Of a stretch of 64,000 bases of DNA, positions 1 through 64,000 are shown piece by piece. Origin of the DNA: a virus; the IMG/VR virus record IMGVR_UViG_3300027708_000026, positions 62,001 to 126,000 of that record. The stretch is one strand, 5' to 3'. The notes beneath the pieces are model-generated. The model was not told where the DNA came from, ran no database searches, and was given only the letters and a program-made list of their open reading frames with translations. A program made the position numbers and the translations under genes. Position 1 is the stretch's first letter, and the number at the start of each line of letters is the position of its first letter.

Positions 1-1
1 C

Positions 2-241
2 CCAGCTGGTAAAGCAGGCGGTTTCCTAAGTGCAGCTAAAGGTATGAACACAGGCAACGGTAATGTTCCTGGCGGTAAGATGGGCGTTAAGAACCTATCC
101 AATGTCAAGGGCGGACACGGTGCTGAGAAGAAAGGTTCTGGTCCAGGTCCAGTAGGTGCTGGTACAGGTGACAAAGCTGGTCAAACTAGCGATGCCAACG
201 GTACTAAGAAGCAATTCCTACCACCACATACCCGTCCTTAA
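2..241 (+). CDS. Gly-rich C-terminal part of an unidentified protein (5' end outside window)
   Basis: The reading frame is open from base 2 to a TAA stop, so the gene starts upstream of the window. The visible 79 residues are rich in Gly, Lys, Ala, Asn and Pro, with no recognisable domain, and end in a basic/proline tail (LPPHTRP). It lies 13 bases before the prohead protease gene on the same strand. In T4 this place holds the prohead core proteins gp67 and gp68, so a core or head-associated protein is possible, but this rests on position only. The function is unknown. Confidence 0.55.
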   Translation, partial: PAGKAGGFLSAAKGMNTGNGNVPGGKMGVKNLSNVKGGHGAEKKGSGPGPVGAGTGDKAGQTSDANGTKKQFLPPHTRP

Positions 242-254
242 TTAGAGCATTGAG

Positions 255-884
255 ATGAAGCTAGCTTATCTAAGAGAACACCTAAGTTTTGATCAATCCG
301 GCATCGTAATGGAGTCGGATGACAAAGATGGTAAAAGCCTTTACCTAAAGGGCATTGCCATCCAGGGTGGTATCCGAAATGCTAATCAGCGTGTCTACCC
401 CGTAGATGAAATTGAACGTGCTGTAAAAGCACTTAATGATCAAATACAAAATGGATATTCAGTATTAGGTGAAGTAGATCATCCAGATGATTTAAAAGTG
501 AATTTGGACCGTGTATCCCATATGATAACTCAAATGTGGATGGAAGGTCCTAATGGTTATGGCAAGATGAAAATTTTGCCAACACCAATGGGCAACTTAG
601 TTCGTACTATGCTTGAAAGTGGAGTAAAACTTGGCGTCAGTTCTCGTGGTAGCGGCAACGTAAGCGACATGAACGGCCATGTATCCGATTTTGAGATTAT
701 CACAGTAGACGTAGTTGCACAGCCCAGTGCTCCTGGAGCGTATCCTACACCAGTTTATGAACATTTAATGAATGCTCGTGGCGGGAATAAGGCGTTTAAG
801 GTTGCACAAGAAGTGAAAGAAGATCCAAAGGCCCAGAAATATTTGAAGGAATCACTTCTTCAAATTATTAAAGGTCTAAAATAA
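255..884 (+). CDS. gp21: prohead core protease gp21
   Basis: This is the T4 gp21-type serine protease that cleaves scaffold, capsid and internal proteins during prohead maturation. It is 209 residues long, close to the 212 of T4 gp21. The His motif LGEVDHPDD (His about 76) and the Ser motif GVSSRGSG (Ser 129/130) fit the catalytic residues of this family, and DFEIITVDVVAQPSAPGA follows as in homologues. It sits directly before scaffold and major capsid genes, the standard gp21-gp22-gp23 order. The ATG has only a weak upstream ribosome site (TTGAG), so it may be translated together with the preceding gene. Confidence 0.92.
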   Translation: MKLAYLREHLSFDQSGIVMESDDKDGKSLYLKGIAIQGGIRNANQRVYPVDEIERAVKALNDQIQNGYSVLGEVDHPDDLKVNLDRVSHMITQMWMEGPNGYGKMKILPTPMGNLVRTMLESGVKLGVSSRGSGNVSDMNGHVSDFEIITVDVVAQPSAPGAYPTPVYEHLMNARGGNKAFKVAQEVKEDPKAQKYLKESLLQIIKGLK

Positions 885-901
885 GCCCGAGGAGAAAAAC
901 A

Positions 902-1996
902 ATGTTGGACGCATTCAAACAATTAGTAGAGTCAGGAGTGATGACCGAAGACGTAAAGTCTGTCATCGAATCTGCCTTTGCTGAGAAAATTCAAGAGAAT
1001 CGCGAACAAGTAACAGCTGAACTACGTGAAGAGTTTGCACAAAAATACAGCCATGACAAAACTGTCATGGTTGAAGCAATCGATAAACTGTTAAGCGAGC
1101 GCTTGAACGCAGAGATGGTTAGTTTGTATGAGGACAAAAAGACACTGGCTGAGGCAAAAGTAGCATACCAAACCCGTATTGCTGAAGATGCTAAAAAGCT
1201 AGAAGGTTTTGTTATCAAACAATTAGCAAGAGAAATGTCAGAGTTCCAAGGTGACCGTAAGAAAGTTTCCGAGAACTTCAACAAGCTAGAGCAATTTATT
1301 GTTCATGCATTGGCAAGAGAAATTAGTGAATTTAACATAGACAAGCGTGATCTAGCTGAGACGAAAGTCAAACTAGTCCGTGAAGCTAAGGATAAATTTG
1401 CTGAGATTAAGCAACGTTTCATCGAACAATCTTCAAAGATTGTAGAAGCAACTGTTACGAAAAAGTTAACATCTGAAATCAAGCAATTGAAAGAAGATAT
1501 TGACTCCGCACGTAGCAATGACTTTGGTCGTAAGATCTATGAAGCATTTGCACAAGAGTTTGCCGGTTCTTACTTAAATGAAAAATCTGAGACAAGTAAA
1601 TTGTTAAAGATCATTTCCAAGAAAGATCAAGAATTGGCAGAAGCAAAAACTGTCGTAACAGAAAAAGCACGTTTAATCGAATCTGCGCAACGCGAAATCC
1701 GCATTACAAAAGATTTGATGGAGCGTAAACAAGTTATGACAGAATTACTAGCACCGTTGGATGCTAGCAAACGAGGCATCATGAAAGAACTTTTAGAGTC
1801 TACACACACTAAAAAACTTAATGAAGCATTCGACAAATACCTACCAGCGGTAATGGAAGGACAAGTACGCAAGACTACTGATAAAAAAGTAGTATTGAGT
1901 GAGAGTTCTGAAGTAACTGGAAATCGTGAAAGCAAGCCTGAAGCAGGCTTAGACAATATTTTAGATATCCGCAAGTTAGCGGGTCTATCGAAATAA
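902..1996 (+). CDS. gp22: prohead scaffolding core protein gp22
   Basis: Predicted scaffold around which the capsid assembles and which gp21 then degrades. The 364-residue protein is highly charged and almost wholly helical/coiled-coil in appearance (Glu, Lys, Ala, Gln rich, no Cys), as expected of T4 gp22 (269 residues) and longer marine homologues. A strong ribosome site (GAGGAG) stands 7 bases before the ATG. The C-terminus ILDIRKLAGLSK resembles the last residues of the 783-residue protein encoded at 46523-48874 (ADILKLSGLAK), a possible shared head-assembly tag. Position between protease and capsid genes makes the call firm. Confidence 0.88.
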   Translation: MLDAFKQLVESGVMTEDVKSVIESAFAEKIQENREQVTAELREEFAQKYSHDKTVMVEAIDKLLSERLNAEMVSLYEDKKTLAEAKVAYQTRIAEDAKKLEGFVIKQLAREMSEFQGDRKKVSENFNKLEQFIVHALAREISEFNIDKRDLAETKVKLVREAKDKFAEIKQRFIEQSSKIVEATVTKKLTSEIKQLKEDIDSARSNDFGRKIYEAFAQEFAGSYLNEKSETSKLLKIISKKDQELAEAKTVVTEKARLIESAQREIRITKDLMERKQVMTELLAPLDASKRGIMKELLESTHTKKLNEAFDKYLPAVMEGQVRKTTDKKVVLSESSEVTGNRESKPEAGLDNILDIRKLAGLSK

Positions 1997-2014
1997 TTAA
2001 TCAAGGAGACATAA

Positions 2015-3187
2015 ATGTCACAACTATTAAATGAAAGATGGTCAGAGACCAAAGAAGCTCTGCTTGAAGGCCTACAAGGTACCCGTCGTAGTTCTATGCA
2101 GGTTTGCTTAGAAAATACACGTAGGTATTTGGCTGAAAGCGCAACAGCTGGTGCAACCAGCTCTGGAAACATTGCTACACTAAACCGTGTGATTCTTCCA
2201 GTTATCCGTCGTGTTATGCCAACCGTTATCGCTAACGAAATCATCGGTGTTCAACCAATGACTGGCCCAGTAGCACAAATTCACACTCTACGTGTTCGCT
2301 ATGCTGATTCTTCAACTGAAGTCACAGCTGGTGAAGAGGCACTAAGTCCATTCAAGATTGCTAGCGCATACTCTGGTAATGATGGTTCACCTGCTAAAGC
2401 TGCTGTAACAAGCCAGCTAGAAGGTCAACCAGGCAAGCGTATGTCCATTCAAATCTTGAAGACACCAGTCGAAGCTAAGTCTCGTAAACTAAGCGCTCGC
2501 TGGACGTTTGAAGCTGCTCAAGATGCACAAGCCCAACAAGGTATTGACATCGAAGCAGAAATCATGGCTGCACTAGCACAAGAAATCACAACTGAAATCG
2601 ACCAAGAAATCCTAGGAAGCCTACGCTCACTAGCCAACGTCGAACAGACATATGACCAGTCTCTAGTATCTGGTACTGCTACATTCGTAGGTGACGAGCA
2701 CGCTGCTCTAGCGATTCTAATCAATCGTACAGCTAACTTGATCGCTCAACGTACACGTCGCGGTGCAGCTAACTGGGCTGTTATCTCTAACCAAGCACTG
2801 ACAATTCTACAATCTGCTACTACCAGCGCTTTTGCTCGTACAACAGAAGGTACATTTGAAGCTCCTACAAACACCAAGTTTGTTGGTACATTGAATGGCG
2901 CTATGCGTGTTTATGTTGACGCTTATCTAAGTGATGCAAGCGATGCAAACCAAGTTCTAGTTGGATACAAAGGTTCTAGCGAAGCAGATGCTGCTGCGTT
3001 CTATTGCCCATACATTCCTCTAATGAGCTCTGGTGTTGTTCTAGATCCAGCAACCTTCGAGCCAGTCGTTGGCTTCTTGACACGCTACGGCTATGTTGAG
3101 TTGACCAATGCAGCTAGCTCACTAGGTAACGCTGCTGACTATCTAGGCCGTGTTGCTATCACTAGCGCAAACGTTTCCTTCCAATAA
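2015..3187 (+). CDS. gp23: major capsid protein gp23
   Basis: Main shell protein of the head. It is 390 residues, shorter than T4 gp23 (521). The segment VMPTVIANEIIGVQPMTGPV is the typical gp23 signature, followed by the usual RVRYA stretch. A likely gp21 cleavage site is Leu-Ala-Glu at residues 39-41 (T4 consensus Leu/Ile-X-Glu), which would remove a short propeptide and leave SATAGAT at the mature N-terminus. A good ribosome site (AAGGAG) precedes the ATG. Codon choice looks optimised for high expression (many CTA, GCT and GGT codons). It is followed by a strong terminator. Confidence 0.95.
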   Translation: MSQLLNERWSETKEALLEGLQGTRRSSMQVCLENTRRYLAESATAGATSSGNIATLNRVILPVIRRVMPTVIANEIIGVQPMTGPVAQIHTLRVRYADSSTEVTAGEEALSPFKIASAYSGNDGSPAKAAVTSQLEGQPGKRMSIQILKTPVEAKSRKLSARWTFEAAQDAQAQQGIDIEAEIMAALAQEITTEIDQEILGSLRSLANVEQTYDQSLVSGTATFVGDEHAALAILINRTANLIAQRTRRGAANWAVISNQALTILQSATTSAFARTTEGTFEAPTNTKFVGTLNGAMRVYVDAYLSDASDANQVLVGYKGSSEADAAAFYCPYIPLMSSGVVLDPATFEPVVGFLTRYGYVELTNAASSLGNAADYLGRVAITSANVSFQ

Positions 3188-3210
3188 TCCATTATTGGCG
3201 TAAACAACAG

Positions 3211-3233
3211 AAGCCCACTTCGGTGGGCTTTTT
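3211..3233 (+). terminator. rho-independent terminator after gp23
   Basis: Perfect 8-bp stem AAGCCCAC/GTGGGCTT closed by a stable C(TTCG)G tetraloop and continued by Ts. It lies 23 bases after the gp23 stop. Confidence 0.9.
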
Positions 3234-3244
3234 GTTGACTGAAA

Positions 3245-3252
3245 ACTAAATA
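3245..3252 (+). promoter_or_regulatory. late promoter element ACTAAATA
   Basis: Matches the T4-type late -10 element (TATAAATA) in its last six bases. It stands between the gp23 terminator and the next structural gene and would give a leader of about 85 bases. Unlike most others here, it is far from the start codon. Confidence 0.55.
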
Positions 3253-3343
3253 CTCTGTACAGCTTGCATTGGGCAAGTTTTATGCAGAAATCCAACTGCG
3301 TACGGCCTAGAACGCCGTGTTTACTTATTTTAGGAGAAACAAA

Positions 3344-4255
3344 ATGGGACGTCCAATTAAAAAGAAATTCTTTGGTAGTTTAACTACCCCTTACCAAAAT
3401 CATGCTACTGGCGGCAAAACTGGCGTTGGTGGTGAAGGTGTAGCATCAGTCACTATTTCAAACAGCGGTACATTTTATTCACAAGGCGCAGCCGTAACAT
3501 TTGGAGCACCAAATATTACTGGCGGCATCCGTGCAACTGGTACACCAATCGTGGGTACAGGCATCAATGTTGGTAAAATCATGGGATTCAATATCACTAA
3601 TGCTGGTTCTGGTTATACAGGAACTGTTAGCATATCTGTTACCACTGCAACCGGTGTTACAAGTGCAACAACAGGTACAAGCGGCGCTCAATCAGTTTAT
3701 CCAGCAACTACTACCGGCATTCAAGTTGGTATGCAAGTGTTTGGTGCTAACATCAGTGCAAGTGCTACATATGTCACTAGCATTTCAGGTAGCGTAGTCA
3801 ACATAACATGGCCAAATGCAGGAACAGTTAGTACCAGCGTTTTATTCCGTGATGTAGGTGCAAGTTTCGCAAGCTCAGCAGTTGGGTTAACTAGTAATCG
3901 TCAAGATGCAATCACTATCGTTTCTTACTTGTCAACAGCTAGTCAATCACGTAGCGGCGGCGATATTATGAAACAAGAATCTAGCCGTAGATATCTAGTT
4001 CAAAATTCTGATGGTAAAGGTATTTGTACATTGAGTACTGGTACACTGACAGCAGGTAAAATGCATATTATTGCTACAGACTTTGGCGGTGCAACTTATT
4101 ATGTAACCAAGCTAACTGCTCATAAAGCCACTGTTGCTAACAGAACCAGCACTAGTACAGCTTATCTATCCACTGGTAGAGTCGCTAAGTGGACGCTTGG
4201 CGCTGCAACTGGTACAGGTGTCAACACCGTGATCAGTCTAGCTCATACTATCTAA
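3344..4255 (+). CDS. virion structural protein, probably head-associated
   Basis: A 303-residue Gly/Ser/Thr-rich protein. The start at MGRPIKKKFFG is chosen over an ATG 27 bases upstream because TAGGAG sits 7 bases before it. The protein carries repeated segments of the type VTISNSGTFY and FNITNAGSGYTG, a beta-rich pattern seen in structural proteins encoded next to gp23 in aquatic T4-like phages. Flanked by its own late promoter and terminators, it looks like a single highly expressed late gene. A head decoration role is inferred only from position. Confidence 0.65.
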   Translation: MGRPIKKKFFGSLTTPYQNHATGGKTGVGGEGVASVTISNSGTFYSQGAAVTFGAPNITGGIRATGTPIVGTGINVGKIMGFNITNAGSGYTGTVSISVTTATGVTSATTGTSGAQSVYPATTTGIQVGMQVFGANISASATYVTSISGSVVNITWPNAGTVSTSVLFRDVGASFASSAVGLTSNRQDAITIVSYLSTASQSRSGGDIMKQESSRRYLVQNSDGKGICTLSTGTLTAGKMHIIATDFGGATYYVTKLTAHKATVANRTSTSTAYLSTGRVAKWTLGAATGTGVNTVISLAHTI

Positions 4256-4279
4256 AATATTTTTAATTTTAGAAGAACG

Positions 4280-4299
4280 GGGCTCTTAGGAGCCCTTTT
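4280..4299 (+). terminator. rho-independent terminator
   Basis: Stem GGGCTC/GAGCCC with loop TTAG, followed by TTTT, 24 bases after the stop of the preceding gene. Confidence 0.8.
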
Positions 4300-4325
4300 C
4301 ATTTAGTATGCATAATTCTGAATTA

Positions 4326-4333
4326 GGTAAATA
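4326..4333 (+). promoter_or_regulatory. late promoter GGTAAATA touching the start codon
   Basis: TAAATA ends 5 bases before the ATG at 4339. With the T4 late promoter geometry (first transcribed base about 6 after the element) the RNA would start at the ATG itself. Confidence 0.65.
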
Positions 4334-4338
4334 CTGGT

Positions 4339-4869
4339 ATGACTACCGAGTGGACTACACCTACAATCTTTTCACAATATGTTGAATCTGGGGCAGAAAC
4401 TGCACATGTTTCGTGGAACGATTCTAATGGTTGGGCTGCATTATTAAATCGTAATGTTAATGAAAGAATTGGTACCAATGGTACACTAGCACATATTGCA
4501 CGAAGTCCTAAACATGATATATTGACTAAAACTTATTATGTGAAATGTCGGGGTTTTAATTTTGTCAATTTACCAGATTCGCCCTCTGGTATAGAACTTA
4601 AATTAACCACACAACGTCGAGGCAGAGTAACTGATGACACAATACAGTTATGTTTTGATGATAGAACAATTGGTGATAATCAAGCAAATTTAATTGTAGA
4701 TCCAGTTAAAATATATGGCAGTAGTACAAGTTTATGGAGTGTAGAAAATTTATCTATGTCAACAATACAAGATTTAAAATTTGGAGTAGTAGTAAGATTG
4801 CAGTCTCATCCCAATTACCCTCATCGTGATGAGGCGTATATCAATGCTGTTGAATTGAGAATCCATTAA
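4339..4869 (+). CDS. virion protein with carbohydrate-binding-like beta-sandwich pattern
   Basis: A 176-residue protein without a ribosome site, read from the ATG placed at the predicted late transcription start. Its pattern (Trp-rich N-terminus, then CRGFNF, GIELKLTTQRRG, D-TIQLCFDD, VKIYGSSTSLW, LKFGVVVRLQ) resembles beta-sandwich modules common in phage tail and fibre proteins, where a surface domain is built around alternating strands. It is the first gene of the fibre block. Function in virion attachment is inferred from context; no enzymatic motif is visible. Confidence 0.6.
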   Translation: MTTEWTTPTIFSQYVESGAETAHVSWNDSNGWAALLNRNVNERIGTNGTLAHIARSPKHDILTKTYYVKCRGFNFVNLPDSPSGIELKLTTQRRGRVTDDTIQLCFDDRTIGDNQANLIVDPVKIYGSSTSLWSVENLSMSTIQDLKFGVVVRLQSHPNYPHRDEAYINAVELRIH

Positions 4870-4872
4870 TCA

Positions 4873-4880
4873 AATAAATA
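4873..4880 (+). promoter_or_regulatory. late promoter AATAAATA
   Basis: Located 17 bases before the ATG of the 2195-residue gene; the transcript would start near 4886 and still carry the ribosome site AAAGGA. Confidence 0.65.
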
Positions 4881-4897
4881 CTCTAAAGGAATAAGAA

Positions 4898-7800
4898 ATG
4901 GCTACTATCACAGTATCAGGAACAAGATCACAAACTCCCGGCGGTCCAAGTGCAGTATCAGCGCCTACTGGTAGCATCAACTTAAATTCCACGATTACTA
5001 ATGTTTCCGGGCAATTGAATGTTGGCAGCAATTCGACTATAGGCGGAAGTTCATCAGTTGGTGGAAATTTTTATGTCACCGGTAGCAGTTCCTTAACAAA
5101 TCAAGTTGTTATATCGAGTACACTTAGTTCAGTTAGTACTACCACAGGTGCATTGGTAGTTGGTGGTGGAGTTGGAATTGGACAGAATTTAAATGTTGGT
5201 GGTAATGCAGTAATAACAGGTACTGTAGTAGTTTACAATAATGTATCTATCACAGGAACTATCGCAGTTCTAGGAAGTACTACAACTGTCATTATCAACG
5301 CAAATGATAATAATGTAGGTAACCCATTAGGTGTTGAATACACCACTACAAATGTTTATGGAACTATCGATCAAAGATTAAAAGGTGCAGTATATGTTGG
5401 TGGTGGTGTTGGTATTGAAAAAGATTTGAATGTTGGCGGATACATCTATGGTCGAGTAGCCAAATCAGATCAAACTGCTCAAACACTAGTCACATCTACT
5501 AATGTAGACGAAGTATTTTATCCTACATTCGTTAACAAATTAGGTATTAGTACAGCAACATTTAGCTATACTTATATTGATAACATAAACACCGGCACCG
5601 GAGGTACTACTAGTACTGGTGGGTTAACATATAATCCTTATTCTGGATTATTGACAACATTTAATGCAAATATATCTGGCCCACAAAATAGTGTCAGTAC
5701 TGAAACCGGAGCACTTACCGTAGCCGGCGGTGTCGGTATTGCTAAAGATACTCACATTGGTGGCAAGGCCTATGTCGCTGAACTAATTACCAATTTAATA
5801 TCTAGCCAAACCGGTCCAATAGCTATCAAACCTGAAGGTGGTGAGACTGATATCTATGGTGAAATTAATGTTCGCGGCGGCAAAAAGCCTCTTGGAACTG
5901 CACCGGTTGTTACAAATACATTGTACGTAACTATGGACGGGGATGACACCAATGACGGTCGTGCCCAAGATCCAAGCCGGGCTTGTCGTACAATCGGCGG
6001 AGCAATGAAAAGCTCGTACTACCAACCTGGCACACAAATTAGAGTAAGCGCCGGTCATTATTTTGAAGATAATCCATTACCGATGAAACCATATACATCG
6101 GTAATGGGTAGTGATATTCGTACGACAGAGATTGAGCCAATTAATAAAACTCAAGACTTGTTTCATGTTAATTCTGGATGCTACCTAGCGTTCATGCAAT
6201 TCTGTCAAGGACGTAGCGGATTGCTTCCTGGTGATTATTATACATCAGATACTAATAGGGGAGCATATGCCACAGCATTCCCGCCCCAAACTGGTGACAA
6301 TAGAATTGATTTATTCCATAGCCCATACATTCAAAACTGTACAAATTTAAGCGGCCCGTGGTTAAAAGATGGTAGTTTGTTTCAACCCAATGGGACTGTT
6401 CAAATTCCTATCGTAGTGGGAACTGCTACTTGGGTTGCGAATACATCAAGCATGTTAGTCACATTGAATACTAGCCTAAGTACTAGTACAGTATTACAGG
6501 GAATGAGTGTTAATCAAGGACAACAAAACTTAGGATTTTTTAACGCACGTTCTTTATTGTTAGCAAATAAGCCATTCTTGCAATCACAAGTAGTCAGCTT
6601 TGTTGATCAAACTTTCAATAGTGGAAGTTTTGTTTACAACGCTGCCAGTTGCAGAAGAGATCTTGCGTTAATAGTTGATAGTGTTGCATTGGATTTAATT
6701 TATAATACTACCAGCGAAAGTATCTTTGCCGGTTTACAATATTGGAATCAAAATGGTTATACCGGTAGTATACTAAATCAATTAACAACTACGACCGCAG
6801 CAATATCACATGTAAGATCTTTAGCCTATAGTGTGGTCAATGCAATTGACGGTGCTTCGGCACTGATTGTGGATGCGGATTTTCAAGTTATATTAGATAT
6901 AATAAACAACGGAACTGCCGGTGTTTCTAACATCATTGTTACAAATGGTGAGAAAACTGCCAATACAACATTGTTAAATTGTTACAATGCATTGATTGCT
7001 GCAAAGCCTACGATTGCTAGTCAAACTGTAGCATGGATTACAGCAAACAATCCAACTTTTACATTTAATACTTCGACATGCTATCGAGATATTCAATACA
7101 TGATTGACAGTGTGGCATTTGATTTAAGCCACCCTAATAATATCAGCGGGGCACCAAGTAATAAACAAGCAGTTAAGTCAGGTGTATATTATTACAATTT
7201 TGATTCAACGTCTACGGCTGTGCCCAACGAAGTTCCACAAGTTGTGTCAGCTTACAATTATCTAAGATCTATAATACCAAATATTGTCACTGGTGTCGAA
7301 CTACCTAAAAAATACAGCTTATCAACACAAAGCACTACTGGATATACATCGGCAACAATTTACGAATCTGGATTGATACAAGACAAACTAGATCTAATCA
7401 CTAACATTATTAGAAATGGTCCAAGTGCAGTTTCTGATAAAATTCCAATGCCACTAACTCAGAGTGGGAACATTGTATTACTTAATGCCTATAGATTATT
7501 AGAGGCGAACATAACATTCTTACAAGATGAAATTATAGCATATATTGATAGTCAGTTTAATAATTTTGATTATAACAGGCAAATTTGTTACAGGGATGTT
7601 GGCATTTTAGTAGAGAATGTCTCTTACGATGCAACATTTGGCGGTAACGAAAAATCTATTGAAGCAGGCCTGGCATATTGGAACGGTGCTATCAGCAAAA
7701 TATCTGGACAAGAAACACAGACCATAAGTGCTATTGATTATCTAAATAGCCTATGTCAACGAGTCATCACTAATACTACATGTACTGTACTGTCTCCAGT

Positions 7801-10800
7801 TGTAGGTATCAAACCAGGTGTGCAGGTAATAAACACTGTGTTGATAGGTGGAGAAGTTTCTAGTACAAGTATTGGCAATCTGTTTAATATTATCACTAGA
7901 CTCATACAAACTGGTAGCGGAGATGAATTCATCAAACAAGGTAGCTCTGCAATTGATGCAGCATATCTAAGTGCTGAAGTACTAATGCAGGCCAACAGGG
8001 CATTTATACAAGAAGACACAATCAATTGGATCAATAACAATTACCAAACTTTTCCTTACAATGCTATCAAGTGCAAGAGGGATACTGGCGTAATTATTGA
8101 TTCTGTTGTCACAGATTTATTATTTCCCACACCTGAATACAGTCAAAGCACATTCGCAGGTTTACAATATTACATACAGAGCAATTTGGTCGGGGCAGTC
8201 CCAGATCAATATCATCAAACAGTACAAGCAGTTGAGTACCTAAAAGAATTAAGTGCCAAGGTTATACAAAATATCACACCAGCTGACGATTTAGTCAGCC
8301 GATATCAAACAGCTGAGCCTCAAATTACTAATTTAGAACCAGGAACCTATTCTGATGCTAAAAAAGTTATGGCAAATTATGACATCATACTTGAAATATT
8401 AAACGGTAATATCACTGGCTGGACTGATAAACTTATATTTGGGTTTACTGCTAGTAAATTCTTAAGTGTACAAAATGCTTATGCAGTTTTACAGGCCAAC
8501 GCTACATATTTGGCCAAAGAAGTGGTTGCTTACATTAATGCAACTAACCCAGGTTTTGCTGCTACATATGATAATGCAAAATGTGAAAGAGATGTTGGGT
8601 ATATGAATACCAGTGTTTGTTTCGACTTGCTATACGGCGGAAATAAACAAAGTATCCAGTCGGGATTAAACTACTATGGATATGTAGGAAATATATCTAA
8701 CATCGTTAACGAAACTACTGCTACAATCGCAGCGTTTAATCACCTATCTATCATAGCTTCAGACATCATACAAAATATTTTAATTACGCCACTACAAACA
8801 ACTGTACAGCAAGTAATAACAACAACTACATCAACCGTTGGCGTAGCCAATCTTTTTGCCCGAGCAATTAGTACAGTTACAGATATCATCAGTAATGGAA
8901 CAACAGTTGCAGCTACTAGACTAGTACCTGTTAGCTTAACGAGATCTACAACACCGGCGACATTGGTTGGGGCAGACAATATTTTAGCCAATAAAGACTT
9001 TTTAAAAGCAGAAGTAATCGCCTACATAAATCAAACTTTTGAAGGCCCATCGTCATTCTTCTATGATCAAGAAAAGTGTTATAGAGACACTGGATTAATT
9101 GTCGATGCAGTTAGTCAAGATATACTATTAGGCGGGAATCAAAAGTCTGTTGAGGCAGGACTGTCCTATTGGTCCGCAGGTTATAACTATGTAACTGGAC
9201 AGGAAACTACTACAACCGCAGCAATTAACCATGCACGGGACATTGCATTACAAATTATTGCCAATCAGACAGTTACTCCTCAGCTACAAACTGAAGCAAC
9301 GCAAATCATTAACACTTTCTATGACTATGGTCAGGATTACATGCCACAACAGGCCATAAGACGTAATTTTGGCATCATTACAAATATAATTGAAAAAGGT
9401 CCGTTATATGCTCCGTCTATATATCCAGGCAGCGCACTGGCTAATACGACTGGATTAAATGCTCTAGATGTTCAAATTGCTCCGTTGGTTACAAGTGTAA
9501 AATTAGTAAACACTGCAACAAACACCTACCTAATTGGATTAGATATTGTCACTGTTGGATTTGCCAATAATGCTACTTTATATTTTGGTGATAGTTCTAT
9601 ATACCCAATGCAAGATTATCAAGTTGAAGAACTTTCTTTAGAATATACCGGAAATGCTAACACATGGGATATGCGTAAAGTTGATTCTATTGGCGGTATG
9701 GGAGGCAGTTTAGTTGATGGTGCTGTTATATCTGAACGTAGTCCGATCAATTCTTTTGTTTACGATGCATATACTCAGCTGACCCAGGGCGGGCGCGGAG
9801 TACGTATTACTAATAATGGTTATGCACAGTTAGTTTCTGTATTCACAATTTTCTCAAGTGTTGGTGTACAAGTTGATAATGGCGGCATTGCTAGTATTGT
9901 TAACAGTAATGCCAATTTTGGTGATCTGTGCCTAGTTGCTAAAGGTTATGGTACCAGAAAGTTCAGCGGTACCGTTTACAATCCTAAATTTAAAGCATAT
10001 CCAGATAGCCCGGGAGTTAACGGATATAATCAATATTATCCAAATGGATTCTGGCCAAACAATGCCCGAGTAGAAATTTTTGTTCCTGATTTAGATAATA
10101 GACCACACATCAGTTTGGTAATGGAAGTTGTACCAGATGAAGGTCATATCAATGAGCAAGGGTTCCCCGGGTTCTTAACAGCCCAGCCCAATCTTGCTAC
10201 ATTAACAACTGGATCTATTACGATTACTGGTATCGATACAGCTGGAATTTCTATAGGAAACTTTGTATATATTAGAGATCAATTTGCATCTACATTTGAT
10301 AAGTTTCAGTATGTACATGATCAAATTGGAAATTATTTAGATATAAATGGTAATATCACTACAGACCCCGCCCAATATATCGTCAATGCTAACTATGGAA
10401 TACCATATATTGCCACTGGGACATATGTTACGAATGTTAGTTATGCATCTGTCACATTAAACTATGCATTGCCAACTGGCGGCGGATTCCCTGGTAATGA
10501 TAATTATTTCACATTCTATTTCTGCGGTAACGCCTATTATACTGTATTAAGCAGCACAGTTGCTAACAATCCAAAAACTCCTAATACTAATATTATCGGA
10601 AGTGCCAACACATCAACTGATCAAGTGGCTGCACATATCGATTCTTTACAATATTTGAATAGTTTAATAGATAAAGTTATTGGAAATGTTACAGTTGCAG
10701 TACAACCACTAAACTCTACTAGCATACAAACTTTCTTACCTTTAGTGGTAGGTGGTGCTAACGCAGCATCGTTTATTGATTTACGATTTGGAGAGATGAC

Positions 10801-11485
10801 TTCTATAATAGGTGCTACTCCTAGCACCTATGCAACCATAGTGCCACCTAAACTGATCAAGAAAACTGGAACAGTTCCTTTGGGATCTGGCAATGCGATA
10901 GAACTAATCAATGCAAACAAAACTTTCCTAGCTGATCAAGTGACAGCATATGTTATGAATGTTTATAGAAATCCAGGAGTGTTTGATTATGATGAGGCTA
11001 AATGCCGACGAGACGTATTCTTAATACTACAAGAACTAATATATGATCTAGAGTCTGGTGGAAATTACCACAGTGTATTCTCAGGTTTAAGTTACTGGTC
11101 TAGGGACGGTACACATCATATCGTACAGATGGGCGAGAACGTAACAAGGAACGATTTATTCCCTGATGGTGCTACTGTTAATTTCTATCAACGTAGTTAC
11201 ATCAGCGCAAGCGGATATGTTTTTGAATATGTGGGAGCAGGCACCAATTATGGAGCATTGCCGCAATTTGGAGTCGCTGATCCGGTACAAGGTAAAGAAG
11301 TTGTACAGTTAGACAACGGAGCGGTGTTCTTTACATCAACAGATCAAAACGGTGACTTCCGTATTGGTCCTGGATTAGTTATCAGTCAAGCAACAGGTGT
11401 TCTAAGCGGTAGAACATTTACCAAGTCGCTGTTTGCCAATATGACACCATTTATATTGGCAATTGAAGGCGGCGGCGGATTTTAA
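4898..11485 (+). CDS. giant tail-fibre/virion protein with beta-helix and seven CxRD repeats
   Basis: A 2195-residue structural protein. Residues 1-330 hold three copies of the TGAL-V-GGVGIG-NVGG repeat. Residues about 341-450 (YVTMDGDDTNDGRAQDP, then IRVSAGHYFEDNPLPMKP) look like the start of a right-handed beta-helix of the pectate-lyase type. Seven long repeats follow, each opening with Cys-X-Arg-Asp (near residues 584, 727, 896, 1057, 1227, 1392 and 2034), then a stretch like VDSVxxDL, a GGN-like turn and AGLxYW. Between repeats six and seven a second beta-helix-like region (NGYAQLVSVFTIFSS) occurs. The C-terminal motif FFTSTDQNGDFRIGPG is typical of aquatic T4-like fibre proteins. It has a late promoter and a good ribosome site. 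It probably forms a long trimeric fibre or baseplate spike; the exact role is not known. Confidence 0.75.
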   Translation: MATITVSGTRSQTPGGPSAVSAPTGSINLNSTITNVSGQLNVGSNSTIGGSSSVGGNFYVTGSSSLTNQVVISSTLSSVSTTTGALVVGGGVGIGQNLNVGGNAVITGTVVVYNNVSITGTIAVLGSTTTVIINANDNNVGNPLGVEYTTTNVYGTIDQRLKGAVYVGGGVGIEKDLNVGGYIYGRVAKSDQTAQTLVTSTNVDEVFYPTFVNKLGISTATFSYTYIDNINTGTGGTTSTGGLTYNPYSGLLTTFNANISGPQNSVSTETGALTVAGGVGIAKDTHIGGKAYVAELITNLISSQTGPIAIKPEGGETDIYGEINVRGGKKPLGTAPVVTNTLYVTMDGDDTNDGRAQDPSRACRTIGGAMKSSYYQPGTQIRVSAGHYFEDNPLPMKPYTSVMGSDIRTTEIEPINKTQDLFHVNSGCYLAFMQFCQGRSGLLPGDYYTSDTNRGAYATAFPPQTGDNRIDLFHSPYIQNCTNLSGPWLKDGSLFQPNGTVQIPIVVGTATWVANTSSMLVTLNTSLSTSTVLQGMSVNQGQQNLGFFNARSLLLANKPFLQSQVVSFVDQTFNSGSFVYNAASCRRDLALIVDSVALDLIYNTTSESIFAGLQYWNQNGYTGSILNQLTTTTAAISHVRSLAYSVVNAIDGASALIVDADFQVILDIINNGTAGVSNIIVTNGEKTANTTLLNCYNALIAAKPTIASQTVAWITANNPTFTFNTSTCYRDIQYMIDSVAFDLSHPNNISGAPSNKQAVKSGVYYYNFDSTSTAVPNEVPQVVSAYNYLRSIIPNIVTGVELPKKYSLSTQSTTGYTSATIYESGLIQDKLDLITNIIRNGPSAVSDKIPMPLTQSGNIVLLNAYRLLEANITFLQDEIIAYIDSQFNNFDYNRQICYRDVGILVENVSYDATFGGNEKSIEAGLAYWNGAISKISGQETQTISAIDYLNSLCQRVITNTTCTVLSPVVGIKPGVQVINTVLIGGEVSSTSIGNLFNIITRLIQTGSGDEFIKQGSSAIDAAYLSAEVLMQANRAFIQEDTINWINNNYQTFPYNAIKCKRDTGVIIDSVVTDLLFPTPEYSQSTFAGLQYYIQSNLVGAVPDQYHQTVQAVEYLKELSAKVIQNITPADDLVSRYQTAEPQITNLEPGTYSDAKKVMANYDIILEILNGNITGWTDKLIFGFTASKFLSVQNAYAVLQANATYLAKEVVAYINATNPGFAATYDNAKCERDVGYMNTSVCFDLLYGGNKQSIQSGLNYYGYVGNISNIVNETTATIAAFNHLSIIASDIIQNILITPLQTTVQQVITTTTSTVGVANLFARAISTVTDIISNGTTVAATRLVPVSLTRSTTPATLVGADNILANKDFLKAEVIAYINQTFEGPSSFFYDQEKCYRDTGLIVDAVSQDILLGGNQKSVEAGLSYWSAGYNYVTGQETTTTAAINHARDIALQIIANQTVTPQLQTEATQIINTFYDYGQDYMPQQAIRRNFGIITNIIEKGPLYAPSIYPGSALANTTGLNALDVQIAPLVTSVKLVNTATNTYLIGLDIVTVGFANNATLYFGDSSIYPMQDYQVEELSLEYTGNANTWDMRKVDSIGGMGGSLVDGAVISERSPINSFVYDAYTQLTQGGRGVRITNNGYAQLVSVFTIFSSVGVQVDNGGIASIVNSNANFGDLCLVAKGYGTRKFSGTVYNPKFKAYPDSPGVNGYNQYYPNGFWPNNARVEIFVPDLDNRPHISLVMEVVPDEGHINEQGFPGFLTAQPNLATLTTGSITITGIDTAGISIGNFVYIRDQFASTFDKFQYVHDQIGNYLDINGNITTDPAQYIVNANYGIPYIATGTYVTNVSYASVTLNYALPTGGGFPGNDNYFTFYFCGNAYYTVLSSTVANNPKTPNTNIIGSANTSTDQVAAHIDSLQYLNSLIDKVIGNVTVAVQPLNSTSIQTFLPLVVGGANAASFIDLRFGEMTSIIGATPSTYATIVPPKLIKKTGTVPLGSGNAIELINANKTFLADQVTAYVMNVYRNPGVFDYDEAKCRRDVFLILQELIYDLESGGNYHSVFSGLSYWSRDGTHHIVQMGENVTRNDLFPDGATVNFYQRSYISASGYVFEYVGAGTNYGALPQFGVADPVQGKEVVQLDNGAVFFTSTDQNGDFRIGPGLVISQATGVLSGRTFTKSLFANMTPFILAIEGGGGF

Positions 11486-11497
11486 AAAGGATAAATC

Positions 11498-11878
11498 ATG
11501 GCGTTAATTCCATTAAATCAGTTTAGGACAATGACAGCTGTCTTAACTACAAGTACCTCGACAACAATTTATACATCACCTGTTGGAGTCACTAGTATTG
11601 TTCTCATGGCACAAGTTTCAAATAGGGGAACACAAACAAATGCTATAAGTTTTATACATAGTAGAAACATTCCTATACAACAAAATGCGCAGGGTAAGAA
11701 TGGGCAACCTATTGGCGACAGCTATCTAGTAGAAGAATATGGGTTACCGCCCCATGATGCAGTTAATTTATTGAGCGGTAAATTAGTTATAGAAACATTG
11801 GACAGTGTCAAAGCATATGCTTCTAAGGCAGGCGAATGTACACTTGTGCTAAGTATACTTGAAAGCTCTAATCAATAA
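11498..11878 (+). CDS. small conserved virion structural protein
   Basis: A 126-residue beta-rich protein (VTSIVLMAQVSNRGTQTN, then KLVIETLDSVKAYASKAG). It is of a type that I recall next to large fibre genes in marine T4-like phages. The start follows AAAAGG by a few bases, 12 bases after the giant fibre gene, so the two are probably co-transcribed. It may be a cap, adaptor or fibre-joining protein; nothing in the sequence decides this. Confidence 0.65.
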   Translation: MALIPLNQFRTMTAVLTTSTSTTIYTSPVGVTSIVLMAQVSNRGTQTNAISFIHSRNIPIQQNAQGKNGQPIGDSYLVEEYGLPPHDAVNLLSGKLVIETLDSVKAYASKAGECTLVLSILESSNQ

Positions 11879-11896
11879 AAATAAGTGAGATAACAC

Positions 11897-14023
11897 ATGC
11901 CAGCATTACTAAGCGGATCCTCATTAATCGCCGGGGCTTCAAACAGCTATATTACTCTTGCGACTGCGCAACCGCAATTACCCGCTACGCCATCTACTAA
12001 TACTGGTTTTACTGTAATAACGGACATAGTTTACCCATCACAATTAGTCACTAGATATGCTTCTAGCTTGGGAAATATTCAATTTACTACAGGTACGATG
12101 CAGGCAAACTTGCCTAATTTAAATATCAATATTGTTGGTACGGGAACAGGTACAGTTATTATATCGGGATCAGTAGCCAATACTAGTTCTGACACAGGTG
12201 TACTAGTAGTAAAAGGCGGAGTCGGTATTTCTGAAGGAATACGTACAGGAAAAGATATTGTAGTCAATGGATTGACTATGGGGCAGGGATATAGTAATCA
12301 AATTGGTGGGGTTAACAATATCGTTATCACCGGGACTGCTAGTCCACAACTAAATGCATTTCCTGTTGGGCAGGAAAGTATAGTAATTGGATACGATGCT
12401 CTTAAAGGTATCGATACTTCTTATAAAGTTATTGCTATTGGTAGGTATGCAGCAAGTACTGGTACTCAATTAGAAAATGTGATAGCAATTGGCGATAGTG
12501 CTTTAAAAAATATCGGAACTACTCAAACAGAATTTGCTGGATTTATATCGGCAGTTACTGCGGCAAATACATTAACACTAACAGTATTGAATCACACGCT
12601 GTCTACAGGCACAGAAGTATTAATCAAAGATGTAGTTGGCATGACAGAGTTAAATGGTCAGACTTATTTTGTTGGTGTAATGTCTACATCATCTATAAGA
12701 TTATATACTGATATTAATTTACAAACTGGTGTTGATGCCAGCACCTATAATGGCTATGTTAGTGGCGGCAAAATATATAAAACATTATTATGGAATGGCA
12801 ATTTTGCTATTGGAAATAATGCCGGTAAAAATTTAATCAACGGCGAACAAAACTTTTTCTTAGGTTATAATCCTGCCCCTAATTTTACCACAGGTAGTTA
12901 TAACTTCTTCATGGGCCATGATATCGCCCAAAATATGATAACCGGTAATGCTAATATTTCCATTGGCGGCGACAACATGGTCGATGCCAAAGATAATCAG
13001 GTTAATATTGGATCGGTATTTTACTACAACGGCTCTGGTTATTTAGAATTAAATGCAGATACTGGATTAGGCTTGGGTACTGAATCAACATCAACAGTTA
13101 GTGGCGCATTTAATGTAGATGGCGGTGCGGGCATAAGCGGTAACCTATATGTTGGCGGAGAAATTCATGTAGTCAGTGCTAGAAATGCAACTACCACTAC
13201 TGATGGGGCACTAGTGGTAACTGGGGGTGCTGGCATCGGCGGCGACTTATATGTTGGCGGCACATTACATGCAACTGCTTTATCGTCATTAGTTTCCGGA
13301 TCTAGCCAACGTGCTGATGAAATTTTAGTAACTCCTACATCGTCAACTAATTATTATCTAGCATTGACACCTAATATATCCGGATATAATTCAATTTATT
13401 CACCTAGCGATATTGAGTACGACGGTTTAAACGATGTACTAATAGTGGGATCTAGGATTGATGTTACAAATACAACCCCGTCAGCAAATACTTATTCAGG
13501 ATCACTGACCGTATATGGTGGTGTTGGTATTGGCGGATCACTAAATGTAGAAAATGGTATTACGACACAAAATGGTGATATTGGTATTGGCATACAAACC
13601 TTAGCTGGTCATGAATATTTTGCAATTCATGTTAATAAATTTACCGGGGCTTTAGAATTCCATCCTAATAGAGTTACTGTAACTACTTCGACGACCGCAG
13701 TGTTTGTAATCGATGACGACGGCGGCCCAACAGTATCTGTTAATCCTTTTAAGGTTACAAATACAACAGCATCTACTAGTACCACTACTGGTGCGCTGCA
13801 AGTATCAGGTGGTGTAGGTATAACTGGCAGTGTATACAGCCGAGATGGAAATCCGGAACAAAATTATCTGCTGTATACACCTAAAGTTACTATTACTAAT
13901 ACTGGGTTGCCACCAACAAATCCTAAGCCTGGTGATTTCTGGATAGACACGCAAATACTAGCCGAGCTTCAATTTATTCAGGACGGTACTAGTACATTCT
14001 GGATACAAATTACATCACTATAA
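11897..14023 (+). CDS. tail-fibre protein with GGVGIGG repeats and YadA-like head segment
   Basis: A 708-residue protein with five TGAL-V-GGVGIG type repeats (near residues 95, 400, 432, 536 and 633). Residues about 150-380 contain short recurring lines such as VIGYDALKG, IAIGRYAAS, NFFLGYN, NFFMGHD and ISIGGDN. This resembles the left-handed beta-roll repeats of YadA-type trimeric adhesins. The C-terminus carries a compact GD-W-D ... W module (PKPGDFWIDTQ ... FWIQI) that recurs in other virion proteins of this window. It is likely a trimeric fibre segment; the receptor is unknown. Confidence 0.7.
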   Translation: MPALLSGSSLIAGASNSYITLATAQPQLPATPSTNTGFTVITDIVYPSQLVTRYASSLGNIQFTTGTMQANLPNLNINIVGTGTGTVIISGSVANTSSDTGVLVVKGGVGISEGIRTGKDIVVNGLTMGQGYSNQIGGVNNIVITGTASPQLNAFPVGQESIVIGYDALKGIDTSYKVIAIGRYAASTGTQLENVIAIGDSALKNIGTTQTEFAGFISAVTAANTLTLTVLNHTLSTGTEVLIKDVVGMTELNGQTYFVGVMSTSSIRLYTDINLQTGVDASTYNGYVSGGKIYKTLLWNGNFAIGNNAGKNLINGEQNFFLGYNPAPNFTTGSYNFFMGHDIAQNMITGNANISIGGDNMVDAKDNQVNIGSVFYYNGSGYLELNADTGLGLGTESTSTVSGAFNVDGGAGISGNLYVGGEIHVVSARNATTTTDGALVVTGGAGIGGDLYVGGTLHATALSSLVSGSSQRADEILVTPTSSTNYYLALTPNISGYNSIYSPSDIEYDGLNDVLIVGSRIDVTNTTPSANTYSGSLTVYGGVGIGGSLNVENGITTQNGDIGIGIQTLAGHEYFAIHVNKFTGALEFHPNRVTVTTSTTAVFVIDDDGGPTVSVNPFKVTNTTASTSTTTGALQVSGGVGITGSVYSRDGNPEQNYLLYTPKVTITNTGLPPTNPKPGDFWIDTQILAELQFIQDGTSTFWIQITSL

Positions 14024-14035
14024 AGAGTTAAAAAT

Positions 14036-14782
14036 ATGGCGTTATTAAATTTCCCCGCAAATCCATATGTAGGACAACAGTACACGCTTGGCGGAAAAAC
14101 TTATCAATGGACGGGGTATGCCTGGACCATAGTCAGTCAAGGGTCTGGTAATTTTGATGGCATAACTATAGGAACAGGTACAGGGGCAGTGTCAATTACT
14201 ACAGGTACTATTACAATTGGCGGTATTCCTATATTGACAACTGCATCTTTAGCAACCATTACATTACAGGCAGTTACTGATAACGGTTCTACAACTACAA
14301 ATAAAGTATATCTAACTAACACTACAAATTCTACAAGCACTACCACTGGAGCATTACAGGTAAAGGGTGGTGTAGGTATTGGTGGAGATATAAATGTAGG
14401 TGGTACTGTATATTCTGAACACTTACAAATTGCTGATTCAGTATTTGACAGTACTGCGACACCGGTTAATACAGCAGTGGCGACCGTGATTGATTCTTAT
14501 CCAGTTACACAATTTAGAACGTCTAAATACTTGGTGCAAATAGACGACCCATCCACTAATAGTTATCAAGCCAGTGAATTATTAATGTTGGTTGCAAATA
14601 CTGCAAGTGTTTACACTACTTGGGTGACTGAGTATGCTACGGTAAAAAATAATACATTGCTTGGTCAATTTCAAAGCCAAGTGGTATCACTTATTGGAAT
14701 TCCGACTGCGCAGTTATTATTCCAAGCAAATGGTGCAACTAGTAAAACAGTAAAAGTATTACGTATTGGCATGACACCTTAA
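14036..14782 (+). CDS. short tail-fibre protein with N-terminal W-module
   Basis: A 248-residue fibre protein. The N-terminus (NFPANPYVGQQYTLGGKTYQ, then WTGYAWTIV) is the small Trp module shared with neighbouring fibres. One copy of [20 protein letters not shown] lies near residue 105. The C-terminal 110 residues (SYPVTQFRTSKYLVQIDDPS ... TAQLLFQANGAT) form a separate globular domain found in other phage fibre proteins. It lies 12 bases after the preceding fibre gene. Its small size suggests an adaptor between longer fibre parts. Confidence 0.65.
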   Translation: MALLNFPANPYVGQQYTLGGKTYQWTGYAWTIVSQGSGNFDGITIGTGTGAVSITTGTITIGGIPILTTASLATITLQAVTDNGSTTTNKVYLTNTTNSTSTTTGALQVKGGVGIGGDINVGGTVYSEHLQIADSVFDSTATPVNTAVATVIDSYPVTQFRTSKYLVQIDDPSTNSYQASELLMLVANTASVYTTWVTEYATVKNNTLLGQFQSQVVSLIGIPTAQLLFQANGATSKTVKVLRIGMTP

Positions 14783-14797
14783 CGGGAAGAAACCAAC

Positions 14798-17700
14798 GTG
14801 GCACTAACTCCAGTAAATCAGGATTTTAATGTAAACAACGGACTCGTTGTTTTAGGCACAAGTGCGGTTACAAGTTCAACTGATCAGACTAATGCACTAC
14901 AGGTTAATAGTGGCGCTGCTGTTGCCCAAAATTTAATTGTTGGCACTGACGGAAAAATTTACGGAAATTTTGAAGTAGTTGGTACTACCACACTAGGCAA
15001 TACAGTTCTTAGTACATCTACTGTCAGCGGTGATTTAACTGTGACAGGCGAGATAATTGCAACACGATTAACAATACAATACACTACAGTTACTACCGCA
15101 TTAGTCACTACTGATGATATAATATCAACTTATAACACTACATCATCTACTGGTACGACTACCGGCGCATTGGTCATTGCCGGCGGTGTGGGCATTGGCA
15201 AAGATGTATTTGTTGGTGGTAATGTTACTGCTCCTAGATTTTTAGGAACTGCTACTACAGCAAAAAATTTAGAAGGCGGCAGCACCAATAGTATACCATA
15301 TCAATCTACTGCCGGATCTACGGTATTTTTACCTGTTGGTTTAGACGGTACTATACTTGGAGTAGTCGGGCAACAACTGACATGGACTAGCTCTGCAGGT
15401 GCGACAGTCGGCAATGCAAACACTGCAACAAACTTAGCAGGCGGAACCAAAGGAGCAATACCTTATCAATCCGATGTTGGCCAAACAGCTTTTGATGCTT
15501 CTGGATTGAAATATGTCAGCTCGTTGACACAACTAGTAACCAATAATATTTTAGTAACCAGTTCAGCATCTGGAACCACTATTGGTGGCGGGGCAATATC
15601 AGTCACAGGCGGCGCATATTTTGGAAAAGATGTTTACATCGCAGAGACTGGCATGGGTGCATTTACTGTAGCAGGTTATGCGGCTATCGGTAAAAGATTA
15701 ACTATATTAGATTATACAGATGCATCAAGCACTGGCACAGGGGCTTTGATCGTATCTAATGGCGGTGCATACATATCTCAGAATGTATATATTGGTAGTA
15801 CGGTAACTGCTGCCAACGCACGTATTACTTCTTTGGGCAATAATCGGTTAATTTATTCAGATACTTCCGGAAATTTACAAAATACAGTAGTTACCTATAG
15901 CACACAAACGCTACAATTATCTGGAACTATAACCAATGCTCTATATGCAGGTACTGCCACTTACGCGATTACCAGTGCATTTGCGACTACTAGCGGATAC
16001 ACATTATCTTTTAATACTGGCACACTAGTAACAAATGCTCTATATGCAGATACTGCCACTTACTCGATTACCAGTGCATTTGCGACTACTAGCGGATACA
16101 CATTATCTTTTAATACTGGCACACTAGTAACAAATGCATTATATTCAGTCACTGCTACTTATGCAACTATAGCATTGGGGTTTAATACTAATACATTGGT
16201 ATCATCAGCGGTCACAGCATCTTATGCAACAAATGTACTCGGCGGCTCATATGGAAGTGTATTATATCAAACAGCAACTAATCAGACTGCTGCATTACCT
16301 ATAGGCGGCGAAGGTACAATATTAGCGATTGTCAATGGTATATTGGGTTGGGGAAATCCTTCAGGATTTACAGTAAGTACCGCGACTAATTTTAATGGTG
16401 GTCAGGCTGGATCGATACCATTTCAAACGGGCTCTGGACAAACATCATTTGACGATCTAAACTTAAACTTCCATCTTCCTTATACACCAGATGCGATTTT
16501 ATCCGCAAATAAATTAGCAGTAACTAGTACTACAAATAGTATTTCATCAATAACTGGTGCATTAGTAGTATCTGGCGGTGTCGGAGTAAAAGGTGATATC
16601 TATGTAGGCGGTGCTATATATTCTAACGGTCAAGCAGTATTAACTGGCGGGACTGGTACTGGTTTCGTTAGCAACATAGTTGCAGGTACTGGAATAAGTG
16701 TATCCTCATCAACTGGTGCTATCACCATTTCCAATACAGGTGTACTGACGTTAACAGCTGGTACTGACACATCATTGAGTACTTCGACTGGTAATATTAC
16801 AGTATGGAATAATAGCACATTACAGAGTGTAACTTCTAGAGGATCAAGTACCAATAGAATTATTACAATATCTAATAATACCACTGCATCATCTACACAG
16901 TCTGCGGCATTGGTAGTAACTGGCGGAGTTGGTATTGGGCAAAATGTTTATATCGGTGGCAAGATAAATGTTGGTGGAAACATATTGCCAACAACTAGCA
17001 CAGTTAGTTTAGGAACATTAGAAAATCCGTTCGCAGATTTATATTTAGGATCTAATTCTTTAAACATTGATACTGTTAGATTTTCTGGAATTGGATCAAC
17101 ACTAACTATAACAGTAATACCTACTCCACCTACCTATGCTACTATCCCGGCTACATTAAATATTGGGAATATTTTAATTACGGGTGCGACTAATTCAACA
17201 TCAACAAATACTGGATCACTACAGGTTGCTGGTGGCGCCGGTATTGCTAAAGATATTCAGGTTGGCGGCAGTGCGATAATTGCGAATACATTATCTATAT
17301 TCAGCACACTATCTAGCACAACAACTATATTCCAAAATGCGTTATACGTAGCAGGTGGTGTTGGTGTTGGTAAAAACTTACTCGTTACTGGTGAAGCGGT
17401 ATTCCAAAATAATGTAACATTTAACGGCACAACGACCTATGTGTTGAGTACAAATAGTGTTTACACTGACAATATTATTGAGTTACATTATCCTAACACT
17501 CCGGGAAATACATGGACAGTCAATGATAATAATGATATTGGATTACGATTCCATTATTATGATACACAAGATCGAAATGCATTCCTAGGTCGAGATAATG
17601 CCACTGGCTATTTAGAATGGCTAGTTAACGCCGGCCCTGATAATACAGCAAACGTCACAGGTACTAATGGGATATTTAGATTAGGCAGTATTATTTTAAC

Positions 17701-20700
17701 AAATACCACTGCATCAACAAATACAGCTACTGGGGCGCTAACAGTCGTAGGCGGAGTTGGAATAGGCGGAGATTTACAAGTTGGTGGCACGATTTATAGA
17801 AATGGAATATCTGTAGGTTATGGATATACTGGTAGCGTCGGTCCGCAGGGACCTATAGGATATGCAGGAAGTTCCGGTGCAGGTGGTGGCACTGGTTATA
17901 CCGGATCAATCGGCCCACAAGGACCGCAGGGATATTCGGGATCGGTTGGACCACAGGGACCGCAGGGGGTAACAGGCCCGCAAGGACCTCAGGGATATTC
18001 GGGATCGATTGGACCGCAAGGCGCAACTGGATATGCGGGTTCAACTGGCACACAAGGAATTACTGGTTATACTGGTTCAATTGGATCTACTGGTACACAA
18101 GGACCTATAGGATATGCAGGAAGTTCTGGTGCAGGTGGCGGCACTGGTTATACTGGTTCAATTGGATCTACTGGTACACAAGGACCTATTGGATATGCTG
18201 GATCTATTGGCCCACAAGGGCCGCAGGGATATTCTGGATCAGTTGGATCTACTGGTACACAAGGACCTATTGGATATGCTGGATCTATTGGTCCACAGGG
18301 GATACGCGGGTATGATGGAAGCCGCGGGCCGCAAGGGCCACAGGGCGTAACCGGACCACAGGGCCCGGTTGGATACACTGGTTCAATTGGATCCACTGGT
18401 ACCATAGGATATTCTGGATCAGTTGGATCCACTGGTACTATAGGCTATTCGGGTTCAGTTGGCGCACAGGGACCTATCGGATACACTGGATCAGTTGGAT
18501 CTACTGGTACTACAGGTTATGCTGGCTCAGTCGGATCCACTGGTACTATAGGCTATTCGGGTTCAGTTGGATCTACTGGTACTACAGGGTATGCTGGTTC
18601 AATTGGATCCACTGGTACACAAGGACCTATTGGATACGCTGGATCTATTGGCCCACAAGGGCCGCAGGGATATTCTGGATCAGTTGGATCTACTGGTACA
18701 CAGGGACCTATTGGATATGCTGGATCTATTGGATATGCTGGGTCAGTCGGATCCACTGGTACTATAGGCTATTCGGGTTCAGTTGGATCTACTGGTACTA
18801 CGGGGTATGCTGGTTCAGTTGGCTTAACTGGATCGTTTACAGGTACAACTACATCAACAGTTTTTATCAATAACACGACTACATCAGTCAGTACAAATAC
18901 CGGCGCTCTGACCGTAGCAGGTGGTGTTGGCATAGGCGGTGCTGTTTATATTGGGACATCTTCCTATATTGCTGGCGCACAGATCATTACCACTGCCACT
19001 ATTGGAAATTACGCTAGCGGCGGCAGTACTAGTTCAAGTGGTATATCAATATACGATGAAGGTATTCAAATAGCATCGACAGTGACTGCTCTTAACTTTG
19101 TTGGAGACGGCGTTATAGCTACAACTTCAACTGCTGGAGCTATAAAGTTTGTTGGAAATACTCAATGGTTAAGTATTCCATCTGTCGCAGGATTAAATTT
19201 AGGCGATCCTAGTTACCCCGGCGCCCTAGACGGGCCAAACTTTACAATTGAATTTTGGATGTACGCCACTAGTTCTGCTACCGATGTGTACATAATGGAT
19301 AAAGATGGGATTGCAGGCCTATCATATGCTGAATACGGATTTAAGTTATCGACCTTAAGAGTAGTAACATTTTATGTTGGGCATGGTGATAATGCCGGCA
19401 CCCAGTATGGTGGGGAGCAAAATTTCACAGTAGGCACAGTCGCATTGAATACCTGGTATCATGTGGCTGCAACACAATCGGCCACAAATCAAATTAAAAC
19501 ATTCCTTAATGGCACATTAACTGGCACTACTACAAGAAATCAAAGGATGGTTGATGGCGGTAAAGCGTTATTAATAGGCTGGTGTCAAGATCAAGCAACT
19601 AATACTCGATTTACTGGATATCTAACTAACATTCGAATTGTCAAAGGCACAGCACTTTATACGAATACCTTTCCATTGCCCGCCGCCGCACTGACCACAG
19701 TCACAAGCACTGCACTTTTATTAAATGCCGCCAGTCCTGCATCTTTTCTCGCAGATGGTAGCACAAATAACGCCAGCATAACCAACAACGGAACAGTCTC
19801 GTTTGTCAGCAGCTCGCCACTCTTTGCAGGTGTAACAGTTACTATACCAAGTTTTTCAGTATCGAGTGTTTCGTCAAATACACCAAGATATCTAACATTC
19901 GTCTCCACTACCACTGGATCTGCAAGTGCAGAAACAACAGCTACCGGATTATTATATGTTGCAAATAGAGGTATAGCTATTGGCACAAGCACAATAACAG
20001 CATTAGCTGATCCAATGGGATTGGCCGGAGGTTATATTAGGGGCAAAGTTTTAGATCTCTACGGTGGTTTATATATTAGACAAGTGGGCTCTAGCATTAT
20101 TTCGTCAAATTATCTGGGTCAAGGTGTTTACGACAATACCACTTACATTAATGCAGGCGGCACTAACAATAATTTTATTTGGCAGATAAATGGCGGCCAA
20201 AAGATGTACCTATCAAATGCTGGATATTTTGGCATTGGGACATCTCCAATATCCGATTTACATTTACAAGGCTCACAATTTAGACACAATGATGTCAGCG
20301 GGTGGAACACTTATACATTTACTGTATTACCAGGAGTGGTACAACTAGCATCGACTGCCAGTATTTCAATTCAGTCAGCTAATGTTTCCATCACTTCAAC
20401 TGCATCAAGCACCGGTACTACAACAGGAGCATTACAAGTTGTGGGCGGCGTTGGCATTGGTGGAGATTTATATTTTGGTGGAATAATTTCTGGAGGTGGA
20501 GTTAGAACAAGTACTACCACAACTACACCAAATCCTGCAAGCGTAGGAGACGTTTGGTATTATCAAGGCACTGATGTAGTTTATAGATACCAATATGATG
20601 GAACAACCAGTACATGGGTAGATGTAACTGGACCTAATCTCATTGGATTGTATCAATATCAAGGCAATGCTGCATCAACTCCTGCCTATCTATCTGCTGC

Positions 20701-21070
20701 TTCAGGTAATAATTTTATAACACCATCAGTAGCATGGGCAGCAGCAGCACCTGTAGCATTAACTGATGCAGCGACAATACCTGTGGATTTAAGTGCGGGA
20801 ATGAATTTTACCTGCCTGTTAACCAGCGGAGTTGGCACAACAAGAAAGTTAGATAATTTTGTAAATCCTAAACCAGGACAAACTGGATGGATAATGTTTA
20901 CACAGGGTGCAACTGGAAACAATAATGTCACATTTGGTAATAACTGGCATTGGCCTCTAGGAACCACTGGAACATTTTCTACATCAACTGCCAACGCCGT
21001 AGATATTTTATTTTATACAGTTCTAACACCAACATACTATTTAGGTAATATGGCCAATAGGGTGGTATAA
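14798..21070 (+). CDS. giant collagen-like tail fibre with LamG-like domain
   Basis: A 2090-residue fibre starting at GTG (GGGAAG lies upstream). From N to C: about eight GGVGIGG-type repeats spread through residues 110-1000 with a perfect-looking 33-residue tandem duplication near 380-445; a collagen-like Gly-X-Y region at about 1009-1346; another GGVGIGG repeat; a concanavalin/LamG-like domain near 1475-1665 ([12 protein letters not shown] ... [11 protein letters not shown] ... [17 protein letters not shown]); a further repeat; a Trp module ([10 protein letters not shown]); and a C-terminal beta domain ending in WHWPLGTTG...[11 protein letters not shown]. Collagen-like rods are known to trimerise phage fibres, and LamG-like folds bind sugars, so host-surface binding is likely but not shown. 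Confidence 0.75.
15935..16132 (+). repeat. 99-bp tandem duplication (two copies)
   Basis: Two adjacent 99-base copies differ at only a few positions; a third, partial and diverged copy follows. Each encodes a 33-residue unit containing [20 protein letters not shown]. The high identity suggests recent duplication within the fibre gene. Confidence 0.85.
17822..18835 (+). repeat. collagen-like Gly-X-Y coding repeats
   Basis: About 338 codons of continuous Gly-X-Y triplets, with recurring blocks such as [14 protein letters not shown] and [14 protein letters not shown] blocks of several dozen bases are near-identical, so copy number is likely to change by recombination or slippage. Confidence 0.9.
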
Positions 21071-21071
21071 C

Positions 21072-23054
21072 GTGTTTCCCGGAATCAATCCTAATGCAGT
21101 ATCTGGTAGCAAGCGGCCCGGCGCTCCTTGTAGTCCAATTGTAACCTCTGTAGTATTCACTGCAACTAGTGCCACAGTCACAGTTTCTCCCCCGGATCAT
21201 AATGGCGGAGCATATATTAGATCATATGTAGTCGTTAGCAATCCGGGAAATTTAATAGGAGCCGGTTCAAATCCTAATAATATCATAGTTTCAGGCCTGA
21301 CTCCAAATACAAATTATAATTTCACAGCATATGCGGTAAATGAAATTAGTTCAGGGACTGTTTCTATTCCTTCGGGAACAATAAAAACTTTGACTGATAT
21401 ACCGACAGCCCCAACAGGAATAATTGCTGCTGCCTCCGGCAGTACTAGTGCGACTGTAAGTTATACACAATCTTCTAGAGATAATGGTTTAACTATAACC
21501 TCATATACTGCGGTCAGCACACCTGGAGGAATTACAGCATCAACCAGCACATCTGTATCAAGCACGATATATGTTACCGGACTAAATGTTACTACCGGAT
21601 ATACATTTCAAGTGTATGCAACTAACAGCAAAGGCAACAGCCCATATAGTGCCGCAAGCAATTCGATAACAACATTTGCAGTGGTGCCAAATGCACCAAC
21701 TATCGGTACAGCAAGTATTGTAAGTGGTAATCAAATCAGTGTAAGTTATACGCCGCCCGCATACAATGGCGGATCTGCAATCACATCGTATACTGCAATT
21801 AGCAACCCCGGTGGCGTCACAGCATCTGCTGCTTCTGGAAATATTGTGTTCAGTATCAGTAATCTAATCAAGGTAACTACATATACCTTTACGGTGTATG
21901 CAACAAACGCCATTGGCAACAGTGCAGTCAGTGGGGCTAGTAATTCAGTAACAACCCCTGCAGCAGTGCCAGGAGCACCTACCATCTCATCGGTATCATT
22001 GACTGCTCCCACATCTATCACTGTGGCATATAATGCTCCGGCTGACGATGGTGGGGCAGCAATTACTTCTTATACCGCAATCAGCACACCTGGATCAATC
22101 TCGGCAACAGCTGCTCGCGCTGGAGGGGGTACGATTGTGGTCACCGGACTGTCCTATAATACCAGCTATTATTTTAGGGTATATGCTACTAATAGTATTG
22201 GGGCAGGCGCAAACAGTTCAACATCAAGTTATGTAGCCACATGGGGAAGTGCAATATATGCTACGTCAGGTAAGAGTGATCTACCTAATACATACAGCTG
22301 GGTTGCTCCCCAGGGCGTTGCTTCAGTGAGCGTAGTTGCTGTGGGCGCAGGTGGTGGCGGCAGGCTGCGAATTGATGGAAATAGTTGGTTCTGCAATGTT
22401 GATCTTGTCTCGGGCAAAGGGCCAGCAACGGGTACCAGTTTAGGAAGTTCCCGTTATCAGGATAACGGCGGCACCTATGTTGGTGACGGCGGCGGCCGTG
22501 GCGGAGTCGGTGGCTCTTATACAATTAATGCCAATCTCTTCCACGAGGGAGCAGGTGGTGGCGCAGGCGGATATACTGCTGCTGGCGGAGCTGGTGCAAA
22601 TGGGCGCAGCGGCTGCATCGGCGGCACTGGCTCTGACGCTGTCAGCGGAGGTGGCGGAGGTGGTGGAGGTGCAAATAACTATCCATCAGGCCGGAGAGAT
22701 GGTGGCGGCGGCGTTGGATTATATGGACTGGGTCTCACCGGCGCCGCCGGCGGCAAGGGTGGTAGTGGCGGGGGAGATACATATGGTACTTGTCTACAGG
22801 GATGCGGTGGTAATTACGGAGGCGGTGGTGGAGCATCTTTTGGCAAATTCGGCTGCGGCGCCGGTGGGGGTGGTGGACTAGGTTGGAAAAATAATATTAC
22901 AGTGACACCGGGACAAACATACACAGTCCAAGTCGGCGCTCGGGGCGCGGACGGACGGTGCAGGGGCGGAGCCGGTGCAGTACGCATAGTGTGGCCTGCT
23001 TCGAGTTCTGGCGGAAATCGCGAATTCCCGTCAACCAACGTGTCAGCTCCATAA
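21072..23054 (+). CDS. adhesin-like protein: four fibronectin III domains plus Gly-rich tip
   Basis: A 660-residue protein starting at GTG one base after the preceding stop. Four fibronectin type III domains are visible at about 16-108, 112-200, 203-293 and 296-390 (each with SYTA-type strands and a YATN-like C-strand; domains 2-4 are close copies). Residues about 395-660 form a Gly-rich domain beginning YSWVAPQGVASVSVVAVGAG and rich in GGGG runs. This resembles the Gly-rich adhesin tips that set host specificity in T-even phages (gp38-like). Placed right after the giant collagen-like fibre, it is a good candidate for its receptor-binding tip. This is inference from domain type and position. 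Confidence 0.7.
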   Translation: MFPGINPNAVSGSKRPGAPCSPIVTSVVFTATSATVTVSPPDHNGGAYIRSYVVVSNPGNLIGAGSNPNNIIVSGLTPNTNYNFTAYAVNEISSGTVSIPSGTIKTLTDIPTAPTGIIAAASGSTSATVSYTQSSRDNGLTITSYTAVSTPGGITASTSTSVSSTIYVTGLNVTTGYTFQVYATNSKGNSPYSAASNSITTFAVVPNAPTIGTASIVSGNQISVSYTPPAYNGGSAITSYTAISNPGGVTASAASGNIVFSISNLIKVTTYTFTVYATNAIGNSAVSGASNSVTTPAAVPGAPTISSVSLTAPTSITVAYNAPADDGGAAITSYTAISTPGSISATAARAGGGTIVVTGLSYNTSYYFRVYATNSIGAGANSSTSSYVATWGSAIYATSGKSDLPNTYSWVAPQGVASVSVVAVGAGGGGRLRIDGNSWFCNVDLVSGKGPATGTSLGSSRYQDNGGTYVGDGGGRGGVGGSYTINANLFHEGAGGGAGGYTAAGGAGANGRSGCIGGTGSDAVSGGGGGGGGANNYPSGRRDGGGGVGLYGLGLTGAAGGKGGSGGGDTYGTCLQGCGGNYGGGGGASFGKFGCGAGGGGGLGWKNNITVTPGQTYTVQVGARGADGRCRGGAGAVRIVWPASSSGGNREFPSTNVSAP

Positions 23055-23060
23055 TAAATA
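23053..23060 (+). promoter_or_regulatory. late promoter AATAAATA
   Basis: Starts at the stop codon of the adhesin gene and lies 22 bases before the next ATG, which has its own ribosome site AAAGGA. Confidence 0.6.
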
Positions 23061-23082
23061 GTATGGTAATCAAAGGATTTAA

Positions 23083-26000
23083 ATGTCATTCCCAGTAAAC
23101 CCAACCAGTGGACAGATCGCTGTAGTTAATAATATTGTATATTCTTATAACTCTTCAGGTACCGGTTATTGGACTAGAGTAGCAGCAAATACCAGTACAC
23201 TTGCGATCACTGTTGCATCTTTAAACATTGCAAATACATCTAGCAGCACGTCAACTACAACCGGAGCATTGATAGTTTCTGGCGGCGTGGGCATTGGTGG
23301 CGCCGTTTATATCGGAACATCTTCTTATATTGCTGGCGCACAGATCATTACCACTGCTACCATTGGATTGTATGCTGCGGCATCCTCAGCCAGTACTGGT
23401 ACAACTAGCACATTCACTATTTTAAGTACAGCAAATAGTTTTAGTACCACTACAGGCGCATTGCAGGTGCGTGGCGGTGCAGGCATTGGCGGTAACTTAT
23501 ATGTCGGCGGAGCACTAAATGTTGTTGGAGTCAGCACATTAACTGGCAATTTATACACGTCAATCATTTATGATATTGCTGATACAAATTACCAAACATA
23601 TCTATGGCCCACTGATACCAGTAAAATAGTCGGACTTTCAGCCAGGGGATCTGAGGTGGGCACCGGAAATGACACGCAGATTGGTTCTATATCAGTAACT
23701 CGAGGAGCAATTACTGCCGCGAATACTGCAACATTCTATGGGTTGTATAATAGGTCACTCAGTTATGCCGCAGGTATTGGTATAGATTTCAACGGCAATT
23801 TATGGTTTGGTAAAGTATCTGGTGGCGGTTCTGCATCCACTAGACAAAGCAATTTATTTTATAGTGATAATTCCGGCAACGTATATGCAGGCAATTCTTT
23901 TAGATCAAATGTATTTTATGCCAACAACACTGCATACTTTTTAGATTTTGCCACCACTGCTACTAAACATACTATACTATCAAATGCAGTCAGCACTGAT
24001 TTGATTGGCTACGATCCTGCTATAGGAGTTTACATTGGCGGCACTGACAATAGGTACCTAACCAATGGTACGACATCGTCTGGCGGTCCACTATGGGTGA
24101 TGACCGGCACCACTTATAATCTAATACATTCAGGAAATATTTCACAATATGCAGGAGCTTCAAGTACTACAACATTTACTAACCCTGTAATAATTAGATT
24201 AAACACTGTTGATACCATTGGCTCTACAGCTTCTACTCATTTAACATTAATTAACCCCAATACCGGCGCTGCCAGTTCTGGAATTTATTGGAGATTTGCC
24301 AATCAGTCTGAGATACGTGCTAGCCTGCGTGTGAATGACTCTGGCGATATTATACATAATTCTTTGAGCGGGAATTATAGATTCCAGCAAGATTCTGGTT
24401 CAAGTGCAACTAATTTTTTAAATTCTACAACATCATTTATGAGCGTCGATGGCGCAGGAAATGTATCGTTCCCTAAAAATATCACTGCTGCAAAATTAAT
24501 CGACTACGATGATAATACATATTATCTAGATCCTAACTCTACTTCAACTATCAATCAGTTAACAATGAAAGGATTGTTTACAGCCACTGTTGTAGGCACA
24601 GCTAATACCTGGACTGATGTAGTTCTTGCCACTTCAAATCAAGGCGGAACATATATCACTGCCAATAGACCAACTGTAGCCACTGGGGATGTGGGATATA
24701 AATGGTCAACTGGAAACTCTGCAATTTGGACCAATTACATACCAGCAAACGATGCGTATACATTGACATGGGGATTGCTCGGCGTCAAACAGTTCACTAT
24801 GAATAGTGCTGGCAACATGTCAACACAGGTTCAAGGAGCAGCAATAGGGTCTCCTCAATTTTATGATGCCAACAATTCCAGTTACTATATAAAACCTTCG
24901 GGATATTCATACTTAAACTCTTTAAACTTAGGCGGCTTGATCACCGGAATTAGCACAGGTACGGGCATACGTGTATTCAACAACGGTTCAAATAGTTTCA
25001 CCAGCACGGTATTCTGGGGAGTCCCAACGTTAAATTATTATTGGAACTGGCAAACCGACGCCGGCGGCAATGCAGCGTTATGGGGTTATCCATTTAACAA
25101 TACTTCTACAAGAGTATTAACAGTAACTCCATCAGGCAATTGGGGATTCAATCAATCGACATTACCTGGTGATGTTGACATGATCGGCGGTATATCAGTC
25201 ACTGGTACTGGAACTACGCAAGTCAGTGTTATGAAAGGTTCGACGTCCGGATTCTCATTGAGAGTTTCAGATACAGTCTTTGGTGATTTTTCACTTTATG
25301 ATAAGGCCCAGGGTAGTTGGAAATTGGCAATCAATGCGGCCAGGGGATCGGTTGGTGTTAATGCCACTGCCAATGCCGCATATGGATTGAATGTCGGCGG
25401 TGATATTAACATCGGCGGCAACATTTATCAAAACGGATCTGCCCTTACCAACAATGTCAACACTGGCACATTTTCTGCAAATCAATATGCATGGTATGGA
25501 ACTACTGGTGCAGGTGTTAGTCTTACACAAAATAATACATTTGAGACCAGTGCTATTTTTGGTGCGGATCATGTATTGGGTAGCGGATCTTTATATGATT
25601 TATTAGCATGGAATCCACCGAACACCACTGAATATTATAATTTTAATGGATTTACATTTGCATGGATCTCTGATGCAACAGATGTTAAACCTCTGTTCAA
25701 CGGACAAAACTCTCAGATATCAGTCAGTAATAACTATACGCTTACCGGCGCAACTAAACAAGGTGTTAGATTTACTTGGAGTACCTTTAGTAATAGATTC
25801 TGGGATGCATTATTGATCACTGGAAATACCGCAGGTGTAGCCTTAGATGTAACTATAGAAAGTTCTAATGACGGCGGGACAACCATCGTTACTCATGTTA
25901 GTCGAGCATCTATCGGATCTACAGCAGTAAATGGTATGCACTACTTGAGAAATCAAGCAACCAATGCTAGTACTGGACAATGGTTTAGATTGACCATTAG

Positions 26001-28959
26001 AGAAACAACTGCTGTCACGGCTAGTGTTAATTTATACAACATAAGTCTTCTAGGAACTAAAGGCGCTGCTAACAGATTACTCAACTGGGATAATCAAAGA
26101 AATATAACTACCTACGGTAATTTAACAACCAATGTAGTTTATGATACAAATAATACTAGTTATTATCTCTCTCCTTCCAAGACTTCTAATCTGTTTACTG
26201 CAACACTGGCAGGTGACTTACTGACACAGGGACAGGGTAGATTTACTGGCTGGCAAAATAATGTCGCCACTGCCACTAGAACTGCTGGATTAGGCGTTGA
26301 AGTGGGAGTTAATGCAGGTGCTGCATCGATATCAGCGTACAATAGAACTTCTGGGTTATATGACACACTGGGGATTTACGGAAGTCCGATCAAAATAATT
26401 CCCCAAACAACTGCTTCAGTATATATTGGCGGAACATGGTACGATAACGATGATCCTAGATATTATGTTAAACCTGCCACCGGCACCGTAATCACCAATT
26501 TGAAAGCATTTGGATTGGTACAGGTTGTCAATACGGGCGGCAGCAGTTATAATGAGAATATTAGACTACCTAGGGCAGCCGATGGTATTGCCATGGTTTC
26601 GATGGCCACCGATCTTTCTGGAACTGGAAATATTTTAGGCCAATGGAATATTGTTGTACAACCGACTACTGGCGGTGTTAATCAAGGTCAATTTAGCATA
26701 CTCAACGGAAGTACAGCGTCATTCAGCATTGCCACTGCAACCAGCACAGCAACATTTGCGGCCAATGTGTATGCTCCAAAATATCTACAGGTAGGTGCAG
26801 ATCAAACCTTTTTTATACAACAGGGACAAACATCCTATTTAAATGCACTACAGGTTGGTCCAATTGGCGGGTTGTTTGATGTATTGACAAAAGGTCCGTT
26901 GGATGATTACGCAAATACATTCACGTATGTGCATACTTCCTTAGGGGGAATTGGTGACCCTTTAAGAGATTTCAACACCGCAACATTGAGCTATGCATCT
27001 TATTCGGGATCTTTTTACGCAAATGCCAATACACCGGCATCGACTAATAACTGGTATACACTGTATCAAGCTGCCCATCGCGGAGGATCAGCTCCTAATG
27101 GTCCAGATTATAGTAGTCAAATCGCACTGCCAATGACCAGTGCGGATGCTCGTGATTATACTAGAATGTTTTTTAGGGTAAAAAATAATACCTCTTGGAA
27201 ATCTTGGGCAGAAGTTTTTACTGTGGGCGCAACAAATCAGTCACAGGGATATACAATATACGCTCAAACGCTTTATGATTATGCCGATACTCGTTACAGT
27301 ATATCCCCTAGTGGAACGTCGACGCTGTTAAATCTAAAGACTTATGGGTCTATCTCTGGATACCTATCAGGTACACCTACCGCTGCTAGTTCTGGCGTCG
27401 TAGGCCCTCCCGATACTCGCGTGCCTGCACTACCTAGATTGGGATCTGCTGAATGGATATTCCCTAGCACTACAGATGCCAATATTGGAACAAGTATAGG
27501 TGATTCTGGGTTGCCGGCCGGAAATAGAACCGTATATAGAGAGGGCTTATATACTTGGAAAAGTGCAACTAGTGCATTGGGTCCCACTGGATCGACCACT
27601 CCGTACTATGCAGCAGTTGGATTTGGCGCCGGCAGTAATGGTGCAGCAGAAATTGCAGCGTATCTGATATCCGGCGGTGCAGCCAACGATCAAGCAGTTG
27701 GACTACACTTTAGGACCTTGCGTGATAATGGTGCTGCTCCTTGGTCCAAGTGGACACAAATATTAAATTCGACCACGCACGTATACGCAGCCAATTTAAA
27801 TCAAAATTTAAGAACCACTGACAGCCCAACATTTAGTAGCATAACATTAACCAATACTCCAACATTTAACCAAATAAAAGCTGGTTCTTACTGGATCACC
27901 GGTGGCGACAATAATCAAGCCAAGTTCATAATGCCATGGAATGGCAATAATCAAGGCGGCATTGGTCCTTACTATGCTCCGGCCAACCCTCCAATAACAA
28001 CTAGTCCTAGCGATCTTCAGAGTTTTAGATTTGATGAAGTATCATTATCTGGAACTTCACCTACTTATCAATCAGCATATCAAGGCAGTACAGCAGTTTG
28101 TATATATTTAGGCGCTAAAAAGATATTTGGCTCGTCCGGTGCCGCCGCCTGGCACGATACTGTAACTGGACTGAATGATTCCAATTTCCTCCTCAGCCTC
28201 ATAGCCTCCGGTGTTACTAGACTCGGTGCAGCAGAATTTAAAAACGGTATCACACTAACTGGCGATAATATAACCGCAAATCAAAGCGGCCGACTTAATC
28301 TCACACCGGGTCGCGGTATATTTGATGCGAGCTACTCATTTAATAAATCGACTGTAAACGTATCTTCATTCGGTACTGTTGCAACTTTTGGACCTGGTTT
28401 ATTTGGTTGGGATGGGTACGTAATTGGCGGAAATGCTTCTGCATATGATGCATCTTTTATTAAGCAAAGTACAGGTCCAGAATTTGCTCTACGCGGCGGC
28501 GGTAGCCATTGGGCGATATATGCAAATGGTGCGGATGCCGGCGGCATAAGACGGATATCTTTGAATTCTGATACTGGAGGATTGATAAATGGTTCCTATT
28601 CAGTATCTGTTGGAGGAACACTCTATTGTACGCAGAACATATACGCTTACTCAGATAGGCGTAAAAAAACTAATATTGCCACTATTGACAACGCCTTGGG
28701 TAAAGTGCTGCAACTTAGGGGAGTCTACTATAATAGAATTGACCCTGAACCTGAAGACATTGGTCGAAGAGATATAGGGGTTATCGCACAGGAAGTATTA
28801 GAAGTATTGCCAGAAGCTGTAAAACATTCTGAGCACACTGATGAATACAGCGTTAACTACGGTAATATGGCAGGAATTTTCATCGAGGCTATAAAAGATC
28901 TTAAGAAAGAACTTGATGAATTAAAAGCAGAATTAAATATGCTCAAGGGCAATAAATAA
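23083..28959 (+). CDS. giant tail fibre with C-terminal S74 intramolecular chaperone
   Basis: A 1958-residue fibre. The N-terminus has the Trp module (NPTSGQIAVVNNIVYSYNS) and two GGVGIGG repeats, the first nearly identical to one in the 2090-residue fibre. The middle contains many repeated lines of the type YDxNNxxYYxxPSxxS (for example DDNTYYLDPNSTS, DANNSSYYIKPSGYS, DTNNTSYYLSPSKTS), typical of trimeric beta-structured fibres. The last 110 residues form a peptidase S74 domain: YSDRRKKTNI holds the Ser and the Lys five residues later that form the self-cleaving dyad in endosialidase-type chaperones. DIGVIAQEVLEVLPEAV and a terminal coiled coil follow. The chaperone should trimerise the fibre and then release itself. 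Confidence 0.85.
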   Translation: MSFPVNPTSGQIAVVNNIVYSYNSSGTGYWTRVAANTSTLAITVASLNIANTSSSTSTTTGALIVSGGVGIGGAVYIGTSSYIAGAQIITTATIGLYAAASSASTGTTSTFTILSTANSFSTTTGALQVRGGAGIGGNLYVGGALNVVGVSTLTGNLYTSIIYDIADTNYQTYLWPTDTSKIVGLSARGSEVGTGNDTQIGSISVTRGAITAANTATFYGLYNRSLSYAAGIGIDFNGNLWFGKVSGGGSASTRQSNLFYSDNSGNVYAGNSFRSNVFYANNTAYFLDFATTATKHTILSNAVSTDLIGYDPAIGVYIGGTDNRYLTNGTTSSGGPLWVMTGTTYNLIHSGNISQYAGASSTTTFTNPVIIRLNTVDTIGSTASTHLTLINPNTGAASSGIYWRFANQSEIRASLRVNDSGDIIHNSLSGNYRFQQDSGSSATNFLNSTTSFMSVDGAGNVSFPKNITAAKLIDYDDNTYYLDPNSTSTINQLTMKGLFTATVVGTANTWTDVVLATSNQGGTYITANRPTVATGDVGYKWSTGNSAIWTNYIPANDAYTLTWGLLGVKQFTMNSAGNMSTQVQGAAIGSPQFYDANNSSYYIKPSGYSYLNSLNLGGLITGISTGTGIRVFNNGSNSFTSTVFWGVPTLNYYWNWQTDAGGNAALWGYPFNNTSTRVLTVTPSGNWGFNQSTLPGDVDMIGGISVTGTGTTQVSVMKGSTSGFSLRVSDTVFGDFSLYDKAQGSWKLAINAARGSVGVNATANAAYGLNVGGDINIGGNIYQNGSALTNNVNTGTFSANQYAWYGTTGAGVSLTQNNTFETSAIFGADHVLGSGSLYDLLAWNPPNTTEYYNFNGFTFAWISDATDVKPLFNGQNSQISVSNNYTLTGATKQGVRFTWSTFSNRFWDALLITGNTAGVALDVTIESSNDGGTTIVTHVSRASIGSTAVNGMHYLRNQATNASTGQWFRLTIRETTAVTASVNLYNISLLGTKGAANRLLNWDNQRNITTYGNLTTNVVYDTNNTSYYLSPSKTSNLFTATLAGDLLTQGQGRFTGWQNNVATATRTAGLGVEVGVNAGAASISAYNRTSGLYDTLGIYGSPIKIIPQTTASVYIGGTWYDNDDPRYYVKPATGTVITNLKAFGLVQVVNTGGSSYNENIRLPRAADGIAMVSMATDLSGTGNILGQWNIVVQPTTGGVNQGQFSILNGSTASFSIATATSTATFAANVYAPKYLQVGADQTFFIQQGQTSYLNALQVGPIGGLFDVLTKGPLDDYANTFTYVHTSLGGIGDPLRDFNTATLSYASYSGSFYANANTPASTNNWYTLYQAAHRGGSAPNGPDYSSQIALPMTSADARDYTRMFFRVKNNTSWKSWAEVFTVGATNQSQGYTIYAQTLYDYADTRYSISPSGTSTLLNLKTYGSISGYLSGTPTAASSGVVGPPDTRVPALPRLGSAEWIFPSTTDANIGTSIGDSGLPAGNRTVYREGLYTWKSATSALGPTGSTTPYYAAVGFGAGSNGAAEIAAYLISGGAANDQAVGLHFRTLRDNGAAPWSKWTQILNSTTHVYAANLNQNLRTTDSPTFSSITLTNTPTFNQIKAGSYWITGGDNNQAKFIMPWNGNNQGGIGPYYAPANPPITTSPSDLQSFRFDEVSLSGTSPTYQSAYQGSTAVCIYLGAKKIFGSSGAAAWHDTVTGLNDSNFLLSLIASGVTRLGAAEFKNGITLTGDNITANQSGRLNLTPGRGIFDASYSFNKSTVNVSSFGTVATFGPGLFGWDGYVIGGNASAYDASFIKQSTGPEFALRGGGSHWAIYANGADAGGIRRISLNSDTGGLINGSYSVSVGGTLYCTQNIYAYSDRRKKTNIATIDNALGKVLQLRGVYYNRIDPEPEDIGRRDIGVIAQEVLEVLPEAVKHSEHTDEYSVNYGNMAGIFIEAIKDLKKELDELKAELNMLKGNK
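28951..28958 (+). promoter_or_regulatory. late promoter AATAAATA overlapping the end of the S74 fibre gene
   Basis: Lies 17 bases before the next ATG; ribosome site TAGGAG is kept in the predicted leader. Confidence 0.6.
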
Positions 28960-28975
28960 AGTTAGGAGAATAACA

Positions 28976-29371
28976 ATGTCAACATCCATTCCAGAACGAG
29001 TAGGAGTAGTCTATACAGACGGCACACCTACTGAGATTACATTTACTTGGAGAATCAAAAGCCTTAGTACCAAGAAAGAAGGCAGTTATAATAATGCGGT
29101 GGTGCAAACCTACTGGAATGTCATCGGCACAGATAGTCAAAATAAAACGGGGATATTTGATGGGGCAACACCATTTACTACATCGGGACAATCTGGATTC
29201 ATCGAATTTGCAGATTTACAAGAAGCTGATGTATTAGGTTGGATCAAGGACCAAGTGGTTGGTTCGTATGCTGATCATATTATGGAGCAAATACATCAGA
29301 AGCTTGATGCTCAGTATAATAGCATTTCTGATGCTGCTCTGCCATGGGCGCCCCCGGCTGAAACTGTCTAA
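28976..29371 (+). CDS. conserved virion-associated protein of unknown function
   Basis: A 131-residue protein with an early beta part (EITFTWRIKSLST, VVQTYWNVIGTD) and a helical C-terminal part (EADVLGWIKDQVVGSYADHI). It resembles a small protein common in aquatic T4-like phages near fibre or neck genes. It has its own late promoter and ribosome site and ends convergently on the Nudix gene with a 4-base overlap. Function is unknown. Confidence 0.6.
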   Translation: MSTSIPERVGVVYTDGTPTEITFTWRIKSLSTKKEGSYNNAVVQTYWNVIGTDSQNKTGIFDGATPFTTSGQSGFIEFADLQEADVLGWIKDQVVGSYADHIMEQIHQKLDAQYNSISDAALPWAPPAETV

Positions 29372-29817
29372 TTAGTTTTAAAAATATCTAATAAAACTTC
29401 TAATTTAGCCTTGACGACTTTATTGTTAAGGCTATTTTTTACGCCCTGATGAAGTGGTTTGGGCCAGCAGTCATAATTACACCATGCGTATCCGCTATGT
29501 TCAAAATTTAATACAGGGATAAACTCTTTTTCCACGATTAGAACATAGGTATTGTACTGGAAATTATTGTCATTGGATATAAAGAGTTCTAGGGGAATGA
29601 CCTTTTTTATTTTAGGTGTAGCACCAACTTCTTCCTGAATTTCTCGATACAGTGAATCTACTACAGTAGTATCAGTGGGTTCTTTTTTGCCGCCCACTAG
29701 TCCCCAAGTGCCTAAAGTTTTTTCGTGTGTACGCATCAGCAGTAAAAATCTGCGGGTATCTTCGGCTAAAAATAATCCGCCACTGCAAATGATTTGATTT
29801 ATAGGACTAAACGCCAT
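29368..29817 (-). CDS. Nudix hydrolase
   Basis: A 149-residue Nudix-fold hydrolase that would cleave a nucleoside diphosphate linked to another group X. The Nudix box is visible as GGKKEPTD ... YREIQEEVGA. Compared with the Gx5Ex7REUxEExGU consensus, the first Glu is Asp and one residue is inserted, while the metal-binding REIQEE is intact. The start is put at the ATG at 29817 rather than an upstream TTG; it overlaps the end of the gp15 gene by 19 bases, so the two are probably translated together. The substrate cannot be told. Related T4-like phages carry Nudix enzymes such as T4 nudE. Confidence 0.8.
   Translation of the reverse strand: MAFSPINQIICSGGLFLAEDTRRFLLLMRTHEKTLGTWGLVGGKKEPTDTTVVDSLYREIQEEVGATPKIKKVIPLELFISNDNNFQYNTYVLIVEKEFIPVLNFEHSGYAWCNYDCWPKPLHQGVKNSLNNKVVKAKLEVLLDIFKTN
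29406..29440 (+). terminator. probable terminator for the plus-strand fibre block
   Basis: 7-bp stem TAGCCTT/AAGGCTA with a 15-base loop, followed by six Ts on the plus strand. It lies inside the 3' end of the convergent Nudix gene. Confidence 0.5.
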
Positions 29818-31184
29818 GACCAATTACTATACAATCCTTCAAAACTCTTACTCCAATTTCCGTTATCCCACTTATACTGGATACCTGTATATGAATTAGT
29901 TATGTAGGTTGTTGTGTCAACTGATGAAGAACTGAATATTACAGACCAATCAGTTCCGTTGTATTCAATAATATCGTTAGCATAAGCAATGAAGTCAGTA
30001 CCGGTACTATTTTTCCAAGCAGTAGGCCCACTGTAGTTGGGTAATGCATGATCCGGATTTATGTCTTCCAATATTAGATATCTTGTGCCGCTGACTTTAC
30101 CAGATGGATTGAATGTGTCTGGGTTAATGATAGCATCAACCGTGCCACGGCCATTAATTACATCATTGCCGGGAATAGTATCAACATCGAAGGTCAACAT
30201 CATTTGCGTTTCGTTGTTTGGGTCAAGTCTCATAAATGCGACGATTTCATTACCGTTAGGTGTAGTTAACCGTAACTGGCTTAATCCGGCAGTGAATTTT
30301 CCTGGATATCTATCTAAAATAGCCAACCAAGATACTGGTGGTTGATTGACATCATCCCCCTGTGACTCATACGATAACGCTTCTAACTTTGCAACACCGT
30401 TCAATACCAGCAAATTAAAGTTATTAAGAGTGACCACTACTTCAGTAGTTGGCTCAGTAAATATTTGGGCAGCATATCCAGATTTTAAATCATCGAGAGC
30501 AGTGTCAGTAGTGATGGGTAAAAACACATTAGTGATAATTTTAGTGATCACATTCATCTGTTTGACCTTGGCCGGCGGTGTGATCCAAACTGGAGCCTCA
30601 AATATTAGGCTGGCAATTTCCAAGTTTTCATCCATGCCTTGCGGAACAGTCCTAGTACTCCACTGACCCTGATCTGTCAGCGACAGCATACTTAAACTGG
30701 TCCAGTCGATATAGTTGTCAGTAGTCTGTAGATCTAAAGCAGGATTAAAAATATAAGCAATCTGTTCTACTATCTGAAATTTTTGATCGCTGTTCATGGT
30801 CCATATATCTGCAGAGAATGTTATTTTATATGGACTAGGCATGATACGCTCTACAGTATAATTGCCGCCCTGTGTATTAAGTAAATTTCCGTTGGCATCA
30901 ACATCGCGTTCTCTTATCTGAACCTTACTGACAAAAGTAGGATCTTGTAATCTAGAACGATCGTATCTAAAATCTTTTATATAACAGGCAATAAATGGTG
31001 CAGACGATAGGACATTTTCGCTGCCTTTCTTCAATATTTGTGCAGTCTGTCTACTGAGATCTCCGTACCTAACTGGAATTTGTATTAAGTTTCCCTTGCC
31101 GTCCTTGTAGCTAAAGTTACTCATGACTCGTATAAACTGAGTCACGTACCTTCTTATTTGACCGTCGTAAAAATAATCACTCAT
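29799..31184 (-). CDS. gp15: tail sheath terminator/stabiliser gp15
   Basis: Caps the contractile tail and joins it to the neck. The 461-residue protein begins YFYDGQIRRYVTQFIRVMSN followed by a VPVRYGD stretch, matching the T4 gp15 opening (YFYNSSFRRY ... FSN ... VPITY), and continues with MPSPYKITFSADIWTMNSDQ and IVEQIAYIFNP as in gp15. It is much longer than T4 gp15 (272); the C-terminal half is extra and ends in two Trp-module units (IIEYNGTDW and YKWDNGNW). Start ATG lies 1 base after the gp14 stop, so the two are an operon on the minus strand. Confidence 0.75.
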   Translation of the reverse strand: MSDYFYDGQIRRYVTQFIRVMSNFSYKDGKGNLIQIPVRYGDLSRQTAQILKKGSENVLSSAPFIACYIKDFRYDRSRLQDPTFVSKVQIRERDVDANGNLLNTQGGNYTVERIMPSPYKITFSADIWTMNSDQKFQIVEQIAYIFNPALDLQTTDNYIDWTSLSMLSLTDQGQWSTRTVPQGMDENLEIASLIFEAPVWITPPAKVKQMNVITKIITNVFLPITTDTALDDLKSGYAAQIFTEPTTEVVVTLNNFNLLVLNGVAKLEALSYESQGDDVNQPPVSWLAILDRYPGKFTAGLSQLRLTTPNGNEIVAFMRLDPNNETQMMLTFDVDTIPGNDVINGRGTVDAIINPDTFNPSGKVSGTRYLILEDINPDHALPNYSGPTAWKNSTGTDFIAYANDIIEYNGTDWSVIFSSSSVDTTTYITNSYTGIQYKWDNGNWSKSFEGLYSNWSWRLVL

Positions 31185-31185
31185 A

Positions 31186-32400
31186 TTAGTTGTCCGCGTT
31201 GGGTTTTAAGGCTTTGCTCAATGCTTGGCGTTCATTTATAATCTTACCGCCCACTGTTGATGTTGTATTATTGTTAATGAAGCCAGTTTTTTGAGTTTTT
31301 CTAACCTGGGCACCCATTGTTATTGCAGCATAGTCATTAGCACCGGTGTTATCCATGGTCATCCTAACATTTTGTTCAAACATTTTCCAGTGTGTGCCTT
31401 CATATCTGAATAGTCTATTAGGCAAGTAGTCAGTACGCAAATAAAACTGTCCGTTCAAAGGGCTTGGTGGAAACGTAATACCTTGACTGAACGGAGAACC
31501 ATTTGCAGGTATCCCGTCACCAGTTAGATAGCCTACATATAAATCTCTAGAAGGACTTTGTAATACAATACTGGCATCGAATGTGGCATTGTCAATGCTA
31601 ACATCCATTCTATCATCAGATACATCAGCAATATTCATCAGCCCGTCATCTTTTAAAGGTAACACATAATATCCTGTGGTATCATATCCGCTTTTTGGTG
31701 CATCCAGCTCTGCCTGTGCGATGACCTGATTATTAATCTCAATACTTTTAGAATAGGTACTGAGTAAATCTCTGAGTGTGCTTCCATCTCCGTTACCGCT
31801 ATCAACATCTAGAATCTCTGCAAATTCTTGGCTATCAACTAGTGGTGAACATTTTGCTTTTAATAAATGAGGATACCAAGTAGGGCTAAATCCCGCTGCC
31901 GGCCTAGTTACTTCCTGTACTACATAAAATCTTTTTAGAGCTGTAATATTATTCTGATCTAATCCATAGTCATCTTGCAAGTGTGGCAACTCCAACACAT
32001 CTCCAGCCATGAGTTTTCGACTGAGTGCATCAACACTAGTTTTTATATGGAAATGCATCATGATATTATCGTTATTCAGCATTATGCCAAACTGTGTGAG
32101 ATTGAAATCTAAATCCTGCATGGTATAAATTCCACGAATTATGTACACATCGGGATCATATTTCCTATCTCGATTCTCCATCAATAATACATCTTGGATA
32201 CCTAATTCTGGAACAGTATTTCCGCTAGTATTAGGTTGAGCAGGTGAGGCTTCTCCCCCAACTTCGTCTGGGCTAACTGGACCTAAATATTTGTGGACAT
32301 ATATATCAGTGCCGCCAACTTGGAATTGTTCACCGATTATTCTATCTATGAATTTAAAATCATTGCCCTTTTCGGGTTTGTATAAACTGAGTCTTGGCAT
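31186..32400 (-). CDS. gp14: neck protein gp14
   Basis: A 404-residue protein beginning MPRLSLYKPEKGNDFKFID, then GGTDIYVHKYLGP and ENRDRKYDPDVYIIRG. This is the form taken by gp14-type neck proteins in aquatic T4-like phages. The segment MLNNDNIMMHFHIK ... LMAGDVLELPHL corresponds to the T4 gp14 region where a beta domain is specified. A Trp module (PLNGQFYLRTDY ... RYEGTHW) lies near residues 315-347. It is paired with gp15 and faces gp13 across a 27-base divergent gap, so the neck genes are contiguous but split between strands. T4 gp14 is 256 residues; the extra length is mostly C-terminal. Confidence 0.68.
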   Translation of the reverse strand: MPRLSLYKPEKGNDFKFIDRIIGEQFQVGGTDIYVHKYLGPVSPDEVGGEASPAQPNTSGNTVPELGIQDVLLMENRDRKYDPDVYIIRGIYTMQDLDFNLTQFGIMLNNDNIMMHFHIKTSVDALSRKLMAGDVLELPHLQDDYGLDQNNITALKRFYVVQEVTRPAAGFSPTWYPHLLKAKCSPLVDSQEFAEILDVDSGNGDGSTLRDLLSTYSKSIEINNQVIAQAELDAPKSGYDTTGYYVLPLKDDGLMNIADVSDDRMDVSIDNATFDASIVLQSPSRDLYVGYLTGDGIPANGSPFSQGITFPPSPLNGQFYLRTDYLPNRLFRYEGTHWKMFEQNVRMTMDNTGANDYAAITMGAQVRKTQKTGFINNNTTSTVGGKIINERQALSKALKPNADN

Positions 32401-32408
32401 AGTACTTG

Positions 32409-32416
32409 TATTTAAC
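32409..32416 (-). promoter_or_regulatory. late promoter GTTAAATA for gp14-gp15
   Basis: On the minus strand TAAATA ends 8 bases before the gp14 ATG at 32400. It shares a 27-base gap with the opposite-strand promoter. Confidence 0.55.
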
Positions 32417-32422
32417 TAAATA
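32415..32422 (+). promoter_or_regulatory. late promoter ACTAAATA touching the gp13 start
   Basis: TAAATA ends 5 bases before the ATG at 32428; predicted first RNA base is the A of ATG. Overlaps by two bases the divergent late element for gp14. Confidence 0.65.
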
Positions 32423-32427
32423 ATCGT

Positions 32428-33186
32428 ATGACTGATACCGAAACCGCCCGACAAATAATCGTAGAATATGTTAAAACCATGCTAGGGTCTGGCATGATTG
32501 ACGTGGAATTAGACCCAGTTCATTACAATGTTGCTATTGATAAGTCACTAGCAAAATATCGCCAACGCAGTAGCAATGCTGTAGAGGAAAGTTTTGGATT
32601 TTTGACCCTAAACACCGATAATAATGAATATGTAATGCCCAAAGAAGTTGTCGAAGTTAGACAGCTATTTCGCAGAAGCATTGGCAGCAGAACTGGTGGG
32701 GGAGACGGCGGCAGTTTGTTCGAGCCATTTAACCTAGCCTATAGTAATACATATTTGTTAGCTTCTACTAATATGGGCGGCCTTGCAACTTATTATGCAT
32801 TTGCCAGCTATCAAAAACAAGTCGGAAAAATGTTTGGCGGTGAGATCAATTTCACTTACAATAAAACCAGTAAAGTATTGAATATAATGCAACGCCCTAG
32901 AGCGGGTGAAGAAGTGCTAGTTTGGATGTACAACTATCGTCCAGATTTTAATCTGTTGGATGATATGTATGCCGGACAGTGGATCAAAGATTATGCTTTG
33001 GCCAATGCTAAGGTAATCCTAGGCGAAGCAAGGGAGAAATTTGGGACTATTGCTAGCCCACAAGGCGGAACACAGTTAAATGGCACCACCTTGAAAACCG
33101 AAGGCAAAGCTGAAATGGAAATTTTAGAGCAAGATCTAATCAATTACAAAGAGGGCGGAACACCGCTAACCTGGGTAACTGGATAA
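32428..33186 (+). CDS. gp13: probable neck protein gp13
   Basis: A 252-residue protein with the opening pattern of connector/neck proteins: an N-terminal helix bundle (ETARQIIVEYVKTMLG ... VAIDKSLAKYRQRSSNAVEE) followed by a beta part (FLTLNTDNNEYVMPKEVVEV) and a helical C-terminus. The acidic start DVELDPVHYNVAIDKSL is typical of head-completion neck proteins in aquatic T4-like phages. It is adjacent to gp14 and gp15, which supports gp13. T4 gp13 is 309 residues. No ribosome site is seen; the ATG sits at the predicted late transcription start. Confidence 0.6.
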   Translation: MTDTETARQIIVEYVKTMLGSGMIDVELDPVHYNVAIDKSLAKYRQRSSNAVEESFGFLTLNTDNNEYVMPKEVVEVRQLFRRSIGSRTGGGDGGSLFEPFNLAYSNTYLLASTNMGGLATYYAFASYQKQVGKMFGGEINFTYNKTSKVLNIMQRPRAGEEVLVWMYNYRPDFNLLDDMYAGQWIKDYALANAKVILGEAREKFGTIASPQGGTQLNGTTLKTEGKAEMEILEQDLINYKEGGTPLTWVTG

Positions 33187-33189
33187 AGG

Positions 33190-33218
33190 TTGACTTACAG
33201 GCAAAGATCCTGTAGACT
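33190..33218 (+). promoter_or_regulatory. sigma70-type promoter TTGACT-N17-TAGACT
   Basis: -35 at 33190-33195, 17-base spacer, -10 at 33213-33218. The ATG at 33225 is 6 bases further on, so the RNA should start at or next to it. Confidence 0.55.
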
Positions 33219-33224
33219 TTATCT

Positions 33225-33998
33225 ATGCGTCAAATTGAAGTATTCTATCATGTATTAATCCCTTCAGATATAAGGGCAGCTCATTGGCCCTGGTTGATAG
33301 ATTTGCAATTATCTTTGATAAGAGATAGTCAGTTGTCATCTATTGCTAAAATTAACATGGCCATTACAATGCCCAAGCATTGGGCATTTATTCATTCACC
33401 CTCATTAACTTTTAGAAAAAACAAAGAGATAACTGCTGAAATTAGTTTTGAACACAAAGTCAGAGAATATATAAATCTAAGATATCCATTTGTTAGCATA
33501 TTAGACATTCGTGACAGTGGGGAACCTAATTTATGTGAGGGTCAGACGCTAAAACTATTATGGGATAGGTGCAATGATGTCGATGTAGATGTGCTCTACA
33601 TTCACGGTAAAGGAGTAATTAGTTCATCCGCACCTGTAGCAAATTGGCGAGATATTCTAAACCATTATTTTATTACTAAATGGCCCAAAGCTATCGTAAA
33701 TTTATCCCATTCAGATGTAGTGGGTATTAGAGATGCCACTCCGGAGACTGAAAGACTCATGACCAGCGGTAATTTTTGGTGGTCAAAATCTAGTCATATT
33801 CGAACTCTACCTGACCCAACCCAATCACAGCATTACATGTCAGACCCAGTATTTCATCCCGGCGGTCCAAGTTACAGATGGGCTATGGAATATTGGGTTA
33901 GATTAAACGATCCATCGTTTCATTGTTTAGTAGATACTAAAACTTGTCATTTTGATGATTATTGCTTCTTGGAAGATTTATTAAAATTAAATCCTTGA
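33225..33998 (+). CDS. glycosyltransferase-like protein
   Basis: A 257-residue cytosolic-looking protein. Motifs are VDVLYIHGKGV, then NWRDILNHYFI, SHSDVVGIRDATPETERL, SGNFWWSKSSHIRTLPDP and YRWAMEYWVRL. This series (HGKG or HTKG, WR, D-VG, SGNFWW, E-W) is characteristic of a family of GT-A-like glycosyltransferases in bacterial and phage polysaccharide loci. A role could be modification of host surface sugars, virion proteins or DNA; the acceptor is unknown. It is read from a sigma70-type promoter inside the late region, and has no ribosome site. Confidence 0.65.
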   Translation: MRQIEVFYHVLIPSDIRAAHWPWLIDLQLSLIRDSQLSSIAKINMAITMPKHWAFIHSPSLTFRKNKEITAEISFEHKVREYINLRYPFVSILDIRDSGEPNLCEGQTLKLLWDRCNDVDVDVLYIHGKGVISSSAPVANWRDILNHYFITKWPKAIVNLSHSDVVGIRDATPETERLMTSGNFWWSKSSHIRTLPDPTQSQHYMSDPVFHPGGPSYRWAMEYWVRLNDPSFHCLVDTKTCHFDDYCFLEDLLKLNP

Positions 33999-34023
33999 CA
34001 CTGTAATTTGATTGTAATAAACT
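33995..34023 (+). promoter_or_regulatory. sigma70-type promoter TTGACA-N17-TAAACT
   Basis: -35 TTGACA at 33995-34000 overlaps the stop of the preceding gene; -10 TAAACT at 34018-34023. The leader keeps the ribosome site CAGGAGAG before the ATG at 34044. Confidence 0.6.
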
Positions 34024-34043
34024 AATACTGTTCAGGAGAGATT

Positions 34044-34694
34044 ATGATTATCGGAGTTTGTGGGTTTATTGGTTCGGGAAAAGATACTGTGGCAGACTAT
34101 CTAACTAACTTTCACGGTTTTAGACGAGAGAGTTTTGCTAATAGTCTCAAAGATGCAGTGGCGCATGTATTTGGTTGGGATAGGACCATGTTAGAAGGGC
34201 GTACTAAACAAGCTCGTGAATGGCGAGAACAATTGGACCTGTGGTGGAGTGAACGATTGGGAATACCTGAACTAACTCCACGTTGGGTGCTACAAAATTG
34301 GGGTACAGAGGTTTGTCGCAAAGGATTCCACGATGATATCTGGATTGCCAGTTTAGAAAACAAATTGCGTAACAGCAAAGACGATATTGTTATTAGTGAT
34401 TGTCGCTTTCCTAATGAGATTAAATCCATTAAAAATGCTGGTGGAATAGTAGTTCGCGTAATACGTGGGCCGGAGCCCAAATGGTATGATGCGGCATTAA
34501 GTGCGAATAAAGGTGAACAAGGTAACACTTCCTGGTCCCTAAGTAAGAAGAAATTAGAACAACTCAAAATACACGCCAGTGAAACTGCTTGGGTTGGTAC
34601 TAAATTTGATGCGATATTAGACAATAATCATAGCATTGATGACCTATATGCCCAAGTTATAAGTCTGGTACCAAATCCCCTTGCCGCCACTTGA
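34044..34694 (+). CDS. gp1: deoxynucleoside monophosphate kinase gp1
   Basis: Phosphorylates dNMPs to dNDPs for phage DNA synthesis. The P-loop GFIGSGKDTVADYL (residues 7-20) and a Lys/Asp arrangement shared with T4 gp1 (SGVKRSGKDTTADF) identify the family. The middle has WVLQNWGTEVCRKGFHDDIW, matching the Q-x-x-GT-D/E-R region of gp1-type kinases, and VISDCRFPNEIKSIKNAGG corresponds to the Walker B-like segment (VPDTRQDHEMDAAR in T4). Length is 216 residues, versus 241 in T4. A good ribosome site and its own sigma70 promoter suggest early expression although it lies among late genes. Its 3' end overlaps the convergent HNH-type gene by 38 bases. Confidence 0.82.
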   Translation: MIIGVCGFIGSGKDTVADYLTNFHGFRRESFANSLKDAVAHVFGWDRTMLEGRTKQAREWREQLDLWWSERLGIPELTPRWVLQNWGTEVCRKGFHDDIWIASLENKLRNSKDDIVISDCRFPNEIKSIKNAGGIVVRVIRGPEPKWYDAALSANKGEQGNTSWSLSKKKLEQLKIHASETAWVGTKFDAILDNNHSIDDLYAQVISLVPNPLAAT

Positions 34695-35094
34695 CGCCAT
34701 CCTTGTGTAATGTGCGTTGACAGTTGGCACATATCGTCTTTAGATTTGAATGACGGTGGTTTGTTAAATTGCCGTCGATGTAAAACACATTAAACTGCTC
34801 GGGAAATTTCGAAGTAAAACTGCACTTTTCACAAGTTAATTTTTTCTTGTATCCAGCCAAGGCCCATAGGGGCCTTGTTTCTTTTCTACCCTTGCTACAA
34901 TGGTCGCATTTGGACCTATAAAAAGGCAGTCCTTCCTTATAGTAGTTAATAGCTGCCGGTCTCTGTCCACATTCTTTACATAATTTTCTCATATCCGCCC
35001 TTTTTGGTACCTTTTCATACCAGTATTTAACCGCTATTTTTTTGGGTATACTGCTAAATAAAACAAAGTAATCCATTAAGGAGATTTTACTCAT
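34657..35094 (-). CDS. HNH-type endonuclease-like protein with zinc-finger cysteines
   Basis: A 145-residue basic protein on the minus strand. Two Cys pairs appear early (CKECGQRPAAINYYKEG ... CDHC) and two more frame the C-terminal part (CEKC ... CANC). The segment FYIDGNLTNHRHSNLKTICA, then NCQRTLHKDG, fits an HNH-type ending (His, Asn, His with zinc-binding CxxC). Such genes are common in aquatic T4-like phages and are often annotated as HNH endonucleases; whether this one cuts DNA or homes is unknown. Its first codons overlap the sheath start on the other strand. ATGs at 35094, 35076 and 34992 are all possible starts, and I cannot decide among them. Confidence 0.68.
   Translation of the reverse strand: MSKISLMDYFVLFSSIPKKIAVKYWYEKVPKRADMRKLCKECGQRPAAINYYKEGLPFYRSKCDHCSKGRKETRPLWALAGYKKKLTCEKCSFTSKFPEQFNVFYIDGNLTNHRHSNLKTICANCQRTLHKDGVKWRQGDLVPDL
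35053..35060 (+). promoter_or_regulatory. late promoter GCTAAATA for the sheath gene
   Basis: Lies 32 bases before the sheath ATG; the leader keeps the strong ribosome site AAGGAG (35078-35083). Confidence 0.65.
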
Positions 35095-38000
35095 GGCAAA
35101 TTTAAGTTCACCAGGAATTCAAGTTAAAGTTATCGACGAGAGTTTTTATACTCCTGCTGCGCCTGGAAGCACACCGCTTATTTTCATTGCGTCGGCTGAA
35201 AATAAATCCAATGCATCCGCGACTGGTACTGCACAAGGTACGCTAAAAGCCAATGCGGGATCTGTGTATGTAATCACAAGTCAACGAGACTTAACAAATA
35301 CTTTCGGAAGTCCAACTTTCCAAGCAGACAATTCCGGAAATCCAATACACGGCGACGAAAGAAACGAATACGGCTTACAAGCTGCTTATAGTCTGCTAGG
35401 CATTAGTTCACGTGCGTATGTAACACGTGCCGATGTAGACTTGGCACAATTGGTTCCAACATCGGTGATTCCTACAGGTACACCAGAAGCAGGTGCTTAC
35501 TGGATCGTTCCTAGTCAAAGCAAGTTTGGAATCAATGTTTGGTCCACTGCAACTAGCCAATTTACGCTAGCAACTCCACTAATTATCAATGATGATAATA
35601 TGGATACAGCGATGAATGCTCTTGCTACAGCTCCAGCAGATGCATTTGGTCAACAAGGCGATTATGCAGTAGTTGTAACAAAATACAACGGCTGGGACTC
35701 AACACCCAACGCAGTCTATTATAAAACTACAGCAGGAACAAATTCTTGGGTAGCAGTTGAGGGCGGATTTGATGGCGGCAAACAGGTAAAAATGTCCGCA
35801 CACACTGACTACCCAGATTTCACTGCAAGTGGAACTTCTGCAAAAACTGGCAGTGTTTGGATTAAAACAACTAGTCCCGGCAATGGAGCAAATTGGACTG
35901 TAAAATTCTATAATGGTGGTACTAAATCATGGACTACGAAACTAGCACCAATTTATAACAGCACCGTACAAGCCCTTTACTCATATGATTCTGCTGGCGG
36001 CGGCGCAAACATTGCAACTGGCACACTATTCGTAGAATCGGATCCCGATCACTACGGAATCACCACTGCCACAAATGCTGCCGCAGAGTTCCGTGTTTGG
36101 AGATATAATGGAGCAGGATCTACCAGTATCACTGGTGCTGCATCAAACACTATCAGCTCTAGTACAGCGTCAACATTCTATATCAGAGAAACAGTCAAAG
36201 GCAGCAATGCATGGGGTACTACAAAACTAGTGACTGTAGCTGCTGATCCATTAAACCCAATAGCTGCTGGCGTTCCAGCAGCATTGAGCGCAGCTGGACT
36301 CACTAACGTGACTGGATCATTTGATGCTGTTACTAAAGAATTGACAATCAAACATAAAACAGGCGGTGATTTTGAATTGGCTGCGGGAACAGGTCCAGGA
36401 ACATTTACAGCATTGGGATTCAGTGCTCACACATATGACCCAGCAACGGAGATGTCCAGCGGTATTACAAATCTCTATACTGCACCTAAAGCTGACTACA
36501 GTGGCCGAGCGTTTGATTTTATTGCATCTAGCTGGATGCCGTTAGACTATCATTCAACTGGAACTACACCATCAACGACCCCAGCTGATGGAAGACTGTG
36601 GTTCGACAGCGATATAAAATCAGTGGATATCATGTATCACGACGGCAGCAAGTGGGTTGGCTATAGGAATCAATTTCCTGCTGCTGATCCAAACGGACCT
36701 ATTATCTCCGCAACTGCTCCGCCAAAGATTGGTGGACAGAGTGATGGCACCGATCTAGTAACTGGTGATATTTGGATCAGCACAGAAAACGCAGACAATT
36801 ATGGTCAGGACATTTATGTATGGGACGGTGTCACAAACGAATGGGTTAAACAGGATCCAACTGATAACCATAGTCCAAATGGATGGGTATTTGCAGATGC
36901 TCGATGGAGTGGTGCAGGTGATGATATAGTTCCTGATTCTACGAAAAAATTGTTAACATACAATTATGTAGATCCAGATGCTCCCGATCCTGCACTATAT
37001 CCACGTGGTACACGCTTATGGAATACACGCCGTAGCGGTAACAACGTCAAGCAGTATCATAGATCATATATTGATAAAATGGCCACTAACCCACGCATGG
37101 GCGATGCGAGCATGAGTGGATATTTTGCAGATCGTTGGGTATCTGTCCACAACCGTAAAGAAGACGGATCAGGCAATTTTGGTCGTTATTCTCAACGTGC
37201 TCAGATTATCGCAGCATTCAAGTCATTAATTGATACTAATAGTGCTATCCGTGATACTGAAACACTGAGATTTAATCTAATTGCTTGCCCTGGATATCCA
37301 GAGGCGATCGCTAACATGGTCAATTTCAATACAGACATTGGACAGACAGCATTTGTTATTGGAGATACACCGTTTAGATTATCACCAACAGGTACTGCAT
37401 TAAGTGCATGGTCAAACAATTCAAACAATGCATTAGACAATGGAGATATTGGCACTGTCACTGCCGACAGTTATTTGGCATTATTCTATCCAAGCGGTTT
37501 CACAAATGACAACACTGGAAAGAACATTGTTGTTCCTCCAAGTCACATGATGTTGAGCACTATGATCAATAGTGACAGTCTAAGCTACGAATGGTTTGCT
37601 CCGGCAGGTATCCGTAGAGGTGGCATTATCAATGCAACATCTGTAGGCTATATCAATGACATGGGTGAATTCCAAAAAGTAAGTTTATATCAAGGTTTAA
37701 GAGATGTATGCTCACAGGTTAAATTAAATCCACTATCTACTATGGTGGGTGTTGGAACAATTAACATGGGTCAGTACACAAGGTCAGCTGGTGCAAGTGC
37801 ATTAGATAGAATCAATGTTTCTAGACTAGTAGCATATCTACGCAGACAACTAAACGTATTGGCTAAACCATACTTGTTCGAACCTAACGACACAGCAACT
37901 CGTAATGAAATACGTGGTGCCGTTGAAAGTCTACTATTAGAGCTAGTTGGTCAACGAGCACTAAATGACTTCGTTGTAGTATGCGACACTTCAAACAATA

Positions 38001-38155
38001 CTCCTGCAAGAATTGATAGAAGCGAGTTATACGTGGATATTGCTATTGAGCCAGTTAAGGCAGTGGAATTCATTTACATTCCATTGCGCATACTTAACAC
38101 AGGCGCAATAGCATCTGGTAATTTGGGAGCAGGTTTCCCAGGTTCAACTAATTAA
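35093..38155 (+). CDS. gp18: tail sheath protein gp18 (enlarged)
   Basis: The contractile sheath subunit. The start ANLSSPGIQVKVIDES is the classic sheath N-terminus and the C-terminus (DRSELYVDIAIEPVKAVEFI) is the conserved sheath-core strand. With 1020 residues it is far longer than T4 gp18 (659). The extra length lies in the middle, about residues 130-650, where units such as GSVWIKTTSPG, GRLWFDSDIKS ... YHDGSKW and GDIWISTENADN ... VWDGVTNEW occur. These are Trp modules also found in the fibre and neck proteins here, and should project from the sheath surface. It is followed after 16 bases by the tube gene, the standard order. Confidence 0.9.
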   Translation: MANLSSPGIQVKVIDESFYTPAAPGSTPLIFIASAENKSNASATGTAQGTLKANAGSVYVITSQRDLTNTFGSPTFQADNSGNPIHGDERNEYGLQAAYSLLGISSRAYVTRADVDLAQLVPTSVIPTGTPEAGAYWIVPSQSKFGINVWSTATSQFTLATPLIINDDNMDTAMNALATAPADAFGQQGDYAVVVTKYNGWDSTPNAVYYKTTAGTNSWVAVEGGFDGGKQVKMSAHTDYPDFTASGTSAKTGSVWIKTTSPGNGANWTVKFYNGGTKSWTTKLAPIYNSTVQALYSYDSAGGGANIATGTLFVESDPDHYGITTATNAAAEFRVWRYNGAGSTSITGAASNTISSSTASTFYIRETVKGSNAWGTTKLVTVAADPLNPIAAGVPAALSAAGLTNVTGSFDAVTKELTIKHKTGGDFELAAGTGPGTFTALGFSAHTYDPATEMSSGITNLYTAPKADYSGRAFDFIASSWMPLDYHSTGTTPSTTPADGRLWFDSDIKSVDIMYHDGSKWVGYRNQFPAADPNGPIISATAPPKIGGQSDGTDLVTGDIWISTENADNYGQDIYVWDGVTNEWVKQDPTDNHSPNGWVFADARWSGAGDDIVPDSTKKLLTYNYVDPDAPDPALYPRGTRLWNTRRSGNNVKQYHRSYIDKMATNPRMGDASMSGYFADRWVSVHNRKEDGSGNFGRYSQRAQIIAAFKSLIDTNSAIRDTETLRFNLIACPGYPEAIANMVNFNTDIGQTAFVIGDTPFRLSPTGTALSAWSNNSNNALDNGDIGTVTADSYLALFYPSGFTNDNTGKNIVVPPSHMMLSTMINSDSLSYEWFAPAGIRRGGIINATSVGYINDMGEFQKVSLYQGLRDVCSQVKLNPLSTMVGVGTINMGQYTRSAGASALDRINVSRLVAYLRRQLNVLAKPYLFEPNDTATRNEIRGAVESLLLELVGQRALNDFVVVCDTSNNTPARIDRSELYVDIAIEPVKAVEFIYIPLRILNTGAIASGNLGAGFPGSTN

Positions 38156-38171
38156 TCAAGGGAGCATTTAA

Positions 38172-38807
38172 ATGCCAGTTTCAAGTTTAAGTAATTTTAC
38201 AGTTCCATTATCATCCAATCAGGGATCCAGTTCCCAGGGATTGTTAATGCCAAAATTAAAGTTTCGCTTCCGCGTTACTTTAACAGGTTTTGGTGTGGCA
38301 GGAACACCAAGTACAGAACTAACCAAACAGGTTATGAATGTAACACGTCCTGAAATTAGTTTTGAAGAAATCAAACTAGCGGTGTATAACAGCACGGTCA
38401 AGTTAGCAGGCAAGCATAGTTTTGCTGATATTAAACTTACCCTTCGTGATGATGTATCTAATGCAGTTTCTCATAAAGTTGCTGAACAGATGCAGAAGCA
38501 ATTCGACTTCTTTGAACAAGCAAGTGCAGCATCTGGCATTGACTATAAATTCAAAACTATCATTGAAATCCTAGACGGCGGCAACGGTGCTACATCAGTA
38601 GGAGTTTTAGAAATATTTGAGTTAGAAGGTTGCTGGATCAAGCAGGTAACATATCAGGGCGGCGACTATAGTAGCGCAACTGATCCGTTAGACATCGCGC
38701 TAACAATCTGCTACGATAACGCAATGCAAATGGATCAATCAGGAAACCCAAGCGGACTAGGCGAGAATATTGGACGCACTATACGTACACTCGCACTAGG
38801 TGGTTAA
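38172..38807 (+). CDS. gp19: tail tube protein gp19
   Basis: Subunit of the inner tail tube through which DNA passes. The 211-residue protein has the tube-type beta-barrel pattern: LMPKLKFRFRVTLTGFG, then VTRPEISFEEIKLAVYNSTV, KLAGKHSFADIKLTLRDD, and a late strand region VLEIFELEGCWIKQVTYQGG ... LDIALTICYDNA. T4 gp19 is 163 residues; here about 20 residues are added at each end. Position directly after the sheath gene and before a terminator confirms the call. Ribosome site AGGGAG lies upstream. Confidence 0.88.
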   Translation: MPVSSLSNFTVPLSSNQGSSSQGLLMPKLKFRFRVTLTGFGVAGTPSTELTKQVMNVTRPEISFEEIKLAVYNSTVKLAGKHSFADIKLTLRDDVSNAVSHKVAEQMQKQFDFFEQASAASGIDYKFKTIIEILDGGNGATSVGVLEIFELEGCWIKQVTYQGGDYSSATDPLDIALTICYDNAMQMDQSGNPSGLGENIGRTIRTLALGG

Positions 38808-38830
38808 TCAACAACTCCGTTAAAACATTA

Positions 38831-38853
38831 AACCGGGAATTACCCGGTTTTTT
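38831..38853 (+). terminator. rho-independent terminator after gp19
   Basis: 7-bp stem AACCGGG/CCCGGTT with loop AATTA and four or more Ts. Confidence 0.85.
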
Positions 38854-38857
38854 GTTG

Positions 38858-38865
38858 GATAAATA
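38858..38865 (+). promoter_or_regulatory. late promoter GATAAATA touching the start codon
   Basis: Five bases separate it from the ATG at 38871; no ribosome site lies between. Confidence 0.65.
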
Positions 38866-38870
38866 ATCAT

Positions 38871-41800
38871 ATGAATCAGGCTTTTAATGATTTCTTAAGC
38901 AGTGTGGGCGGTGGTCTATCAGGAGACGGCGGCCCAAACATGAAAAACTACCAACATGCATCTAAGTTGTATGTTGAGGGTGGCTATGCACGAGCACCAA
39001 AATTTAATCATTTATATTTTGTAGCATTCAACATCAACGATGGTGTGGTAAGGGATCGAAGCTGGCTACAAAATGGGTATAACACAGTGGGACTACTGGT
39101 CAAAAGTACATCATTGCCCAAGTTCAAGATTACTTCTGAACAACTAAATCAGTACAATAGGAAAACACAAGTACAAACTAAGTTGACCTACGAGCCAGTG
39201 ACCATGGAATTCCATGATGATAATAGTGAAATCACTAATGGACTTTGGAAAAATTATTATCGATATTATTACACAGATAGTATTTACGGCGGCAAGGACG
39301 ACACAGTAGCACCAACGCCTAGTCAAGTGAGTTTAGGAAAAAAATTGTTTGGTGGGCTGTTGTCTCCGGGACGCAAAAGAATAAAAGCAAGGGAAAATAA
39401 TATTTTTCCCGATGCATACACTGATAACAAATACAAGAAACATAATTACCCTTACGGACTAGATAATTTTCAAACGGTGCCGTTTTTTAAAAGTATCGAT
39501 ATTTTTGTATTGCATCAACAAAAGTTCACGCAAATAACCTTAATCAATCCTAAAATTACCAGCTGGGATCACGACGATGTTGGACAAAGTGACTCTACCA
39601 AACTCATGAGAAGTAAAATGTCGCTGGTTTATGAAAATGTTTTGTACAACGACGGTAGGATAGGCAAGGGTAGTAAGTCTGGGGTATTCGCAGAAGCATT
39701 TTATGATACATCGCCAAGTCCTCTCAGTATCGCAGGTAAGGGATCAAAATCACTGTTTGGCCCCGGCGGCCTCATTGGTGGAGTCGAAGATGTATTTGGA
39801 GAGAATGGATCATTAGCCCAGGGCGATTATCTAGCGGCTGCACTACAGGCCGCAACATTGATTAAAAACGCAGGACAGATCACTGAACAGCAATTGAGCG
39901 CTGAAGGATACAGTATGTTAGGTGCTGCTGTAGGAATCGCCGTGTCTTCTAGAAATGGTGAAATTGCACAGAATCTCGAGAATTATTTTTCAAACGGTAT
40001 TGGAGTATACACTAATCAGTATTCAAAAAACAATTTGGAAGATATCCCGACTACCCCGAATGCTCTGACTCCGGATCAATATCGAAAATTTATTTTAGAT
40101 CAAGAAGCAGCCGCGTATGCTCAGGAAGTTGCCGATACACGGGCTAGGCAAGCACAACAAGAGAGAGAACTTGCCCAGCGTACCAATGCCGAATTAGATG
40201 CACTAACTGAACAAAAAAATGCCATTGGAACACAAATATCGAATAATTTGAAAGTTGCGGAAAAAGCACTTAACACGATAAACGAGTGGAACGAAAAAAT
40301 AGTCGATCCCACTGATACAAATTTGTTATATTCTTCACCTGTATACATAGCTGCTAGAGCCCTCGGTGATTCCGAGTCAGTGGCTTTGGGAAAAGCTAAA
40401 GCCGATGCAGTAACAGCCAATGAAGGTGCTATAGCTATCATAGAGTCGGCTAATAGACAAAAAGAATCAGTCTATGCCATTAACAAGTTATTGGTCGCAA
40501 ATCAAGAGTCTCTTACCCAGCAAGCTCAATTAATAAAAGATTATGGCCCTGATTACGCAGCTAAAATATCTAGGGATTCTCTAGACTATATACAGAAATA
40601 TGGTGCTGTTGTTGCGCAAGAAAATACATTAGACACCAGCGCTCTTCCAAATCCTTTCTTGGATCACGAAATTGCCACAAAAACCTATCTAGCCGCACTT
40701 AATTCTGGAAGAATTTCATCCGTAAGTCAAGCTGCCGCAGATCTGCAAACCAGTGAGAATCTAGTTAAGGTGGAACGGCAAGCTGCCGTAAGCCAAGCAA
40801 TTGGTAAGATCACAGAAAATTATGGTAATTTAACATTAGATAAGGCCCAAACTAATGTTGAGATAGCAGTCTTATTAGCAGAACAATCTAGGATCGATGG
40901 TGAGAGAACTGAGTTGACTGATCGGTATCGAGCATGGCAGGTTGACCAAACCTTGGGTAATATAGTGGAAGATGCTAAGTATGTTGGATTGAAAAACATA
41001 GAGGACATAGAAAAGCTGGTTATTGAGAAAGCGTTATTTCAGAAGGCCGCTTCTAATTTATTCACTGAGAAAAAGTTATTGCAAGCAGAATATGCCGATA
41101 AAGTTGGTGCGTATCCCGACACAGCATCAGCTAGAGAATTTTTTCTAGGATTAGCTAAAAAATATGATCCAACGAATCCAGATGCTGGTTTGATAACTAA
41201 ACAAGATTTTATCGACAAATACTCGGGTGCATCGTATATTGATCCAGAAAGTGGAAACACATATAAATGGACCGAAGATCAAGCTGTCCTTAAATATTAT
41301 GCAGCAGGGGAAAAAGCCCCGGCACTGTATGAAAAAGCTATCGCTAGTTTTGATATTGCTATTAGTAAGGTAAACAACACGATAGTATTAAACAGTTTCG
41401 AATTGAGCAATATTAAAGGTCAAATTGGCGATGCTTATGTCACTTTGTTAAAGTCAAAATCTGCAACAGGTGATGAATATACAAATCTAACAACATCTAT
41501 CGAGAATAAAATCATAGATCTTGGAAAAACACAAGAAAAAATAACAGCTAGCGAACTACTATCACAGAGAATGGTTATAGTCAATACTGAACTTGCCTCA
41601 GCGCAGGCAGTTGTAGTAAAAGAATTGGCATATAATAAAAACCCCGATAAACCCTATGTTGTCATGGTCGACACTAGATCGGCCGAACAAATACAGTCCG
41701 ATAGCAAACCCGCCGCAACGAGTGAGTCTAAATCATTTATGGCCAAAACTACGATATCGATGGAGGTATCGGTGCAGCAAGCAATCCTTACATTACAGCA

Positions 41801-42155
41801 ACAATTAGGGACAACTAATATTTACGGATTAACCATTGAGAAACAGGAAACTTTCGATGACATCGGTCGAAGAATATATACTGCAACAGCCACAGGTGTT
41901 GCTGTACCGATACCGACAGATTTAGTGACTACTGTTAGGGTTACCTATAAGAATCAGTTTGGTGATATTGTTACTGATAATAGATACTACTCCGGAAGCA
42001 CTTATCTCAGCCAATCACAAGCCGCTGCTGCAACACTGGCAGAATTTAAATCCATTAAAAATACAAAAGTTTTAGGCCTAGCCGTGGGTACAAGAAATAA
42101 TAATACTAGCAGTACTAATACCAATGGAAAACGCTATACTGCCAACAAGAGCTAA
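38871..42155 (+). CDS. tail-tube-like virion protein with long coiled-coil C-terminal part
   Basis: A 1094-residue protein. The first 280 residues (YQHASKLYVEGGYARAPK, then NHLYFVAFNINDG; LVKSTSLPKFKITSEQL; LTYEPVTMEFHDDNSE; FTQITLINPKITSWDHDDVG) have the layout of tube-type proteins, as in gp19 or the T4 tube initiators gp48 and gp54. After a Gly/Ser linker, residues about 400-950 are Ala, Glu, Gln and Lys rich and look coiled-coil. The last 120 residues form a beta domain (DLVTTVRVTYKNQFGDIVTD). Similar proteins follow gp19 in other aquatic T4-like phages, but the coiled part here is unusually long. It could be a baseplate-tube initiator or tail completion protein; the role is unproven. Confidence 0.6.
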   Translation: MNQAFNDFLSSVGGGLSGDGGPNMKNYQHASKLYVEGGYARAPKFNHLYFVAFNINDGVVRDRSWLQNGYNTVGLLVKSTSLPKFKITSEQLNQYNRKTQVQTKLTYEPVTMEFHDDNSEITNGLWKNYYRYYYTDSIYGGKDDTVAPTPSQVSLGKKLFGGLLSPGRKRIKARENNIFPDAYTDNKYKKHNYPYGLDNFQTVPFFKSIDIFVLHQQKFTQITLINPKITSWDHDDVGQSDSTKLMRSKMSLVYENVLYNDGRIGKGSKSGVFAEAFYDTSPSPLSIAGKGSKSLFGPGGLIGGVEDVFGENGSLAQGDYLAAALQAATLIKNAGQITEQQLSAEGYSMLGAAVGIAVSSRNGEIAQNLENYFSNGIGVYTNQYSKNNLEDIPTTPNALTPDQYRKFILDQEAAAYAQEVADTRARQAQQERELAQRTNAELDALTEQKNAIGTQISNNLKVAEKALNTINEWNEKIVDPTDTNLLYSSPVYIAARALGDSESVALGKAKADAVTANEGAIAIIESANRQKESVYAINKLLVANQESLTQQAQLIKDYGPDYAAKISRDSLDYIQKYGAVVAQENTLDTSALPNPFLDHEIATKTYLAALNSGRISSVSQAAADLQTSENLVKVERQAAVSQAIGKITENYGNLTLDKAQTNVEIAVLLAEQSRIDGERTELTDRYRAWQVDQTLGNIVEDAKYVGLKNIEDIEKLVIEKALFQKAASNLFTEKKLLQAEYADKVGAYPDTASAREFFLGLAKKYDPTNPDAGLITKQDFIDKYSGASYIDPESGNTYKWTEDQAVLKYYAAGEKAPALYEKAIASFDIAISKVNNTIVLNSFELSNIKGQIGDAYVTLLKSKSATGDEYTNLTTSIENKIIDLGKTQEKITASELLSQRMVIVNTELASAQAVVVKELAYNKNPDKPYVVMVDTRSAEQIQSDSKPAATSESKSFMAKTTISMEVSVQQAILTLQQQLGTTNIYGLTIEKQETFDDIGRRIYTATATGVAVPIPTDLVTTVRVTYKNQFGDIVTDNRYYSGSTYLSQSQAAAATLAEFKSIKNTKVLGLAVGTRNNNTSSTNTNGKRYTANKS

Positions 42156-42167
42156 TTAAACATAATC

Positions 42168-42542
42168 ATGACCACAGCATTAACCAACATACCCTACGGC
42201 AACATTAAATCGTCTGACGCAACAGTCCAGGCATTCAATAACTATTTTGCCAATCCCATAGAGCTACATTCAGGCACACTAAATGCCATAACTGGATTTT
42301 TTACCGCAAGAGGGTTTGAACAAAATGCTGCTCAGACCATAGCAGTCATCATCATGACACAGTCAAAGAAAGATAGGTTAAACCCCATGTCTGTATTAGA
42401 TACACTGGGCGGTTATGATGCAGTTGAAATCAGCGCATTTGCCACTACACTATTAAATTACAACAGATATAAAACTAGTTTCTTAGGATTTTCTCTAGCT
42501 TTTAGTCCTAAAGATGTAGCGGCAAGAAACGTTCTAGCATAG
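42168..42542 (+). CDS. conserved T4-like phage protein of unknown function
   Basis: A 124-residue, mostly helical protein (NPIELHSGTLNAITGFFTAR, then GFEQNAAQTIAVIIMTQSKK; MSVLDTLGGYDAVEISAFAT). Proteins of this pattern occur next to structural genes in aquatic T4-like phages. It lies between the tube-like protein and gp4 and shares their direction with 12- and 1-base gaps, so it is probably late and virion-associated. No catalytic motif is visible. Confidence 0.6.
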   Translation: MTTALTNIPYGNIKSSDATVQAFNNYFANPIELHSGTLNAITGFFTARGFEQNAAQTIAVIIMTQSKKDRLNPMSVLDTLGGYDAVEISAFATTLLNYNRYKTSFLGFSLAFSPKDVAARNVLA

Positions 42543-42543
42543 C

Positions 42544-42987
42544 ATGAGCTTAAAATTCAGTCAAGGCGTCTATAAAATAAAAAATCCCGACAAATATGTT
42601 GGACTAGGCGAGCCTAGATTTAGAAGCAGCTGGGAATTCACTTTCATGAACTTCTGTGATACTAATGAAAGCGTCAAAAAATGGTCCAGCGAACCGGTGA
42701 AAATTCCCTACAAGGATCCATTGACTGGCAAGCAGACAGTTTACATTCCGGACTTTCTAATCACTTACATTGATAAGTCCAAGAAAGAAATGGTAGAGAT
42801 GATTGAGATCAAGCCTGCCAATCAAACGCTGATAGAAAAGGTAGGAAAAAATCCCTACAATCAAGCACAGTATGTCAAGAATATAGCCAAATGGTCTGCT
42901 GCCAGCAAATGGTGCGGCGAAAAAGGTATCAAATTTCGTATCATAAATGAATCCGATATATACCACAATCCCAAAAGAAAGAAATAA
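42544..42987 (+). CDS. gp4: head completion nuclease-like protein gp4
   Basis: T4 gp4 (also called gp50/65) is needed to finish DNA-filled heads before tail joining. This 147-residue protein is close to T4 length (150). It carries a TnsA/PD-(D/E)XK-type nuclease pattern: FRSSWEFTFMNFCD (Glu 31), VYIPDFLITY (Asp 70) and VEMIEIKPANQ (Glu 88-X-Lys 90), so the active-site residues seem intact. The C-terminus is basic (NPKRKK). It starts 1 base after the preceding stop, which suggests coupled translation, and precedes the terminase small subunit. Confidence 0.85.
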   Translation: MSLKFSQGVYKIKNPDKYVGLGEPRFRSSWEFTFMNFCDTNESVKKWSSEPVKIPYKDPLTGKQTVYIPDFLITYIDKSKKEMVEMIEIKPANQTLIEKVGKNPYNQAQYVKNIAKWSAASKWCGEKGIKFRIINESDIYHNPKRKK

Positions 42988-42995
42988 GTAAGTTT

Positions 42996-43481
42996 ATGAC
43001 CAAACGACTTAATGAAATTTTTGACTTGCCTGAGGACAAAGACCCTCTAGTAATACCCAAGGTTGAGGAAACAGCCGCAACTCCTATAATCGATCTACAG
43101 GATCAGCTGGAAGAATTTGATAAAATTGCAGCAGCATTGCCTAGAGTAAAAGGACTAGGTGATATGAGTGATATGGAGCTCGACGGACTTGCCAGCAAGG
43201 CCGAACAGGCCTACGATGACTTAATGGATCTAGGCATGAATGTAGAACCAAAATACGGCGCTAGGATGTTTGAAATCGCAGCACAGATGATGACTGCTGC
43301 CATCGCTGCCAAGACCAACAAGATCGACAAGAAGTTGAAAATGGTTGATCTACAGCTGAAGAAGCTGGCAATTGAAAAGAAAAACGGTAACCAAGAGAGT
43401 GGAAATACTGTAGAAGGGCAGGGATACATCCTAACAGATCGCAATAGTATCCTAGAAAGATTAAAGAAATTGGATAAATAA
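42996..43481 (+). CDS. gp16: terminase small subunit gp16
   Basis: Regulates packaging by gp17 and binds DNA ends. The 161-residue protein matches T4 gp16 (164 residues) in length. The core (ASKAEQAYDDLMDLGMNV, then EPKYGARMFEIAAQMMTAAI, AAKTNKIDKKLKMVDLQLKK) is the central coiled-coil oligomerisation region characteristic of gp16. Acidic N-terminus and basic, helical C-terminus (NSILERLKKLDK) fit the family. Its stop codon overlaps the next late promoter. Confidence 0.88.
   Translation: MTKRLNEIFDLPEDKDPLVIPKVEETAATPIIDLQDQLEEFDKIAAALPRVKGLGDMSDMELDGLASKAEQAYDDLMDLGMNVEPKYGARMFEIAAQMMTAAIAAKTNKIDKKLKMVDLQLKKLAIEKKNGNQESGNTVEGQGYILTDRNSILERLKKLDK
43473..43480 (+). promoter_or_regulatory. late promoter GATAAATA inside the gp16 3' end
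   Basis: Ends 7 bases before the ATG at 43488, so the predicted leader is one or two bases. Confidence 0.6.
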
Positions 43482-43487
43482 AGTATC

Positions 43488-44051
43488 ATGAAAAATTTTA
43501 AAGAATATCTATCAGAATCTATCGCTGACAAAAAATACAATTTTCGTGTCAAGGTAGCAGGCGATTTCTCTGCCGATCAAGAAACTAAATTACAGACTAT
43601 GCTTGAGAAATTTCAAGTAGATGCTTTTAAAAAGTTAAGCGTGACGCCAGTACAAAAGTTTCCTCTGGACTTTCCACAAATTAGAAACTGCGAAGTTTCT
43701 ATTTTTGAAGTCACAGTAAACTATCCCACTACCCCACAAGAATTGAAAGAGTATTTGGGCTCAGGATTAGCAGTCAATCCATCCATGTTGGCAGTAGTAA
43801 CTCCTGGCATGCCTAGCGAAGAATACCAGCGTGAAGAACCCAAACGCGAAGGCGCACTATTAAATGACAGTGAATACAAAGAGGCACCAAATGCAAATTT
43901 TGATGACTACTACGGTTCAAAATATAATAGTGGGTTTGTCAAAGAACTCAACGATATCTTAAAATTGCAACGCAGAGCACGCGGCGAAATCATACCAGAA
44001 ACTGCTCCTGCTAGTTATATGCAAAGCGCCGAAAACGATACAAGGAAATAA
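43488..44051 (+). CDS. candidate encapsidated protein with capsid-targeting-like N-terminus
   Basis: A 187-residue protein beginning MKNFKEYLSE followed by Ser. This closely follows the capsid targeting sequence of T4 internal proteins (MKTYQEFIAE then Ala), which is cut after the Glu by gp21. The rest has an alpha-beta domain (YNFRVKVAGDFSADQETKL ... CEVSIFEVTVNYPTTPQELK) and an acidic/polar C-terminus with DILKLQRRARG. A protein of this type stands between gp16 and gp17 in related aquatic phages. It may be packed in the head and injected with the DNA; that is inference from the N-terminal sequence. Confidence 0.6.
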   Translation: MKNFKEYLSESIADKKYNFRVKVAGDFSADQETKLQTMLEKFQVDAFKKLSVTPVQKFPLDFPQIRNCEVSIFEVTVNYPTTPQELKEYLGSGLAVNPSMLAVVTPGMPSEEYQREEPKREGALLNDSEYKEAPNANFDDYYGSKYNSGFVKELNDILKLQRRARGEIIPETAPASYMQSAENDTRK

Positions 44052-44055
44052 AATT

Positions 44056-44772
44056 ATGCAAATGATCGACGTAATGAAGCGTTTGGCTGAACTTGATTCA
44101 ACAAACCCCAATGTTATTAAAGAAAGCGCCGGTATAAAAGAATGCGGACCAATGGGCATGATGGGCAGCATGGGTGGAATGGAAAAGCCAAGCACACCTG
44201 CTAGCATGAACATTACAGCAGGCAGCGGCGATGAACTGGCAAACATGCTAGCCACCATTATGCAATTGGCAGGTGTTAAACAAGATGCACCGGGCGAAAT
44301 GGGCGATGCACCTGGCATTGAAATCATGACTGCTGAGCCAGAAGTTAAAGTTGAGCCAATGAGCGGCGGCGATACAATGCGTTCCATGATCGACAAGCTA
44401 AATCCAATGGATGACGAGGGCGGCGATGATGTAAGCAAAGCACACGGCGACTTTGATAATGACGGCGATCACGACATGGATGATCATGATAAAGAAAAAG
44501 ACGAAGAGGAGACTGACGAAAGTTACGATAATTCTCCAAATCCAGAAACTGAAAACTACGGTGCATTCCAAGCTCATGGAGACATGGATAAGAATCCAGC
44601 AGGTGGCGGCAATGTTCCAAAAGATCACGATGCCCGTCCACGTGTACGCACACAGCCAGTTGCTACATACGAATCTTTAATGTCAGAATACGAAAAATTC
44701 GTTAGCGAAGGCGAGGGCAAGACAATGAGCCGTGCAGCTAAGGTTATGAAAAGTATGGCAAGAAAGGTATGA
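44056..44772 (+). CDS. head-associated acidic protein; probable -1 frame extension at its end
   Basis: A 238-residue protein starting MQMIDVMKRLAELDSTN, with a Met/Gly stretch, a highly acidic Asp/His middle (DGDHDMDDHDKEKDEEE) and a basic end. AAGGAA precedes the ATG. It looks like the acidic, disordered proteins that accompany gp16 and gp17 in aquatic T4-like phages. The stop at 44770-44772 interrupts what appears to be a conserved ending: in the -1 frame the sequence continues GMMALAKAGRDGEDLEPIQD to a stop at 44846. Either frameshifting, re-initiation or a sequence error accounts for this. Confidence 0.6.
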   Translation: MQMIDVMKRLAELDSTNPNVIKESAGIKECGPMGMMGSMGGMEKPSTPASMNITAGSGDELANMLATIMQLAGVKQDAPGEMGDAPGIEIMTAEPEVKVEPMSGGDTMRSMIDKLNPMDDEGGDDVSKAHGDFDNDGDHDMDDHDKEKDEEETDESYDNSPNPETENYGAFQAHGDMDKNPAGGGNVPKDHDARPRVRTQPVATYESLMSEYEKFVSEGEGKTMSRAAKVMKSMARKV

Positions 44773-44846
44773 TGGCTTTGGCCAAGGCCGGACGTGACGG
44801 GGAAGATCTTGAGCCAATTCAAGATAAATTCAACAAGTACAAATAA
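44769..44846 (+). CDS. 25-residue ORF continuing the preceding protein in the -1 frame
   Basis: ATGATG overlaps the upstream TGA (44769-44774), allowing re-initiation. The product MMALAKAGRDGEDLEPIQDK plus FNKYK ends in TAA. As far as I recall, related phages encode a contiguous ending of the form RAAK...GM-ALAKAGR-G--L--I---Y-KY, and spacing between RAAK and ALAK (11 residues) is kept if the frames are joined. It is therefore more likely the true C-terminus of the upstream protein than an independent gene. The possible slip site is A AGA AAG at 44760-44766. Confidence 0.5.
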   Translation: MMALAKAGRDGEDLEPIQDKFNKYK

Positions 44847-44865
44847 TTTACGATCTATTTGTCCA

Positions 44866-44891
44866 ATAGCCTCTTCGGAGGCTATTTTTTT
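44866..44891 (+). terminator. rho-independent terminator before gp17
   Basis: 8-bp stem ATAGCCTC/GAGGCTAT with C(TTCG)G loop and a T7 run. Confidence 0.88.
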
Positions 44892-44892
44892 C

Positions 44893-44900
44893 AGTAAATA
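44893..44900 (+). promoter_or_regulatory. late promoter AGTAAATA touching the gp17 start
   Basis: TAAATA ends 5 bases before the ATG at 44906; it begins right after the T run of the terminator, and no ribosome site follows. Confidence 0.65.
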
Positions 44901-44905
44901 AAGAT

Positions 44906-46498
44906 ATGGCAAACAAAAATCTCGACGGCGTTCTAATTAAGAAAGCCAACACGACTCAGAAGTGGACTGAAAAAGACATTGAGGATCTATTGAAATGTCA
45001 AGATCCTGTTACAGGTCCTGAATATTTTTTAAAGAATTTTTTCTTTATACAGCATGCCACACTAGGTAGAATCAAATACGACGCATACGGATATCAAGAA
45101 GAACTGCTACACAGCTATCACACCAACAGATATAGCGTTAACATGTTAGGCAGGCAGATGGGTAAGACTACTACTGCTGTGGGATACTTGTTATGGTATG
45201 CGATGTTTATGCCCGACAGCACAATACTTATTTGTGCCCACAAATACACTGGCGCACAGGAAATCATGCAGCGTCTAAGGTATGCGTATGAGACTTGCCC
45301 AGACTGGATACGGGCAGGTGTTATTAACTACAACAAGCAAAGTATCGAATTTGAGAATGGGTCACGTATTGTAGCGCAGACAACTACTGAAACAACAGGT
45401 CGTGGTATGTCTGTATCATTACTATACTGTGACGAGTTTGCCTATGTTGAACCTAATATTGCTGTAGAGTTTTGGACATCTATCGCTCCTACACTGGCAA
45501 CTGGTGGTAAGGCCATTATTACCAGTACACCAAACAGTGACGAAGATCAGTTTGCACAAATTTGGAATGAAGCCAATAAGCGTATTGACGAGTATGGTAA
45601 TACCACCAAGTTAGGCAAAAACGGGTATTATCCCTATATGGCCATATGGAATCAACATCCGGATCGTGATGAAAAATGGGCTAGCGAAATGCGCAGTCAA
45701 TTGGGGGAAGATCGATTTGATCGTGAGCACGAATGCAAGTTCTTAATCTTTGATGAAACACTTATCAGCTCATCTTGTCTAATTGCCTTAGAGGGTCAAG
45801 AGCCCACTATGAAAATGGGCCAAGCACGTTGGTATAAAAAGATCAATCCCTCAAGCACCTACATCGTCAGCTTAGATCCCAGCTTGGGAACTGGCGGAGA
45901 TAACGCTGCTATCGAAGTGATAGAAGTGCCTAGCATGGATCAAGTAGCAGAGTGGCATCATAACCAAACGCCAGTGCAGTCACAGGTTAGAATATTAAGA
46001 GATATAGTGAATCACATTGAGGGGAAATGTCAAGCAGCGGGTGTAACATCTAGCATTTACTACAGTGTGGAAAATAATACCCTGGGAGAAAGCGCATTGA
46101 TTGCTATCGAAGCATTGGGCGAAGAATCATTTGCTGGCTTGTTTTTAAGCGAGCCAGTGAAGCGTGGTCATGTTAGAAGATTCCGTAAAGGATTTAATAC
46201 TACTCATAATAGTAAAATCTCAGCCTGCGCAAAATTAAAGCAGATGATCGAAACTAAAAAACTCAAAATACGTAGTAAATCCTTCATCAGCGAGTTAAAA
46301 ACCTACGTAGGCGAGGGTGTTACATTCAAAGCCAAAGCCGGACATACAGATGATCTAGTGGCATCTATGCTGCTGGCCGTGAGAATGATCATGACTTTGC
46401 AGGAATGGGATCCAACAGTTTACGATAAAATGCGGGATCAAGATGGATTAGAAGCGCACGATTTGCCCATGCCCATATATATCAGCACGCCGTTCTAA
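44906..46498 (+). CDS. gp17: terminase large subunit gp17
   Basis: ATPase-nuclease motor that packages DNA into heads. The N-terminal ATPase has Walker A GRQMGKTT (about 82-89), Walker B LLYCDEFAYV (about 172-181) and the coupling motif TSTPNSD. The C-terminal RNase H-like nuclease begins SLDPSLGTGGDNAAIEV (about 323) and includes a late Asp in AGHTDDLVASMLLAVR. At 530 residues it is slightly shorter than T4 gp17 (610), mostly at the N-terminus. It is separated from the preceding gene by a terminator and has its own promoter at the start codon. Confidence 0.95.
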   Translation: MANKNLDGVLIKKANTTQKWTEKDIEDLLKCQDPVTGPEYFLKNFFFIQHATLGRIKYDAYGYQEELLHSYHTNRYSVNMLGRQMGKTTTAVGYLLWYAMFMPDSTILICAHKYTGAQEIMQRLRYAYETCPDWIRAGVINYNKQSIEFENGSRIVAQTTTETTGRGMSVSLLYCDEFAYVEPNIAVEFWTSIAPTLATGGKAIITSTPNSDEDQFAQIWNEANKRIDEYGNTTKLGKNGYYPYMAIWNQHPDRDEKWASEMRSQLGEDRFDREHECKFLIFDETLISSSCLIALEGQEPTMKMGQARWYKKINPSSTYIVSLDPSLGTGGDNAAIEVIEVPSMDQVAEWHHNQTPVQSQVRILRDIVNHIEGKCQAAGVTSSIYYSVENNTLGESALIAIEALGEESFAGLFLSEPVKRGHVRRFRKGFNTTHNSKISACAKLKQMIETKKLKIRSKSFISELKTYVGEGVTFKAKAGHTDDLVASMLLAVRMIMTLQEWDPTVYDKMRDQDGLEAHDLPMPIYISTPF

Positions 46499-46510
46499 TG
46501 ACTCAAATTA

Positions 46511-46518
46511 ACTAAATA
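46511..46518 (+). promoter_or_regulatory. late promoter ACTAAATA touching the start codon
   Basis: Four bases separate it from the ATG at 46523. Confidence 0.6.
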
Positions 46519-46522
46519 CAGT

Positions 46523-48874
46523 ATGGACGCTATTAAAATTATCTCCCAGGATCTTTTTGACAAGATCAGAAGCCGCTTCTCAAACCTAGAAATGGGCGAT
46601 GATGCAGGTGGTGTTACAATTGACCCCTCGAGTGCTTACTACTTTGATTTCGATTTTGTTGTAGAAGGCACAAATTTAGGACGAGTCAGCATCAGCTTAG
46701 GTGATCTAGGCAGCTTGAAAGTATATTACAGCCAAGGTATCACTGAAAATCAAGATGATCCTGTTAAGAAATATTGGTACAGTTTCTTGCGTGAAATGAG
46801 ATTTTTCGCCATGCGCAGAAAACTTAGATTTGATACAAGAGACATAACTAAAACGAATCTCGATAAAAACGATTTTCAACATTTGGCCGCTACACAAGGC
46901 CCTAAGGAAGAACCAGAAATGACCACTATGAACGAATCCCGTTGGAGCGAAAAAAGCTCACGTAAAACTAGCCGTGCTGTTCAAGGCAAGACTGAAGTTA
47001 TTGTGCGCCACGCAAATCCAGTAGACGAAACATACGCAGGCGCCCGTAGTCAGCGTAAAAATATCAAAGCAATTTTTATTCAAAATTGTGATGGCGAAAG
47101 ATTCAAATATCCATTTATTCATCCGGCAGGTGCGTTTGCCATGGCACAACATGTGGACCACGGCGGTACTCCTCATGATCCAGCAGGCAAGGCCATCATC
47201 GACATGAGCGAACAAATTGCCAAGTTAGGTGAATTTCATCGTAAAGTAAACTCAGCAACCCTACATCCTGATGCAACTGGCATCACTGAGCGTGCAATGG
47301 CACACCTGTCAGAATTAAAGAACCGTGTGGGCATGTTGAGCAAGCGTCATCACTATCAACAATGGATGTCGGAATTCCAAGAGCCGCAAGATGCAGCAGT
47401 GACTGAATTGGATGCCGTCACCATGGAAGATTACAAGAGCAAATTTACACAAACTAGTTTCCAAGAAGAACTATCGGGTTACTTCCCATTACTGCACAGA
47501 ATTATGGGTGAGGCTAATACCGTTGACCTCGAAGAATTTGTCAAAGAATCTAACGAAGACACGAATAGATTAGGAATTGGCCAACAAATGGCGCGTGATG
47601 GAATAAAATACAGTCCAGACAAAGAAAACGAACTTATTGATTTAATGGTTCAATACATGAAGAAAAATGGAATGAGTTCAAAAGAGATTCGATATCGTTT
47701 AAATTACGATGAGGATTACATTCCTGATCAACTCAGCGACTTGCCAAAAGAAGGTAGTAGTGAAGAACCACCGTTTGAACCAGACACAACATCCAACTTC
47801 AACAAACCAAACAATCCAAATCGTACAGGCATGGATTCTGCTCGAGCATTGGCACAGCGCGGAATGTCTCCAGCAGAAAGCATTAATGCTTTTGAAGAAT
47901 GGGCAACCGCCACAGAGAGTGGTGAGATCACCGATGACCAAATAGGACAATTGGCTGACGCAGTTGCCAAATTACCCACGGGAGATGATGGTAAGCCAGA
48001 ATTGAAGTTGGGTCAGGATGGCAGCGAAGCTATCATGTTCTTTAGTGACTATGGCTTAGACAACATGGATCTTCAGACTAAATTAAAAGATGCTGCCAGT
48101 GGCGATGAGAATGCAGACCCATTCCAAGTGTTGAAATCTTGGGCTGAGGATGATCATAACTATCCGGGACTAATGCAACGCATGGGAATGACTGACACCG
48201 AACAGCCGCCCGGTCAAGAACCAGCAGCAGAGCCTGCACCAGAGCCTGAAGCAGATCCAGCAGCAGCTCCTCCTGAGCAAGGTGAAGAAGATTCGGGAGA
48301 AGAGCCGGAGCAACCACAGGGCACTATGTTTGAAGAAATTGCCAAACTAGTCAGTGGACGCTTTAATAGAGACAACATGCAAGTTGGTGCATTCAACGGC
48401 AAGGAAAATATTGCTTTAGAAGTTAAGAAAGAAATTTCCGAAAAGTTTGGCGAGCAAGCTGGCGAAATGTCTGAACAACTGGCATTGCAGTTTATGGAAA
48501 AATTAAGTAAAGAACGAGACCACGGACCAGTGGGTGACGATGGATTGGCGCGTATTAGAGAAATCATGCGTCACATGGGCGCTAAGGTAGAAGCCATCGG
48601 TGATGTGACCACTAACGGTCATGCTCCTGGTAACAATATTATGACATCAGCAGAGGAAGGTATCCTAAGCAAAGCTAGAGAGATTGGTAAAAAAGTGCTA
48701 GATCGAGTTGCACCCGGCGATGATGAATTACTACGCCAATTGCAAAAAAGTGCAGGCGTTCCATCACATGCTCAACACGGCAAGCCGCCGATGGCTAGTC
48801 CAAATCGTAGACAGCAACAACAAGAAAGCGCCGAATTTGCAGATATTTTGAAGCTGTCCGGATTGGCAAAATAA
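46523..48874 (+). CDS. large head-associated protein of unknown function
   Basis: A 783-residue protein with no known catalytic motif. N-terminal 150 residues form an alpha-beta domain (IDPSSAYYFDFDFVVEGTN, then KKYWYSFLREMRFFAMRRKL). A second domain has VIVRHANPVDETYAGARSQR and KNIKAIFIQNCDGERFKYPF. A Pro/Glu/Ala-rich linker lies near 555-610, and the C-terminal helical part ends ADILKLSGLAK, much like the scaffold gp22 end. Proteins of this kind follow gp17 in aquatic T4-like phages. The shared tail and late promoter suggest incorporation in the prohead. Confidence 0.62.
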   Translation: MDAIKIISQDLFDKIRSRFSNLEMGDDAGGVTIDPSSAYYFDFDFVVEGTNLGRVSISLGDLGSLKVYYSQGITENQDDPVKKYWYSFLREMRFFAMRRKLRFDTRDITKTNLDKNDFQHLAATQGPKEEPEMTTMNESRWSEKSSRKTSRAVQGKTEVIVRHANPVDETYAGARSQRKNIKAIFIQNCDGERFKYPFIHPAGAFAMAQHVDHGGTPHDPAGKAIIDMSEQIAKLGEFHRKVNSATLHPDATGITERAMAHLSELKNRVGMLSKRHHYQQWMSEFQEPQDAAVTELDAVTMEDYKSKFTQTSFQEELSGYFPLLHRIMGEANTVDLEEFVKESNEDTNRLGIGQQMARDGIKYSPDKENELIDLMVQYMKKNGMSSKEIRYRLNYDEDYIPDQLSDLPKEGSSEEPPFEPDTTSNFNKPNNPNRTGMDSARALAQRGMSPAESINAFEEWATATESGEITDDQIGQLADAVAKLPTGDDGKPELKLGQDGSEAIMFFSDYGLDNMDLQTKLKDAASGDENADPFQVLKSWAEDDHNYPGLMQRMGMTDTEQPPGQEPAAEPAPEPEADPAAAPPEQGEEDSGEEPEQPQGTMFEEIAKLVSGRFNRDNMQVGAFNGKENIALEVKKEISEKFGEQAGEMSEQLALQFMEKLSKERDHGPVGDDGLARIREIMRHMGAKVEAIGDVTTNGHAPGNNIMTSAEEGILSKAREIGKKVLDRVAPGDDELLRQLQKSAGVPSHAQHGKPPMASPNRRQQQQESAEFADILKLSGLAK

Positions 48875-48905
48875 CCCAAATTATTGCACCTTTTTAGGTT
48901 GCAGG

Positions 48906-48913
48906 TATAAATA
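48906..48913 (+). promoter_or_regulatory. perfect T4-type late promoter TATAAATA firing into a hairpin
   Basis: The only exact TATAAATA that I located among the intergenic elements. Predicted start near 48919 lies inside the stem of the following terminator hairpin. Confidence 0.5.
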
Positions 48914-48915
48914 GA

Positions 48916-48954
48916 TGTGTGTATACTTAATGGTATGCACACATTTTTCTTTTT
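48916..48954 (+). terminator. stem-loop terminator between the head gene and gp32
   Basis: 11-bp stem (one G-T pair) TGTGTGTATAC/GTATGCACACA, loop TTAATG, followed by T5-C-T5. It separates the late head block from the replication genes. Confidence 0.82.
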
Positions 48955-48960
48955 AGTCAG

Positions 48961-48989
48961 TTGGCTAGAAAGAAGAGGCATAATATAAC
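48961..48989 (+). promoter_or_regulatory. sigma70-type promoter TTGGCT-N17-TATAAC for gp32
   Basis: -35 at 48961-48966 and -10 at 48984-48989 with a 17-base spacer. The transcript would start near 48996, just ahead of ribosome site AAGGA (48997-49001). Confidence 0.5.
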
Positions 48990-49009
48990 ATTTATTAAGG
49001 AAAAACATT

Positions 49010-50005
49010 ATGGCAACTTTAGCAGAAATTCGCGCGAAGCTACAAGCTTCTTCACAACAAAATACTGGCACAGGCGGTGGAGACAATGGCATATTTGCCC
49101 ATTGGAACATTGCAGAGGGACAAACAGCAACAGTTCGTTTCCTTCCAGACGCAGATACTAACAATACTTTTTTCTGGATTGAACGTGCAATGATCAAATT
49201 GCCCTTCGCCGGAGTCAAAGGTGACACCAACAGCAAACCCGTTACTGTGCAGGTTCCTTGTATGGAAATGTGGGGAGAGCAATGCCCAGTATTGACAGAA
49301 GTCCGTCCGTGGTTCAAAGACAAATCTTTGGAAGATATGGGTCGCAAGTACTGGAAAAAGAAAAGTTACTTGTTCCAAGGACTTGTAATCAATTCACAAA
49401 TGCAGGAAGACAAAGTTCCTGAAAATCCAATCCGTCGCTTTATCATGAGCAGCCAAATTTTTAACATTGTTAAGAATGCACTGATGGATAATGAGATTGA
49501 AGAAATGCCCACTGACTTTGTTCGTGGCTTGGATTTCAAGATCGCAAAAACATCTAAGGGTGGTTATGCTGACTATACAACATCCAGCTGGTCACGTCGT
49601 GAACGTGCATTGACTACTGACGAATTGGCAGCAGTCAAGCAGTATGGTTTGTTTGATTTGAAATCGTTCCTTCCTAAGAAGCCTAACGATGCAGAATTAA
49701 ACTGCATTAAAGAAATGTTCACAGCATCAGTGGATGGTGAAGCATTTGATATGGATCGTTGGGGACAATACTACAAACCCGATGGTATGAAAGGTAACTT
49801 CCAAGCACGTAACGAAGCGGCAGCGCCAGCAGCTCGTCCTGCTCCAGTAGCAGCACCAATTGAGGATGACGATATCCCTTTTGAACCTGCGGCAGCAACA
49901 CCCGCTAAAGTGGTTGCATCAGAAGCAGCCAAACCAGCAGGCGAAGCAGGTTCACGTGCAGCAGACATTATTGCAATGATTCGCAATCGTCAGCAAGCTC
50001 AATAA
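49010..50005 (+). CDS. gp32: single-stranded DNA-binding protein gp32
   Basis: Coats single-stranded DNA in replication and recombination and works with UvsX and UvsY encoded downstream. The 331-residue protein (T4: 301) has a basic/helical N-terminus (ATLAEIRAKLQASSQQ) for cooperative binding, an OB-fold core (WNIAEGQTATVRFLPDAD; SYLFQGLVINSQM; GLDFKIAKTSKGGYADYTTS), and a flexible Ala/Pro-rich acidic tail (IEDDDIPFEP) for partner proteins. Two cysteines in CMEMWGEQC lie where the T4 zinc site is, but the full set of ligands is not evident. The ATG has a good ribosome site. Confidence 0.9.
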   Translation: MATLAEIRAKLQASSQQNTGTGGGDNGIFAHWNIAEGQTATVRFLPDADTNNTFFWIERAMIKLPFAGVKGDTNSKPVTVQVPCMEMWGEQCPVLTEVRPWFKDKSLEDMGRKYWKKKSYLFQGLVINSQMQEDKVPENPIRRFIMSSQIFNIVKNALMDNEIEEMPTDFVRGLDFKIAKTSKGGYADYTTSSWSRRERALTTDELAAVKQYGLFDLKSFLPKKPNDAELNCIKEMFTASVDGEAFDMDRWGQYYKPDGMKGNFQARNEAAAPAARPAPVAAPIEDDDIPFEPAAATPAKVVASEAAKPAGEAGSRAADIIAMIRNRQQAQ

Positions 50006-50019
50006 TTAGGAGATAGACA

Positions 50020-51075
50020 ATGGGAAAGGCTTTTGATATAAGCAAGTTCCGGAAGTCTATCACTAAGTCTATTGATGGACTTGGTATTGGATTTAACGAT
50101 CCAACTGATTGGATTTCTACCGGAAACTATGCATTAAACTATCTCATCTCGGGGGACTTCTTTAGGGGAGTTCCTTTAGGTAAGGTTACGGTGTTCGCTG
50201 GCGAAAGTGGTGCTGGAAAGAGTTATATCTGTTCTGGAAACATTATTCGACATGCCCAAGAAGCGGGTATATTTGTTATCTTAGTTGATAGCGAAAATGC
50301 GCTAGACGAAAAATGGTTGATTGATTTAGGTGTTGATACTAATGAAGATAAACTGCTAAAACTTAACATGGCCATGATCGATGATGTAGCAAAAACTATA
50401 TCTGAATTCATGAAAGAATACAAATTGATGCCAGAAGAATCTCGTCCAAAGATTCTTTTTGTCATTGATAGTTTGGGTATGTTGTTGACTCCTACTGATG
50501 TGAATCAGTTCGAAGCAGGCGAGATGAAGGGTGATATGGGCCGCAAGCCCAAGGCACTGACAAGTCTCGTTCGTAACTGCGTGAACATGTTTGGCTCCTG
50601 GAATGTTGGTTTAGTTTGTACTAATCACACATACGCAAGTCAGGACATGTTTGATCCAGATGACAAAATCTCAGGTGGACAAGGTTTTATCTATGCTAGC
50701 TCTATTGTAGTTGCTATGCGTAAATTGAAATTGAAGACCGACGAAGATGGTAACAAAACTACCACCATAAATGGTATTCGTTCAGCCTGTAAGATTATGA
50801 AAACACGCTATGCTAAACCTTTTGAATCAGTACAAGTTGAGATTCCATATTCGACGGGTATGAGCCCATTTAGTGGTTTAGTTGATTTGTTTGAAGCCAA
50901 AGGCAAGTTGAAGAAAGAAGGCAACAGTCTTGTTTACACAACTAAGGATGGCGAAATCATCAAGCAATTCCGCAAAGCGTGGAACAGTAATGACAAAGAT
51001 GGACTAACTACAATTATGGCTGAGTGGGAAGAAACAGCAACACCAATAACTATAGAAGAAACAGAGGAAGCATAA
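50020..51075 (+). CDS. uvsX: RecA-like recombinase UvsX
   Basis: Strand-exchange ATPase for recombination-dependent replication. The Walker A motif GESGAGKS is at residues 61-68 and Walker B is in ILFVIDSLGML near 150. GDMGRKPKALTSLVRN and VCTNHTYASQDMFDPDDKIS follow the UvsX pattern, including the loop before the DNA-binding region. At 351 residues it is shorter than T4 UvsX (391), mainly at the ends. AGGAG lies upstream of the ATG. The gene sits directly after gp32, with uvsY two genes on, forming a compact recombination cluster. Confidence 0.94.
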   Translation: MGKAFDISKFRKSITKSIDGLGIGFNDPTDWISTGNYALNYLISGDFFRGVPLGKVTVFAGESGAGKSYICSGNIIRHAQEAGIFVILVDSENALDEKWLIDLGVDTNEDKLLKLNMAMIDDVAKTISEFMKEYKLMPEESRPKILFVIDSLGMLLTPTDVNQFEAGEMKGDMGRKPKALTSLVRNCVNMFGSWNVGLVCTNHTYASQDMFDPDDKISGGQGFIYASSIVVAMRKLKLKTDEDGNKTTTINGIRSACKIMKTRYAKPFESVQVEIPYSTGMSPFSGLVDLFEAKGKLKKEGNSLVYTTKDGEIIKQFRKAWNSNDKDGLTTIMAEWEETATPITIEETEEA

Positions 51076-51317
51076 TGGAAGAAGATCTAATCATTGAAAT
51101 CTGGGATGTGTTCAAAGAATATATCTCTGATAAAAATAAGGACACCGCTGCAAATCATTTTGTAGATTTCTTATTAGGTAAGGATGTTGAAACTGATGTA
51201 CTGAAATCATTAGTGGGTTATGATTCATCCTTAGATGAAGCAATCGCATTGGTCATCGATGAGGGTGAAATCGATGATTACGAAGACGACGACGGTTACT
51301 ACGAAGAAGAGGACTAA
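51075..51317 (+). CDS. small acidic protein between uvsX and uvsY
   Basis: An 80-residue protein starting at the ATG overlapping the uvsX stop (TAATG), so its translation is likely coupled. A helical N-terminal part (DLIIEIWDVFKEYISDKNKD ... FVDFLLGKDVETDVL) is followed by a very acidic Asp/Glu/Tyr tail (DDYEDDDGYYEEED). No known domain is recognised. The acidic tail could mimic DNA or bind the basic recombination proteins made next to it; this is speculative. Confidence 0.65.
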   Translation: MEEDLIIEIWDVFKEYISDKNKDTAANHFVDFLLGKDVETDVLKSLVGYDSSLDEAIALVIDEGEIDDYEDDDGYYEEED

Positions 51318-51319
51318 CA

Positions 51320-51775
51320 ATGTCCTGGTATGCTAAAGTCAGCAAGGACATAGCACACCTTCCAGATTGTCTAGATCATTACTATAATGAAATAGAACTT
51401 GCGCGGCGAGAAGTTAAAATCCACGGCAGTGTGGAAAAAGCTTCTGCCGCCTTGCCTGGAATCGTTGAACAGAGATTTAATCAGCTTCAAGAAATTGAAG
51501 CTGTATTAGAATATCTTAACATCGAACTACGTCGAATCAAATCCAAAACTTTTAGAAAATATCTAGAAAACTATCAACGTGCGCTGAGTAGTAGAGACTG
51601 CGAAAAGTTTGCCGAAGGCGAGCCTGATGTTGTAGATATGGAAAAAGTTATCAACGAGTTTGCCATGTTGAGGAATCAATGGCTGGGCATCATCAAAGGC
51701 TTAGACATCAAACAATGGCAATTGAGCAATATTATCAAATTAAGGGCTGCGGGTCTTGAAGATATCTCATTATGA
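51320..51775 (+). CDS. uvsY: recombination mediator UvsY
   Basis: Loads UvsX on gp32-covered DNA. The 151-residue helical protein is close to T4 UvsY (137). It starts 2 bases after the acidic gene. Helices with Leu/Arg/Lys alternate (LEYLNIELRRIKSKTFRKYL) and the N-terminal HLPDCLDHYYNEIELARREV fits a UvsY-type helical bundle. Position between uvsX and uvsW supports the call; sequence similarity to T4 UvsY judged by eye is moderate. Confidence 0.72.
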   Translation: MSWYAKVSKDIAHLPDCLDHYYNEIELARREVKIHGSVEKASAALPGIVEQRFNQLQEIEAVLEYLNIELRRIKSKTFRKYLENYQRALSSRDCEKFAEGEPDVVDMEKVINEFAMLRNQWLGIIKGLDIKQWQLSNIIKLRAAGLEDISL

Positions 51776-51784
51776 GTGTATAAT
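51756..51784 (+). promoter_or_regulatory. sigma70-type promoter TTGAAG-N17-TATAAT
   Basis: Perfect -10 TATAAT at 51779-51784 and 17-base spacing. The ATG at 51791 follows 6 bases later; it lies inside the uvsY 3' end. Confidence 0.68.
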
Positions 51785-51790
51785 AGTGCT

Positions 51791-52975
51791 ATGTACATTG
51801 AAGACTTAATCATATCTCTAATACACAATCGTGTGCCAGTGAACGCATGGGATAAGGGTGTTGTTGTCAGCTTCTACACACAGATCCACGATCTTACCGG
51901 CTTCACTGAAAAGCAGTCGGCATTGGCTTTGAGAATATGTAAAAGATATGCTTCATCTCTTTCCTTACACGCCAAACAAGATGTTACGCCATTTTTAGAA
52001 AATCCAAAATTTCGTAATACAATTAGGAAATCAGTGAACAGTCGAATTATTAAAATAGTTGATGATGAATACTTACATCGAGTTATCGAAGTTAATTTTC
52101 CCTATGATGAGAAAATGATTGCAGAAATCAGAGAATTCAAAAATCAAAATCATGATAATCTTGTGGTATGGAGCAAGGAAAAGTCTTCATGGTCGTTCTG
52201 TTTGAATGAGCCAAACATTAAATTCTTATCAGATCATTTTAAAAATACTGGTGCTGATATTGATATGGAATTTCAAAATTACTCCGATCAGTTAGAACCA
52301 ATTGTTTCTAATCTTCAAAATCATATTCCCATGTTGACTGCTAGAGATGGGAGATTGGCTATTACTAACGCTCCTAAAACTATGCCAGAAATCAAAACTG
52401 GAAATATATTAGAAGCAGTATTTGCTGCTAGACAGTATGGTATTACCATGTGGGATGAAACGATTGATGATTTTATAAACAGCGATTATGTCGATGAATC
52501 CACTAGGGAATTCTTGAAATCAGATTATCGAGCTACAACTAAGTTATCAGCGGATGGAAATGGCATCTGTTGTTTAGGAAACATGGCGAGATTTTTAGGA
52601 CCAATGTTGTTTATCATTCCGGGCGGAAGCGAATACCGTAAGATACAGCAAATACATACTGTGCTAAGTGATATAGGAATAACCGATAAAAAAATGAGTG
52701 TTTTGTTCAGATTAAGCAGCGAAACCGGCAGAGAATTTAATGATTTTGTTAAAAATCATTCATTAAATAACCCTATTTCTGAAGAGACACAGGTAGTGTT
52801 TGTAAGTGGTAAGTTACCTAAACCATTGATTGAATCTGGAATACGATTCAACAGCGTGGTGAATGTTGGATTTAATAATGCCCATTATACCCTAAGAGAA
52901 TATGCAAAAAATCATCAAAATGTAGTATACTTTGAACTAGAAAAACAAAAGGGATCAGATTTTGGCCACATGTAA
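51791..52975 (+). CDS. unknown protein between uvsY and uvsW, with HARP-like segment
   Basis: A 394-residue protein. The ATG at 51791 is preferred to an upstream GTG at 51776 because the latter lies inside the promoter. Residues about 91-144 (IEVNFPYDEKMIAEIREFKN, later VWSKEKSSWSFCLNEPNIKF) resemble the HARP domain found in annealing helicases (SMARCAL1), where a Y...W-F-L pattern binds forked DNA. The C-terminal part (LFIIPGGSEYRKIQQIHTVL ... NSVVNVGFNNAHYTLREYAK) has helicase-like beta/alpha alternation but no Walker motif. It overlaps the uvsW start by 14 bases, so a joint role with UvsW in fork remodelling is plausible. Function is unproven. Confidence 0.6.
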   Translation: MYIEDLIISLIHNRVPVNAWDKGVVVSFYTQIHDLTGFTEKQSALALRICKRYASSLSLHAKQDVTPFLENPKFRNTIRKSVNSRIIKIVDDEYLHRVIEVNFPYDEKMIAEIREFKNQNHDNLVVWSKEKSSWSFCLNEPNIKFLSDHFKNTGADIDMEFQNYSDQLEPIVSNLQNHIPMLTARDGRLAITNAPKTMPEIKTGNILEAVFAARQYGITMWDETIDDFINSDYVDESTREFLKSDYRATTKLSADGNGICCLGNMARFLGPMLFIIPGGSEYRKIQQIHTVLSDIGITDKKMSVLFRLSSETGREFNDFVKNHSLNNPISEETQVVFVSGKLPKPLIESGIRFNSVVNVGFNNAHYTLREYAKNHQNVVYFELEKQKGSDFGHM

Positions 52976-54422
52976 AGTTGTTATTAAAGATGAAGTCAAT
53001 GTTAAGATAGAAAATCTAGACTTAGATACACGCAAGGCATTGGTCAAAAAATTCAAATATGAGGATCCATCTGCTCGATTTAGGCCCAGCTATAAACTAG
53101 GTAGGTGGGATGGTAGCATCAGCTTCTTTGGATTAGGCGGTACTACCTATATGAGTATGCTAGGTCCGGTGTTAGAATATCTAGAAAGCAAGAATTTTTA
53201 CATCGAAGTAGAAGATCATCGAACTAGTGAGCCCTTAGAATTTCCTGAAATCTTTGAGGACTTTTGGGGAGACCAAACATGGCCCGAAGGACATAGATTT
53301 GCCGGAGAGAAGATTGTGCTGCGCGATGACCAAGTGGATGTTATCAATAAATTTTTAGCCAATCCTCAATGCATTCAAGAAATTGCCACAGGATTTGGTA
53401 AAACTATTACTACTGCCACGCTGTCGAAGATTTGTGAAAAGTATGGACGCACTATAACTATCGTTCCAAACAAAAGTCTAGTGGAACAAACTGAAGAGGA
53501 TTTTGTCAACTGTCAATTAGATGTAGGTGTGTATTACGGTGATAGGAAAGATCTAGACAAGACGCATACAATTTGTACCTGGCAGAGTTTGAACATACTA
53601 GATAAAAATTCTAAAAATTGGGACGAAGCGGCGTGTGCTCGATTAGAAATGTTATTGGATAATGTACAATGCGTTATGGTCGATGAAGTGCATATGGCCA
53701 AAGCTGAAGTGTTAAAAAATCTACTGACTCGCAATCTTTCAAGGACACCAATTCGGTGGGGATTGACTGGCACTATACCCAAAGCCGAACATGAGTTCCA
53801 AAGCATCCGTGCAAGTTTGGGCGAGGTAGTTAATAGAGTTGCTGCACATACTCTACAAGAGGCCGGAGTGCTTAGTAACTGCCATGTCAATATTATACAA
53901 ACCGCTGAATGGAAAGAGTTCGGTAGTTATGCGGAAGAACTGAAATATCTAGTAACTGATCCAACTCGCATGAATTATTTGTGCTCATTGATACAGGGAA
54001 TTTCAGAAACGGGAAATACACTGGTCTTAGTCAATAGGATCGAGTCTGGCAAAACTATGGCAGAGAAATTAACTGATGCAGTATTTGTATCGGGCGAAGT
54101 TAAAACTAAAGATAGAAAAGCAGAATATGATGAAATTAAGACAGTTGACAATAAGATTATTGTGGCGACTTACGGTGTGGCCGCTGTGGGTATTAATATT
54201 CCTAGGATTTTTAATCTGGTTCTTCTGGAGCCCGGAAAGAGCTTTGTACGAGTTATACAGTCGATTGGGCGAGGTATTCGAAAAGCAGACGACAAAGATT
54301 TCGTAACTATCTGGGATGTAACAGCAGCCAGCAAATACGCCAAACGTCACCTGACAGAAAGAAAGAGATTTTATAAAGAAGCCAAATATCCATTTACGAT
54401 TGAAAAAGTAAAATATGTATAA
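52962..54422 (+). CDS. uvsW: RNA-DNA/branch-migrating helicase UvsW
   Basis: Superfamily 2 helicase that unwinds R-loops and remodels forks, ending origin-dependent replication in T4. The N-terminal DNA-binding domain shows FRPSYKLGRWDGSISFF, typical of UvsW. The motor has Walker A IATGFGKT (about 142-149), DEVH (about 240), a Thr-Gly-Thr motif (WGLTGTIPK) and motif VI QSIGRGIRK (about 433). It is 486 residues (T4 about 500). The start appears to be TTG at 52962 within the preceding gene; no ATG lies close. It belongs to the uvsX-uvsY cluster. Confidence 0.92.
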   Translation: MATCKVVIKDEVNVKIENLDLDTRKALVKKFKYEDPSARFRPSYKLGRWDGSISFFGLGGTTYMSMLGPVLEYLESKNFYIEVEDHRTSEPLEFPEIFEDFWGDQTWPEGHRFAGEKIVLRDDQVDVINKFLANPQCIQEIATGFGKTITTATLSKICEKYGRTITIVPNKSLVEQTEEDFVNCQLDVGVYYGDRKDLDKTHTICTWQSLNILDKNSKNWDEAACARLEMLLDNVQCVMVDEVHMAKAEVLKNLLTRNLSRTPIRWGLTGTIPKAEHEFQSIRASLGEVVNRVAAHTLQEAGVLSNCHVNIIQTAEWKEFGSYAEELKYLVTDPTRMNYLCSLIQGISETGNTLVLVNRIESGKTMAEKLTDAVFVSGEVKTKDRKAEYDEIKTVDNKIIVATYGVAAVGINIPRIFNLVLLEPGKSFVRVIQSIGRGIRKADDKDFVTIWDVTAASKYAKRHLTERKRFYKEAKYPFTIEKVKYV

Positions 54423-55122
54423 CATCTTTAAGAAAAAAGAAAAACTAAAAATAGACATTTACGGACCGTGTGGCCAACTGATAGATATGTTTCCACCTAC
54501 CTTGATGAAGGAGTCGTTGCCAAAATGGTTTGGTAATTTGTCTAATAAACAGAAGCCATATAAAACTGTAAAGGGCTGTCCGGGGCTACATCATCTATAT
54601 GGCAAGGGTATTTCATTGCCCTTGTGGTCGGACTATTCTATAGAAATTGGAGAAACTAGTATTGAAAATATTGATTGGCCAAAAAAATCCAATCAGGTGG
54701 GTGCAACAGCGCATGACTTGGAATTACAAGCGCCCGGTGCTTGGCCCGGTTATAAGAGTATTAAATTTTCAAGCCCGTGGTTTTTCTCCTGCAAAGAACC
54801 TGTACCATTTGTATGGGTTCAGAATGTTTGGTCGTACGAAGACCCACAACAATTTACCGTAGTGCCGGGTATGACTGAATTTAAATATACACACCAAACA
54901 CATATCAATACATTATGGAAAACTGACGGGAAACCTAGAAAAGAAATATTAAAAGCAGGAACTCCGATGGTTCAACTGGTACCTTTAACTGAGCGTCCTA
55001 TCGAACTATCATTCAACGTGATGACCGAAGAAATTTTCAACCAAAAATTTATGGTTTGGGATTTTACATTCGCTGCATTCTATGCAAAATCAAAATTTGC
55101 AATTAACAAAAACGAAACATAA
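54415..55122 (+). CDS. conserved phage protein of unknown function, Trp-rich
   Basis: A 235-residue protein overlapping the uvsW end by 8 bases. It contains many aromatic residues and recurring Pro/Gly turns (GPCGQLIDMFPPTLMKESLP, then KWFGNL; GKGISLPLWSDYSIEIG; WPGYKSIKFSSPWFFSCKEP; AGTPMVQLVPLTER; FMVWDFTFAAFYAKSKF). The pattern looks like a double-stranded beta-helix (cupin-like) fold and occurs in hypothetical proteins of T4-like marine phages. No catalytic residues can be named. It is probably read from the uvsW transcript. Confidence 0.6.
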   Translation: MYNIFKKKEKLKIDIYGPCGQLIDMFPPTLMKESLPKWFGNLSNKQKPYKTVKGCPGLHHLYGKGISLPLWSDYSIEIGETSIENIDWPKKSNQVGATAHDLELQAPGAWPGYKSIKFSSPWFFSCKEPVPFVWVQNVWSYEDPQQFTVVPGMTEFKYTHQTHINTLWKTDGKPRKEILKAGTPMVQLVPLTERPIELSFNVMTEEIFNQKFMVWDFTFAAFYAKSKFAINKNET

Positions 55123-55124
55123 CT

Positions 55125-55628
55125 ATGCAAATTTTAACCTTAGACAACAAGACCATGTTCTTAAACGATCTACCTAGCGAGATCGATGATGACCTTAGAT
55201 TTGCTATTCTTGATAACAGCGACAGCTCAAACCCCGATCACTTTTTTATACCTTTGATATTTTTAGAAAGTTTTACCGGTCCCGCGGTAGTCTTAAAAAT
55301 AGGCCCTCACGAACTCAGCATGCCATTAGATTGGTGTACTATCGTAGGTGATCCAGAGGGTCCTGATATGGAAGTACTACCGCTGACCAGTTTGAATGAT
55401 CGAGGTTTTAAAACTTTCTGTTTCAATCCTCGCGGCAGCTTCCGTCCAGAATTTTTAGATATCGACATCATTGATGTGTATCAAGATGTCAAATGGTATT
55501 TCCCTAAAATGCGTCCCGGACATTTGTTATGCACTCCATTAGAAGCCGGTGACAATCCTAGATGTGCTTATTTTGTCAAAGAAGTGAGCCGTCAAAATGA
55601 ACTCGTAGATTATACTAAGTGTTGGTAA
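55125..55628 (+). CDS. conserved phage protein of unknown function
   Basis: A 167-residue beta-rich protein (PLIFLESFTGPAVVLKIGPH, then LSMPLDWCTIVGDPEGPDME; CFNPRGSFRPEFLDI; GHLLCTPLEAGDNPRCAYFV). It starts 2 bases after the preceding stop. It resembles a conserved hypothetical protein found near uvsW or clamp-loader genes in aquatic T4-like phages. Function is unknown. Confidence 0.6.
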   Translation: MQILTLDNKTMFLNDLPSEIDDDLRFAILDNSDSSNPDHFFIPLIFLESFTGPAVVLKIGPHELSMPLDWCTIVGDPEGPDMEVLPLTSLNDRGFKTFCFNPRGSFRPEFLDIDIIDVYQDVKWYFPKMRPGHLLCTPLEAGDNPRCAYFVKEVSRQNELVDYTKCW

Positions 55629-55895
55629 ATGACTCGAATATTTGAAAGCCCGGACAAGGGTGAAACCGTATATGCCAGAGATATGGGTTCAACTGAACGG
55701 GTCATTCATTCAGAGAGCGAAAAGAGAAAAAGTCTTCACGATGATATAAAAGAATCTCAGCTCTGGGGAAATATTCATCGTGCGGCAAAGACCAATCCTG
55801 CTTTACAAGAAGCATTAGATCGTGTTAAAATAACATACTACCTAACAGCAGATTACGAAAAACGATATGGCAACCGCAAAAACACCAAAACCTAA
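55629..55895 (+). CDS. small conserved protein of unknown function
   Basis: An 88-residue protein directly adjoining the preceding stop (TAAATG). The opening FESPDKGETVYARDMGSTER and the LWGNIHRAAKTNPAL helix are features I recall from short hypothetical proteins near gp62 in aquatic T4-like phages. Charged and probably helical at the C-terminus. Its end overlaps the next start by 29 bases. Confidence 0.6.
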   Translation: MTRIFESPDKGETVYARDMGSTERVIHSESEKRKSLHDDIKESQLWGNIHRAAKTNPALQEALDRVKITYYLTADYEKRYGNRKNTKT

Positions 55896-56361
55896 AGCAA
55901 AGCCAAAACTTGACTTAACTAAGGTACTCAACGCCGTTGATTCTAGGAACTACGGATTCTATGATACTCTGACCGAGGAAGAGGTCAAAGGATTCAGTCC
56001 ATATGTGCTGATGAGATATACATCGAATGTCAGCTCTAGTGATAAAGGAGTTCATGAATGGTTTATAGAAAGGACCAATGAACGTGTAAATTTGAATCAC
56101 TGGGACTTGAGTAAGAATCATGAAGCATTGTTGTGGAAGCTGTGTGCTACAGTAGGTACAGGTGAAAAATACTATCATCAATATGCCAAGGCTCCTGGCA
56201 AAGAGTCAGCTAACAAGATTGAAAAATTGTTATGCGAACTACATCCAGCGATGAAAATGTCTGACATCAAGGTTATGGCAGGTATGATGAGCGATGAGGA
56301 TTGTAAAGAGCTATTCGATAAGATGGGATTTGATAAGAAACAAAGGAAGATCTACGAATAA
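55867..56361 (+). CDS. gp62: probable clamp-loader small subunit gp62
   Basis: A 164-residue protein with a Lys/Pro-rich N-terminus and then NYGFYDTLTEEEVKGFSPYV, LMRYTSNVSSSDKGVHEWFI, NERVNLNHWDLSKNHEALLW. The pattern 'Y-PY-L-R--S ... N--- ... K---W' and the length fit the small clamp-loader subunit of aquatic T4-like phages, which pairs with gp44 to load the gp45 clamp. The similarity to T4 gp62 (187 residues) is low by eye. gp44 and gp45 are not in this window, so the call rests on pattern alone. Confidence 0.5.
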   Translation: MATAKTPKPKAKPKLDLTKVLNAVDSRNYGFYDTLTEEEVKGFSPYVLMRYTSNVSSSDKGVHEWFIERTNERVNLNHWDLSKNHEALLWKLCATVGTGEKYYHQYAKAPGKESANKIEKLLCELHPAMKMSDIKVMAGMMSDEDCKELFDKMGFDKKQRKIYE

Positions 56362-56567
56362 TGGAAAACTCTAAAGAAAATACCATGCGTGTACTAAAAG
56401 GACAGTTTCCCATACAGAAACTTCGTTGCCGTATGAATTGGCATAGGTGGACCAGTTGGGAAGTAATTACAAACCCTAATTTTGGAAATACATATGCCCA
56501 CTGTCATTGTGCAGACTGTGGTATGCCACGGCAAGAACTTCCGTACACCAAAAGTAGGAGAATATGA
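56361..56567 (+). CDS. small zinc-ribbon-like protein
   Basis: A 68-residue protein whose ATG overlaps the preceding stop by one base. It has Cys and His spaced as RCRMNWHRWTSWE and HCHCADCGMPRQ, suggesting one bound zinc. Short proteins of this kind are frequent in phages; no function is known. Confidence 0.6.
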   Translation: MENSKENTMRVLKGQFPIQKLRCRMNWHRWTSWEVITNPNFGNTYAHCHCADCGMPRQELPYTKSRRI

Positions 56568-57259
56568 TCGCATTAGTAGAACAACCTTATAATTGTGTAC
56601 ATTGCGGTAAGAGTTTTATGAAAGATAAAACTCTAGTAGCGCATATGTGTGAGCGCAAACGCCGCGCACTGCAAAAAGACGAGAAGCGTGTGCAAGCAGG
56701 CTTTATGGCATTCAATCGTTTTTGGCAACTGACACAAAATGCCAAGAAGTCTAAGACATATGACAACTTTGCCGACAGCAGTTATTACAATGCATTTGTT
56801 AAATTTGGTGGATTTGTCAATAACATAAATCCCCTGTACCCAGATAAGTTTATCGACTATGTGATCAAAAGTGGAGTCAAGTTGGATCACTGGTGTAGAG
56901 ATGAATTGTATGAGAAATATCTTTATGAGATGATCAAAGTCGAGCCAGTTGAAAGCGCAGTACAGCGTTCATTGAAAACAATGATGGAATGGGGAGACGA
57001 GCGCGATATGAATTTTTCAGAATACTTCTCTCAGGTCAGCTTAAACAAAGCAGTATATGATATACTAAACGGGAAGATAAGTCCTTGGATAATTTTAAAT
57101 TGTAACGCTGGACAGTCCATGGTCAAGGGAATGAGTGATGAGCAGCTGGACATGATTGCTCCGGCATTTGATGTGCCGTACTGGTTGCGTAAATTCCGTG
57201 AACTACCAGCTGATACTGCATTGGTAAAAGAGATATGTTCAGAGGCGGGAATAAAATGA
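56564..57259 (+). CDS. protein with N-terminal C2H2 zinc finger
   Basis: A 231-residue protein overlapping the zinc-ribbon gene by 4 bases (ATGA). Residues 10-29 contain CVHCGKSFMKDKTLVAHMC, a C2H2/C2HC-type finger. The remainder is helical and aromatic (FNRFWQLTQNAKKSKTYDNF; YYNAFVKFGGFVNNINPLYP; WILNCN-like segment near 180). Related proteins are conserved in aquatic T4-like phages, which points to a nucleic-acid-related role, but the task is unknown. Confidence 0.65.
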   Translation: MIALVEQPYNCVHCGKSFMKDKTLVAHMCERKRRALQKDEKRVQAGFMAFNRFWQLTQNAKKSKTYDNFADSSYYNAFVKFGGFVNNINPLYPDKFIDYVIKSGVKLDHWCRDELYEKYLYEMIKVEPVESAVQRSLKTMMEWGDERDMNFSEYFSQVSLNKAVYDILNGKISPWIILNCNAGQSMVKGMSDEQLDMIAPAFDVPYWLRKFRELPADTALVKEICSEAGIK

Positions 57260-57645
57260 GTCAGGAAAATGTTAAAAAATTTGTAGAGCATCATCGAATC
57301 AATGTTATTGATGATAACAAACGTGCCTATAAACATACACGCATGGATGTGAAATATTTTCAGTTTCCCGATGACTATAATAAGATGAATACGACACAGG
57401 CGATACAATACGAAACTGTAAAACTATTAACAGTGGAAATTACCGAAGATACATTAGAAAGAATAGCAGACTTTGAAACTGAAGTATTCAATAACATGCG
57501 AGATCAAGGTCATTATAGAATGTTTGAAACCTTGATGGAACAGAAGGAAAAAGAAAAATATCTAAGGTTCACATATCCAGCAGTGAAAAAGGCTTACGAA
57601 CATTATAGTCTTATGTTAAAACTAGCAGAAAGCGGGGAAATGTGA
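57256..57645 (+). CDS. conserved hypothetical protein
   Basis: A 129-residue protein. The ATG at 57256 is chosen over 57235 because it forms a 4-base ATGA overlap with the preceding stop and follows GAGGCGGGAA. The protein is charged and helical (TVEITEDTLERIADFETEVF ... KEKYLRFTYPAVKKAYEHYS). No domain is recognised. Confidence 0.6.
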   Translation: MSQENVKKFVEHHRINVIDDNKRAYKHTRMDVKYFQFPDDYNKMNTTQAIQYETVKLLTVEITEDTLERIADFETEVFNNMRDQGHYRMFETLMEQKEKEKYLRFTYPAVKKAYEHYSLMLKLAESGEM

Positions 57646-58118
57646 CCAACATAGTTAAGGGTAGGACCAGTTATGACTCTACTTCTACTGGCGCCATAAT
57701 TCCTTTCCTTAATAGGAATGTCACACCTTATGCTACAGAATCTAGCGGACCAACATTTGATCTAATACCAGTCACTGAACAAAAGGATCTAATGATCAAT
57801 CATGCCAGGATGTATGCCCAGCAAGAATATGATCGTATCATGGAATTGGTTCGAGTACTAGAAGGTCAGGCTCGCCAAATTAAAAGAAGATTAGAAATAA
57901 CAGATGCAGTACATGCATCAGAATTTCAATTTAAACTGGTCATGGGCAAGTGCTATTGGCTAGTTTGGGACAAGAGAAAAGAAAAAACTCTGTTGGTGCT
58001 GCAAGGACCTGACGGGTGGAGCACCGGTGTGCCGGAGGATTATGTGTATCAAACCCAAGTTAAATATATGGGAGATCATACTTGGTTAGAAGTTGATGAA
58101 GAAGGGGAACCTATATGA
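57642..58118 (+). CDS. DUF2452-like protein
   Basis: A 158-residue protein with GTG start overlapping the preceding stop (GTGA), with GCGGGGA before it. The core follows the DUF2452 pattern: a short Pro/Phe segment (GPTFDLIPV), a long helix with repeated Tyr/Glu (ARMYAQQEYDRIMELVRVLE), then FKLVMGKCYWLVWDKRKEK and GPDGW. In that family the final beta part reads 'P--G--YYLY'. Function of the family is unknown. It belongs to the chain of overlapping genes from 54415 to 58303. Confidence 0.65.
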   Translation: MTNIVKGRTSYDSTSTGAIIPFLNRNVTPYATESSGPTFDLIPVTEQKDLMINHARMYAQQEYDRIMELVRVLEGQARQIKRRLEITDAVHASEFQFKLVMGKCYWLVWDKRKEKTLLVLQGPDGWSTGVPEDYVYQTQVKYMGDHTWLEVDEEGEPI

Positions 58119-58303
58119 ATAAGCCAAAACAAGGCAGTAGATGGATTGGTAGCGGGAGTCACGAAGTATTTCGAGTACTGAATACTATTGACATGAAAGA
58201 TGGACATACCTGGGTACACTACTGTAAAGAAAATGACGGGGATCAGAACTACAGTTGCTACTTAGAAAGTTTTTTAGAACGATTTACAGAAACCGTTAAT
58301 TAA
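58115..58303 (+). CDS. small SH3-like conserved protein
   Basis: A 62-residue protein overlapping the preceding gene by 4 bases. The pattern GSRWIGSGSHEVFRVLNTI ... WVHYCKE ... YSCYLESFLERF is that of short phage proteins with an SH3-like beta barrel. Function unknown. Confidence 0.6.
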   Translation: MNKPKQGSRWIGSGSHEVFRVLNTIDMKDGHTWVHYCKENDGDQNYSCYLESFLERFTETVN

Positions 58304-58312
58304 TGCTATAAT
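58283..58312 (+). promoter_or_regulatory. sigma70-type promoter TTTACA-N18-TATAAT
   Basis: -35 at 58283-58288, -10 TATAAT at 58307-58312. The ATG of the DnaE-like gene at 58318 follows 5 bases later. Confidence 0.65.
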
Positions 58313-58317
58313 AATGT

Positions 58318-58905
58318 ATGCCTGATATCGATGTAGACTTTGCCAATCGTGATGATATTTTAAACATTATCAAACACATACCTGCGGCTATTCGTGATAA
58401 GGACACACTGAAAAAACATAACACTGGCGTATACTGTTCCACTATCCCCTATAATCCATTAACTGATACTGCCAGTATCGATTATAAAACTGCCGACGAA
58501 CGTGGATATTTTAAGATAGATTTTTTAAATGTTGGAGCATATCACGGAGTCAAGAACGAAGAACATTTGAAGCAGTTGCTTGACATTGAACCGCTATGGG
58601 ATTTGTTAGAATCTAAAGATGTGTGCGATCAATTATTTCACATCAACGGATATCATAACTTGTTGGCAGATTTAAAACCTAAAAGTATCGTTGAACTAGC
58701 CATGGTCCTGGCCATGATCAGACCCGGCAAAAAATATCTCGTCCCAGTATGCAAGGAACAAGGATTCCAGGCCATCAATGATGAAATATGGACTAAGACT
58801 GAGGATGCCTATTTCTTCAAGAAGGCCCACGCCATATCGTATGCGTCGGTTATTGTAGTTCAACTTAACCTCCTATGTGAGCGTATTAGCTGCGGGTACT
58901 CTTAA
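58318..58905 (+). CDS. miniature DNA polymerase III alpha (DnaE/family C)-like protein
   Basis: A 195-residue protein that reads as a condensed bacterial replicase. MPDIDVDF (residues 1-8) matches the DnaE palm motif PDFDVDF with catalytic Asp 401 and 403 in E. coli; HNTGVY (34) matches HAGGVV; FKIDFLNV (Asp 68) matches KFDFLGL with Asp 555. LFHINGY...LLADLKPKSIVEL, LAMIRPG (131-137) and FFKKAHAISYAS (166-177) match FQLES...LKP, LALYRPGP and FNKSHSAAYA. PHP, thumb, most fingers and clamp-binding parts are missing, and 152 residues between catalytic Asp motifs shrink to 61. An in-frame stop just upstream (58312-58314) fixes the start. Whether it polymerises DNA or is a regulator or decoy is unknown. 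Confidence 0.75.
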   Translation: MPDIDVDFANRDDILNIIKHIPAAIRDKDTLKKHNTGVYCSTIPYNPLTDTASIDYKTADERGYFKIDFLNVGAYHGVKNEEHLKQLLDIEPLWDLLESKDVCDQLFHINGYHNLLADLKPKSIVELAMVLAMIRPGKKYLVPVCKEQGFQAINDEIWTKTEDAYFFKKAHAISYASVIVVQLNLLCERISCGYS

Positions 58906-59269
58906 CTGCCCTAACTAGTTGTATTGATTTTCTTTTTATTCTTTTTTCGGCAATTTCACTGAGATTAACAGTGGGGCCAAATACCACTTCGATATCTTTG
59001 CTGCTGAATGTTTTTATCGTATACCTAAATGCCTGCATTTCTTTTTTTAGGAAAATATTAATAGGTATTCGACGATTGCTCTCCCACCACCATATTTCAC
59101 CTAATTCTAAAAAAGCCAATCGATCTTCCTCAGTTTTAACAGTGGATATATCGTAGATACTAGTGATATAGTCATCGAAATTAATGACGATTCCCACATA
59201 TTCTATGTTATTTGATTTAACACAGGAGATGAAGGGATGATTTTCTTGGAAGGTATTGGGAACAGCCAT
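58886..59269 (-). CDS. conserved hypothetical protein, late region neighbour
   Basis: A 127-residue minus-strand protein starting MAVPNTFQENHPFISCVKSN; this start is preferred to a longer frame because upstream codons overlap the divergent gene. It contains EYVGIVINFDDYITSIYDIS, then GEIWWWESNRRIPINIFLKK, a pattern that I recall from short proteins of aquatic T4-like phages. The 3' end overlaps the DnaE-like gene by 20 bases in convergent orientation. Function unknown. Confidence 0.6.
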   Translation of the reverse strand: MAVPNTFQENHPFISCVKSNNIEYVGIVINFDDYITSIYDISTVKTEEDRLAFLELGEIWWWESNRRIPINIFLKKEMQAFRYTIKTFSSKDIEVVFGPTVNLSEIAEKRIKRKSIQLVRAVKSTRS

Positions 59270-59273
59270 TATC

Positions 59274-59281
59274 AATAAATA
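59274..59281 (+). promoter_or_regulatory. late promoter AATAAATA touching the start codon
   Basis: Five bases separate it from the ATG at 59287; it lies in a 17-base gap between divergent genes. Confidence 0.62.
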
Positions 59282-59286
59282 CTTGT

Positions 59287-60123
59287 ATGCAAAGTTTACC
59301 AATCTATTTATACGAAAATATTCTGGCTGTAACATTAGATTTGGATACAACAGTCCGGGGAGTCAATCAAGTCATGTATCAACGCGATTTACAAATACAA
59401 AAGGGCATCAAAAACGTAGTCCGAATACAGTTCAAAAACAGCAATCAAAAGCGAGTCCCGATAACAGACGCATCTGTTTTCATATTCTCCATGTTTGATG
59501 CTGTCAACAACCGATTGCTGGTAGAAAAGCAACTCACAATCTTAGATGACGGATCTACTCTAGCTTTAAAAGGTCTCGCAGAATTGACATTGACTGAAAG
59601 CGATACCATGGATCTACCAGTATCCAGTTATCAATTTGTGATCAAGCATCAAGATCCAACTGACGGAACTTACTTGCCAACTTACGCAGATACCTACTAT
59701 GGTGTCAGTGGCAGGCTTCATTTAAAACAAGATGCTTATCCAATTTTGCAGCCCAGTCAGGAAATCGTCAGCTTCAATCGCAGCTACAACTCATCGATTG
59801 CCAAATACGAACACTCTTCCGGTAGTGTGTATGCTTATCCAGAGTTCAATGGAAACCAAGCACTTCATACCATGGCTATCTACATGAAGAAATTTAAAGG
59901 TACGGTTTATATTCAAGGAACACTTTCTAATATTCCGGGATTCAACTATTCAACTATTAGCACCAAAGTATACAATGGATTTAGCGGAATTGATTACGTC
60001 AATTTCAACGGAGTATACACATACGTTCGGGCATACTATGTGCCCGCAACTGCCCCAGCAGAATCTATGAACGATAATACTGCTTTCTACGGATCACTTG
60101 ACAAAATACTGTATAGATGCTAA
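59287..60123 (+). CDS. virion structural protein (baseplate/fibre type)
   Basis: A 278-residue protein under a late promoter although it lies among replication genes. Residues 30-150 (MYQRDLQIQKGIKNVVRIQF, then VPITDASVFIFSMFDAVNN, LALKGLAELTLTESDTMDLP) are like the N-terminal Ig-like domain of BppU-type baseplate proteins. The C-terminal half is a second beta domain (MAIYMKKFKGTVYIQGTLSN). Similar structural proteins occur in marine T4-like phages. The next gene's promoter lies in its last 30 bases. Confidence 0.65.
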   Translation: MQSLPIYLYENILAVTLDLDTTVRGVNQVMYQRDLQIQKGIKNVVRIQFKNSNQKRVPITDASVFIFSMFDAVNNRLLVEKQLTILDDGSTLALKGLAELTLTESDTMDLPVSSYQFVIKHQDPTDGTYLPTYADTYYGVSGRLHLKQDAYPILQPSQEIVSFNRSYNSSIAKYEHSSGSVYAYPEFNGNQALHTMAIYMKKFKGTVYIQGTLSNIPGFNYSTISTKVYNGFSGIDYVNFNGVYTYVRAYYVPATAPAESMNDNTAFYGSLDKILYRC

Positions 60124-60126
60124 AAT
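60098..60126 (+). promoter_or_regulatory. strong sigma70-type promoter TTGACA-N17-TAAAAT for primase
   Basis: Consensus -35 at 60098-60103, 17-base spacer, -10 TAAAAT at 60121-60126. The GTG start at 60132 follows after 5 bases; no ribosome site lies between. Confidence 0.72.
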
Positions 60127-60131
60127 AAAGT

Positions 60132-61136
60132 GTGAACGAAATACAGTCAACACTTCAAGCATTACTGCCTTCCAAAAAGAAATCTACCCTAAGCGGTTGG
60201 GATTCTTTTAACGCACCCTGCTGTCACAATCGCGGAGAAACTCGCGACAAACATCAGCGCGGCGGTATACGCATAGAGAAGGATGGCTTCGTTTTCCATT
60301 GCTTTAACTGCGGATTTGCTGCTGGATGGACTCCCGGTAAATTACTGAGCAAAAATACCAAAGACTTATTCAAATGGCTGGGATTGGGTGAACTTGATAT
60401 AGGCAAACTTAATTTGGCAGCACTCAAGATCAAAGATGATCAACCAGTATTCAAAAAGCCTCTAAACTTTACATTGGAAGAACGACCTTTACCAGAAGGC
60501 GCTATGCTACTCAAAGAGTGGGCATTGGCGATTTGGCGTCCTGGCCAAGATGCAGACATGGTTCAAGTGTTTGAATACCTTGTCAGTAGAGGCATGGAAC
60601 TCGATTGGTATGATTGGATGTGGACTCCTGCTGCTGGATACAAGGATCGATTACTTATACCTTTCTATCACGATGGTAAAGTAGTTGGCTACACTGGTCG
60701 TAAGATAACTGAAGGCAAGCCAAAATATCTAACAGATGCTCAATCTGGTTATGTATTCAACTTGGATCGTCAGACTAGAGACAGGGAATTTGTCATAGTA
60801 GTTGAGGGTCAGTTTGATGCCATAGCAGTTGACGGATGTGCCATAATGCACAACGATCCCAATGACACACAGGTGACTAGGCTGAATGCCATGGGCAAAG
60901 AAGTAATAGTCGTACCGGACAAGGATCGCCCGGGTGCAAAACTTGTCGCCGCTGCCATAAAGAATAAATGGAGTGCCAGTTTGCCCCCGTGGGAAGATGA
61001 CATAAAAGATGTCGCCGATGCAGTCAAACGATATGGCAGAATATACACATTAACCACGATATTGAACTACAAGGTTAGTGGCGAGATAAATTTACATCTA
61101 CTTAAGAAGAAACTAGAGTCTATAACCAATGAATAA
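60132..61136 (+). CDS. gp61: DNA primase gp61
   Basis: Makes RNA primers for the lagging strand with helicase gp41. The 334-residue DnaG-type protein (T4 gp61: 342) begins with a zinc-binding domain (Cys 30/31 and His 32, then Cys 57 and Cys 60 in CCHNRGE ... FHCFNCGF). The TOPRIM catalytic core has VVVEGQFDAIAVDG (Glu near 224) and VIVVPDKDRPGAKL (the Asp-X-Asp pair). The GTG start is at the predicted transcription start. Its end overlaps the helicase gene by 8 bases, which suggests coupled production of the primosome pair. Confidence 0.93.
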   Translation: MNEIQSTLQALLPSKKKSTLSGWDSFNAPCCHNRGETRDKHQRGGIRIEKDGFVFHCFNCGFAAGWTPGKLLSKNTKDLFKWLGLGELDIGKLNLAALKIKDDQPVFKKPLNFTLEERPLPEGAMLLKEWALAIWRPGQDADMVQVFEYLVSRGMELDWYDWMWTPAAGYKDRLLIPFYHDGKVVGYTGRKITEGKPKYLTDAQSGYVFNLDRQTRDREFVIVVEGQFDAIAVDGCAIMHNDPNDTQVTRLNAMGKEVIVVPDKDRPGAKLVAAAIKNKWSASLPPWEDDIKDVADAVKRYGRIYTLTTILNYKVSGEINLHLLKKKLESITNE

Positions 61137-62583
61137 AAAAGAAAAAACACCCAAGCCAAACTATGATTTGGCCATGCAAAAATTATATATCGAAATGTTT
61201 TTGTCCGATGGAGAAACATTCATGCGCTGTCAAAATATTTTCGATCCGTTAAACTTTGATCAAAGACTACAAACAGCAGCAGAATTTATCAACAAGTATG
61301 TCGATGACTACAAAGTCATGCCCGAGCCCAGTATCATTAATGCTGCAACTCGCAGCACCTTTGAGGGTATAGCATTGCCCAAGGAAAATTATGAATGGCT
61401 GATGGATGAGTTTGAAAACTTCAGCAGACATAAAGGATTAGAACGAGCAATCATTGCCAGCAGCGATTTACTTGAAGCTGGCGATTATGGTCCAGTGGAA
61501 AAGCTGATTAAAGATGCCATACAGATCAGTTTGAATAAAGACATGGGCACTGACTATTTTGCAGATCCCAGAGCTAGACTGATGGCATTGAAAGATGGCA
61601 ATGGTCAGATCAGCACAGGGTGGCCTAGTGTGGATAAGAAACTATATGGCGGATTCAATCGTGGAGAGTTGAATATCTTCTGTGCAGCATCAGGTGGTGG
61701 TAAGAGTTTGTTCTTGGCCAACCTAGGTGTGAATTGGGCACTGATGGGATTGAATGTTATCTATCTAACTTTTGAATTGAGTGAGCGATTAGTGGCCATG
61801 CGTGTGGACAGTATGACTACTGGCATTGGTACAAGGGACATTTTTAGAAATATCGATGATGTCGAACTCAAAGTAAAGACTTTGCAAAAACGCAGTGGAC
61901 ATCTGCAAATTAAGTATATGCCTAGTGGCAAAAATTGCAACGATATTCGAGCCTATTTAAAGGAATATCAGGTCAAATCAGGTGTGAAACCAGACGTTAT
62001 TTTAATAGATTACTTGGATTTAATGATGCCTTTGTCAGTGAAGGTAAGTCCCAGCGATTTGTTTGTTAAAGACAAATATGTGTCGGAAGAGATTAGAAAT
62101 TTGGCAATGGAAACACAATGTATCACAGTGACTGCCAGTCAGTTGAATCGTAGTGCGGTTGAGGAAATTGAATTTGATCACAGTCATATTAGTGGCGGAT
62201 TGAGTAAGATTATGACGGCGGATAATGTGATTGGTATTTTTACTAGTCGTGCAATGAAAGAGCGCGGACGCTATCAGATACAGTTTATGAAGACACGCTC
62301 CAGTAGCGGTGTGGGCCAAAAAGTTGATTTAGAATTCAACTTAGAAACTTTGCGAATAAGCGATTTGGATGAGGAAGAAGACGGCGGTATTAAAAAGCCC
62401 ACTTCAAATAGTGTATTGGATGGATTGAAAAGAACTAGCGTAGTTACCACAAGCACTGATAGTAACAAGTGGGAACGTGCAACTCCCAAGGAAGGGTTCG
62501 ATCTTGCCAAACCTCAACCCCCAAAAACTTCAGGCCCGTCAATTAGGACCATGCTTAATAATCTACATCCCGAAAAGGATTAG
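61129..62583 (+). CDS. gp41: replicative DNA helicase gp41
   Basis: DnaB-family hexameric helicase that drives the fork. Walker A is AASGGGKSLF (about 186-195), Walker B VILIDYLDLMMP (near 290), followed by TASQLNRSAVEE (motif H3) and the arginine-finger region near MKTRSSSGVGQKVDL. The N-terminal helical domain (about 1-130) is present. Length is 484 residues (T4 475). It overlaps the primase gene and ends convergently on an AlgH-like gene with a 4-base overlap. Confidence 0.93.
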   Translation: MNKKEKTPKPNYDLAMQKLYIEMFLSDGETFMRCQNIFDPLNFDQRLQTAAEFINKYVDDYKVMPEPSIINAATRSTFEGIALPKENYEWLMDEFENFSRHKGLERAIIASSDLLEAGDYGPVEKLIKDAIQISLNKDMGTDYFADPRARLMALKDGNGQISTGWPSVDKKLYGGFNRGELNIFCAASGGGKSLFLANLGVNWALMGLNVIYLTFELSERLVAMRVDSMTTGIGTRDIFRNIDDVELKVKTLQKRSGHLQIKYMPSGKNCNDIRAYLKEYQVKSGVKPDVILIDYLDLMMPLSVKVSPSDLFVKDKYVSEEIRNLAMETQCITVTASQLNRSAVEEIEFDHSHISGGLSKIMTADNVIGIFTSRAMKERGRYQIQFMKTRSSSGVGQKVDLEFNLETLRISDLDEEEDGGIKKPTSNSVLDGLKRTSVVTTSTDSNKWERATPKEGFDLAKPQPPKTSGPSIRTMLNNLHPEKD

Positions 62584-63152
62584 AACCATTGGGTAGATTG
62601 ATAGGTAGCACTGGCTTCTAAAGTCCTAAGCCACTGTTGATCACCGGGTTGATCGAAAAATGTCAACTCAATTGATGCAGGAACGATCTCCCAAGATGTT
62701 TGGCGAATCTTAACACTGGCGGACTTCACTCCTAAAGAATGCATTAGTTCGTCGTGACTCCAACTGAGAAAGCCGGCGCAGGCTTTAAACTGTTTGGGTC
62801 CCGCGCCCTTGCTCAATGCCATCAATATTGAAATATCATTGGTCACTGCGATATCATCAGTGACTTTTGCACTGGATATTCCCATCCAATCTGTAGTATG
62901 TATGATGTGTATTTTATCTCTACCTAAATTTCCGCCGTGCCAGATAGAATCAGATCCAGGGATCATGATACCCATCTTTCGTCCAATAGCCTGTAATGTT
63001 TGCCCAATCGCCTCTTGATTAATTTGTATTCCTATAGATAACTGATCAGTGTGGCTAATCAGTAGTATAACCTGCTGCTGAACATCATCTCGAAACATGG
63101 CAGGACTTGACGCCAATAAATTTCCAGCGAGTTTATCGTCATATGTAATCAT
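62580..63152 (-). CDS. AlgH/YqgE family (DUF179/UPF0301) protein
   Basis: A 190-residue protein, near the 187 of E. coli YqgE. It has the family layout: LAGNLLASSPAMFRDDVQQQ followed by VILLISHTDQLSIGIQIN (as in FLIAMP...F-R-V-YI-EH...G-IIN), then SIWHGGNLGRDKIHIIHTTD, ISSAKVTDDIAVTNDISILM and FKACAGFLSWSHDELMHSLG. The start at 63152 is chosen because a late promoter ends 5 bases before this ATG; an upstream TTG would overlap the promoter. The bacterial family has been linked with alginate regulation, but its biochemical role is unsettled. In a phage genome it could alter host regulation late in infection. Confidence 0.78.
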   Translation of the reverse strand: MITYDDKLAGNLLASSPAMFRDDVQQQVILLISHTDQLSIGIQINQEAIGQTLQAIGRKMGIMIPGSDSIWHGGNLGRDKIHIIHTTDWMGISSAKVTDDIAVTNDISILMALSKGAGPKQFKACAGFLSWSHDELMHSLGVKSASVKIRQTSWEIVPASIELTFFDQPGDQQWLRTLEASATYQSTQWF

Positions 63153-63157
63153 AATAA

Positions 63158-63165
63158 TATTTACC
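63158..63165 (-). promoter_or_regulatory. late promoter GGTAAATA for the AlgH-like gene
   Basis: On the minus strand TAAATA ends 5 bases before the ATG at 63152, the same geometry as on the plus strand. Confidence 0.62.
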
Positions 63166-63196
63166 GACAAACAATATCTGTTAAAGATAAACGAAC

Positions 63197-63204
63197 GATA
63201 AATA
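63197..63204 (+). promoter_or_regulatory. late promoter GATAAATA for the nucleotidyltransferase-like gene
   Basis: Ends 8 bases before the ATG at 63213. It diverges from the AlgH-like gene's promoter within about 50 bases. Confidence 0.58.
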
Positions 63205-63212
63205 TTATTTGT

Positions 63213-63896
63213 ATGAGAATTACCGATTTTATTAGTTATAACGACAGTCTAAATCCCAAGCTATGGGACGATAGTCATTTAAAAGAACCTGTTAGGGATG
63301 CCCTTTTGCGCATTGCCGCAGACTTTAAAGAATTCATCGATGTACCTTTTGACATAGTTGATGTTGTGATAACTGGCGGAAATGCCAATTATAATTACAC
63401 AGAGCATAGCGATATAGACCTGCATCTTATCGCCGATTTTGGATCAGTTACTTGTGATCGAGAAGCTGCCGAATTATTTGATACCAAAAGACATCTTTAT
63501 AAAAAAACATACGATGTTAACATATATGGAATTCCTGTAGAACTGTATGTTGAGGACAAGGATCATCCGGCAGTAAGCAGCGGTAGTTATAGCATACTTC
63601 ACGACAAATGGATGTCTGTACCAAATCCAGATCTTCCCGACTATGACGAAGATACTGTCGAAGAAATGGCAGAAGTATGGAAGGGTGTACTAGATCATGC
63701 TATGGATACTGAATCGTTGGATGCATGTAGGACCGCAGTTGATCTCTTGAGGAAATATAGAAAATTGGGGCTTGGAACAGATCAAGGAGAATTTAGTGTG
63801 CCTAACCTAGTGTATAAAAGTTTGCGCAATGACCATACGCTGGGCAACATCACTGAATTCATCGATCAATTACATGATCGAGAACTCAGCATTTAA
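63213..63896 (+). CDS. nucleotidyltransferase-fold protein
   Basis: A 227-residue protein. VVITGGNANYNYTEHSDIDL (about 51-70) is the signature of the Pol beta/MNT nucleotidyltransferase fold (hG[GS] followed by DhD). A third acidic position may be in VELYVEDKD. A helical C-terminal part (EEMAEVWKGVLDHAMDTESL, then ACRTAVDLLRKYRKLGLGTD) resembles substrate-binding helices in the family. It is found in other aquatic T4-like phages as a predicted nucleotidyltransferase. Target may be RNA, protein or a small molecule. A late promoter suggests a role in virion assembly or late host control. Confidence 0.7.
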   Translation: MRITDFISYNDSLNPKLWDDSHLKEPVRDALLRIAADFKEFIDVPFDIVDVVITGGNANYNYTEHSDIDLHLIADFGSVTCDREAAELFDTKRHLYKKTYDVNIYGIPVELYVEDKDHPAVSSGSYSILHDKWMSVPNPDLPDYDEDTVEEMAEVWKGVLDHAMDTESLDACRTAVDLLRKYRKLGLGTDQGEFSVPNLVYKSLRNDHTLGNITEFIDQLHDRELSI

Positions 63897-64000
63897 TTAC
63901 TTACATCAGAAATAACTGCGGTGGAGGTTTCTTTGTCGATGGACATGTATCCACTACACGCAAAGTTCCAATCATCATTACCCTGTCCATCTCCGGTAGT
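63893..64000 (-). CDS. C-terminal end of an unidentified minus-strand protein (5' end outside window)
   Basis: The minus strand is open from the window edge (64000) to a stop at 63893-63895, giving 35 residues (GDGQGNDDWNFACSGYMSID is part). It overlaps the end of the plus-strand gene by 4 bases, the tight convergent arrangement seen elsewhere here. Too short to identify. Confidence 0.4.
   Translation of the reverse strand, partial: TTGDGQGNDDWNFACSGYMSIDKETSTAVISDVSN

Follow-up and report, generated by a model that had tools for sequence, protein, structure and literature searches.

The locus described here raises the question of what a phage protein of 195 residues can do when it retains the catalytic palm motifs of the bacterial replicase DnaE and little else of that enzyme. 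An earlier note on this DNA, made from the letters alone, had proposed three roles for the product, namely a minimal nucleotidyl transferase, a partner of the phage replisome or a mimic that disturbs the host replicase. We examined the gene in its window, a stretch of 64,000 nucleotides representing positions 62001-126000 of a viral source record of 144,907 bases, and compared it with phage isolates, environmental viral contigs and polymerase structures. The reading frame is intact, with start and stop codons confirmed, and it is not part of a longer frame, as the earlier note had stated: an in-frame TAA (58312-58314) lies upstream of the ATG, and a 14-bp gap separates the ORF from the preceding gene. 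The product, here called the C-half, contains a DxD motif, an H34/G37 motif, a third catalytic Asp, the base of the fingers and an FKKxHxxxYA helix (Table 1).

To evaluate the likeness of the C-half to DnaE, we relied on family profiles. The protein matches PHROG 11778, annotated 'DNA polymerase', over profile positions 8-194 of 197 (E=1.6e-63), and it also matches PHROG 405, a full-length DnaE-like family (E=2.8e-6). When a profile of 73 relatives was compared with the PDB, significant matches were obtained to the DnaE chains 5lew (2.5e-5) and 7pu7 (7.3e-5), with aligned pieces that comprise MPDIDIDF, the K-x-D-F-L/RPG region and the F-x-K-x-H helix. Alignment of this profile to E. coli DnaE with hhalign placed positions 38-138 on residues 528-642 (E=5.6e-4), at a modest probability because the E. 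coli side was a single sequence. A single-sequence search of the PDB with the C-half returned no match and was uninformative, and the match in a Pfam search remained below the Pfam cut-off; the case for DnaE therefore depends on the family profiles, by which the resemblance is well above chance. The order of DnaE motifs read earlier from the letters, which starts at the first catalytic motif and runs on into the fingers, is confirmed, and the homologues sought in T4-like phages are present, with relatives in 90 phage records.

Structure prediction points to the same family. The AlphaFold2 model of the C-half in this window has a mean pLDDT of 87 and a pTM of 0.72, and the top six Foldseek matches to it are Pol III alpha chains (probability 1.00, best E 7.4e-4), and the top 11 are all DNA polymerase entries. 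The highest TM-score to query, 0.52, was obtained with 3E0D, and structural alignments to Thermus and E. coli DnaE give 15-19% identity. D5 is located in a strand formed by residues 4-6 and D68 in a strand formed by residues 66-69. Confidence is low at the DxD strand, one of the poorest regions of the model (residues 1-10, mean pLDDT 66), as would be expected if the rest of the palm lay in another protein.

The alignment to E. coli DnaE, in which MPDFDVDF begins at residue 399 and VKFDFLGL at residue 552, defines the register of the active site. M399-P-D401-F-D403-V-D405-F of DnaE corresponds to M1-P-D3-I-D5-V-D7-F of the C-half, and D401, D403 and D555, the established catalytic residues of family C, fall on D3, D5 and D68. 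The earlier claim that all three catalytic Asp are kept is upheld by their invariance in the 73 relatives; the register given with it, D5, D7 and D68, has to be replaced by that of the alignment. D7, the counterpart of D405, is likewise invariant. In total, 41 columns are invariant among the 73 sequences, and these include D3, D5, D7, H34, G37, K66, D68, R135, P136, K138, F167, K168, H171 and Y175.

Table 1. Positions of the C-half, its motifs and neighbours in the window, and of related features in other phage records.
Feature	Coordinates	Strand	Basis
C-half of split minimal DNA polymerase III alpha, 195 aa	58318..58905	+	ATG 58318, stop 58903-58905; PHROG and family profiles, AlphaFold2/Foldseek
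MPDIDVDF, equivalent to E. coli DnaE 399-406; D3/D5 equivalent to catalytic D401/D403	58318..58341	+	alignment; D3, D5, D7 invariant, n=73
GYFKIDFLN; K66/D68 equivalent to DnaE K553/catalytic D555	58507..58533	+	alignment; both invariant, n=73
RPGK (R135 P136 G137 K138), equivalent to DnaE RPG 639-641, base of fingers	58720..58731	+	alignment; R, P, K invariant
FKKAHAISYAS (F167-S177), equivalent to DnaE FNKSHSAAYAL (from 756)	58816..58848	+	alignment; F167, K168, H171, Y175 invariant
UvsW-type helicase, upstream cluster member	52962..54422	+	ORF; same order in 121Q, similar in Paride; G002 gene 82% identical
Convergent small gene, PHROG 11637 (unknown function)	58886..59350	-	ORF; tail-to-tail with C-half
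DNA primase (T4 gp61-like), downstream	60132..61136	+	ORF; order as in named phages, including 121Q and Paride
Replicative helicase (T4 gp41/DnaB-like), downstream	61129..62583	+	ORF; order as in named phages; neighbour marker for C-half
Sigma-70-like TTTACA-18-TATAAT, 11/12 match, function doubtful	58283..58312	+	-10 box ends 5 bp before ATG
N-half and downstream genes	G002 50188-51347; L007 1204-2489; L009 1216-2407; L006 1195-2576		
Slickus01 halves	L230 3875-4486 and W05 79814-80041		OQ508957.1

Relative to DnaE, the C-half has lost two internal segments. Approximately 79 residues, corresponding to the thumb of E. coli alpha, are absent between the DxD motif (D5) and H-x-x-G (H34). A second gap, of approximately 84 residues, separates RPG from the F-x-K-x-H helix and takes in YQEQVM (686) and RRAMGKKK (from 709). 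After this helix the chain terminates. The earlier statement that everything else had been removed is incomplete. The C-half indeed has no thumb or mid-fingers and no PHP, OB or clamp-binding parts, but GRGS, the palm GS motif, which is likewise absent from this chain, sits in another gene, which encodes the partner protein of the relatives. Since the YQEQVM/RRAMGKKK finger segment (DnaE ~686-716) and the thumb are missing, template and dNTP binding would differ from those of DnaE, and a polymerase assembled from the two proteins would need another way of holding DNA or the help of partners.

The GS motif, which binds the triphosphate, lies ahead of the first Asp motif in family C polymerases. 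Applied to whole records, Pfam PF07733 gave exactly one match above cut-off in each of four complete phage genomes. The corresponding partner, here called the N-half, is a protein of 169-180 aa that ends in ...GVGRGSSVASYVLFLIG...EFL plus one or two residues in these genomes (one to three over all N-halves) and belongs to PHROG 11127, the C-half family being PHROG 11778. The N-half profile aligns to DnaE residues 321/323-393 and the C-half starts at DnaE residue 399. By these alignments the two proteins tile the DnaE palm with zero overlap, and the C-half, as judged from its sequence, is only half of one active site. The N-half motif G-x-GRGS-x3-S (GxGRGSxxxS) is invariant in 19 N-halves. The model predicted for one N-half is confident (mean pLDDT 91), and its best Foldseek matches are Pol III alpha and PolC structures, although with E values no better than 0.003 and a poor overall fit (TM-score to query ~0.36-0.41). 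The N-half has a conserved neighbourhood of its own, in which it is followed in four phages by a gene of ~100-150 aa and then by a GroES-like gene that was identified by eye.

The distribution of the two halves was compared across phage records. Both are present in all 19 tabulated records. All six C-half viral contigs of at least 180 kb also carry the N-half, and the three contigs of 145-151 kb, including the source record, and all shorter ones searched are without it. Among N-half records of at least 200 kb, seven of eight contain the C-half, as do all four complete isolates. One 359-kb contig, G029, has the N-half only, and searches with PHROG 8359 and a divergent C-half profile found no alternative C-half in it. 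This contig and five smaller N-only contigs also do not contain the DnaB-like helicase that neighbours the C-half, for which the same search was positive in G024 and G030 at 47-55% identity; the C-half region itself is therefore probably missing from the N-only contigs. In isolate genomes the tblastn lists for the two halves overlap largely, with 34 Escherichia records in each. The N-half query probably also matches full-length DnaE in phages outside the group, so that its total of 296 does not represent a count of split systems. Pairwise distances of the N-half and C-half are correlated over 18 records (r=0.55, Mantel p=0.0005), a relation that vertical inheritance would also produce for any pair of genes. 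In all nine large viral contigs in which the family B polymerase gene was read, its DxNSLYPS and YGDTDS motifs are intact. A constant association with a DnaQ-like exonuclease is not supported, as PF00929 was positive in just 5 of 15 records.

The pair also occurs in a smaller genome. Alishewanella phage Slickus01 (OQ508957.1) is a complete circular phage of 141.6 kb, not a jumbo phage, and encodes both halves ~11 kb apart, so that the split polymerase also occurs outside the jumbo phages. The C-half of Slickus01 is located a few genes past an RFC-like clamp loader.

Pfam PF07733 and two alignments detected no N-half in the 144.9-kb source record, and no family B polymerase was found in this record. 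Both halves are present in its closest large relative, G002 (221 kb), which has a C-half 81% identical to the one described here; identity of the C-half to isolates is below 50%. G002 is collinear with the source record, with source positions 31 and 120,318 corresponding to 83,416 and 202,713. Its N-half is encoded at 50,194-50,700 and its family B polymerase at 80,687-83,356, just outside the point that matches the start of the source record (83.4 kb). From this synteny, the N-half (33 kb) and the family B polymerase are predicted to lie beyond the left end of the source contig, and the N-half would be missing because the contig is a fragment. A very long virion-type gene with collagen-like G-x-y repeats is found at 14798-21070 of the window, and the large fibre-like genes around it vary strongly between the source record and G002.

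The C-half is widely distributed, with at least 551 environmental viral contigs encoding it; relatives of the N-half are encoded on at least 596 environmental contigs, a number that may include other DnaE-like proteins. In 80 of 80 environmental relatives of the C-half the frame is intact and starts at, or a few residues from, the same motif. The median dN/dS is 0.14 (65 pairs with dS <1.2), and comparison with G002 gives a dN of 0.117 and a dS of 0.87. By these substitution ratios the C-half is under purifying selection, in keeping with the selected function that had been proposed in part from its intact frame. A pseudogene or frameshift product was considered and is ruled out by the 80 intact frames together with dN/dS.

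The genomic position associates the C-half with replication. The gene order is a UvsW-type helicase, small genes, the C-half, a convergent small gene, a virion-type protein, primase and a DnaB-like helicase, and the C-half thus sits within the T4-like UvsW - primase - DnaB replication cluster. The arrangement is the same in Escherichia phage 121Q and largely so in Sinorhizobium phage Phosso, Pseudomonas phage Paride and Agrobacterium phage Atu_ph07. The convergent small gene in the window belongs to PHROG 11637, and a small gene on the opposite strand comes directly after the C-half in 121Q, Atu_ph07, Phosso, Paride and Slickus01 as well, the five named phages examined; the small gene is a candidate functional partner of the C-half. 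The dedicated promoter that had been assigned to the gene does not withstand comparison: the 11/12 match is present, but matches of at least 10 occur upstream of just 3 of 69 relatives, near the rate of random 70-mers, and the element is not conserved. It may be used in this phage, in which case a leaderless transcript would follow.

The co-inheritance of the halves, the exact split and the retention of the chemistry in both argue for assembly into one active site. We infer physical assembly, catalysis and a particular role from features read in the sequences, namely homology, exact tiling, catalytic invariance in both halves, purifying selection, co-occurrence and position in the replication cluster. 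The best explanation, which we consider probable, is that the C-half and N-half represent the two subunits of a minimal family C polymerase that large T4-like phages use as an accessory to the family B replicase. The N-half would be the NTP-binding part with GRGS, the C-half would contribute a reduced fingers module together with the three Asp that bind metal, and both would fold together into one active site. As the same genomes carry a motif-intact family B polymerase, the split enzyme would be an accessory polymerase, with possible roles in gap filling, repair, lagging-strand completion or primer extension, and processivity might be provided by the phage clamp or primosome. More tentatively, and as a proposal that we hold to be plausible though short of probable, two proteins of ~170-190 aa, with genes far apart in most genomes, would assemble in trans into an active family C polymerase that has no thumb, PHP, OB or clamp-binding domains, and would serve as a second replicative-type polymerase beside the family B replicase, perhaps as a survival of an ancestral form made of several chains. 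To our knowledge, an active split pair would be the smallest family C enzyme known.

Among the three roles suggested earlier, a partner of the phage replisome remains the best. A stand-alone minimal nucleotidyltransferase is not supported, given the location of the triphosphate-binding GRGS segment in a different protein, the N-half. The two halves could instead assemble as a non-polymerising nucleotidyltransferase on a Pol-beta-like palm, active for example in end modification or the synthesis of a nucleotide signal, and the small core (~190 aa added to an N-half with homology to DnaE over ~70-80 aa), which keeps the palm chemistry residues while the thumb and much of the fingers are absent, would suit such an enzyme. 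We regard this as unlikely, as the RPG and FxKxH finger motifs associated with family C template/primer handling are retained and invariant and the gene lies within the replication cluster, between UvsW and the primase and helicase. Slightly less likely again is a polymerase-derived scaffold or regulator of the replisome that has given up catalysis: a fully motif-bearing family B polymerase in the same genomes would leave room for it, but in both proteins the catalytic residues (the Asp and GRGS) are invariant even among very divergent members, a constancy that a scaffold would not require.

The remaining alternatives treat the C-half as a fragment. A short piece with sequence like bacterial DnaE could act as a dominant-negative palm, that is, as a mimic or inhibitor of the host replicase, an option also raised in the earlier note. 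It has no positive support and is very improbable, given the conservation of the acidic triad, the partner, the split site and the placement of the gene within the replication cluster of the phage itself. The complementary N-half is present in large enough records, the active-site residues are kept, identity to Thermus and E. coli DnaE is just 15-19%, no host-subunit binding domain was recognised, and the gene lies among replication genes. The big internal deletions relative to DnaE might also suggest a decaying remnant of a once full-length dnaE, a reading we discount almost entirely in view of the 80 intact frames starting near the same motif, the median dN/dS of 0.14 and the 41 invariant columns in 73 sequences.

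The earlier note was unsure whether such a protein had been described, and it has: Iyer et al. (2021) reported from genomes of group 2.2 jumbo phages a minimal Pol III alpha that is split in two and accompanied by a family B polymerase, and proposed that it synthesizes one strand or functions in repair (PMC7824862). The system described here is the same, with distant genes for two proteins, the N-terminal one binding NTP and the C-terminal one Mg2+ and template (PMC7824862), and differs in that the present member is found on a 144.9-kb environmental contig that holds the C-half alone. Pol III alpha-like proteins had been reported earlier in Pectobacterium phage CBB (CBB_328, 172 aa; truncated) and Agrobacterium phage Atu_ph07 (gp316), and the excerpts of these two papers present one alpha-like protein each and describe no pair (PMC5259590, PMC6102473). 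CBB_328 is most probably the N-half of the split system, because the N-half match in CBB carries the annotation 'DNA polymerase III alpha' and 172 aa is a fitting length. We found no experimental work on the split polymerase in the open-access literature, most subscription papers being outside the search. New here are the exact tiling, the identity of the deleted segments, the extent of the family in environmental contigs and the presence of both halves in a complete non-jumbo phage of 141.6 kb.

As in bacterial DnaE, the phage system has GRGS (in the partner), PDxDxDF, H-x-x-G, KxDFL, RPG and FxKxH in identical order; unlike DnaE, it is encoded by two genes rather than one, and its proteins have no thumb, mid-fingers, PHP, OB or C-terminal domains. 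If the pair is active, family C chemistry would be separable from nearly all of the domains thought necessary for replication, and the two halves would provide a small system for studying this chemistry. Activity would also mean that phages use polymerases of families B and C side by side, with implications for the origin of replicative polymerases. Weak signatures of the N-half or C-half were also observed in PHROG 11165, 13169, 7513 and 8359 (217-782 aa), which may represent further reduced or differently split family C polymerases.
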